Assembly (NCBI GenBank): GCA_016471375.1
Contig: WGLZ01000061.1
Location: forward strand, 1-40,786
Length of the DNA stretch: 40,786 nucleotides
Source of the DNA: Cyanobacteria bacterium RI_101
GTDB taxonomy: Bacteria; Cyanobacteriota; Cyanobacteriia; Cyanobacteriales; Microcystaceae
Reading direction: 5' to 3'
How positions within the stretch are numbered: the stretch's first letter is position 1; every line of letters begins with the position of its first letter. The notes beneath the pieces were generated by a model. It saw only the letters and a program-made list of their open reading frames with translations, searched no databases and was not told the DNA's origin. Both the position numbers and the translations under genes were made by a program. This document shows, piece by piece, positions 1-40,786 of this stretch.

Positions 1-25
1 AAGGAATTCGGCGCTGTCCCTTGAA

Positions 26-53
26 ATCTGAAATCTGTCATCTGAAATCTGCC
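26..53. repeat. Heptanucleotide tandem repeat, 4 units
   Basis: Four 7-base units of the form ATCTGAA/ATCTGTC/ATCTGAA/ATCTGCC run directly into the stop codon (53-55) of the minus-strand gene. Such short tandemly repeated repetitive (STRR) heptamers are a known cyanobacterial feature. The same units recur at 6806-6868. Confidence 0.8.
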
Positions 54-556
54 TAAAGGGTTTCTTGATACTCCTGAAGAAGCGCCAAAATATTCCCTAA
101 CTGTTGTCGTTGGGGGACGCCGGGGTCGAGTTGGAATTGAATGAGCGCAATACGATATCGAGTTTCGATTCGAGTTCGGCGAGTTTGGCGTTCTCTTTCC
201 TCAATTCGCTCAATCTCAGCTCGTGTAATCTCTTCTTCTCGGCTTCGAGCCTCAGAAATTCTTCGTTGCTCCTCTCTAACTCGGCGTTGCTCCTCCTCAA
301 TTCTAAAGTTCTCTTCTCTAGCTCGGCGTTGCTCCTCCTCAAGGATTCGACGTCGTTCCTCAAAACGGACAAACCCCCGTAGGATTTGATCAGCCACCAA
401 CAGGCTGAACGTAATCCCCACCAGAGAGAGGCCAAACCATTGGGGGATGGGGAGGTCGTAGTTTCGGAATTGGAGCTTGTCATAGCTAAGAACAACGCTG
501 GTGATGAATAACAGAAGGGTCGCCAGAATGGCGATTAAAGTCTGAAGATCAAACAT
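53..556 (-). CDS. Small membrane protein with charged coiled coil
   Basis: I do not recognise a named family. The 167-residue product starts at an ATG. It has two hydrophobic segments (about residues 4-24 and 38-60), then a long Glu/Arg-rich helix (about 65-135) that reads as a coiled coil, and a short C-terminal domain. The arrangement suggests a membrane-anchored coiled-coil scaffold, which is inference. The coiled coil contains a 26-base direct repeat (275-300 and 317-342, one mismatch) spaced 42 bases apart, so it adds exactly 14 residues, or two heptads. The stop codon abuts a heptanucleotide repeat array. Another minus-strand frame is also open here and also looks coiled-coil-like, but it lacks the two clean membrane segments, so I prefer this frame. 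Confidence 0.6.
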   Translation of the reverse strand: MFDLQTLIAILATLLLFITSVVLSYDKLQFRNYDLPIPQWFGLSLVGITFSLLVADQILRGFVRFEERRRILEEEQRRAREENFRIEEEQRRVREEQRRISEARSREEEITRAEIERIEERERQTRRTRIETRYRIALIQFQLDPGVPQRQQLGNILALLQEYQETL

Positions 557-694
557 AAGGTGTCCCGTCCGGCTCTTCTATTATACAACCGGCTATACAA
601 TCGGCGCCTTACAAACGAAGAGCGCCGTCTGAGTTAGAAACAATACGGCGCTTCGATGCCCCTCCCTAGCATAGTCAACGCCAATGGGCTTTGA

Positions 695-700
695 TATAGT
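695..700 (+). promoter_or_regulatory. Possible -10 box of the cobalt/nickel operon
   Basis: TATAGT is a good sigma-70-type -10 hexamer. Transcription would begin near 707, inside the TTG-started reading frame that opens at 704, which favours the ATG at 740 as the true start. No convincing -35 box is visible, and I see no cobalamin riboswitch elements in 557-739. Confidence 0.3.
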
Positions 701-739
701 GGGTTGAGGGACGCGAGTTATCGCCAACATTGTTCAAAC

Positions 740-1621
740 ATGGAACTTAAAACCTTTAACCAGCGGCATTTAACCGGAGGAAAAAAGGCGTTTTACCAAA
801 CGGCGCTGATTGTTTGCGCTTCTTTTTTGTTTTCCGGTTGCGGGCAAGAACGGGCGACTCAGCCTGATAATTCGCCAGCGCCGTCCAGCGCCGCTCAAGA
901 CGCCGGAACCTTGGCTATTTACGCCAACGGGGAGGATTTTGTGCGTCAAGGATTCATCAGCAAGGACGGCTGGAAAATTCGTTTCGACCAGGTTGAGGTC
1001 ACCCTAGATCAGGTCACCGCCTATCAAAGCGATCCCCCCTTCGATCCTCGGACTGAACCGCCCGCCGATCCCCAAGCCCAGATTAAAGTCAGTCTTCAGG
1101 AAACCAAAACGCTGGATTTAGCCCAGGGGGACGAAGCCGCCGAGCCGATTCTCGTTGCCTCAGTGGCCGCGCCGGCCGGTCGTTACAACGCTTTGTCTTG
1201 GCGCCTAGCAAAGTCCGGGGGCAAGCCGCCCTTAATGCTCAAAGGCGTCGCCGTTAAAGACGGTCAAGAAATCCCCTTTACTCTGACGTTGGATCAAGAA
1301 CTGGCCTTTGTCTGCGGCGATTTTGTCGGGGATAAGCGCAAAGGTCTTGTTGAAGCGGGACAGGAGGGGGAGCTAGAGGCGACCTTTCACTTTGACCACC
1401 TCTTTGGCGACGCCGACGCCCCGGCGGACGACGAGTTAAACACCGGCGCTTTAGGGTTTGCTCCCCTGGCGGCGTTGGCCCAGGACGGTCAAGTTAACCT
1501 CGATCTGGCGGCGCTGAAAGCTAAGCTTTCCCAGGAAGACTACGCCAAACTGTTGAAAATTTTGCCTTCCCTCGGTCATGTGGGAGAAGGCCACTGTCGG
1601 GAGACCCTGTTAACCTCATGA
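740..1621 (+). CDS. Lipoprotein encoded first in the Co/Ni ECF operon
   Basis: The 293-residue product has a basic N-terminus, a hydrophobic stretch and a lipobox-like LFSGC, with Cys34 as the likely lipidated residue. The mature part resembles DUF4382-type or metal-binding beta-sandwich lipoproteins, with segments such as GWKIRFDQVEVTLDQV and AAPAGRYNALSWRL. An acidic, His-containing stretch (FHFDHLFGDADAP) near the C-terminus could bind metal, and two cysteines (in FVCGDF and GHCRET) could form a disulfide or help bind metal. The frame opens upstream at a TTG (704), but the ATG at 740 is preferred because it places the signal sequence normally. The stop codon overlaps the next start as ATGA, so the gene is translationally coupled to the transporter. 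A role as metal-binding accessory is inferred from this context only. Confidence 0.7.
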   Translation: MELKTFNQRHLTGGKKAFYQTALIVCASFLFSGCGQERATQPDNSPAPSSAAQDAGTLAIYANGEDFVRQGFISKDGWKIRFDQVEVTLDQVTAYQSDPPFDPRTEPPADPQAQIKVSLQETKTLDLAQGDEAAEPILVASVAAPAGRYNALSWRLAKSGGKPPLMLKGVAVKDGQEIPFTLTLDQELAFVCGDFVGDKRKGLVEAGQEGELEATFHFDHLFGDADAPADDELNTGALGFAPLAALAQDGQVNLDLAALKAKLSQEDYAKLLKILPSLGHVGEGHCRETLLTS

Positions 1622-2130
1622 GCTTTCAAGTAAACAAAAATATTGTTTTTTTCCTCGGTCTGCTCTGGTTTGGGGGCTGGCAAACCCCCGCCGGCGCCCA
1701 CGGAGTCGCCCTAGAGTATCAACCCCTCCAGACCTATCGGATCAAGGCGACCTACGATGGCGGCAAGCCCATGGCCGAGGCCCAGGTTGCGGTTTTCGCG
1801 CCGGACAATCCCACTCAGCCTTGGTTAAAGGCGACCACAGACGGGGAAGGGCAATTTCTCTTTAATCCCCCGGCGCCGGGGAATTGGGAAGTGCGAGTGC
1901 GCCAGGGGGGCCACGGCAATATTATTGTGGTGCCAGTGGCGGAGCCAAAGTTAAAACCCTTAGCCCCGCCCGAAGCGAGAGAACCCGGCCCGGTAAAAAC
2001 CGCCGCTCTCGGCGCCTACACCCCCCTGCAAAAAGGAGTGATGATCGGCGCCGTTCTCTGGGGTTGCCTGGGCACGGCTTTATTTTTTACCCGTAAACCG
2101 AAACCTTTAGAAAAAGATGCACATTCCTGA
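1618..2130 (+). CDS. CbiL/NikL-like accessory protein of Co/Ni ECF transporter
   Basis: The 170-residue product has an N-terminal signal peptide ending near AGAHG. It then has a carboxypeptidase-regulatory-like beta domain (about 35-105, with the pattern TYDGGKPMAEAQVAVFAP ... TTDGEGQFLF), a Pro-rich linker, and one C-terminal membrane helix (GVMIGAVLWGCLGTALFF) followed by basic residues. This is the architecture of the extra membrane-anchored component (NikL or CbiL-like) found beside CbiM/NikM in Co2+/Ni2+ ECF transporters, where it replaces CbiN/NikN. It overlaps the upstream lipoprotein gene by 4 bases and cbiM by 14 bases. The metal cannot be decided from sequence. Confidence 0.75.
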   Translation: MSFQVNKNIVFFLGLLWFGGWQTPAGAHGVALEYQPLQTYRIKATYDGGKPMAEAQVAVFAPDNPTQPWLKATTDGEGQFLFNPPAPGNWEVRVRQGGHGNIIVVPVAEPKLKPLAPPEAREPGPVKTAALGAYTPLQKGVMIGAVLWGCLGTALFFTRKPKPLEKDAHS

Positions 2131-2764
2131 CGGCCTCCTGCCGGCGCCGGTCTTGATAGGCGGCTACGCCCTGACGGGGCTAGGAACTTGGTATTCCCTC
2201 AAACAAATTAACCGTCGCCCCGATCCCTCCGCCGAGACGCCCAAGGCGGCGCTGTTGACGGCGGCTTTTTTTGTGGCCTCTTCTATTCATATTCCCATTC
2301 CCCCCGCCAGCGTCCATCTTGTCTTAAACGGTTTATTGGGCGTCGTTTTGGGCTACTACGCTTTTCCCGCTATTTTAATCGGCCTGTTTTTACAGGCGGT
2401 CATGTTTGGTCACGGCGGCCTGACGACCCTTGGGGTGAATACCGCCATGATGGGGGGAGCGGCGCTGTTGGCTTACTATCTGTTTCAGTTTCATCATTCT
2501 TGTCAAGGATTTTTGGGGGGGAACAGAGCCTTAGCCCTCTTCGCCTTTCTGGCGGGCGCCCTAGGAGTCGGCCTAGCGGCGCTGATTTTCGCCTTCTTAA
2601 TTTTGACCACCCTCCCCGCGGATGTGAACGCCGGCGCCGAACGTGTGGCGATCTACGGGCTGATGCTGGCTCACTTGCCCCTGATGGTGATTGAAGGAAT
2701 TTTTACCGCCATGCTGGCGCTGTTTCTCCAGCGAGTTAAGCCAGAGTTACTTAAATTAGGCTAA
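2117..2764 (+). CDS. cbiM: Co/Ni ECF transporter substrate-binding subunit CbiM/NikM
   Basis: The 215-residue integral membrane protein begins with MHIPDGLLP. In this family the N-terminal Met-His inserts into the core and coordinates Co2+ or Ni2+. The family signature SIHIPIPPASVHLVLNGLLG and the run QAVMFGHGGLTTLGVNTAMMG are present, along with about six to seven hydrophobic segments. This is the S component that captures the ion; CbiQ and CbiO supply coupling and energy. The reading frame overlaps the upstream accessory gene by 14 bases, and its last base is the first base of the cbiQ start codon, so stoichiometric co-translation is likely. Confidence 0.93.
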   Translation: MHIPDGLLPAPVLIGGYALTGLGTWYSLKQINRRPDPSAETPKAALLTAAFFVASSIHIPIPPASVHLVLNGLLGVVLGYYAFPAILIGLFLQAVMFGHGGLTTLGVNTAMMGGAALLAYYLFQFHHSCQGFLGGNRALALFAFLAGALGVGLAALIFAFLILTTLPADVNAGAERVAIYGLMLAHLPLMVIEGIFTAMLALFLQRVKPELLKLG

Positions 2765-3522
2765 TGAAAACAGGATTAGATCATTATGTCGATCTCCAAT
2801 CCTGGTTACATCAGTGGGAACCCCGGTGTAAACTGATCGGTCTAACGGCGCTGATCTTCGCCTTTGCCGGGGTTCAAAACTGGCGCTTAATTCCCTACAT
2901 GGTCGGTATAACTTTGGCGATCTACGCTTTATCGCAATTACCCTTAAAATTTTGGTTGACCCGGATTCGTTATCCCGGTCTTTTCCTGCTGGGAATGGCG
3001 GCGCTGTTGCCTTTTGTGGCGGGAGAAACGGTTCTTTGGAGTCTAAGGGGAATCAGTCTGCGTCAGGAGGGACTGCTGGCGCTGGTTTTAATCTCCGCCC
3101 GTTTCCTATCTATCATTACTGTCGTCTTAATTTTACTCGGCTCCACTCCCTTCCTAACCCTAGCTCATACCCTCCGAACTTTAGGGGTTCCGGCGCTGTT
3201 AACCGATATGCTGTTGTTAGTTTACCGCTACTTGTTTGAGACCGGCGAATCTTTAACCCAGACCCAAAGGAGCATGAAATTACGGGGATTTTCTCCCAAG
3301 CTGGAAAGGAAAACCCTCCAGGGTTTAGCCAGTTTAACCGGCACTCTTTTAACGCGCAGTTACGAGCGGTCGGAACGGGTCTATCAAGCGATGCGGACTC
3401 GGGGCTACGGCGCCGGATATCGCCGGGCCAACCGTCCTCCCGCTTGGGGCAGTCTGGTCGGTTTAAGCCTCTGTTTAACAACGGCGTTGGGTTTCGCGAT
3501 CGCCGGGGTGATCTTGGGATGA
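2764..3522 (+). CDS. cbiQ: ECF transporter transmembrane subunit CbiQ
   Basis: The 252-residue T component carries several membrane helices. It has the cytoplasmic coupling region around residues 160-215, with the Ala/Arg-Gly motifs SMKLRGFSPK and AMRTRGYGAG that engage the ATPase grooves. It starts on the final A of the cbiM stop codon (TAATG-type overlap), and its stop overlaps the cbiO start as ATGA. Its job is to transmit ATP hydrolysis by CbiO to the toppling S component CbiM. Confidence 0.92.
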   Translation: MKTGLDHYVDLQSWLHQWEPRCKLIGLTALIFAFAGVQNWRLIPYMVGITLAIYALSQLPLKFWLTRIRYPGLFLLGMAALLPFVAGETVLWSLRGISLRQEGLLALVLISARFLSIITVVLILLGSTPFLTLAHTLRTLGVPALLTDMLLLVYRYLFETGESLTQTQRSMKLRGFSPKLERKTLQGLASLTGTLLTRSYERSERVYQAMRTRGYGAGYRRANRPPAWGSLVGLSLCLTTALGFAIAGVILG

Positions 3523-4238
3523 CGGTTCCGGCGCTGACGATTACCGACCTCTGGTTTTCCTATCCCGATCAAGCCGACGCGCTCCGGGGCGTAACCTTAC
3601 AAATTAACCCGGGGGAGCGGTGGGGAGTGATCGGCTCTAACGGCTCCGGCAAAACCACCTTATTTCTCCTAATTTGCGGCGTTCTAGCGCCGAAAGTCGG
3701 GGAGATTAAACTGTTTAATCAACGCGTTAAACCGGGCCAGTTTTATCCTGAAATCGGCCTGGTTTTCCAAAACCCCGACGACCAACTTTTCTGCCCTTCG
3801 GTCTGGGAAGATATCGCCTTCGCTCCCCAAAATTTAGGCCTCTCGGAAACGGAGATTCAAGAACGGGTCGCCTCGGCGCTAGCGATGACAGGAATAGAGG
3901 CTCTCGCCCAGCGCCCTCCCCATCACCTCTCCGGCGGCGAAAAACGGATGGCCGCCATCGCCGGGGTTCTAGCCATGAAGCCGAAAATGATTCTCTACGA
4001 CGAACCCAGCGCCAATCTGGATCACCGGGCCCGGCGCCGTTTGATTCAGTTCCTACAACGCTCTGCGGAAACCTTAATCATTTCCTCCCACGATCTAGAA
4101 TTGATCCTCGAAGTCTGCGACCGGACGGCGCTGTTGGATCGGGGAACAATCGCGGCGACCGGCGCTTGTCGTCAACTGTTGGGGGATCGGGCATTAATGG
4201 AGCGCTATGGGTTAGAAACGCCCTATTCTTTATCCTAA
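3519..4238 (+). CDS. cbiO: ECF transporter ATPase CbiO
   Basis: The ABC ATPase of 239 residues starts at the ATG that overlaps the cbiQ stop (ATGA). The frame is open further upstream but that part lies inside cbiQ. Visible motifs are Walker [10 protein letters not shown], a Q-loop in [10 protein letters not shown] (the PDDQ form typical of ECF ATPases), signature [13 protein letters not shown], Walker [13 protein letters not shown] and the H-loop SSHD. It is the only ATPase in the operon and presumably works as a homodimer. Its 3' end overlaps the convergent phosphofructokinase gene by 9 bases, leaving no room for an intergenic terminator. Confidence 0.93.
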
Positions 4239-5378
4239 GTAGATTCCTAAAGAGCGAGCGGTTTGCACCATAAAGCCCTCGGGATCGACGGGAAAAGCGC
4301 AAACGCCGTCGGCGTGGCATTTTTTAATAATTTTAATAATGGGTTTGAGGGGCGCGCTTTGGACTTGCCCCTCCCGCCAAACCACCACATGGTCAAATTC
4401 CCCTTTTTCAACCAGTTCCACGGCTTTGACGCCGTAGGCGGTAGCCAGCAAACGGTCGAGGGAAAGGGGCGTGCCGCTTCGTTGTAGATGTCCCAAGGTG
4501 GTGGCGCGGATATCCAGCGCCGTAATATCGCAGAAATCCGGGTCGTGATTCTGACAGAGATGTTCGGTTTGCTGGAGGATGGCCTCGGCTAAACAATCGC
4601 CGATGTATTTTTGGCTCTGATGATGGGAGTCCTTGACCCCTTCGGAAATAACAATCAAGGCGAAATGACGCCCAGAACTCCGCAGTTTCATCAACTGATG
4701 GCAACAGCCGTTGATCAGTTCCGGGGTTAAAGCGGGGGTAATCTCCGGGATCAGGATAATATCGGCGCCGCCGGCGATGCCCGCGTGGAGCGCCAGGTGT
4801 CCCGCGTCCCGCCCCATCACCTGGACGACAATGATACGCTCATGGCTGGCGGCGGTAAAGGTGAGGTCGTAGAGCGCCTGGGTGACGATTTCCACCGCGG
4901 TGGTAAAGCCCACGGCCCATTCGGTGAAGGGCACGTCGTTATCGATGGTCTTGGGCACAGCGACAATATTCCAGTTTCCCTTTTCCGCCAAACCGTAAAT
5001 AATATCCAAACTGCCGTCCCCCCCCACCACAATCAGGGCGTCGAGGTTCATGACCTCGTAACCTTTGAGAATGGTTTCGGCGATGGCGGGTTCTTCGGGA
5101 TGACCCTTACTGAGGGAGCCAAGGACGCTACCGCTGAGGAATTGCAAGACATCCAAACCCTTGAGCATCCCCGGTAGAGCGTAACCGTGTTTGGTTAACA
5201 GCAACTCGTCCGGTTGATATTTCCCCCTAGCGATTTCTATAAAGCCGTCGGTGCCGTAGGGAATACCGAAAACATCCCAGCCCTTAAGGCTAGAGGACTT
5301 TACCACCGCTCGAATAACGGCGTTCAGTCCCGGACAATCCCCGCCGCTGGTTAAAATCCCGACCCGTTTGGCGTCCAT
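4230..5378 (-). CDS. pfkA: 6-phosphofructokinase
   Basis: The 382-residue PfkA-family protein makes fructose 1,6-bisphosphate. Motifs: [12 protein letters not shown] (12-23), GGDGS (119-123), PKTIDND (142-148, with the catalytic Asp), and [10 protein letters not shown] (about 188-197). The Gly in GGDGS is typical of nucleotide-using enzymes, whereas PPi-dependent enzymes have GGDD. However, the Lys in PKTIDND is the residue typical of PPi enzymes, where E. coli has Gly. The phosphoryl donor is therefore best left open. An AGGAGA Shine-Dalgarno sequence precedes the ATG. The gene converges on cbiO with a 9-base overlap. Confidence 0.92.
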
Positions 5379-5417
5379 GGTTGAGTCTCCTGTTTTTTGA
5401 TTACATTTTTTTGGGTT

Positions 5418-5577
5418 TTATCCCCCTCAATCCCCCTTTGTAAGGGGCACTTTGAAGGGAACATCTCAGATTTGTCAGTTACTTTGTTTGCCCTCATCCC
5501 CCAGCCCCTTCTCCCAGAACGGGAGAAAGGGAGTCAAAGTCCCTCTCCCGCTTTGGGAGAGGGATTTAGGGTGAGGG
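5418..5577. repeat. Dispersed G/C-rich palindromic repeats
   Basis: Two families of cyanobacterial dispersed repeats lie between pfkA and the next gene. 5418-5458 holds a CCCCCTTTGTAAGGGG-like palindrome. 5491-5577 is a longer nested element with outer arms CCCTCA/TGAGGG and an inner perfect hairpin, CCCTCTCCC-GCTTT-GGGAGAGGG-like. A short open frame over the region is probably not a gene. Confidence 0.7.
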
Positions 5578-5631
5578 TCAGAGTTTAAAGCGTACTCGTT
5601 GCAACGTTGAGATGCTCCCGATGCGGTTTGA

Positions 5632-6663
<1,032 letters not shown>

Positions 6664-6698
6664 GGCGGATTCTCCTAGGGGTTGGGGATTGGGGGTTA

Positions 6699-6720
6699 GG
6701 GCTTCGACTACGCTCAGCCC
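6699..6720. repeat. Dispersed palindrome (CTTCGACTACGCTCAG family)
   Basis: A 22-base imperfect palindrome starts GGGCTTCGAC and ends CTCAGCCC. Its core (6702-6717) recurs at 9454, 28204, 34427 and 34453 (inverted), and in altered form inside nifJ at 10342. Confidence 0.75.
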
Positions 6721-6805
6721 TCGACGGGCGTTAAAATTAACGGTTTTGAACTGCTCAGGGAGCCGAAGCTTTCGATTGGTTTTTCAGACAAGCAAACGGC
6801 GCTAA

Positions 6806-6868
6806 ATCTGAAATCTGTCATCTGAAATCTGTCATCTGAAATCTGTTAACTGATAACTGTTAACTGAA
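6806..6868. repeat. Heptanucleotide tandem repeat, 9 units
   Basis: Nine 7-base units in a row alternate ATCTGAA/ATCTGTC and then drift to AACTGAT/AACTGTT/AACTGAA. The last units run into the radical SAM gene (6860-7477) and supply its stop codon and final Phe-Ser codons. Confidence 0.85.
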
Positions 6869-7477
6869 AAGCTGGCCTCGAAAACCGGTGAATAAGCGAG
6901 TTCCATCTTTGAGAATATGGATCTCCAGTTGGTCGCTGGCCCAGGTCAGTTGATCCGCCAGCGCCGGATTGAAGACGCGGACTCGCTGATTTTTGGAGGA
7001 CACTAAAGAGTCTGGGGAATGAATCGCCAGATGCTCTAGGTAGGGGCCGTCAATCAGTAAGTCTAATTCCGCCAACAGTTCCCCGGCGCCGGGGGGAGCT
7101 TGGGAACCCCGCAGTTCTTCGAGGGTAAAGCCGGTAAAGGACATGGCGGTTAATCCCTTGGCTTTCACTAAACGGGCCAGTTGAGCTAAAGCCGGCGCTT
7201 GCCAGAACGGTTCGCCCCCGGAAAAGGTAACGCCCTGATTGCGGGGATTGCCGAGGATTTTGTCGGCTAATTCTGGGACGGCGACCACTTGATTTTCCTC
7301 AAAAGACCAGGAGCCGGGGTTAAAACAGCCGGGACATTCCCGCAGACACCCCTGCACCCAGACCACCGCCCGAGCGCCGGGGCCGTTGACCTGGGATTCG
7401 TCCACATAGCCCATGATGTTGAGATAGCCGGGGGGCAAGTTGAGGGGCGGCGGCAGGTTGGCGTTAATGGTATTCAT
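6860..7477 (-). CDS. NrdG-like radical SAM activating protein
   Basis: The 205-residue protein has the radical SAM cluster motif CLRECPGC (CxxxCxxC, about residues 43-50) and a downstream GGE segment (VTFSGGEPFWQ) used for SAM binding. Its closest architecture is the small activases of glycyl radical enzymes (NrdG, PflA type), usually annotated as 4Fe-4S single-cluster proteins. No glycyl-radical partner (nrdD, pflB) is in the window, so the target is unknown. Its place downstream of nifJ and the DUF29 array on the same strand fits oxygen-sensitive chemistry. The C-terminus ends inside a heptad repeat array. Confidence 0.8.
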   Translation of the reverse strand: MNTINANLPPPLNLPPGYLNIMGYVDESQVNGPGARAVVWVQGCLRECPGCFNPGSWSFEENQVVAVPELADKILGNPRNQGVTFSGGEPFWQAPALAQLARLVKAKGLTAMSFTGFTLEELRGSQAPPGAGELLAELDLLIDGPYLEHLAIHSPDSLVSSKNQRVRVFNPALADQLTWASDQLEIHILKDGTRLFTGFRGQLFS

Positions 7478-7509
7478 CAGTTTAGAGTCGGGTTAGTTTG
7501 AGGCTAGTT

Positions 7510-7528
7510 CCCCCCTTGCAAAGGGGGG
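7510..7528. repeat. C6/G6 palindrome between radical SAM and DUF29 genes
   Basis: CCCCCCTT-GCA-AAGGGGGG is an 8-bp-stem palindrome of the dispersed CCCCTTTGCAAAGGGG type. It could form a strong RNA hairpin in the 61 bases between the DUF29 array and the radical SAM gene, and so lower read-through. Confidence 0.7.
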
Positions 7529-7538
7529 TTAGGGGGGA

Positions 7539-8000
7539 TTAAACATCTTCTAAATCCGGCAAAAACCGGCGCTCTAAAATTTGTTCAACAGTGAAAGGGA
7601 GGCTTTCAGGAAAAGCGCCGGGGGGTAAGCCGGTTTCTTCAGAAGCGAGAAAGCGGGCGTCTTGATAGCAGTCCTCCAGAACTTCCAGAAGGTAGCGTTT
7701 AAGACTGAGACTGTCTCGTAAAATTCGTTTAATGTTGTTGCGGCGCTCTTGAATAAATACGAGCCAAGCTCTTGAGCGTTTATTAGATAGATATTGCCAT
7801 TTTAGAAAATACCATAAAATTTGCATCACATACTCCTCAAGGGAAAGCTTTTGGCTAATTCCTATTGATGCCAATTCTTCGATTAAGTTTTCATAATTCA
7901 GGCGCTCAACCTGCCGGGTTTTCAATAACTCGACAGTCTCCGTTAACCAAAGGTTAAAGTCCTGTTCATAGAGCGTTTTAGAAGAAACAGAGCTAATCAT
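7539..8000 (-). CDS. DUF29 family protein, copy 1 (most downstream)
   Basis: The 153-residue DUF29 protein carries the family hallmarks in order: LYEQDFNLWLTETVELL, YENLIEELASIG, a helical KWQY segment, SLKRYLLEVLEDCYQDARFLASEETGL, and a C-terminal FPESLPFTVEQIL. DUF29 is a mostly helical family of unknown function, common and often multicopy in cyanobacteria. This copy is the most divergent of the four, reading ILWYFLKWQYLSNKRSR where the others read LLHLLKWRYQP. It overlaps copy 2 by 8 bases. Confidence 0.88.
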   Translation of the reverse strand: MISSVSSKTLYEQDFNLWLTETVELLKTRQVERLNYENLIEELASIGISQKLSLEEYVMQILWYFLKWQYLSNKRSRAWLVFIQERRNNIKRILRDSLSLKRYLLEVLEDCYQDARFLASEETGLPPGAFPESLPFTVEQILERRFLPDLEDV

Positions 8001-8451
8001 AGAGCGCCTCCGGGTAATAGTCAGGATCTAGGATGTCCGCAGTTGCAAAGGGTAACATTTCGGGAAAGGTGGAAATGGGTAATTCCGTTTCAATCTGAGC
8101 ATAGCGCCGAGCTTTTTGGTAACAGGAGTCTAGGATCTCGTTGCAGTAAACTCGAAGACTGGGGCTATCCTGAAGAGACTCTTCAATCCGATCCCGATGC
8201 TCTAGCAAAGTATAGCGCCAACTATTAGTTTGCTTTTCGGGTTGATAGCGCCATTTGAGAAGATGCATTAAAATTTGGATTAAATTACTCTTCAGGGCGT
8301 GTTTTTGGCTAATTCCCATGGACGCCAATTCTTCGATTAAGTTGTCATAATCCAGACGCTCAACCTGCCGGGCTTTCAATAACTCGACGGTTTCCGTCAA
8401 CCAGAGATGAAAGTCTTGTTCATAAAGGGTTTTAGTTAATACCTGAGTCAC
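7993..8451 (-). CDS. DUF29 family protein, copy 2
   Basis: The 152-residue DUF29 protein begins at a GTG inside the 3' end of copy 3, with a 20-base overlap. The codons just upstream in copy 3 read GGAGAAGAG, placing a ribosome site inside the upstream gene, so translation is probably coupled. The sequence keeps LYEQDFHLWLTETVELL, YDNLIEELASMG, LKWRYQPEKQTNSW and the C-terminal FPEMLPFATADIL block. No enzymatic motif is visible. Confidence 0.88.
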   Translation of the reverse strand: MTQVLTKTLYEQDFHLWLTETVELLKARQVERLDYDNLIEELASMGISQKHALKSNLIQILMHLLKWRYQPEKQTNSWRYTLLEHRDRIEESLQDSPSLRVYCNEILDSCYQKARRYAQIETELPISTFPEMLPFATADILDPDYYPEALYD

Positions 8452-8914
8452 GGCGCTCTTCTCCTTCGGTTGCAGGTAAATAATCGGGGTTTAAAATATC
8501 GGCGATTTTAAAGGGCAGTTCTGTCGGAAAGCTCTCAAGGGTTAATCCCGTTTCCTTTTTCGCCAACAGTCGGGCGTCTTGATAACAGTCGGGTAAAATT
8601 TCCTCAAAATAGCGTTTTAAACTGGGACTTTGCTGAAAAGCTTTGTTTAATCTGAGACTATGCTCGGCGATGGAGTAAGCCCAGCTATTGGTTTGTTTTT
8701 GGGGTTGATAGCGCCATTTTAATAAGTGGAGCAGAAGTTGCCGCAGATTGCTCTCCAGGGCGTGTTTCTCGCTCCGTCCCATGGCTTCAATTTCCTCAAT
8801 CAGGTTTTCATAATCTAGGCGCTCGACCTGACCAGTTTTGAGAAGCGCCGCGGTTTCCGTTAACCAGAGATGAAAGTCCTGTTCGTAAAGGGTTTTAGTT
8901 AATACCTGAGTCAC
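8432..8914 (-). CDS. DUF29 family protein, copy 3
   Basis: The 160-residue DUF29 protein starts at GTG within the 3' end of copy 4 (20-base overlap). Its C-terminus ends EGEERRDSGIN, exactly the same ending as copy 4, and its N-terminus MTQVLTKTLYEQDFHLWLTE is identical to that of copy 2. The shared junction shows recent tandem duplication or gene conversion. LKWRYQPQKQTNSW and FPTELPFKIADILNPDY are family landmarks. Confidence 0.88.
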   Translation of the reverse strand: MTQVLTKTLYEQDFHLWLTETAALLKTGQVERLDYENLIEEIEAMGRSEKHALESNLRQLLLHLLKWRYQPQKQTNSWAYSIAEHSLRLNKAFQQSPSLKRYFEEILPDCYQDARLLAKKETGLTLESFPTELPFKIADILNPDYLPATEGEERRDSGIN

Positions 8915-9377
8915 GGCGCTCTTCTCCTTCTGCTAGGGGACGATAGTCTGGGTTAAGAACGTCTTCTAGCCCAAAGGGCGGAGCTTCAGGAAAGACCGCT
9001 AGGGCTAAACCCGTTTCAGCGGCGGCGCTTTTGCGGGCGACGAGGTAATTTTTTAGAAAAATCTCCCCGAGGTGGTGCTTTAAACTGGGACTATCCGCCA
9101 GCGCCTCTAGCAAACGAGTCGAATGTTCAATGATAGACGCCGACCCACTCCGGCTTCGTTTTGTCGGTTGATACTTCCATTTCAGAAGATGGAGCAAGAC
9201 CACCCGGAGATTACTAGCCAAGGCCTGACGTTGACTTGCGCCCATCCCTTTAAGTTCTTCGATTAAACGCTCCGCGTCAAGCTGATCAAGCCGACCGGTT
9301 TCTAAAAGTTGAATCGTTTCCTCTAACCAGAGGTTAAAGTCCTGCTCATAGAGGGGCTTAGGGACAGTCGCAAGCAT
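8895..9377 (-). CDS. DUF29 family protein, copy 4 (first in array)
   Basis: The 160-residue DUF29 protein carries KPLYEQDFNLWLEETIQLL, LKWKYQPTKRSRS and the shared ending EGEERRDSGIN. Two in-frame ATGs are possible, 9386 and 9377. A GGAGG sequence directly abuts the first and lies 9 bases before the second, so I chose 9377. It is the first gene of the four-gene array and follows nifJ on the same strand after 168 or more bases that hold two palindromes. Confidence 0.87.
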   Translation of the reverse strand: MLATVPKPLYEQDFNLWLEETIQLLETGRLDQLDAERLIEELKGMGASQRQALASNLRVVLLHLLKWKYQPTKRSRSGSASIIEHSTRLLEALADSPSLKHHLGEIFLKNYLVARKSAAAETGLALAVFPEAPPFGLEDVLNPDYRPLAEGEERRDSGIN

Positions 9378-9447
9378 CGGCGTCATCCTCCGGCAGAGTG
9401 GGAGAAACCATGAGAAGTTGAGTGGGTAGTTTCTGGGAAAGAATAGG

Positions 9448-9479
9448 GCTTGGCTTCGACTACGCTCAGCCAGCCAAGC
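9448..9479. repeat. Dispersed palindrome with GCTTGGCT/AGCCAAGC arms
   Basis: Perfect 8-base arms (9448-9455, 9472-9479) enclose a CTTCGACTACGCTCAG core. It belongs to the same dispersed family as 6699-6720 and lies between nifJ and the DUF29 array. Confidence 0.7.
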
Positions 9480-9501
9480 TCTTTGTAACTAGAAAAGATA
9501 G

Positions 9502-9529
9502 GGTGTGTTAGGCGACTCCATAACACACC
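9502..9529 (-). terminator. Hairpin downstream of nifJ, possible terminator
   Basis: A perfect 9-bp stem (GGTGTGTTA/TAACACACC) with a 10-base loop lies 26 bases after the nifJ stop. On the nifJ strand it is followed only by a weak U-rich stretch (CTATCTTTTC). GGTGTGTTA elements are also dispersed cyanobacterial repeats, so it may be a repeat doing double duty. Confidence 0.45.
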
Positions 9530-9554
9530 GCAGAGCGAGTCCTTAAAACTCAGT

Positions 9555-13208
<3,654 letters not shown>

Positions 13209-13826
13209 GGTCTCCTCTCAGAGCTAGGAATAGCGGATAAAGAAGCAGGTATATTTACCTAAAAAATGTATTTAATTGGCGTTAAGGGCATTGCCCAAGG
13301 AATGTTAAGTTCAACCATCGCCGGGGTTAGGGGAAATTGAGCGACTAAAACAACTGAGAAGTTGCTTTAAGGCTTTCAGGCGCAACCCAAGGGAGATGGC
13401 GGAAAACTCGGGAGAATGGACAAAAAACGGAAGCGCCGAAGTTTGTCGAGACCCGCGTCTCGGGCGTTCTGGCGCAACGGGGAACGGGTTGGGTTAAGAA
13501 TTAGGAGCTTGGGGTTTCCTCAAATGGAAGGCGGCGCCGTTACTTCCATCTTTAGCGTAGTTTCCTGGGTTTGGATCCGTTTTGTTACAGCTTTGTAATC
13601 ATGTGAAGACATATTACGAAAATTGCCCCGGAGTAAACAGGGCAGTCCTAGCGTCGGATTACCGTCGGGACGAGCCTCCATGGCGTACGCCTTAGCTGAG
13701 CAGAAGTTACGCCAAGCGCGCGACTAGACAAACCGCGCCTGACTAAACCAAGAAGGCGACTTTCCCCCCTGCGGCAGATTTTTTCGACGCTTTCAGTCCT
13801 TTTATAAGCCAATGCGCTTGTTTAAA
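13209..13826. other. 618-base gene-free region upstream of nifJ
   Basis: This stretch lies between the nifJ start and the gmrSD stop. Short open frames here have no recognisable family or ribosome site. It holds a small hairpin at 13447-13462 (CGAGAC-CCGC-GTCTCG) and an inverted repeat at 13585-13598. I see no tRNA or known RNA. It must contain the nifJ promoter, but no clear box stands out. Confidence 0.6.
13585..13598. promoter_or_regulatory. Operator-like inverted repeat TTACA-N4-TGTAA
   Basis: A perfect 5-4-5 inverted repeat lies 377 bases upstream of nifJ, and no gene overlaps it. It resembles a dimeric repressor or activator site, but the binding protein is unknown. Confidence 0.3.
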
Positions 13827-15539
13827 TTAGCCTCCAAAGTTAATACGCCAGACACTAGCCGCAATTTTAGCCAACTGTTTTTGTCGAGACTCAATCTTCG
13901 CTTCATCCCAAATGTCGTAATGTTCGGCTATGGCTCGGGTAATCTGGAAGTCGCTTTGGGCGTAAACCGATTTTTTGGCAGGATAATCCAGGTTGCCGAT
14001 CTCTCGGTTACGGGCGGTTTCCAGCGGCGTCATATTGCCAAGACGGTAAATTAAGCGGTCTTGCTTCGCTTCGTCAATATCCGACCAAGCCGCCGATGGA
14101 TTTTCGGGCAGAATATGCTCCAAATTATAGGCGGCGCTTTCAAAGTCGAAGGCTTGACCCGATCTGTGTTTCTCGATGGTAAACAAAATATAACGAACGA
14201 CTTTTTTATTACGACTGTTGGCGGTGCGGAATTCTTTTTCCGTAAAGGCGTTTTTAAACTGCCCATCGTTGGGATAGACGGCTTCCAGCGCCGTCAAAAC
14301 GGCTTGATCCGAGCCGTAGGTTCCGTTGGAAACCTTAACCGCAACGTCGTTATAGAGGCGCTCTTGGTCATGGGTTTGCAGGTTACAAATCACGTTGTAG
14401 CGAAAGGAAATGACGGCGACAGCCTCAATAACTCGGGTAAAAGCGTCTCGATCCGAGTTGAAAAATTGCTCATGACAAGCGAGAAGCATGGCTAAGGGTT
14501 GACGCACGCTAAACATGAGAAGTTGTTGAAGGGCTTGTTTTTCTTGTCTATTCCAAAGAGGAGCAAGGGGGTCCCGGAGGGCGGCGTAAACCTCGGCGAG
14601 TTGATCTAGACTCCGCACTAAACTAAAGGCTTGTTCTCGACTAACGACCTGTCGTCGAATGGTTTTAAACAGGTCGGACTTGCGAGCTAATTTGTGACGA
14701 CTATTCCAAAAGACTCGCAGAAATTCGGGAAAACTTTCGCTCCCCAGCAACCCGACAATACGCTCCCAACGCTCTTCCAGCGCCCGAGTTTCGGTTTCGT
14801 GGGTTTCCGGGGCGCTAATTAAGGAGAATAGATAGTTTTTCAGCAGATCGGTGGCGGAAAGACGCACGCCTCTAGCGTTGAGGGTTTCAAAGACTTTAAA
14901 GGCGTTGAGTTCGTCGGTGACGGTTATAACGGTGAAAAAGAGTTTATCGACCAGGGAATCAATAAAAGCGGCAAAGTTTTGACCGCTGTTGGGTTGATTG
15001 CCGACTCGGGTTTTGAGCCGGTCTTTGAACCAAAGAAAGGCTTTTCTGAGTTGATGTTCGGAGGCGTTGAGACCTCGTTGCGGCAGGTGTTCTAGGGGGA
15101 TTAAATAGGTCTGATAAAAGCGGTCGTTATGGCGATTGAGTCGCAGTTTGGATTGGGCGATGAGGCTAACGGGATCGAGGTAGCCAATGTAACTGTTTTG
15201 AAGTTGTTCCTGACGGCGCCGGTTGTTGTCCGCGTCTAGCCCGGCGCTGATCAAATCTTTGAGGTGGCTGAGGCCGGCCAAGATCATAATGCTCAAGGTC
15301 GCGAGGCGCTGTTGACCGTCGATAATATCGAAGTGTTTGCTATCGGAAGATTGGAGAACGAGATAGCCCAGATAGTGAGCCGGTTCGCTGTCAGCTTCAA
15401 AGAGGGCGACGATGTCTTGCCAGAGATCGTCCCATTCGTCGTCGCCCCAGGAGTAGTCCCGCTGGAAAGGAGGAACGCGGTAGGCGAGACCGTTGGCCAG
15501 TAGTTGGCGCAAGGTGGCGTTAGTCGTGTTGAAGTTCAT
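13827..15539 (-). CDS. GmrSD-type DUF262-DUF1524 fused nuclease
   Basis: The 570-residue protein has an N-terminal DUF262 (ParB/Srx-like) domain with FQRDYSW (25-31) and the catalytic-type DGQQR (74-78), and a C-terminal DUF1524 HNH-like domain (about 470-560) with YNLEHILPENP, RLGNMTPLETARN and YPAKKSVYAQSDF. Fused GmrSD proteins are type IV restriction enzymes that cut DNA carrying modified, often glucosylated, cytosines; DUF262 binds or hydrolyses nucleotide and DUF1524 cuts. The frame opens at a GTG (15548), but family members begin MNFNTTN, so the ATG at 15539 is chosen. No methylase or partner is adjacent. A ~95% identical copy of its last ~200 bases lies at 17519-17724. Confidence 0.88.
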   Translation of the reverse strand: MNFNTTNATLRQLLANGLAYRVPPFQRDYSWGDDEWDDLWQDIVALFEADSEPAHYLGYLVLQSSDSKHFDIIDGQQRLATLSIMILAGLSHLKDLISAGLDADNNRRRQEQLQNSYIGYLDPVSLIAQSKLRLNRHNDRFYQTYLIPLEHLPQRGLNASEHQLRKAFLWFKDRLKTRVGNQPNSGQNFAAFIDSLVDKLFFTVITVTDELNAFKVFETLNARGVRLSATDLLKNYLFSLISAPETHETETRALEERWERIVGLLGSESFPEFLRVFWNSRHKLARKSDLFKTIRRQVVSREQAFSLVRSLDQLAEVYAALRDPLAPLWNRQEKQALQQLLMFSVRQPLAMLLACHEQFFNSDRDAFTRVIEAVAVISFRYNVICNLQTHDQERLYNDVAVKVSNGTYGSDQAVLTALEAVYPNDGQFKNAFTEKEFRTANSRNKKVVRYILFTIEKHRSGQAFDFESAAYNLEHILPENPSAAWSDIDEAKQDRLIYRLGNMTPLETARNREIGNLDYPAKKSVYAQSDFQITRAIAEHYDIWDEAKIESRQKQLAKIAASVWRINFGG

Positions 15540-15874
15540 GGTCGCCACAGATCGTAGAGGGTGATACAGGTTCCAGAAATTGTTAGCCTGCGCTCTGAGG
15601 GGTCTAGGTCTATGGTAGAGGGCTTTGAGGGGAATAGGGGAGACAGGGGGGAATGGGAGGAAGGGGAGGAGGGGGAGGAATGGGGGGCGTTGGCGGAGCG
15701 CAATGGGTTAAAACCTTGCTCTGGCTTGTGTCACGGCGCCGACTAAATCCAAGCAATATTTTTAAACTGTTTTAGCCCGGGGTACAAATAATATATTAAA
15801 ACGCTTGCGCAAAAAAACTGTGGCACTATCCTGGAAGACTACTCTACAATTCTCTTCTCTGAAGATGTACTAAA
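15540..15874. other. Gene-free gap with G-rich purine tract
   Basis: The 335 bases lie between the divergent gmrSD and PEP-CTERM genes. 15628-15687 is a purine tract with many G3-G6 runs on the + strand, a repeat style common in cyanobacteria and able to form G-quadruplexes. The rest probably holds both promoters. A short open frame over the tract is repeat-derived and is not called. Confidence 0.55.
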
Positions 15875-16513
15875 ATGCTTAACAAATACTTGCAGACCGG
15901 GATCGGCCTTGCGACCACCCTCACTCTGGCCGCCCTCGGCGCTAGCGGCGCTGAAGCGGCTAACTTAATTGATAATGGCGGATTTGAAACTGGTTCTTTT
16001 TCTAGCTGGAGTACCACTGGAAATCTAGAAGTTGTGGACACTGCAATTTTTGGTGGTAACGGATCTTTTAGTGCTAATTTTAATAGCGGAAATGAGATTC
16101 CCGATGGTATCTTATCCCAATCTTTTACCACTGTTTCAGGCCAAAGCTATCAGCTTCAGTTTATTTATGGAACTTTTTCCACCCAGTTTCCAGGGACTTC
16201 GCAAAGTATTTTTGTCGAACTCGATGGTCTGGGTGGCAATGGTTCTCTGTTAAGTACTTCTTCGAGTGATTTAGGAAGTGATCCAACTACATTCAATACT
16301 TTTCAATTTGATTTTATCGCAGATAGCGCAACAACTACGTTGCGTCTTAGTGACGATCCTGCTAACCCGACAATTTCCGTTGACTTTATTGTGGATGACA
16401 TTTCGGTTATTTCTACCACGACCCCTATTCCTGAACCCCTAACCCTCCTCGGCGCCAGCGCCGCTATCGCCTTCGGCGCCGGGTTTAAGCGTCGGAAATC
16501 AGGTAACAGTTAA
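15875..16513 (+). CDS. PEP-CTERM sorted extracellular protein
   Basis: The 212-residue product has an N-terminal signal peptide (cleavage near AEAAN). It has a lectin- or carbohydrate-binding-like beta domain opening NLIDNGGFETGSFSSWSTTG, with a repeated Ser/Thr-rich beta pattern. The C-terminal PEP-CTERM tripartite signal PIPEPLTLLGASAAIAFG is followed by the basic FKRRK. Such proteins are processed by an exosortase and linked to exopolysaccharide or biofilm. The last codons (Gly-Asn-Ser-stop) come from a heptanucleotide repeat array. Ends of the gene share the local GGCGCC-rich style while the middle is AT-richer. The gene sits within a defence island but has no evident defence role. Confidence 0.88.
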   Translation: MLNKYLQTGIGLATTLTLAALGASGAEAANLIDNGGFETGSFSSWSTTGNLEVVDTAIFGGNGSFSANFNSGNEIPDGILSQSFTTVSGQSYQLQFIYGTFSTQFPGTSQSIFVELDGLGGNGSLLSTSSSDLGSDPTTFNTFQFDFIADSATTTLRLSDDPANPTISVDFIVDDISVISTTTPIPEPLTLLGASAAIAFGAGFKRRKSGNS

Positions 16514-16545
16514 CAGATATCAGTCAACAGTTATCAGATAACACA
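16504..16545. repeat. Heptanucleotide tandem repeat, 6 units
   Basis: Six 7-base units of the TAACAGT/TAACAGA/TATCAGT type. The first unit encodes the last residues of the PEP-CTERM protein, and the start of the second supplies the TAA stop (16511-16513). Confidence 0.8.
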
Positions 16546-16619
16546 TTTTGTTTGGGGAGGGTGATTCGGTCATCTTCCCCGGTTTTGTCAGAACGGCGCA
16601 ACGGCAACACGCTAATGAG

Positions 16620-16826
16620 CTAAGCAAGACTTTGAGAGATTTCTTGGTAAGAAAATTCTTGTAAGCAGGCATTACGCTTAGCGTGCTCGATGGTCATGCT
16701 GATTATCTCACCTTGACAATCAACATCAATGTAAACATTTTCGCTAATTTCTTTTGTTTCAAAGATATCGCCTTCTCGAAATTCGATGAAAGCGGTGTCA
16801 GTGTCGCTAAAATACTTAACTTTCAT
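16620..16826 (-). CDS. DUF2283 family protein, probable antitoxin-like partner
   Basis: The 68-residue protein fits DUF2283: MKVKYFSDTDTAFIEFREG, then a VYIDVDCQGEIISMTIEHA segment. DUF2283 genes are usually found directly after a small DUF4258-like gene, and the pair is regarded as a candidate toxin-antitoxin module. Here it starts 5 bases after the stop of the upstream partner. No biochemical activity can be read from the sequence. Confidence 0.8.
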   Translation of the reverse strand: MKVKYFSDTDTAFIEFREGDIFETKEISENVYIDVDCQGEIISMTIEHAKRNACLQEFSYQEISQSLA

Positions 16827-16831
16827 TGCGC

Positions 16832-17065
16832 TTAACCTCTAAATGAACGATCAAAAAAGGCGTTATGTACGGTTTCTCCGTCCTCCAAAAGAATTACCCT
16901 TAAATACTTATCTTCTTCGGGTATTCTTGCCCATTTTCTAATTCTACCATCTGATTGAATCATGATTTTCTCCGGCTTTTGAATAACAGACTTAATCCAC
17001 TCGTCTTTAATTCCGACCCGATCTGGCCGCAATCTTGCCATCTCAAAGTATCGTGTTGTTTTCAT
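16832..17065 (-). CDS. DUF4258-like small protein, possible toxin
   Basis: The 77-residue protein has the form RYFEMARLRPDR, IKDEWIKSVIQKPEKI, DGRIRKWARI, KYLRVILLEDGETVHNAFFDR. This pattern recurs in small cyanobacterial proteins paired with DUF2283, and the beta-rich end resembles DUF4258/BrnT-type folds. Family assignment is from memory of pattern and is not certain. The gene begins 12 bases after the broken relE remnant and precedes DUF2283 by 5 bases, so the string probably forms one transcript with the Phd-like antitoxin upstream. Confidence 0.65.
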   Translation of the reverse strand: MKTTRYFEMARLRPDRVGIKDEWIKSVIQKPEKIMIQSDGRIRKWARIPEEDKYLRVILLEDGETVHNAFFDRSFRG

Positions 17066-17077
17066 TAGAATTTTATC

Positions 17078-17270
17078 TTAACTTATACCAAACCATCTTT
17101 CCTTAATCCTATAGATAAACTCCGTTCCTTTTAGCTTTTTACTACCTATCGGATAAGGATTTTGAGCTAAGATCTCAACTGATTCAATAATTTTAACAAG
17201 TACTTTTTTGTCAAGCTTTTTTAAACTCTTTTTTAGCAGAAGATTTCCATTCAACCTTATATAAGTCCAT
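17078..17270 (-). pseudogene. RelE/ParE-type toxin remnant, frameshifted
   Basis: The remnant starts at an ATG overlapping the antitoxin gene by 14 bases, the normal layout for a RelE toxin. It reads MDLYKVEWKSSAKKEFKK, then hits a stop in the first frame. Removing one base from the run of six A (six T at 17217-17222 on the + strand) restores LDKKVLVKIIESVEILAQNP, then PIGSKKLKGTEFIYRIK, a clear RelE pattern. The restored frame stops after about 63 residues, short of the usual 85-90, so the C-terminal catalytic strand is also lost. The toxin is almost certainly dead. Confidence 0.75.
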
Positions 17271-17457
17271 CTCTATTTAACTCAATAAGAAAATTTTCAT
17301 GGGAGATAGTCGATTCATCCTTTCTCTCAGCGACGGCGGCTAGATCTTCTAAATCTTCGATTAATTCTTCAAACTCAGATATTGGCAAAATAACTGAATG
17401 TTTTTCACCTTGCTGATTAATAACAAATTCTGGATGTAAATCGTTCAAGTTAATCAT
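17257..17457 (-). CDS. Phd/YefM-like antitoxin
   Basis: The 66-residue protein has an N-terminal beta-strand and a VILPISEFEELIEDLEDLAAVAERKDE helix typical of Phd/YefM-type or related RelB-like antitoxins. It carries the overlap with the relE remnant expected of a type II pair (14 bases). The antitoxin frame is intact although its toxin is broken, so it may survive as an orphan antitoxin or repressor. Confidence 0.75.
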   Translation of the reverse strand: MINLNDLHPEFVINQQGEKHSVILPISEFEELIEDLEDLAAVAERKDESTISHENFLIELNRDGLI

Positions 17458-17518
17458 TATGAACTCCTTGATTGATTGAAGTCGTAGTTTAAAGATAGCA
17501 TAAATTAAGATAAGCCTT

Positions 17519-17724
17519 AGCTTTCAAAGTTAATACTTCAAAACTGGTCGCAATTTTAGCCAACTGTCTTTGTCGAGACTCAATCTTCGCCGCATCCCAA
17601 ATGTCGTAATGTTCGGCTATGGCTCAGGTAATCTGGAAATCGCTTTGGGCGTAAACCGCTTTTTTCGCAGGATAATCCAGGTTGCCGCTCTCTCGGTTAC
17701 GGGCGGTTTCCAGCGGCGTCATAT
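17519..17724 (-). pseudogene. Duplicated 3' fragment of the gmrSD gene
   Basis: About 205 bases match the 3' end of the DUF262-DUF1524 gene (13827-14035) in the same orientation. Over the best 178 bases I count 8 mismatches, about 95% identity. The copy covers MTPLETARNRE through AEHYDIWD and KIESRQ. It has a nonsense change (CGA to TGA at the Arg of QITR) and a one-base length change near the end. The match stops abruptly next to the ATAT at 17721-17724. It is a relic of a second gmrSD gene or of a segmental duplication. Confidence 0.85.
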
Positions 17725-17767
17725 GGTTCTCCGGGGATCGGGCTATAAACTGTATTTTTTTATACAA

Positions 17768-18109
17768 TTACAACTTGGGCGGTAACGCAGAAAAGGTTAT
17801 CCGGTAAGGGGTCTTACCACAGTGGCGAGGTTCTCCTTTTTGCATTTGATTTTGGCAGGAGCAGAGCATATTCGAAAAGTCGAGAGGATCTACGCTAGGA
17901 TCGCTTTGGGGTTGAAAATGTTCAATATGACAATCTTCTGGGTCTAATCTTTGCTCACAGTAACAACAGATAAAACCTTGCTCTTGCATTAAGGCCTGTT
18001 TGATAGGCGGCTTATATAAATTAGCATAGTTAGGCTTCCAATTATCATTAATTTGATTTTTAAATTGAATAAGTTCCAGGGGTTCAGCTTGTTTTTGAAT
18101 ATATTTCAT
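17768..18109 (-). CDS. PtuB-like HNH nuclease, C-terminally truncated
   Basis: The 113-residue product has the N-terminal half of the TIGR02646/PtuB HNH family: FICCYCEQRL (Cys 48, 49, 51), HIEHFQPQ (H61-H64), LDFSNML (N80) and HCGK (H96-C97). Family members usually continue for another hundred or so residues after HCGxxK. Here the similarity ends at about residue 99, and an unrelated tail (TPYRITFSALPPKL) leads to a stop. The foreign side of this break is next to the gmrSD fragment. The HNH core residues survive, so residual activity is possible. The start overlaps the ATPase stop by 4 bases, which is standard for Septu pairs. Confidence 0.75.
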   Translation of the reverse strand: MKYIQKQAEPLELIQFKNQINDNWKPNYANLYKPPIKQALMQEQGFICCYCEQRLDPEDCHIEHFQPQSDPSVDPLDFSNMLCSCQNQMQKGEPRHCGKTPYRITFSALPPKL

Positions 18110-19386
18110 CGACCAATAATCTCCTGACGGCGAATGAGGACTTCAGCTTTAATAAGCTCGGGATCATTACCAATTTTAGTTCGCATTTTGACAATCGCCT
18201 GTTCGGCTTCTGGGAGTTGACGATTATTAATCAGTTGATAAATATGATGAAGATCTTGATTAACAGACTGGGGGCGAGTGGTTTCTAAACCCATGAGATC
18301 TTCTAAAATCCGCTCTACAGTTTTACCATAGGATTCCCTGGGTTTAGTGACTACAATGTTATCGAGGGTCTGGGTCAGGATAAAGATATTTTCAGGCTGA
18401 ATATGGGTAAGAACATGGGGAGAATGGGTAGAGATAATAAATTGGCAATTTGGAAAAACAGCCAAGAGTCTAGGAATAATCACTCTCTGCCATTGGGGAT
18501 GTAGATGAAGATCGATTTCATCAATTAAGACAATCCCCTCCCCCTCAAGCGGATTTCCCATTGAATTAGCGATGGCCAAGCGCCGAGCCAGATCGCTAAT
18601 TAAGGCAATTAGGCACTTTTCCCCGTCGGAAAGTTGATTCAATTTGAGAATTTGACCGTTTTTGGTCACTTCCATACGGAGAGGATGACGACGAACGGCG
18701 AGATTGTTAAAGGCTGGTAAAATTTGTCCTAAGGCCGTCCTGACCGCTTCCAAATGGGGATCGGGAAAGCAATAGTCATCGGGTTTAATTAACGCGTCTT
18801 GATATTTGCGATGTTCATTTTCGAGGTCTTCCCGTTCTCGAAACCATTCAAAAAAGCGCCGGAAGTCGGCGCCGCCCGTTAGGGCTTCGTCGTAGATGGA
18901 CAGTAAGTCAAACTGGTGTCTTTCGCGAATACCTAGAGGAATATCCAACACGGCCCGATTCACTGAGTAGTGAACAAATAAGGGTATGTTGACGGCGGGA
19001 GTTTCCAGGGCGGCAATAGCGCCTTGGATGGTTTTAGCGTAATCGCTGAGTTCTCCCAGGGCGCTGGGTCGCGGCGGAGGGCCATGGCCGGGACGGCTTT
19101 TGGCTAACCGCCAGGATAGTCTTTTGTCCTTGGCCAGATAGCTGAGTTCGATCATCGCCGCAGATTGTCCGTTGGCGATATCGTCTTCAGAAATATGTCT
19201 GCCCGAGGTTCCGGCTTGGCGAATCCGACTAATTGCCCAGGACAGCATCAGCGCGACGGCGTCGAGGATCGTGGACTTGCCGGCGCCGTTGACCCCGATC
19301 AAGACGTTGAGGCGCGGCTCCAACTGAAGGGAAAGGGCGCTGGCTCCCCGGAAGTGGGTTAGGGTCAGTGTCTCTATCTGGGCCAT
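18106..19386 (-). CDS. PtuA-like AAA ATPase of a Septu-type defence pair
   Basis: The 426-residue SMC/RecF-like ATPase has Walker A GVNGAGKSTILDAV (about 33-46), signature LSDGEKCLIALISDLARRL, Walker B IVLIDEIDLHLHPQWQ and a switch His in ISTHSPHVL. This is the architecture of PtuA in Septu anti-phage systems and of the ATPases paired with HNH proteins in retron systems. A C-terminal helical tail (EAEQAIVKMRTKIG) is present. PtuA normally assembles with PtuB and restrains its nuclease. The partner here is truncated, so the system may be inactive or altered. No reverse transcriptase is nearby. Confidence 0.85.
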   Translation of the reverse strand: MAQIETLTLTHFRGASALSLQLEPRLNVLIGVNGAGKSTILDAVALMLSWAISRIRQAGTSGRHISEDDIANGQSAAMIELSYLAKDKRLSWRLAKSRPGHGPPPRPSALGELSDYAKTIQGAIAALETPAVNIPLFVHYSVNRAVLDIPLGIRERHQFDLLSIYDEALTGGADFRRFFEWFREREDLENEHRKYQDALIKPDDYCFPDPHLEAVRTALGQILPAFNNLAVRRHPLRMEVTKNGQILKLNQLSDGEKCLIALISDLARRLAIANSMGNPLEGEGIVLIDEIDLHLHPQWQRVIIPRLLAVFPNCQFIISTHSPHVLTHIQPENIFILTQTLDNIVVTKPRESYGKTVERILEDLMGLETTRPQSVNQDLHHIYQLINNRQLPEAEQAIVKMRTKIGNDPELIKAEVLIRRQEIIGR

Positions 19387-19444
19387 GGGAAAATCAGATC
19401 ATCGTATATTTAATGTATAAACGTTAAGCGCCGCCATCGCCAAA
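19387..19444. promoter_or_regulatory. Divergent promoter between ptuA and mazE
   Basis: Only 58 bases separate the two starts. An AT-rich core at 19404-19420 (GTATATTTAATGTATAA) can give a -10 box in both directions and is near-palindromic. MazE-type antitoxins usually repress their own promoter, so control of the ptuA operon by MazEF is plausible but unproven. Confidence 0.4.
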
Positions 19445-19687
19445 ATGATCACTCAAAAAATCGCTAAATGGGGAAACTCCCTCGGTATTCGGCTCCCCCA
19501 ACCCATTATTCAGCAATTTGGATGGAAGGAGGGGGAACAAATTGCCATTACCGTGAAAGATCAACAAATTATCTTATCCCCGGCTCGACCTCGCTATAGC
19601 CTGGAAGAATTGCTCCGGGAGGCCCGGCCCGATAGCCAACACCCGGAGGCGGATTGGGGCGAGGCTAAAGGAGAAGAAGCATGGTAA
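19445..19687 (+). CDS. mazE: MazE-type AbrB-fold antitoxin
   Basis: The 80-residue protein has an N-terminal SpoVT/AbrB swapped-hairpin domain (QKIAKWGNSLGIRLPQPII, EGEQIAITVKDQQIILSP). An acidic flexible C-terminus would bind and neutralise MazF. It overlaps the toxin gene by 7 bases. It is expected to bind its own promoter as a dimer. Confidence 0.9.
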   Translation: MITQKIAKWGNSLGIRLPQPIIQQFGWKEGEQIAITVKDQQIILSPARPRYSLEELLREARPDSQHPEADWGEAKGEEAW

Positions 19688-20028
19688 AACTCAACGGCGT
19701 CGTTCCTCGACGGGGCGACATTATTGCTTTGGAGCTAAACCCCCGTACGGGAAGCGAACAGTCCGGTTATCGGCCGGCGCTGGTGATTTCCCCAGAAAAC
19801 TATAATCGCCTTTCCCGTCTCACCCTTATTTGCCCCATCACCAGCCGAGAAAAGGGTTGGCCCTTTGAAGTTAAACTGCCGCCAAACCTCAACACCCAAG
19901 GGGTTATTCTGGCGGATCAGGTTCGCTCCGTTGACTGCCAAGCAAGACAGGCCAAAATTGTGGAAGCGGTTCCCCCGGATATTTTGACGGAAGTTCTAGC
20001 TAGGTTAGAAACCCTAATCAGCTTTTAA
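19681..20028 (+). CDS. mazF: MazF/PemK-type endoribonuclease toxin
   Basis: The 115-residue toxin has PRRGDIIALELNPRTGSEQSGYRPALVIS (the basic/Thr loop and RPALVIS strand), TLICPITS and GVILADQVRSVD, all standard for MazF. It cuts RNA at short sequences; the specificity cannot be predicted. It appears intact, unlike the RelE remnant nearby. Its stop overlaps the end of convergent murG by 4 bases, marking the right edge of the island. Confidence 0.92.
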   Translation: MVKLNGVVPRRGDIIALELNPRTGSEQSGYRPALVISPENYNRLSRLTLICPITSREKGWPFEVKLPPNLNTQGVILADQVRSVDCQARQAKIVEAVPPDILTEVLARLETLISF

Positions 20029-21098
20029 GATTGCATCGATTGCCCAACGGCTTCCCGCGCGATCTGGGCTAACCGCTCGGCGCTGTCCAGCGCCGCTAGG
20101 GTTTTGGCCTGACGTCCCATGGTTTCTAAATGTTCTGGGGATTGGAGCAGATCCAAGACTTGGCGCTCTAGGCGGGCCGGAGTTAACTCCGCCTGGGGAA
20201 ACGCCAGCGCCGCCCCGGCCTGAACAAAGACCTGGGCGTTGAGGGTTTGGTGGTCCTCCGCCGCGAAGGGATAGGGAATTAACAGCGCCGGGGTGGCGGT
20301 GACGGCCAACTCCGTTAAGGTGCCGGCGCCGGCCCGGCTAACTGCGAGGGCGCCCCGTTGCAGGAGGCCCGCCATGTTGTCGTAAAAAGGCAGGGAGAGG
20401 TAATGGGGATGGCGGAAACTGCCCGCCTCGGGATCTTGGGTTCCAGTGAGGTGGACAATTTCGGCGCCGGCCTTGACCCAGGCTTCCACGCAGGGGCGCA
20501 CCAGTTGATTGACCGCCAGGGCGCCCTGGGAGCCTCCCACCACCACAATGAGGGGACGCTGGGGATCCAGGTCTAGGTCTAAGGGTTGGGGCTGATAAAA
20601 TTGCGCTCTCACCGGCGTGCCTACCCATTGCGTCCGAGCGCCGGGCAAATAACCGGCGCTGTCGGCAAAACCCAGGGCCACCCGATAACACCAGCGCCCG
20701 AACCAAATCGCCACTTTGCCGGGAATAAAGTTGGATTCGTGGAAAACGACGGGAATGCCGAGGCTTTTGGCCGCCAGAATCGTCGGCCCGGCGATATAGC
20801 CCCCGGTGGTGCAAACGACTTGAATCTTTTCTTGACGCAGTAAGCGCCGGATCTGGAAGACCGCCGCCAGTAAGCCCCAGGCGGTTTTGAGGGTTTGCAG
20901 ACCGGGTTTTCCCTGAAAGCCCCCCACCGCTACGGTATGGAGGGGATAGTCCTGGGGAACCAACTTTTGCTCCAACCGGTCCGGCGTTCCCAGCCAGATA
21001 ATCCGGTAGTCCGGGAGTTGTTGGGCCAGGGCCAGCGCCGGAAAAAGGTGGCCCCCGGTGCCGCTGGCGGCCATCAGCAGAGAAACAGATTCAGTCAT
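20025..21098 (-). CDS. murG: MurG glycosyltransferase (lipid II synthesis)
   Basis: The 357-residue GT28 enzyme transfers GlcNAc from UDP-GlcNAc to lipid I on the inner face of the plasma membrane. Motifs: SGTGGHLFPALALA near the N-terminus, FHESNFIPGKV, VVGGSQGALAVNQ, and the acceptor/UDP region SRAGAGTLTELAVTATPALLIPYP followed by AAEDHQTLNA. Length is normal. It lies 3 bases after mtnA on the same strand, so the two are co-transcribed. Confidence 0.95.
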   Translation of the reverse strand: MTESVSLLMAASGTGGHLFPALALAQQLPDYRIIWLGTPDRLEQKLVPQDYPLHTVAVGGFQGKPGLQTLKTAWGLLAAVFQIRRLLRQEKIQVVCTTGGYIAGPTILAAKSLGIPVVFHESNFIPGKVAIWFGRWCYRVALGFADSAGYLPGARTQWVGTPVRAQFYQPQPLDLDLDPQRPLIVVVGGSQGALAVNQLVRPCVEAWVKAGAEIVHLTGTQDPEAGSFRHPHYLSLPFYDNMAGLLQRGALAVSRAGAGTLTELAVTATPALLIPYPFAAEDHQTLNAQVFVQAGAALAFPQAELTPARLERQVLDLLQSPEHLETMGRQAKTLAALDSAERLAQIAREAVGQSMQS

Positions 21099-21101
21099 GG
21101 C

Positions 21102-22136
21102 TTAGACGGCGTTCAAGTGGGCTAACTGTCCGGGGGGCACGGCGCCGGCTTCAGTGATGATGGCGGTGATCAACTCCGCCGGGGTGACGTCGAAGGCGGG
21201 GTTATAAAAGTCCACCCCCTCTGGGCAGAGGCGAGTCTCCCCCAGTTGATAAATTTCCCTCGGGTCTCGCTCCTCAATGGGAATTTGGGAGCCGTCCGCC
21301 AACTCGAAGTCCACCGTCGAGAGGGGGGCCGCCACATAGAAGGGAATTTTGTGCATAGCGCAGAGCGCCGCCAAACCGTAGGTGCCGATTTTATTGGCCG
21401 CGTCCCCATTGCGGGCGACGCGGTCGGCGCCGACTACTACCGCGTCAATCCAACCTTTTTGCAAACAATGCCCCGCCATGCTATCGGTAATCAAGGTGAC
21501 GGGAATCCCTTCCTGCACGCATTCCCAGGTGGTTAACTTAGCGCCCTGGAGCCGGGGTCGGGTTTCGTCGGCAAAGAGGCGTTCTAAACGCCCCGCGGCC
21601 CAGGCGGAGCGCACCACCCCCAGCGCCGTGCCATAGCCCGCGGTGGCCAGCGCCCCGGCGTTGCAGTGGGTTAAAAGCCGCAACTTTTCCGGTTGAGCCG
21701 GGAGCGCCGCTAGGCCCGCTTCGCCGATGGCTTGACAGGTTTGCAGATCCTGAGCTTGAATCGCTTGGGCCTGGGCCAGCATTTGCGCCTTCACCTCCGC
21801 CACGTTTTCCCCCTGGGTGTAGGCGACGTTTAACATCTGGTCGATGGCCCAAAATAAATTCACCGCCGTGGGTCGGGTCTGGCGCAGTTCCTCCGCCATA
21901 AACTCCAACTGGGCTAAAAACTCCCCCAATTCCTCGGTCTCAATACTGCGAGCGCCGAGGCACATGCCGTAGGCCGCGGCCACCCCAATGGCCGGCGCTC
22001 CTCGGACAATCATCGTTTTAATGGCCCGGGCCATTTCCTGATAGTCGGTGATGGGGACCTGAATCAACTCGCCGGGCAGACGGGTCTGGTCGATTAAGAG
22101 CGCCCGGTCGTCCTGCCAGAGCACAGGGAAAATCAT
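21102..22136 (-). CDS. mtnA: Methylthioribose-1-phosphate isomerase
   Basis: The 344-residue eIF2B-like protein converts 5-methylthioribose-1-phosphate to the ribulose form in methionine salvage. Diagnostic segments: [34 protein letters not shown] (catalytic Cys) and [20 protein letters not shown] (catalytic Asp), with the late [14 protein letters not shown]. The Cys/Asp pair separates it from eIF2B subunits. A strong GGAGGAGG ribosome site precedes the ATG. Other mtn genes are not in the window. Confidence 0.95.
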
Positions 22137-22321
22137 GGCAACCTCCTCCAGGACGGCGCTTTTTCCCCATGATTAGGCCACCGGCGCCCTTTGGCAAGGG
22201 GGTTTAGGGAGGGGAGACCGCTATCGCCCGTTTCTGAAGTATCATTGAGTAAAACTTGCTTTTGACTCCATAGCCAAGCAGTTATTAAATTCACTCGTTT
22301 TTAACCCTGAGGATTTAAACC

Positions 22322-22501
22322 ATGCCCTATACCCAAGAAGAGGGGGGACGGCTCAACAATTTCGCCGTGGAACCCGCCGTCTATTCGGCTAAAGCGGCGA
22401 CGCCCCAAGAAAAACGGAACTTCGCCATCCTAGCGGCGCTGGCCGCGGCTCTAGTGGGAGGATTGATCGCGGTCGCGATTTTCGCCTCTCAAGGGGGCTA
22501 A
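22322..22501 (+). CDS. psb34: Photosystem II assembly protein Psb34
   Basis: This short gene encodes 59 residues, beginning MPYTQEEGGRLNNFAVEP and ending in one membrane helix (about 34-55, rich in Ala/Leu/Val). It matches Psb34, a single-helix thylakoid protein that binds CP47 during PSII assembly or repair near the high-light-inducible protein site. A GAGG ribosome site lies 9 bases upstream. The stop overlaps the last 4 bases of the convergent pentapeptide-repeat gene. It is a clear marker that the organism is a cyanobacterium. Confidence 0.92.
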   Translation: MPYTQEEGGRLNNFAVEPAVYSAKAATPQEKRNFAILAALAAALVGGLIAVAIFASQGG

Positions 22502-23706
22502 CGCCCCAAACGGTTCGGGATGCCTTCGCATCCCCCCGGCACAGTTTGACGAGTGGCTTCCCCGCCCCAGGCGCAGACATAATATCTTTGCTCGTCGTTG
22601 AGATGAAGAGCGCCGCTCAGGTTGACCCGTTCCACCACGGCGCCGGTGTATTGGCCTGTCTCATAGTCCGGCGCTTCCGTTCTGTCCCTCGGGCTGGCGC
22701 TTTGGGCGTCGCCGTAAAACAAACGAGCGCCTTTCAGATCGGCGCCGGCTAAATTGGCTTCGTAGAGGACGGCCCGAGAAAGATTGGTTTTGACTAAATC
22801 CGCCCGGCCCAAATTGGCCCGAATCAGATAAATATCGCTCAAGTCCACCCAACGCAAATCCTGCCCCGCCAAATCCGCCGCCACCAGCATGACTCCGAGG
22901 TGGATGACCCGCAAGCCCTGAACCCGGTCTTCCTGATAGCCTCCTAGTCCGTCGAAAATGGGGCGCCCGAGGTAATAGTCCCGTTTTAGGGGCGTTAAAA
23001 GCCGAGACTGGGAGAGGAAACGGAGAATTTTCGCCTTGCCCCCGGCGTCCACGCTGGCGAGAATGGCGGCGGTGCGACCTTCGGCGAAGGCCCGTTCCTG
23101 GGGCCAATCCTCTAGCATTCCCTCGTCGTTTAGCGCCAGGTCGGAAATCCCCTGAAAGTAAGCGTCGATGGTCTGCTGTTGGGTAATGCGGTTTTGTTGG
23201 ATGGTTAAGTCTTTAGAAATTACATACTGTTGCCAAGCGACGTAAACCGCCAACAGCGCAATCATAATTTGCCCCAAAGCGCCGACCCACTCCGCCCAGG
23301 AGCCAAATTCGTCGTATTTGAACTGATTGAGCCAAGCGCCGACAAGCTGAAACAGACCGAGATAATAACTCAAGACCCCTATCGCTAAGACAAAGCAGAG
23401 TCCGCTGATCAGAGAGCGGCGCTCCTGGGGGGTTAAATACCGCTGAACCCAAGAGCGCCAGGCGGGCAACAAGGCGATGAGGGAAAACATCAACGCCAAG
23501 ACCGCCCCGGAAAAGCCCAACCAGGGCCAGCGGAGACTTAATCCTAGAATCATGGCTCCTACGGCGCTTAACAGGAGCCAAGGATTACGGGACTCCACCC
23601 GTTTTTGGTAAAAGAGTTCCGCTATGGGGCGGGGCGGCGGGATGGGGGTTTCCAGAGCCGAAGCGGTTAACTCGGAGACGGGGGGTAATTGAGGATCGGC
23701 GCTCAT
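22498..23706 (-). CDS. Membrane protein with pentapeptide repeats
   Basis: The 402-residue protein has a cytoplasmic N-terminal tail, four to five hydrophobic segments (about 43-85, 97-130 and 145-165), an extramembrane helical region, then a short right-handed pentapeptide-repeat helix (about 280-340, with ADLAGQDLRWVDLSD, ANLGRADLVKTNLSRA and ANLAGADLKGARL). The end has VNLSGALHLNDEQ and two cysteines. Such proteins are common in cyanobacteria; the function is not known. It is convergent with psb34 (4-base overlap) and divergent from the ligase gene at 23763. Confidence 0.85.
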   Translation of the reverse strand: MSADPQLPPVSELTASALETPIPPPRPIAELFYQKRVESRNPWLLLSAVGAMILGLSLRWPWLGFSGAVLALMFSLIALLPAWRSWVQRYLTPQERRSLISGLCFVLAIGVLSYYLGLFQLVGAWLNQFKYDEFGSWAEWVGALGQIMIALLAVYVAWQQYVISKDLTIQQNRITQQQTIDAYFQGISDLALNDEGMLEDWPQERAFAEGRTAAILASVDAGGKAKILRFLSQSRLLTPLKRDYYLGRPIFDGLGGYQEDRVQGLRVIHLGVMLVAADLAGQDLRWVDLSDIYLIRANLGRADLVKTNLSRAVLYEANLAGADLKGARLFYGDAQSASPRDRTEAPDYETGQYTGAVVERVNLSGALHLNDEQRYYVCAWGGEATRQTVPGGCEGIPNRLGR

Positions 23707-23762
23707 GGGTTTTGGGGACAGTTTCTCCGATCATAAAATTATCTTTCCTTCTAGCGCCGCCC

Positions 23763-24509
23763 ATGACTGTCCCCGGTCGTCTGATTCCTTACTTCTCCGC
23801 TCCCGGCGCTTGGCAGATGGCGCTGGACGAGTGGTTGCTCCAGGTCTATAGCCCCCAATCTCAGCGACCGGTTTTAAGATTCTACGGCTGGGCGCCGGCG
23901 GCCATTTCCCTCGGTTATTTTCAAAAAGAATACCCGCAGTTTTGGCGGACGTTGACCTGGCGGGGGGAACCCATCGAGCTGACGCGGCGCTCCACCGGCG
24001 GCAGGGCGGTGCTCCATCAGGGAACCTTAACCTATAGCCTCGTTCTTCCCCTTCAGAATCGTAGTCGGCGTCGCTGCTACCGGCAAATTTGCCAATTTCT
24101 AACCCAAGGTTGGCGCCGTTTAGGGATCGATTTACAACCGGGAACGGCGGGACGGGACTACGGCGGTCAGACCAGTTGTTTTCACAGCGCGACCCCCGCG
24201 GATTTGACGACGCCAGAAAACGGCAAACTCATTGGCAGCGCCCAGCGTCGCTCCGGCGGTTGGCTCCTGCAACACGGCTCCATGATCCTCGACACGGATC
24301 GGGCTTTGTACGAACGAGTTTTTCAGGAACCGGCGCCTTGGCGGAGGGGTCTAAACGAAGGCGTTCGAACTTACGCTCTAGAGGAAATTACGGCGATGCT
24401 AACGGCGACGGCCCGGGAGTGTTTGGGCTTAGAGTGGCTCCCGGAGCCTCTGAACCGGGAGGAACTGGAATCCGTCAGAACCCATGCCATCTTCCCTGAC
24501 GACTCCTGA
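23763..24509 (+). CDS. Lipoate/octanoate transferase-family protein
   Basis: The 248-residue BPL/LplA/LipB-family protein has RRSTGGRAVLHQGTLTYSL (the RRxTGGxAVxHxG signature of lipoate ligases and LipM-type octanoyltransferases), GKLIGSAQRRSGGWLLQHGSM with the binding Lys, and a C-terminal helical region. It may attach octanoate or lipoate to E2 or GcvH proteins; ligase and transferase cannot be separated from sequence. The frame is open from a TTG at 23712, but the ATG at 23763 begins just before the conserved region and is chosen. Confidence 0.85.
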   Translation: MTVPGRLIPYFSAPGAWQMALDEWLLQVYSPQSQRPVLRFYGWAPAAISLGYFQKEYPQFWRTLTWRGEPIELTRRSTGGRAVLHQGTLTYSLVLPLQNRSRRRCYRQICQFLTQGWRRLGIDLQPGTAGRDYGGQTSCFHSATPADLTTPENGKLIGSAQRRSGGWLLQHGSMILDTDRALYERVFQEPAPWRRGLNEGVRTYALEEITAMLTATARECLGLEWLPEPLNREELESVRTHAIFPDDS

Positions 24510-24609
24510 ACCCTGATGAAGAATTTTTCCCCCGGTTTTCAGTCGGTGTAGTATGGTTTAGGTGAAATTCCCCCAACGGCGCTAGCCGTCCCTGTTTGTC
24601 CCCTCCCCC

Positions 24610-24975
24610 ATGCTTTCCTCCCCCAAAAAAGGCAAATCCGTCAACGCTCTAGCCGTCCGTCAACGCCCGCCCCTCAGTCCTCAACGGGCGGCGGAGGAGC
24701 AGTTTAAGCGGGAGCGGCTCCACGACGTGGAACTTTTGTTGGAGGATTTATTTGTCCGAGAAGAAGCGACCGTAAAAAAAATTCTAGACTCCCTCTACGA
24801 TATCGGCGCTATTAATATTATTAATAAAAAAATCCCTTTTCCGCCCCTGAATCGTTTGCTGAAATCTTTAGTCGGCTTGCCTAAACCCATTGCCAAACGC
24901 CTCTTGGTGCGTTGGTTTCAAAATAAATGCCCGGAACTTCTATCCCGCTGGCTGTTTAACAAGGTTAGATTTTAG
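24610..24975 (+). CDS. Conserved cyanobacterial protein of unknown function
   Basis: The 121-residue basic protein has a disordered Pro/Arg-rich N-terminus (1-25), then a helical region (EEQFKRERLHDVELLLEDLF) followed by EATVKKILDSLYDIGAINIIN. It ends with a basic, aromatic C-terminus (AKRLLVRWFQNKCPELLSRW). I recognise it as a type of small cyanobacterial hypothetical but cannot name a family. No membrane segment is clear. A TAGTAT element about 60 bases upstream could be a -10 box. Confidence 0.7.
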   Translation: MLSSPKKGKSVNALAVRQRPPLSPQRAAEEQFKRERLHDVELLLEDLFVREEATVKKILDSLYDIGAINIINKKIPFPPLNRLLKSLVGLPKPIAKRLLVRWFQNKCPELLSRWLFNKVRF

Positions 24976-25006
24976 AAATACCGTTTTGACCCGTCTGGAG
25001 AAAACG

Positions 25007-25570
25007 TCACCCAGCGCCGTTACACAAACCCGACTCTGTGCAAAACCCGGCCAAGCGCCGGTCCCAGGGATCATTTGGCAAACTTTTTAGATAACCCAAA
25101 TCAAAGACAATCCCCCAGGCGGGAATCTCCGCCCATTCCGGCCGCGCTAAAAGCCGGTCGTAGTAGCCGCCGCCGTAACCGAGACGATAACCCCTCCGGT
25201 CTCCCCCTAGCGCCGGAACCAGGATCAAATCAATATCCGACGGCGCTAAAGGTTGAGTTAAATCAGCCGGCTCGGCAATGCCATAGGCGCCGGTTTTTAG
25301 ATCCCGCCCCGGTTTCCAGCCATACCAGCGCAAATCGGCGCCGACGCAGACCGGGAAACCCCAGATTTTCGGCAGAGTAAAAAGGGAACTGAGATCCGGC
25401 TCCTGGCGGGCGCTGAAATAAGCCAGGACGTTTTGGGCGTTTTGAAAAACCGGCCAGGCTCTCAACTGCTCACAAAGGCGTTCACTGCGGAACCGCCATT
25501 CCTGGGGAGTCAAGGCCCGGCGCTGTTGGAGGAGACGGCGCCGGAGGTCGGCTTTGGGAGAGGGAGTCAT
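25007..25570 (-). CDS. 5-formyltetrahydrofolate cyclo-ligase
   Basis: The 187-residue enzyme converts 5-formyl-THF to 5,10-methenyl-THF using ATP. It has an N-terminal KADLRRRLLQQRRAL, a central ARQEPDLSSLF, DLILVPALGGDRRGYRLGYG, and the diagnostic GYGGGYYDRLL. The frame is open upstream to 25609, but the ATG at 25570 (MTPSPKADLRRR) begins directly before the conserved region and fits the family length. It converges on the hypothetical gene to its left. Confidence 0.92.
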   Translation of the reverse strand: MTPSPKADLRRRLLQQRRALTPQEWRFRSERLCEQLRAWPVFQNAQNVLAYFSARQEPDLSSLFTLPKIWGFPVCVGADLRWYGWKPGRDLKTGAYGIAEPADLTQPLAPSDIDLILVPALGGDRRGYRLGYGGGYYDRLLARPEWAEIPAWGIVFDLGYLKSLPNDPWDRRLAGFCTESGLCNGAG

Positions 25571-25623
25571 GGATCGGTTTGTAACGAAATGTAAAGATTT
25601 TAGCGTCATAGCGGCTTAGAGGC

Positions 25624-25652
25624 TTGACAGTTTGCGGGCAAGCGGTTAAATT
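25624..25652 (+). promoter_or_regulatory. Candidate sigma-70 promoter for the RHH-ycf46 pair
   Basis: A perfect -35 box TTGACA (25624-25629) is followed after 17 bases by TAAATT (25647-25652), a 4-of-6 match to -10. It lies 39 bases before the ATG at 25691. Confidence 0.4.
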
Positions 25653-25690
25653 GGGTCGCTATACCCACCGGGTACTTTATTTAAAGCGCC

Positions 25691-26038
25691 ATGCAGGACA
25701 AGCAAAAAGTCACGCTTTACCTCCCTCCCGGCATTCACCGGCAACTCAGGATCCGCTCGGCCATCGACGCGGAATCCATGTCGGCCATTGTGGAGCGGGC
25801 CGTTGACTTCTACCTTAAACACCCCGAGCAAGTCGAAGCGGAGAATCAAGCCACCTACGGCAAAACCCATCAGGTTCACATCTGTCCCGAATGCGACGCC
25901 GCCTTGGTGATGCGGGACGGCCAGATGACTTCTCTGAAAAATCAGCCCAGCGTCCTGGCCGAAGACTTCTCCCTCGAAGAACTGGAAACCGTGGCCCCGG
26001 CGCCGGAAACCCCGGAGCGCCTGCTCATTCCCTGTTAA
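25691..26038 (+). CDS. Ribbon-helix-helix protein
   Basis: The 115-residue protein has an N-terminal Arc/CopG-like fold: QKVTLYLPPGIHRQLRIRSA (beta-strand, helix A), then the second helix SMSAIVERAVDFYLKHPEQV. The middle carries HICPECDAALV, a Cys pair that looks like half of a zinc-ribbon, and the C-terminus is acidic. It is likely a DNA-binding regulator. It precedes ycf46 by 30 bases and is probably co-transcribed with it. Confidence 0.75.
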   Translation: MQDKQKVTLYLPPGIHRQLRIRSAIDAESMSAIVERAVDFYLKHPEQVEAENQATYGKTHQVHICPECDAALVMRDGQMTSLKNQPSVLAEDFSLEELETVAPAPETPERLLIPC

Positions 26039-26068
26039 TCGCTCCGCCCCCTACCCTTGGTCGATCCC

Positions 26069-27577
26069 ATGAAAGAAGAGCTGAGTATTCTCGTTCAAGC
26101 TCAATATCCGTTGATCTACTTGGTCACCTCTGAGGAAGAGCGGGCCGAGCAGGCCATCGCCCGGATCGCCCAACAAAAAACCCAGCACCAACGCTTGTTT
26201 GTCTGGACGGTGACGCGGGGTTTTACGGAATACGGGAAAGGGCAACAAACCCACCACAACACCATCTCTCCCGAGGCGGCTATTGAATGGGTCGTCAGAC
26301 AATCGGAGGCGGGGATCTTTATTTTCAAAGACCTCCATCCCTTCATTTCGGCGCCGGCGGTGACCCGTTGGCTCCGGGACGCCATCGCCAGTTTTAAGGG
26401 CACCGAGAAGTTAATCCTGCTCATGTCTCCCTATATGGAGATTCCCCTCGAACTGGAAAAGGACGTGGTGGTGCTAGATTTTCCCTTACCCAATTTGGGG
26501 GAATTGCAGAGCGTGCTCCAGCGCCAGTTGGATAAAACCCGCTCCCGCCGGGCCGCGCCGGACGTTCAGGAAAAACTGCTCAAGGCGGCGCTGGGGCTGA
26601 CCCAGGACGAGGCGGAGAAGGTGTACCGCAAAGCCCACGTGAAAGCGGGAAAACTGACGGAAACGGAAGTGGACATCGTCCTTTCCGAGAAAAAGCAGTT
26701 AATCCGCCGCAACGGCATCCTCGACTACATCGAAGAGGACGAAACCCTCAACGCGGTGGGGGGCTTGGACGAACTCAAACGCTGGCTGACCCAGCGCTCC
26801 GACGCCTTTACGGAAAAAGCGAGGGAGTACGGGTTACCCCAACCCAAGGGGATGCTTATCCTCGGGGTTCCGGGGTGCGGTAAATCCCTCATCGCCAAGA
26901 CCACCTCCCGCCTCTGGAGCTTACCCCTCCTGCGGTTGGACATGGGGCGGGTCTATGACGGCTCCATGGTGGGGCGCTCGGAGGCCAACCTGCGCAACGC
27001 CCTCAAAACCGCCGAGTCCATTTCCCCGGCGATCCTCTTCATCGACGAACTGGACAAAGCCTTCGCCGGCGGCGCCGGTTCCGGGGATTCCGACGGCGGC
27101 ACCTCCAGTCGCATCTTTGGCAGTTTCCTGACCTGGATGCAGGAAAAAACCTCGCCGGTGTTTGTCATGGCCACGGCCAACCGGGTGGAGCGCCTACCGG
27201 GGGAATTTCTCCGCAAGGGGCGCTTCGACGAAATCTTCTTCGTGGATCTGCCCACCCCCGAAGAGCGCGGGGCTATTTTTAAGATTCACCTCGCCAAGCG
27301 GCGCTCCGACATTAGCCGCTTTGACCTAGAGCAGTTGGCGACGGTGAGCGACGGCTTTTCCGGCGCCGAGATCGAGCAGGCGGTGATCGCCGCGATGTAC
27401 GAAGCCTTTGCCCAGGAGCGGGAATTTACCCAACTGGACATTATCGCGGCCATCAAATCCACCCTGCCCCTCTCCCGGACAATGATGGAACAGGTGACGG
27501 CGCTGAGAGACTGGGCCCGCCAGCGCGCCCGCACCGCTTCCGCCTCCGCGGCTGAATATCAGCGCATGGAGTTCTAA
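26069..27577 (+). CDS. ycf46: Ycf46-like AAA ATPase
   Basis: The 502-residue protein has an N-terminal inactive-like domain (1-230), then an AAA+ domain with Walker A GVPGCGKSLIAK (about 266-277), Walker B ILFIDELDKAF, and the arginine-finger region ATANRVERLPGEFLRKGRF. This is the chloroplast-encoded Ycf46 family, universal in cyanobacteria and linked to photosynthetic inorganic-carbon use, though its target is unknown. The frame opens at a TTG (26057), but the ATG at 26069 is chosen as the first normal start and aligns with MKEELSILVQAQYPL. Confidence 0.9.
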   Translation: MKEELSILVQAQYPLIYLVTSEEERAEQAIARIAQQKTQHQRLFVWTVTRGFTEYGKGQQTHHNTISPEAAIEWVVRQSEAGIFIFKDLHPFISAPAVTRWLRDAIASFKGTEKLILLMSPYMEIPLELEKDVVVLDFPLPNLGELQSVLQRQLDKTRSRRAAPDVQEKLLKAALGLTQDEAEKVYRKAHVKAGKLTETEVDIVLSEKKQLIRRNGILDYIEEDETLNAVGGLDELKRWLTQRSDAFTEKAREYGLPQPKGMLILGVPGCGKSLIAKTTSRLWSLPLLRLDMGRVYDGSMVGRSEANLRNALKTAESISPAILFIDELDKAFAGGAGSGDSDGGTSSRIFGSFLTWMQEKTSPVFVMATANRVERLPGEFLRKGRFDEIFFVDLPTPEERGAIFKIHLAKRRSDISRFDLEQLATVSDGFSGAEIEQAVIAAMYEAFAQEREFTQLDIIAAIKSTLPLSRTMMEQVTALRDWARQRARTASASAAEYQRMEF

Positions 27578-27721
27578 CAGGCTTTCCCCAATGCCTTTGG
27601 CGGCGGGGAAAAAACGACTAGCCCTTGGGCTGGTCTTCATAACCCAAGCCGTCTTTCCCAGAGCGGCGTATTTCCCAACTCTCAACTTGTTGTTGTTGCT
27701 TTTCTTTGGAGGAAACTTCCC

Positions 27722-28072
27722 ATGTCCCACTTCAGCACCTTACGGACCAAAATCACCGACGCCGAAATCCTCAAAACCTCTTTACAGGATCTGGGGATTG
27801 TCACCAAAATCGACGCCGACGTCCGGGGCTACAACAGCCAACGGGTACGGGCTGACATCGTCGCCGTCCTCGATGGCGAATACGACCTCGGTTGGTCTCG
27901 TAACAGCGACGGTTCCTTTGATTTGATCGCCGACCTTTGGGGCGTCGCCAAAAAACACAATCAAACGGAATTGATCAACGCTATCAACCAAAAATACGCC
28001 GTTAACAAAACCCTGACGGAAGTCAAACAACGGGGTCTGCAAAACGCCAATGTTAAATTGGTCGTCCAATAG
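27722..28072 (+). CDS. ycf35: Ycf35 (DUF1257) protein
   Basis: The 116-residue protein begins MSHFSTLRTKITDAEIL and continues with LKTSLQDLGIV, YDLGWSRNSDGSFDLIADLWGV and the end KQRGLQNANVKLVVQ. This is the Ycf35/DUF1257 family, conserved in cyanobacteria and red-algal plastids, of unknown function. A strong GGAGG lies 8 bases upstream of the ATG. It is the third gene after the RHH-ycf46 pair, with 144 bases between, and is followed by a strong terminator. Confidence 0.92.
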   Translation: MSHFSTLRTKITDAEILKTSLQDLGIVTKIDADVRGYNSQRVRADIVAVLDGEYDLGWSRNSDGSFDLIADLWGVAKKHNQTELINAINQKYAVNKTLTEVKQRGLQNANVKLVVQ

Positions 28073-28130
28073 ACTCTTCTTGAACAGACTCTATTGAGAT
28101 TCGTTTAACTCGCGTTCCCAAACTGAATTG

Positions 28131-28161
28131 GAGCTAACTCTTAGGAGTTGGCTCTTTTTTT
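28131..28161 (+). terminator. Rho-independent terminator after ycf35
   Basis: Stem GAGCTAACTC/GAGTTGGCTC (10 bp with one G-T wobble pair) with a TTAG loop is followed by seven T (28155-28161). It is the cleanest intrinsic terminator in the window. Confidence 0.85.
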
Positions 28162-28189
28162 ATAGCGGTATTCTCTCGACTGTTTTAGC

Positions 28190-28236
28190 TCCCCTTCTCC
28201 CTCCTTCGGCTACGCTCAGGGAACGGGAGAAGGGAG
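28190..28236. repeat. Dispersed palindrome after ycf35
   Basis: Arms CCCTTCTCCC (28192-28201) and GGGAGAAGGG (28225-28234) flank a CTTCGGCTACGCTCAG core (28204-28219). It combines the two palindromic repeat types seen elsewhere in the window, and lies just past the terminator. Confidence 0.75.
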
Positions 28237-28296
28237 CGCGGTCGAAGGGTATGGGGGCAAGCGAAGAGCGTTCTCATTTGGGGCTATCTTGTTGGT

Positions 28297-29367
28297 TTAA
28301 AACAACTCGTCTAGCAGGAACGGCGCTGTTAATCCTAAGTGAAGATAGGCCGCCCGAGTGGCAATCCGGCCCCTGGGAGTGCGATTCAGATAACCGATTT
28401 GGAGTAAATAGGGTTCATAAACGTCCTCGATGGTCTTGCGGTCTTCTCCGGTGGCGGCGGCCAGCGCCTCTAACCCGGCGGGGCCGCCCTGAAATTGCTC
28501 GATGAGCGTGGTTAACAACAAGCGATCCGTCCAGTCCAAGCCCCGCTTATCCACCTGGTAGAGATCCAGCGCCGCCGTGGCTAGCTCTGAGGTAATTTCA
28601 GACGAGCCTTTCACTTGAGCGTAGTCCCGCACCCGTTTTAGGAGTCGGTTGGCGACGCGGGGGGTTCCCCGAGAGCGCAGGGCGATGGTTTCAGCGCCGT
28701 CGGCGGTAATGGCGGCATTCAAAATTTGGGCGGAGCGGAGGATAATCCGCCGCAGTTCCTCTAGGTCGTAGAAGCGCAAGCGTTGGATGAGTCCGAACCG
28801 GTCCCGCAGGGGCGCCGTGAGGGAGCCGACCTTCGTGGTGGCGCCGATGAGGGTGAATTTCGCTAGAGCTAAGCTCCGAATTTTGGCGCTGTCCCCTTTC
28901 CCCATCGTAATATCGAGGCGATAATCCTCCATGGCGGGGTAAAGCAGTTCTTCCGTCAGGCGGTTAAGACGGTGGATTTCGTCGATAAAGAGAATATCTC
29001 CCTTTTGCAGGCTTAACAGTAAACCCGTGATGTCCCTAGGGCGCTCCAGCGCCGGGGCGGCGGTGATTTTACAGTTGACTCCCATTTCCTTAGCCAGAAT
29101 GAGAGAGAGGGTGGTTTTCCCTAACCCCGGCGGGCCATAGAGGAGGAGGTGATCGATGGGATCTTGCCGGGCCTTAGCGGCGCCGATGACGATGCCGAGA
29201 ACTTCCTTTAAATCCTTCTGGCCAATGTAATCCGCCAAGGTCTGGGGGCGAATCTTTTCCTCCGCGGCGTCGGCGCTCTTTTCTTCCTGGGGCGTTTTAG
29301 CGGCGGTCAGTAAATCTTCCCCCCGGGGCGCGGGTTTGGGGTTATCGCCGGAGCGTTTAATGGCCAT
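28297..29367 (-). CDS. ruvB: Holliday junction branch-migration ATPase RuvB
   Basis: The 356-residue protein is the motor of RuvAB branch migration. Motifs: [16 protein letters not shown], Walker [19 protein letters not shown], Walker [22 protein letters not shown], sensor-1 [20 protein letters not shown], and the winged-helix C-terminus with [20 protein letters not shown]. The N-terminal extension (1-30) is longer than in E. coli, as usual in cyanobacteria. A GTG at 29370 directly precedes the ATG at 29367; the ATG is chosen. Confidence 0.96.
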
Positions 29368-29521
29368 CACTATTCCACTGTCGGCTTTTTGCCAAACGGG
29401 ACTTTTATCTTACCATTCTCATTCCTGATCGATTCCCCCGGCGGGCGACGAGGGGAGCGCCGGATGGGTTATCATCCCTCTAACCTTCCAAGGAAAAATC
29501 AGTCCACAAAAATTCGCGTCC

Positions 29522-30154
29522 ATGAATTTTAAATTCCTGCCCTGGCTCCTCGCCTCCCTGCTCTTTCCCCTCGGGGCTTTTGCCCAATCCTCGGGCTTTA
29601 ACACCTTGGATCAGCGGAGTTTTTTTGAAACCGGACGCCTGAGATCTGAAGATCGTCTTCTCTTGCAACGCGCTCCCAGCGGGATCGCCCCCTTTCGGGC
29701 CCAATCCGACGCCTGGCAATTGCTCATTTTCGAGAATATCGGCGTTTCTCTCTGGATGCCCCCCGGAATTTTGCGGGAAGAAACGGTGACGGTTCCCACG
29801 GCTCTAGGGGATCTCAATTTTCGGGGCCTCGCTTCCCAGCAGGAAGACCGGCGCTATCTGGCGGCCTACGCCTCTGGGTTAACCCCCCAACAGCAGGGGG
29901 ATTTTAAGGCGCTTCTCCAGGCCATTCAAGCTAAAGCGGCGCCGGCGGGGGAATTTAAATTGCAAAGTCAACGGAGCGTCAGCCTCGGGGACTACGCCGG
30001 GGAAGAATTACGTTTCCTAGGTAAAGAAGAAGGGATTGTCTTTCGGGTCTATTTAGTCAAAGATAAACTCTACGCGCTCGGGGTTCGTTATCCCCGCTCG
30101 GCGCCCAACGCCCAAGCGACTAACGGTTTCTTAGGTTCCCTACAGTTGCTCTAA
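29522..30154 (+). CDS. Secreted protein of unknown function
   Basis: The 210-residue product has a classic signal peptide (MNFKFLPWLLASLLFPLGAFA-like, cleaved near AFA-Q). The mature part is alpha/beta, with VSLWMPPGILREETVTVPTA and, near the end, GDYAGEELRFLGKE and VFRVYLVKDKLYALGVRYP. This pattern recalls small periplasmic or lumenal PsbP/Mog1-like folds, but I cannot name a family. Its TAA stop is the first three bases of a heptad repeat array, and the next gene starts one base after the array ends. Confidence 0.75.
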   Translation: MNFKFLPWLLASLLFPLGAFAQSSGFNTLDQRSFFETGRLRSEDRLLLQRAPSGIAPFRAQSDAWQLLIFENIGVSLWMPPGILREETVTVPTALGDLNFRGLASQQEDRRYLAAYASGLTPQQQGDFKALLQAIQAKAAPAGEFKLQSQRSVSLGDYAGEELRFLGKEEGIVFRVYLVKDKLYALGVRYPRSAPNAQATNGFLGSLQLL

Positions 30155-30193
30155 CCCCTAACCCCTAATCCCTAACCCCTAACCCCTAACCCC
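30152..30193. repeat. Heptanucleotide tandem repeat, 6 units of TAACCCC
   Basis: Six 7-base units (five exact TAACCCC, one TAATCCC) fill the whole gap between two genes. The first three bases form the upstream stop codon, and the downstream ATG lies one base after the last unit. Confidence 0.9.
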
Positions 30194-30194
30194 C

Positions 30195-31307
30195 ATGCGC
30201 CGTCGCGCCCTTGTCACTCACTCCGCCGTCGCCCTGGGAACCGCTTCCACCCTAGTGGCCTGCGGCCAAACCCCGGCGCCGAAAACCGAAGCCTCCTCCT
30301 CCGATTTGCCTAAACTCCGTTGGCGGATGGTCACCAGTTGGCCAAAATCCCTAGACACCATCTTCGGCGGCGCCGAGACGGTCTGCAAATTGGTGGGGGA
30401 AATGACTCAGGGCAAATTTACCATCACCCCCTACGCCGCGGGGGAGATTGTCCCCGGTTTAGAGGTGCTCGACGCCGTCCAGAACGCCACGGTGGAGTGC
30501 GGCCACACGGCCAGCTATTACTACATCGGCAAAAATCCGGCGCTGGGTTTCGCCTGCGCCATGCCCTTTGGCTTGACGGCCCAGCAACAAAACGCCTGGC
30601 TTTATTTTGGCGGCGGTCTGGAGGCCATCCATAAAATTTATAGCGATTTTAATATCATTAACTTCCCCGCGGGCAACACCGGCGCCCAGATGGGGGGCTG
30701 GTTTAAAAAGCCCCTCCAAAGTCTGGCGGATCTGAAGGGGCTGAAAATGCGCATTCCCGGCCAGGGCGGTCAGGTGATGGCGGAGTTGGGGGTCAGCGTG
30801 CAAGTGCTCCCCGGCGGCGAAATTTATCTGGCTCTAGACCGGGGCGCCATCGACGCGGCGGAATGGGTCGGCCCCTACGACGATGAAAAGTTGGGTTTAA
30901 ACCGGGCGGCGAAATACTATTACTATCCCGGCTGGTGGGAGCCGGGGCCGACTTTAGATTTGTTGATCAATAAAAGCGCCTGGGAAAAGTTGCCCCAGGA
31001 ATACCAAACCATCCTCCAAAGCGCCGCCCAAGCGGCCAATCTACGGATGCTCTCCCAGTACGACGCCCTCAACCAAGCGGCGCTGGAAAAACTGCTGGCG
31101 GGAGGAACGGAACTGAAAGCCTATCCCGAGGATATTCTCCAGGCGGCGCTGAAAACAGCCCAGGCGTTAATGACGGAAACCGCCGGTAAAAACCCGGCCT
31201 TTAAGGCGGTCTACGAGCCTTGGTTGGCTTTTCGGAAAAGTATTTCCGCTTGGAATCGGATTAATGAACTTAGCTACGCTCAGTTTATGAGCAAAGTCTC
31301 TAGCTAA
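30195..31307 (+). CDS. TRAP-type solute-binding lipoprotein (DctP family)
   Basis: The 370-residue product has a basic signal region (MRRRALVTHS, resembling a weak Tat motif) and lipobox LVAC (Cys23). The DctP fold follows: RWRMVTSWPKSLDTIFGGAE, YAAGEIVPGLEVLDAVQNATVECGHT, LKGLKMRIPGQGGQVMAELG, and AIDAAEWVGPYDD. These are typical of SBPs for 2-oxo acids or other carboxylates. The DctQ and DctM permease genes are not next to it, so the permease must be elsewhere. The entire leader is the TAACCCC array; no Shine-Dalgarno sequence is seen. Confidence 0.88.
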   Translation: MRRRALVTHSAVALGTASTLVACGQTPAPKTEASSSDLPKLRWRMVTSWPKSLDTIFGGAETVCKLVGEMTQGKFTITPYAAGEIVPGLEVLDAVQNATVECGHTASYYYIGKNPALGFACAMPFGLTAQQQNAWLYFGGGLEAIHKIYSDFNIINFPAGNTGAQMGGWFKKPLQSLADLKGLKMRIPGQGGQVMAELGVSVQVLPGGEIYLALDRGAIDAAEWVGPYDDEKLGLNRAAKYYYYPGWWEPGPTLDLLINKSAWEKLPQEYQTILQSAAQAANLRMLSQYDALNQAALEKLLAGGTELKAYPEDILQAALKTAQALMTETAGKNPAFKAVYEPWLAFRKSISAWNRINELSYAQFMSKVSS

Positions 31308-31347
31308 CTCAACCTAGCTGAGTCGATTCCTTGCGAGAGCGAAAACC

Positions 31348-32457
31348 ATGACCCTTCTCCTAGCGCCGGACTCCTTTAAGGGCACTCTCTCGGCGCTGGA
31401 GGTTTGCCAGATTCTAGAGCAAGAGTTAAGGGCCGATTTTCCCCTGCTTCTTCATCCTCTGGCGGACGGGGGAGAGGGCACATTGGCGGCGCTGGCCCTG
31501 TGTTTACCGGAGGCGGATTGGCGAAGTCTGACGGTTCAGGGGCCCTTGCCTGGACAGAGGGTCACGGCCTCCTACCTCTGGTTACCGGAGGAAATCGCCA
31601 TCATTGAAATGGCCCAAGCTAGCGGGCTTACCCTCGTTCCGCCCCATTTACGGGATCCCGAACAAACCGCCAGCTACGGCGTCGGCGAACTCCTTCAGGC
31701 AGTTAGGGAAGAGGGCGCCCGTCAAATTTATCTGGCCATCGGCGGCTCCGCCACCCAGGACGGCGGTTTGGGAATGCTTCAGGCTCTCGGCTGGCGTTTT
31801 CTCGACGCCCAGGATCAAGATCTGCCCCCGGGCGGGGGCGCGCTCCGAGAGTTGGCCGCGATTTTACCTCCGCCCGCCCCGGCGCCGTTACCCCCAATAA
31901 CGGTCTGGAGCGACGTGACTAACCCGCTCCACGGGCCAGAGGGTTCCGCTTTTATTTTCGCCCCCCAAAAGGGCGCCGATCCAGGGATGGTTCAGCGCCT
32001 AGACCAAGGCTTGCGTCGTTTAGCCCAGATAGTCCGGGAACAGTTGGGGGTGAACGCCGATTTTCCCGGCGCCGGCGCCGCGGGGGGACTGGGAGCGGCC
32101 GCGGTCTGGGGATTAGGCGCTCGGTTAACGTCCGGTTTCGGCGCCGTGGCCAAGTTGACAGGGTTGGAGGAGCGGATTGAAGCCTGTCAAGTCGTCATCA
32201 CCGGGGAAGGTTGTTTTGACTCCCAGTCTTTACAAGGCAAAGTGGTTTCCGGGGTTCTCAAGTTGGCGCAAAAATATCAAAAACCGCTGATTGTCATTGC
32301 CGGAGAGTCCCAGTTTCAGGTCTATCCCGGCGTCGCCGGAATTATCTCCCTGGTGGACGAGCAGACATCACTGACCCAGGCGCTGGCGGAACCCCAAAAG
32401 TGTTTAAGGGCCAAAGCGCCGGAGTTGAAGGCGACGTTAACTCGGTTAAACCATTAA
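31348..32457 (+). CDS. Glycerate kinase (GlxK/GarK type)
   Basis: The 369-residue enzyme phosphorylates glycerate. Motifs: LLLAPDSFKGTLSALEV (1-20 region), HPLADGGEGTLAAL, AIGGSATQDGGLGMLQALG, GAAGGLGAAAVWGLGARLTSGF, and VITGEGCFDSQSLQGKV. This is the type I (2-phosphoglycerate-forming) family, distinct from the plant-like GLYK. The TRAP solute-binding gene 40 bases upstream on the same strand could supply an organic acid, which is inference. Confidence 0.92.
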   Translation: MTLLLAPDSFKGTLSALEVCQILEQELRADFPLLLHPLADGGEGTLAALALCLPEADWRSLTVQGPLPGQRVTASYLWLPEEIAIIEMAQASGLTLVPPHLRDPEQTASYGVGELLQAVREEGARQIYLAIGGSATQDGGLGMLQALGWRFLDAQDQDLPPGGGALRELAAILPPPAPAPLPPITVWSDVTNPLHGPEGSAFIFAPQKGADPGMVQRLDQGLRRLAQIVREQLGVNADFPGAGAAGGLGAAAVWGLGARLTSGFGAVAKLTGLEERIEACQVVITGEGCFDSQSLQGKVVSGVLKLAQKYQKPLIVIAGESQFQVYPGVAGIISLVDEQTSLTQALAEPQKCLRAKAPELKATLTRLNH

Positions 32458-32491
32458 GCCGGGGAATACCGTTTTTAGGGACGCAACAAAC

Positions 32492-33523
32492 TTAGCAGAA
32501 TTCCAACAGTAAATCCCGGTGGACTTCCGTTCGGCGCCGGAGATCCTGCCGTTGTTCAACGCTTAAAGGAGCGCCGTCGCGCAAATGGTCTTGCCAAGTT
32601 TGGCTAATCGCTTCCGAGTCCATAGGCAACTCGGGCAACTCCCAGCCCGGTAGCCCCGCTTCCGCCATCAAACGACTCACCTTCGGGTCATAGCTCAAGG
32701 CAAAAGTTCGATTCCCCTCGGACGCCGCCATAATTAAACTGTGGAGACGCATCCCGATGGTTAAATCGGCGCCCTGAAAGAGTCCCTTTAATTCCCTCGG
32801 GTCTTCCCGGTAAAGAATTTCATAGGCGCCGGTCAGATTTTGAGCCAACGCTTCCGCTAGGGGGAGATCCTGACTTTTTTGGAAGGGAAGCAAGCGCAGA
32901 TGAGCGCCGGTGGCCTGCTGGAAATGAGCGAGCGCTTTCGTCAAGATCTCCCGGCGCTGGGGCGTCAGTAAAGGATGGGGACGGAGGTTAACAACCACCA
33001 CCGGCGGGGTCAGGCGGGACGGAGAAGTTAAGACGCCGTCTAGGAGCCAAACGGGGTCTGGCCCCAGTTGGTGGGGAATTTGCCACTGGCTTAACAGTCG
33101 GGCGGATCCCAGATCCCGGACGGTGACGCCCTGACAACGACTCAAAACTTGACAGGTGAGCCACCGGGTCGGGGCCCGGTTTAAGGGGCCGACGCCCTGG
33201 GCCCAGGCGAGGGTTTTGAGTCCCAGTAATTGGGCCAGCGCCATTAAGCCGCCATAGTACCAAGGACTCAAAAGACTGGTGGAGTCCTGCATGAGACTAC
33301 CGCCGCCCCAGATAAACACCTGGGAGGTTCTTAGGGTTTGGAGAATAGCGCCCCAGTCCCGATGGGGAATACTCTCGGCGCCGTAGCGTTCCTTCGTTTG
33401 GGCCGGGTTGGCGGACAAGACCACCGCCGTCGCCGACGGGGGCAAAAGTTGTAAGAGGGTCGCCAACAGCGCCTCGTCGCCGCCGTTACCCTGACCGTAG
33501 TAGCCGCAGAGGACAGCTCGCAT
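32492..33523 (-). CDS. csaB: Polysaccharide pyruvyl transferase CsaB
   Basis: The 343-residue protein has MRAVLCGYYGQGNGGDEALL, VFIWGGGSLMQDSTSLLSPWYY, VVNLRPHPLLTP and LTIGMRLHSLIMAAS, all CsaB/WcaK-family landmarks. CsaB adds a pyruvyl ketal to cell-wall polysaccharide, which S-layer (SLH) proteins bind. It lies 3 bases after an EI24-domain membrane protein gene and is probably co-transcribed. It fits the envelope theme of this end of the window. Confidence 0.93.
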   Translation of the reverse strand: MRAVLCGYYGQGNGGDEALLATLLQLLPPSATAVVLSANPAQTKERYGAESIPHRDWGAILQTLRTSQVFIWGGGSLMQDSTSLLSPWYYGGLMALAQLLGLKTLAWAQGVGPLNRAPTRWLTCQVLSRCQGVTVRDLGSARLLSQWQIPHQLGPDPVWLLDGVLTSPSRLTPPVVVVNLRPHPLLTPQRREILTKALAHFQQATGAHLRLLPFQKSQDLPLAEALAQNLTGAYEILYREDPRELKGLFQGADLTIGMRLHSLIMAASEGNRTFALSYDPKVSRLMAEAGLPGWELPELPMDSEAISQTWQDHLRDGAPLSVEQRQDLRRRTEVHRDLLLEFC

Positions 33524-33526
33524 GGA

Positions 33527-34354
33527 TTAAATTTCCTCCTGCTGCGCGAAATAGCGGGGATAAAGGCGCTCGCTAAAGAATAAAGTACCCGCCAAAATAC
33601 AGAGGGGAATCGTCGCTAGATTGACCACGGGAATACTGACCAAAATCAGACAGGACAACCCAAATCCGGCGCTGGCGGGTAAAGTTTTCACAATTAAGCC
33701 CAATTTAGCCCGGAAGGACAAGCGCCGGCGCTCTAGGGGAGGATTAAGAAAATCCAAACAGGCGAGGGTCGCCGTTAACGTCACGCCCACCGCCGTCGCG
33801 GCTAGGGAGCCTAAGCCGGGAAAGACGTTCAAGAATAAACTAGGGACGCCAATGCCCAGCAGTAAAACTAGTTTTTTCGCCTCAAAGGCAATCGATCTGC
33901 GAATTTCAGCGCCGAAGCCTAGGTTTTGTAAAAATAAACGCCCCAAGAGAATTTTCTCTAACTTTTCCGATAATTTTTCATACCAAGGAGCGCCGAGAAT
34001 GACCCCCAACTGGGAAAGAATAAAACCGGCAATGATGAGTAAAAAGAATTTGAATAATAAGTCTAGTAGCCAACTGATTAGAGTGATTATCCCCCCGAGA
34101 AAACCAAAAGAGTCAGGCAATTGTCCGCCCCACTCCCGCCACCAAGCGCCGAAGTAAATGCGACCGATTTCGGCGCTGTTTTCCCCCCATTGCAACAGTT
34201 GCCAATAGAGCCAAATCCCCAGCGCGAGATTCAGCAAAAGGGGAATAACCAAATAGGGGGCTAAACTGGGATAACGCCGTAGAAGACCCCCGGCCCGAAA
34301 GGGATAACCGGCGCCGCTCCAAAAACCAAAACCGCTCAGTAAATGTTGAGTCAT
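33527..34354 (-). CDS. EI24/CysZ-like membrane protein
   Basis: The 275-residue protein has at least four hydrophobic segments (about 32-52, 84-125, 165-195 and 230-262) and the EI24-domain feel of cyanobacterial CysZ-like proteins (FRAGGLLRRYPSLAPYLVIP near the N-terminus, GAPWYEKLSEKLE in the middle). CysZ is a sulfate channel in E. coli, but cyanobacterial EI24 proteins have no proven function. It precedes csaB by 3 bases. Confidence 0.8.
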   Translation of the reverse strand: MTQHLLSGFGFWSGAGYPFRAGGLLRRYPSLAPYLVIPLLLNLALGIWLYWQLLQWGENSAEIGRIYFGAWWREWGGQLPDSFGFLGGIITLISWLLDLLFKFFLLIIAGFILSQLGVILGAPWYEKLSEKLEKILLGRLFLQNLGFGAEIRRSIAFEAKKLVLLLGIGVPSLFLNVFPGLGSLAATAVGVTLTATLACLDFLNPPLERRRLSFRAKLGLIVKTLPASAGFGLSCLILVSIPVVNLATIPLCILAGTLFFSERLYPRYFAQQEEI

Positions 34355-34423
34355 TGAGTTTACTGATATTTACTGATAACTGATATAGCAGTGTTCTTAC
34401 GAGTGTGGAACCGATCGAGGCCT

Positions 34424-34471
34424 GCCCTTCGGCTACGCTCAGGGCGCGAGGGCTGAGCGTAGCCGAAGCCC
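34424..34471. repeat. Paired inverted copies of the dispersed palindrome
   Basis: A copy of CTTCGGCTACGCTCAG (34427-34442) is followed 10 bases later by its inverse (34453-34468). This forms a 22-base-arm palindrome that can fold into a long hairpin. It lies in the gap between the epimerase stop and the EI24 gene start (both on the minus strand). Confidence 0.85.
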
Positions 34472-34505
34472 GTATCTCATCTGTCCGCAAGTCGCTATAA
34501 CTGAA

Positions 34506-35438
34506 TTAAACGTTAGAGTAAACGCTATTCCTGAGAATGGTGTAACCCTTAATCAGTTCCCGAATGCCCCGTCCTAAAGACCAATCGGGGGTAAAGCCCG
34601 TGGCTAAAATCCGTTGATTGGAGACAATGTAATCCCGCTTATCCGGGTCTTCCCCAATGGGGGCCTCCAGATAGACAAAATTGGGCAAATATTTCTGGAT
34701 TTCGGCGCAGAGTTCCAGTTTGGAGAGATTGGCGTCTTCTAACCCCACATTGTAGGCTTTACCCTTCATGGTTTCAAAGTTATCCAAACCGTGGAGGAAG
34801 ACCTTAGCCACGTCCCGAATATGAATATAGTTGCGCTTGAAGTGCCCTTCAAAAATCACCACCGCTCGGTCATAAACGGCGCGATAGACAAAATCATTAA
34901 CCAGCAGATCCACCCGCATTCGGGGAGACATGCCAAAGACGGTGGCCAGACGGAAGGTGATGCTGTTGCCCCGCTCCAAAACCGCCTTTTCCGCCGCCAC
35001 TTTCGTGGTGCCGTAGAGGGAAATAGGGCGTAGGGGACTCTCTTCCGTACAGAATTTCCCCGCCTCCCCAATGCCGTAGCCGCTGTTAGTCACCGGCATG
35101 AGAATTTTTTGCTCCGGGCGAGCCAAACGGCAGAGCGTTTCCACCGCATCCTGATTAATGGTTTTGGTGCCGATCTGATCCCGGCTACAAAGCGGCGCTC
35201 CCACCAGCGCCGCCAGGGGAATAATGGCTTCCGCGTCTTCCAAAAGAGACATCATTAACTTCTCATTGCGGCAGTCGCCCCGGACGACCTGAAAAGTCTC
35301 GTAGTGACAGCAGTCCGCCAGGCTATTTTGCCCAAACATAAAGCTATCCAGAACCGTCACCTCGTGGCCCGCGGCCAACAGCGCCGGGGTTAAGACGGAG
35401 CCGATATAGCCCGCGCCGCCGGTGATTAAAATTTTCAT
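34506..35438 (-). CDS. NAD-dependent sugar-nucleotide epimerase/dehydratase
   Basis: The 310-residue extended SDR has MKILITGGAGYIGSVLTPALL (GxxGxxG dinucleotide motif), a catalytic NSGYGIG region, and the YGTTK active-site Tyr-Lys. The upstream frame extends to 35465, but the ATG at 35438 places the Rossmann motif normally and is chosen. Family members convert UDP- or dTDP-linked sugars; the exact substrate is not readable. It follows the ABC exporter genes by 53 bases, suggesting that it makes or modifies a sugar of the exported glycan. Confidence 0.87.
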   Translation of the reverse strand: MKILITGGAGYIGSVLTPALLAAGHEVTVLDSFMFGQNSLADCCHYETFQVVRGDCRNEKLMMSLLEDAEAIIPLAALVGAPLCSRDQIGTKTINQDAVETLCRLARPEQKILMPVTNSGYGIGEAGKFCTEESPLRPISLYGTTKVAAEKAVLERGNSITFRLATVFGMSPRMRVDLLVNDFVYRAVYDRAVVIFEGHFKRNYIHIRDVAKVFLHGLDNFETMKGKAYNVGLEDANLSKLELCAEIQKYLPNFVYLEAPIGEDPDKRDYIVSNQRILATGFTPDWSLGRGIRELIKGYTILRNSVYSNV

Positions 35439-35491
35439 CGTCTTTAATTCTCCGTTGCTTAGCAATCAGTTGATTCGCAGAATAGATTACG

Positions 35492-36256
35492 CTAAATCGA
35501 CAACTCCGCGGCGTCGCTTTCCCGAACCGCTTCCAGATAATGATCAATCGTATCCTGACTACTGCCCATGAAACGAATTTGTCCCTTATCTAGCCAAATG
35601 GCCCGCTCGCAGGATTCCTGAATAAAGGGGAGACCGTGGGAGACCACCAAAATGGTGGTGTGCTGATTCCAAAGTTTATTCATGCGAGCCTGACACTTGT
35701 GCTTAAAGTGCTCGTCCCCCACGGAAAGGACTTCGTCGAGAATGAGAATATCCGGTTGCACGTCCGTGGCGATGGCGAAACCCAACCGGGCCGACATGCC
35801 GGAAGAGAGGGATTTGACCGGCGCGTAGCAACAATCCCGAAGTTCGGCGAAATCTAGGATCGACTCCACCCGTTCCTGCATTTCCTGACGGGAAAAACCT
35901 AACATCACTCCGTAGAGAATAATATTGTCCCGCACGGATAACTCCGGGTCAAAACCGGCGCCGAGTTCGATTAAGGGGGCGATGTCCCCCCGCACCCGGA
36001 GAACGCCCTGGGTCGGTTGCAAAATACCGCAGATCACCTTGAGAAGGGTGGATTTACCGGAGCCGTTGGAGCCGATAATGCCGATTTTTTCCCCGGCGCC
36101 GACGGTGAGATCAATGCGGTCTAACACGAGCTTACGGCTGGGTTTGCGATATTTTCCCTCCAGAACAGAGAAAATGGTGCGTTTCAAATCATAGGAGAAC
36201 TCCTCTTGAGTCCGCCGATGGAGAGAAACCTGATCTAGACGAATAACTTCAGTCAT
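35492..36256 (-). CDS. Polysaccharide ABC exporter ATPase (Wzt/TagH type)
   Basis: The 254-residue ATPase has Walker [20 protein letters not shown], a signature of the short form SLSSGMSARLGFAIA, Walker B ILILDEVLSVGDEHF, and H-loop VVSHG. SGM-type signatures and the FxxKC segment are typical of polysaccharide exporters (Wzt, TagH, KpsT). It lacks the C-terminal carbohydrate-binding domain of long Wzt proteins, so export probably does not depend on chain-end recognition by this subunit. It starts 16 bases after the permease stop. Confidence 0.92.
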   Translation of the reverse strand: MTEVIRLDQVSLHRRTQEEFSYDLKRTIFSVLEGKYRKPSRKLVLDRIDLTVGAGEKIGIIGSNGSGKSTLLKVICGILQPTQGVLRVRGDIAPLIELGAGFDPELSVRDNIILYGVMLGFSRQEMQERVESILDFAELRDCCYAPVKSLSSGMSARLGFAIATDVQPDILILDEVLSVGDEHFKHKCQARMNKLWNQHTTILVVSHGLPFIQESCERAIWLDKGQIRFMGSSQDTIDHYLEAVRESDAAELSI

Positions 36257-36272
36257 TTAAACGTAAATAAAG

Positions 36273-37121
36273 TTACAACAAGTCCATAAACTGATTTTGC
36301 CAAGCCCGGAAGCATCCCCAACCGATTAGGGAGAGGACGACGCCGTTGGCTAAGGCGTGAACGATGAGTCCGAGGTCGGGCATTTCATTCATCAAGGACA
36401 ATTGGCGGATGCTTTCAATGATGGGAAAGAGGGGGTTGAACAGTAAGAACTGTTTGACCTGCGGCGGAACGATTTCCACCGGGTAAAAAATGGGGGAACC
36501 AATCCACAAGACAAAACAAACCAACTCATAAAAGTAGGGCAGATCTCGGAAAAAGACATAGAGGGCGCTGACGAGGTAGCCCACTCCCGTGCAAACGAGG
36601 CTCAGCGCTAGAAGGGGAATGAAAAGGGCAAGAATATTGACCGACGCATGGAGGAGATTATTCGGCGCCCAGTAGGCGGTGTCCGGGTCATGGGTATTCA
36701 AAAAAGTCACCAGCGCCAAGAGGGGCAGGGGGCCGACCACAAACTGGAAAATATTGGAGACGATCATCGAGAGGGGAAAAACGCTGATGGGCAGACGAAT
36801 CTTGTTCATCAGTCCCCCGCTTTGCACCACGCTGGCCAGCGCCTGGTTGGTGGAGGAGGTAAAAAAGTTAATGACGATCAGCCCGGTAAAGGCCGCCAAC
36901 ATATAGTTAACCGTGGAGCCGCCGAAGTAGGACTTAAAAGCGGTTCCGAAGATGGCGGTGTAGATCAAGGTCATGATCAAGGGGTTCAGCAACGACCAAT
37001 AGACCCCGAGGAAAGAGCCTCGATACCGACCCTTGAGGTTGCGCTCCACTAAAATCTGCAAAAGCTCTAGGTAACGCTGGACAGGCGACCACTTGCTCCG
37101 GGCAGGCACCGAAATAGCCAT
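36273..37121 (-). CDS. Polysaccharide ABC exporter permease (Wzm/TagG type)
   Basis: The 282-residue ABC-2 permease has six hydrophobic segments and the hallmark LLQILVERNLKGRYRGSFLG, then VYWSLLNPLIMTLIYTAIFG near the N-terminus, and LFNPLFPIIESIRQLSL in the last third. It exports an undecaprenyl-linked polysaccharide or O-antigen-like glycan together with the ATPase just downstream. Divergent sulfotransferase and RTX genes begin 268 bases away. Confidence 0.92.
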   Translation of the reverse strand: MAISVPARSKWSPVQRYLELLQILVERNLKGRYRGSFLGVYWSLLNPLIMTLIYTAIFGTAFKSYFGGSTVNYMLAAFTGLIVINFFTSSTNQALASVVQSGGLMNKIRLPISVFPLSMIVSNIFQFVVGPLPLLALVTFLNTHDPDTAYWAPNNLLHASVNILALFIPLLALSLVCTGVGYLVSALYVFFRDLPYFYELVCFVLWIGSPIFYPVEIVPPQVKQFLLFNPLFPIIESIRQLSLMNEMPDLGLIVHALANGVVLSLIGWGCFRAWQNQFMDLL

Positions 37122-37320
37122 AAAGTATTTTCAGGACAAAGTAGGCCTCCGAGAAGGCTAGAGTGTCATTCTATAGAGTCCGGTTCCCTTTGTCGAGGGA
37201 CGGGTTTTTCCGCCAGCTAAAGAACTTGAAAACTATATGTAAAGGTTTGTTGCTCAGCTAGAGCCATTGATTAAGACAGAAACTACAATGGATTTATCAA
37301 GATGAAAATAGACCCGATTT

Positions 37321-37337
37321 CTTAATAAAATATTAAG
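37321..37337. promoter_or_regulatory. AT-rich palindrome CTTAATA-AAA-TATTAAG
   Basis: Perfect 7-base arms with a 3-base spacer lie 51 bases upstream of the sulfotransferase start, in the intergenic region divergent to the exporter operon. It looks like an operator, but the protein is unknown. Confidence 0.4.
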
Positions 37338-37388
37338 ATTTGATCCTTTTCCTGGGATTTTTTTGCAAACAAAGCCGAGGAACAACCC

Positions 37389-38231
37389 ATGGCGCCGCGA
37401 CTCCACTTCATTTCCGGTTTACCCCGTTCTGGCTCGACCCTCCTCGGCGCTCTTCTGCGGCAGAATCCCCGTTTTCACGCCGGGATGTCTAGTCCGGTGG
37501 GAGGTTTGGTCAATCAACTGTTGAACGCCATGAGCGAGGATAACGAGTTTTCCGTCTTTATTACCCCGGAACAAAAACAGGCGCTGATCTTCAGTATTTT
37601 CACGGTTTATTACCAAGATCAAGGAGACAAAGCCGTTATTTTTGACACCAATCGCCTTTGGTGTAGCAAGCTCCCCCTGATCCGCCAACTTTTCCCCGAG
37701 GCCAAGGTGATTTGCTGTGTGCGCAATGTGGCCTGGATTATGGATAGTTTAGAGCGCCTGATTCGCAAAAATGTCTTTGAAGTGTCCCGTCTCTTTGGCA
37801 CCGCCACGGAGCGAGCCACGGTTTACACCCGCACCGAAGCCCTCAGTCAGGGCGGTCGCTTGGTGGGTTTCGCCTATAACGCTCTGAAGGAGGCTTTCTA
37901 TAGCGAGCAGAGCGAATGTTTGCTTTTGGTGGATTACGATATTCTCACCCAAGCGCCGAAGGACACTCTAAATTTGATTTACCAATTTTTAGGGCAAGAG
38001 CCGTTTGAGCATGACTTTGACCAAGTGGAGTACGACGCGCCGGAATTTGACGGGCGTCTCCATACGCAAGGACTCCATCAGGTTAAGCCGAAAGTCGAGT
38101 TTGTTCCCCGTCAAACCATTTTACCGCCGGATTTATTTCAGCAATATTCTCAACTTTCTTTTTGGCAAACCCCCAGCAACAGCGCCGCTAATGTGATTAT
38201 GCCCCGTTCCGCGGACGGCGCTCAAGTCTAG
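37389..38231 (+). CDS. Sulfotransferase family protein
   Basis: The 280-residue protein has the PAPS 5'-phosphosulfate-binding loop ISGLPRSGSTLLGALL (about 7-22) and the 3'-phosphate-binding segment VICCVRNVAWIMDSLERL (about 105-123). These place it with sulfotransferases that move sulfate from PAPS to an alcohol of a sugar, lipid or protein. The acceptor is unknown. It faces the polysaccharide exporter divergently and precedes the RTX protein by 63 bases, so sulfated surface glycan is a reasonable but unproven setting. Confidence 0.88.
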   Translation: MAPRLHFISGLPRSGSTLLGALLRQNPRFHAGMSSPVGGLVNQLLNAMSEDNEFSVFITPEQKQALIFSIFTVYYQDQGDKAVIFDTNRLWCSKLPLIRQLFPEAKVICCVRNVAWIMDSLERLIRKNVFEVSRLFGTATERATVYTRTEALSQGGRLVGFAYNALKEAFYSEQSECLLLVDYDILTQAPKDTLNLIYQFLGQEPFEHDFDQVEYDAPEFDGRLHTQGLHQVKPKVEFVPRQTILPPDLFQQYSQLSFWQTPSNSAANVIMPRSADGAQV

Positions 38232-38294
38232 TTTGAGTCATGAGTGAGGAGTTTATTTTATTAAGTTTATTTCACGCAATCGCAGAGGTGTATC

Positions 38295-40559
38295 ATGGCT
38301 ACTTTTACAGTTACTCAAACCACGGATAATGGCTTAGGCAACACGGCGGGAACCCTCAGTTACGCTATTTTCCAAGCCAACCAACTAGCGGGAGATGACG
38401 TTATTGTTTTAAATAACGATGTCCGTTTAACCGGCGTTACCGTTATTCCCAGCTTTATTGATAGCAATATTACCCTAGAGGGAAATGGCTTCAGTCTCAG
38501 CGGCGATGTGAATAACAACGGGATTAATGATACCGGGGATACCCGTCCTTTATTTATTAAATCCGGCGCTGTTTCAATTTCTAACCTAACAATTACCAAC
38601 GGTCGCGCCGAAGGGGGAGGGGGTTGCGGAGGCGGCGCCGGTATGGGAGGCGGTCTTTTTATCTATGACGGTAGCGTCAGTTTAAATAATGTCGGATTTT
38701 TAAACAATGCGGCTATCGGCGGTAATGGTGGCGGGTGGGGCTACTCAGGCGGAGGTATGGGGTTTATCCCAGATGGTAGCAGTAATAACTGGGGAGTGTA
38801 TGGCTATGATGGTTCTGAAGGCAGTGGCGGTTATATTTACTTTGATGAATATGGGGATCCTTATGGGGATTTCGCAGGAGATGGCAGTCCGGGAGGTAAT
38901 GGTGGTTTTGGGGCTGGTGGCGGAATTGGTGGGGCTGGTGGATATAGCATTGTATATGGATATAAGCCTCGGTTTAATAGTGAAAGTTCTTTAACTTTTT
39001 CGAGCTTTGTCCATCATCAAAGCATCGGAGAGAGTAGCGGTGGCAATAACGGAATCACTACTCAGTGTTCGTCAGAAAGCGGTGCCGGCGGCCCGGGAGG
39101 AAATGGCGGATTTGGCGGCGGCGGCGGCGGTGATGGAGACTACAGTGCGAGCGGAGGTTCGGGCGGTTATGGCGGAGGGGATGGTGGTAGTGGAGGCGCC
39201 GGGATGGGGGGCGGTCTCTTTATTCGTAGCGGTTCCCTGAACTTAAATAACGCGACCTTTGCCGATAACAGCGCCGTGGGCGGACTCGGCTCTAGTTCTC
39301 TCTTGAACGGTAAAGGGTTAGGGGCCGGGCTGTTTATTATGCAGTCCTTGACTAATTCCAACGGCAATAATCAAGGGATGCCGACTGTTTTACCCACGGT
39401 GACCGCTAACGGTTTAGTGATTTTTTCCGGGAACAGCGCCGCGGATGATAGCGGAACAGCCACGGATAATGACGATATTTGGGGAACTATTATCACTTCC
39501 AGTAACGCCATCATGGGCACGGAAGGGGACGACGTTTTAGTCGGAACCAGCGCCGATGATTTAATGATGGGTTTGGGCGGTAATGATCGCCTAGACGGGA
39601 AAGTCGGCGCTGATGAAATGCGGGGCGGTCTGGGAAATGACACTTACACGGTGAACGACCCTGGTGATCTAGTGGTGGAAAACCTGAATGAAGGCGCCGA
39701 TACGGTTAAGGCCTTTATCAGTTACATTTTGCCCGATAATGTTGAAAATTTAACCCTATTGGGAACCGCTAACCTTGATGGAACGGGTAATTCTCTGAAT
39801 AACAAACTCACCGGCAATAACGGTGATAATGTTCTCACTGGCGGGGAAGGTAACGACACCCTCGACGGAAAAGCGGGGAATGATCTGCTTCTGGGCGGTC
39901 TGGGAGATGACATTTATCTCTATCGTCACCCCGGCTCTGTCATTGTCGAAAATCCGAATGAAGGTATGGATACCGTCAAAGCCTATTTCTCCTACGGTTT
40001 AGGGGAAAACTTAGAAAATCTGACCCTGATGGGCACCGATGATTTAGACGGTATCGGCAACACTTTAGACAATAAACTTACCGGCAATAGCGGCGATAAC
40101 CTCCTTAATGGCGGCGCCGGCGCCGATATTTTGACCGGGAAAGGCGGCGCGGATATCTTTATCTTTAACTTCGGTCAGTCCTTAGTAAACGCTTCCGATT
40201 GGATTAAAGATTTCACCCTTGGGGAAGATAAAATCGATCTTCTAACTCAGGGCGGCTGGAATGTTAACGCGCCGGTTAGTTTGACACGAGCTGCGGATAA
40301 CAAAGCCGCCACTTTAACGGAAGTGATGACTCAAGTCTTTACCGACGCTAACGGCGCCGTCGAGGGGAACCAAGCCCTAGGGATTAACAGCGCCGCTTTG
40401 GTGAAAGTGACGACTCCGGGCATTCGGGGAACCTATCTGGTTGTCAATAACACCAACGCTCTCTTCCAAGCGGATAAAGACCTGTTGATCAATATCACAG
40501 GTTTAAAAGGAGGATTACCCGACTTCGGCGCGGTTCCTGTTGACAGTTTCTTTGTCTAA
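38295..40559 (+). CDS. Glycine-rich RTX calcium-binding secreted protein
   Basis: The 754-residue protein opens MATFTVTQTTDNGLGNTAGT, a CSLREA-like/parallel beta-helix start. A Gly-rich region (about 105-320) contains two copies of a block GAGMGGGLFIxxGSxxLNN. From about residue 407 to 650, RTX nonapeptides of the GGxGxDxLxG type bind Ca2+ (GGNDRLDGKVGAD, GGEGNDTLDGKAGND, GGAGADILTGKGGAD). An M10-serralysin-like C-terminus follows (DWIKDFTLGEDKIDLL). No N-terminal signal is seen, as expected for type I secretion, but exporter genes (HlyB/D-like) are not in the window. GAGG lies before the ATG. Confidence 0.9.
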   Translation: MATFTVTQTTDNGLGNTAGTLSYAIFQANQLAGDDVIVLNNDVRLTGVTVIPSFIDSNITLEGNGFSLSGDVNNNGINDTGDTRPLFIKSGAVSISNLTITNGRAEGGGGCGGGAGMGGGLFIYDGSVSLNNVGFLNNAAIGGNGGGWGYSGGGMGFIPDGSSNNWGVYGYDGSEGSGGYIYFDEYGDPYGDFAGDGSPGGNGGFGAGGGIGGAGGYSIVYGYKPRFNSESSLTFSSFVHHQSIGESSGGNNGITTQCSSESGAGGPGGNGGFGGGGGGDGDYSASGGSGGYGGGDGGSGGAGMGGGLFIRSGSLNLNNATFADNSAVGGLGSSSLLNGKGLGAGLFIMQSLTNSNGNNQGMPTVLPTVTANGLVIFSGNSAADDSGTATDNDDIWGTIITSSNAIMGTEGDDVLVGTSADDLMMGLGGNDRLDGKVGADEMRGGLGNDTYTVNDPGDLVVENLNEGADTVKAFISYILPDNVENLTLLGTANLDGTGNSLNNKLTGNNGDNVLTGGEGNDTLDGKAGNDLLLGGLGDDIYLYRHPGSVIVENPNEGMDTVKAYFSYGLGENLENLTLMGTDDLDGIGNTLDNKLTGNSGDNLLNGGAGADILTGKGGADIFIFNFGQSLVNASDWIKDFTLGEDKIDLLTQGGWNVNAPVSLTRAADNKAATLTEVMTQVFTDANGAVEGNQALGINSAALVKVTTPGIRGTYLVVNNTNALFQADKDLLINITGLKGGLPDFGAVPVDSFFV

Positions 40560-40572
40560 TTTTTTAAACCCT

Positions 40573-40602
40573 GGTTCCCTATTGTTCTGGCTTTAGGGAA
40601 CC
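40573..40602 (+). terminator. Hairpin between the tandem RTX genes
   Basis: A perfect 9-bp stem (GGTTCCCTA/TAGGGAACC) with a 12-base loop follows the RTX stop by 14 bases. Only three T follow, so it is a weak intrinsic terminator or an RNA-stabilising hairpin rather than a strong stop. Confidence 0.5.
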
Positions 40603-40630
40603 TTTAGCTACACAATCCGAGAGGTGTATT

Positions 40631-40786
40631 ATGTCTACTTTTACTGTCACTCAAACTACGGATAATGGCTTAGGAAATACTGCGGGAACCCTCAGTTACG
40701 CTATTCTCCAAGCCAATCAACTAGCGGGAGACGACGTTATTGTGTTAAATAACAACGTCCGTTTAACCGGCGCTACCGTTATTCCC
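40631..40786 (+). CDS. Tandem paralogue of the RTX protein, 5' end only
   Basis: The first 52 codons are in frame to the window edge. 48 of 52 residues match the N-terminus of the gene at 38295 (differences A2S, F26L, D42N, V48A). The leader GAGAGGTGTAT before the ATG also matches. It is a recent tandem duplicate, truncated only by the end of the window. Confidence 0.9.
   Translation, partial: MSTFTVTQTTDNGLGNTAGTLSYAILQANQLAGDDVIVLNNNVRLTGATVIP

Follow-up and report, generated by a model that had tools for sequence, protein, structure and literature searches.

The junction between a shortened ptuB gene and a fragment of gmrSD in Cyanobacteria bacterium RI_101 is very probably the scar of a deletion, marked by a MITE, in a degraded ptuA-ptuB-gmrSD operon, with an intact second gmrSD gene located elsewhere. 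The window, i.e. the whole stretch of 40,786 nucleotides analysed here, is contig C43 of a 3.75-Mb genome (G000) assembled in 102 contigs. Two odd broken genes are in this way reduced to one explained event, in which a MITE relic marks the cut in a three-gene defence operon. Gene loss linked to MITEs is already known, and the scar represents explained gene decay and not a new system. The case was not recognised in a limited literature search on Septu with DUF262 and on MITE deletions in cyanobacteria or defence islands. The following features are relevant to the locus:

18106..19386, minus strand: ptuA, AAA ATPase of Septu; 426 aa, apparently whole; PADLOC PtuA PDLC00271, E 2.5e-152
17768..18109, minus strand: ptuB' open reading frame, 113 aa; codons 1-99 derive from ptuB (HNH core), codons 100-113 plus the stop codon from the MITE
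17725..17814, minus strand: truncated MITE; consensus 44-132 of 132, right end intact, left 43 bp gone
17517..17724, minus strand: gmrSD' pseudogene fragment; last ~70 codons, one nonsense codon, one 1-base deletion
15551..15745, minus strand: DUF433 gene remnant (5' part), adjoining the intact gmrSD at its start codon
13827..15548, minus strand: intact gmrSD (DUF262-DUF1524); 573 aa, Pfam GmrSD_N and GmrSD_C

The ptuB reading frame ends in MITE DNA

Residues 3-424 of PtuA align with positions 2-417 of the 421 of the PDLC00271 profile, so that the PtuA expected of a Septu system is whole, with a score of 336 bits against NF041760 (under the cut-off of 500). PtuB matches its two best NCBIfam models up to residue 99 (profile positions 1-101 of 218 and 6-78 of 144) and the best PADLOC PtuB models up to residue 99-100 (profile up to 97-102 of 156-215). 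With 76 bits against NF041761, for which the cut-off is 150, it is not the full-length PtuB expected of Septu. The loss of the family match described in the initial annotation was thus confirmed at residue 99-100 of 113, and its position was corrected from about 17812 to about 17813-17815, where the ptuB homology ends. K99 (17815-17813) is the last ptuB codon, the bases AG at the join fit both the ptuB and the MITE sequence (a 2-bp overlap), and residues 100-113 together with the stop codon are encoded by MITE DNA. The 14-residue tail, TPYRITFSALPPKL, had been called unrelated to PtuB, which holds; the 89-90 bases between the two genes are, however, not filler but a repeated mobile element.

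The element belongs to an ISL3-related MITE family

A search with positions 17400-17830 revealed that the bases between the two genes recur elsewhere in the same genome, and the junction alone matched nine other genomic places at E <1e-7, which exceeds chance. When the copies were aligned with their flanks, the element was delimited to 132-133 bp with imperfect 19-bp inverted ends. Besides the copy in the window, the genome contains 13 distinct full-length copies, 12 of them found by the end pattern and one on C91. An exact 8-bp target duplication is present in 11 of these 13 and absent at C13:29784 and C38. A further copy on C77, near base 6,000, is divergent in its left part. The window copy matches consensus positions 44-132 in 71/90 columns (79%; E 2e-18 in a 201-base subject). 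On the right it is complete and abuts the gmrSD' fragment at 17724/17725, and on the left it lacks 43 bp; a left end was sought elsewhere in the window with up to 3 mismatches and not found. Since it is only 79% like the consensus, the window copy appears to be old or to belong to a divergent subfamily.

An 8-bp target duplication is typical of ISL3 elements. The first 141 bases of contigs C47 and C102 are identical and code for the C-terminal end of an ISL3 transposase (PF01610 over its cut-off, profile 213-240 of 240); on both contigs the transposase C-terminus is followed by its stop codon and then by the 21-bp MITE end. In total, 17 occurrences of this end were counted in the genome (15 exact, one with 1 mismatch, one with 2), against none of the reversed control sequence. 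A whole IS was not found in the draft genome, and we infer that the identical contig starts are a collapsed multi-copy IS. With its imperfect 19-bp inverted ends, its 8-bp target duplication and an end that is common to the ISL3 transposase terminus, the family resembles the bacterial MITEs derived from ISL3-family insertion sequences; the window copy differs from them in being truncated and fused into a reading frame.

Two of the places with full-length copies are notable. At C38:14292-14423 (L038, L061, L198) a copy without target duplication lies between a cut XisH, ending at profile position 94 of 134, and a cut XisI, starting at position 60 of 110, so that this site looks like a similar head-to-tail junction of two neighbouring genes. 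At C13:28340-29784 (L093) two copies in the same orientation are located about 1.3 kb apart, with the 8-bp duplication at only one of them.

The gmrSD fragment and the intact gmrSD gene

The duplicate of the gmrSD 3' end that had been noted between 17519 and 17724 was found again. In a DNA alignment, 13854-14035 and 17543-17724 are 95% identical over 182 ungapped nucleotides, and an additional 20-nucleotide repeat block is located at 13827 and 17517 (90% identical). Aligned with gaps to the gmrSD tail, 17517-17724 is identical at 193 of 208 aligned positions. The homology stops abruptly at 17724, and the intact gmrSD indeed forms a direct repeat with the fragment, at a spacing of 3689-3690. 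The reported nonsense codon is one in-frame TGA, which breaks the gmrSD frame of the fragment, and one base is in addition absent near its 3' end in the gapped alignment. The fragment has changed faster: 11 derived changes fall in it and two in the intact copy, with two unassignable, a pattern that fits a relic next to a gene under constraint. By codon position the 11 changes are distributed as 3, 3 and 5.

The intact GmrSD scores 126.5 bits for GmrSD_N and 104.4 bits for GmrSD_C, both over the Pfam cut-off, and is labelled HEC-06 / Orf5 by PADLOC. GmrSD-type activity is the cleavage of modified (glucosylated hmC) DNA, as given in the abstract of PMC4619093. Upstream of this gene, 15551-15745 matches C37:38992-39214 in three DNA blocks of 86, 97 and 89% identity. 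The C37 gene is a DUF433 gene by PF04255, and the window remnant was assigned by its DNA match to it. The match covers the upstream part and the 5' end of the DUF433 gene and stops at the gmrSD start codon, for which reason the intact gmrSD copy also appears to sit at a scar. An exact MITE/ISL3 end is found just upstream of the DUF433 gene on C37, at 38899-38919 (L151, L188), and may be linked to this second scar. A search upstream of the intact gmrSD revealed no remnant of ptuB, the region matching the DUF433 gene instead. A tandem duplication of the whole operon was also considered and is unsupported, as no homology of the two gmrSD copies was seen beyond their stop codons.

ptuA, ptuB and gmrSD form an operon in relatives

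In Synechocystis salina LEGE 00031 (G004; L088, L101), a congener that places the genome of the window probably in the Synechocystis group, ptuA (420 aa) and ptuB (208 aa) share 4 bases, and gmrSD follows ptuB at a distance of 2 bases. The gene order is the same in a second congener, G003 (L087), again with a PtuB of 208 aa, so that a full ptuB is present in both. Both operons have the gene order and strand of the window. Identities of the window proteins to those of S. salina and G003 are 62% and 65% for PtuA, 71% and 75% for PtuB residues 1-99, and 84% and 85% for GmrSD, respectively. Unlike the window, both possess the longer PtuB and a whole, adjacent gmrSD, and the MITE was not found in them, nor in any other of the four congeners at E<=0.1. 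Compared with S. salina, the window is missing about 318 nucleotides of ptuB and 1514 nucleotides of gmrSD. As to a second full gmrSD in relatives, G004 has one gene, at 84%, and G003 has one at 85% and a further match at 27%. The two other congeners, G001 and G002, gave no match to PtuB, nor to PtuA (E<=1e-20).

With a profile of 19 GmrSD proteins, 71 loci (29 + 2 + 40) were surveyed, the short stretches limiting the count. gmrSD directly follows ptuB in G003 (L002, L087), G004 (L003, L088, L101), a gammaproteobacterial locus (L107) and Lamprobacter (L117). In a Chlorobiaceae locus (L122) gmrSD flanks ptuA on the opposite side, where the contig starts, as two open stretches split by an in-frame stop. 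The three genes therefore occur as a unit in Synechocystis, and their order is the same on two gammaproteobacterial contigs. Because ptuB and gmrSD are neighbours in the two congeners, the fragment in the window is most simply read as the tail of the operon's own gmrSD.

Origin of the scar

The tight ptuA-ptuB-gmrSD operon kept by two congeners argues for one deletion within a single operon. The initial annotation had proposed a deletion that joined two broken genes, which our data support; its suggestion that two separate defence modules were joined is not supported, as ptuB and gmrSD are neighbours in one operon in these congeners. We propose that the ancestral locus would have been a three-gene operon of the S. 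salina type. The first event would most likely have been the insertion of the non-autonomous 132-bp MITE into gmrSD near codon 504, with mobilisation by an ISL3-family element. A single deletion of about 1.83 kb of operon sequence, starting inside the MITE with the loss of its left 43 bp, would then have removed the 5' part of gmrSD together with the 3' half of ptuB, joining codon 99 of ptuB to MITE DNA at the 2-bp overlap. The gmrSD tail would then have decayed, with the second intact gmrSD 3.7 kb away behind the broken DUF433 gene.

Instead of being cut by the deletion, the MITE could itself have made the junction, by a transposase-driven adjacent deletion or by recombination between MITE copies in ptuB and gmrSD, its left 43 bp having been lost separately. 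The full-length copies without target duplication at C13:29784 and C38, the latter between truncated xisH and xisI, suggest that MITE-linked rearrangements occur in this genome; the missing left end, however, needs an extra event in this scenario, and one deletion into the MITE is simpler. We consider it possible but rather unlikely. A very improbable origin, in spite of the direct repeat at 3.7 kb spacing, is homologous recombination between the gmrSD repeats or a fusion of separate defence modules: recombination of the repeats should have produced a hybrid gmrSD and not a 3' fragment abutting a MITE end, the natural neighbour of the fragment is ptuB, the 5' junction of the intact copy differs, and the boundary at 17725 is that of the MITE.

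Truncation of PtuB and the Septu pair

PtuB was compared with 69 other PtuB loci, comprising 29 relatives and 40 named contigs with some genomes in both sets. A length of 113 aa is absent among them, and so is the tail from the C-termini examined. Since none of these loci has that length or tail, the 113-aa PtuB is very probably a truncation and not a natural short form, in line with the truncation initially claimed and with the length of PtuB in both congeners. That it could be a natural short form with a conserved tail is extremely improbable: residues 1-99 do retain the HNH core and 27/28 invariant columns, but no such form or similar tail occurs in the 69 loci, the tail is MITE DNA, and it is predicted to be disordered (pLDDT <50 for residues 101-113).

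Invariant columns were counted over 30 other PtuB rows, excluding the window. The single exception among the 28 columns of residues 1-99 is W16, replaced by F; another 12 invariant columns are either part of the lost half or altered in the tail. The retained columns would also fit a recent cut or a protein that is still used. The AlphaFold2 model of S. salina PtuB (pLDDT 83.1, pTM 0.80; weak stretch at 89-104) has five helices in the half that the window PtuB is without, and that of the 113-aa protein reached a pLDDT of 79.7 and a pTM of 0.69. In Foldseek searches the full S. salina model matched solved PtuB chains of Retron Ec78 / Septu structures (9l7p_H 1.3e-8, 8eea_G 3.7e-8). The 113-aa model gave weaker scores than the full one: it matched the PtuB chain 9e8z_B (1.7e-4) and, over 97-98 columns, the 9l7p (9l7p_H 8.2e-4) and 8eea (1.1e-2) chains. 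According to these predictions the window PtuB keeps the HNH core and is without the helical C-terminal half.

In retron-Eco7, growth arrest is caused by PtuA and PtuB together and by neither protein alone, as stated in an excerpt of PMC11555353, and Septu immunity is abolished by mutation of the Walker motifs of PtuA or of the H-N-H motif of PtuB (PMC13096335, excerpt). The Septu pair of the window is probably inactive. For annotators, this calls for caution: a PtuA next to a PtuB-like reading frame is here unlikely to form a functional Septu.

Alterations of PtuB compared with those of PtuA

Both genes were scored as whole at 61 of the 69 other loci, among them L018 (G044), whose PtuB does contain a lesion, and at five a broken ptuB accompanies a whole ptuA; the remaining three, all without ptuA in the stretch, have ptuB whole (two) or broken (one). 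Among 30 loci selected by PtuA (L153-L182, window included), PtuB is altered in eight: the window, an internal deletion in G141, one in-frame stop each in G048, G044 and G008, a frameshift in G033, and a differing end of about 20 residues in G049 and G042. In the last two the difference may represent a variant end instead of damage. None of the 30 PtuA matches of this set contains an internal stop, and in the converse set of 30 loci, selected by PtuB (L001-L030, again with the window), no locus has a damaged PtuA. Fisher's test gave 0.024 (6 vs 0) and 0.0046 (8 vs 0), values to be read with the overlap of the sets, the non-independence of relatives and the draft state of the assemblies in mind. 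Counter to the pattern, three lower-ranked PtuA matches contain stops (G039:C176, G040 and G006), and the PtuB of G040 has one as well.

Further broken ptuB genes beside a whole ptuA were found in Lamprobacter (cut), a Chlorobiaceae MAG (internal deletion) and a Parabeggiatoa MAG (two in-frame stops). Lamprobacter modestohalophilus DSM 25653 (L117) resembles the window in its whole PtuA, its cut PtuB (153 aa) and a GmrSD of the same family (76% identical), encoded next door to ptuB. Unlike in the window, the ptuB cut, as read from the sequence of L117 at 5001-7168, ends where gmrSD begins, and gmrSD stays open; the ptuB 3' end seems to have been lost here independently, while gmrSD was retained. 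As PtuA and GmrSD both remain in the window, with GmrSD nearby, and in Lamprobacter, with GmrSD next door, one might speculate that Septu operons repeatedly lose PtuB and keep an open PtuA for a PtuB-independent role, possibly with the linked GmrSD, a reading that we regard as improbable. The more frequent alteration of PtuB is testable at scale.

Further features of the locus

An Rfam scan of 13000-20000 gave no match at the gathering score. The DUF2283 gene region at 16430-16754 is 91% identical to C101:5535-5859, its second genomic copy. A RelB-like antitoxin gene is located at 17257-17457, and the downstream reading frame at 17080-17269 (minus strand), which may be RelE-like, is interrupted by a stop, with the remainder in another frame. 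ptuA is adjoined by a MazE-MazF-like pair at 19445-20028 (plus strand), so that toxin-antitoxin genes are found on both sides of the broken operon.
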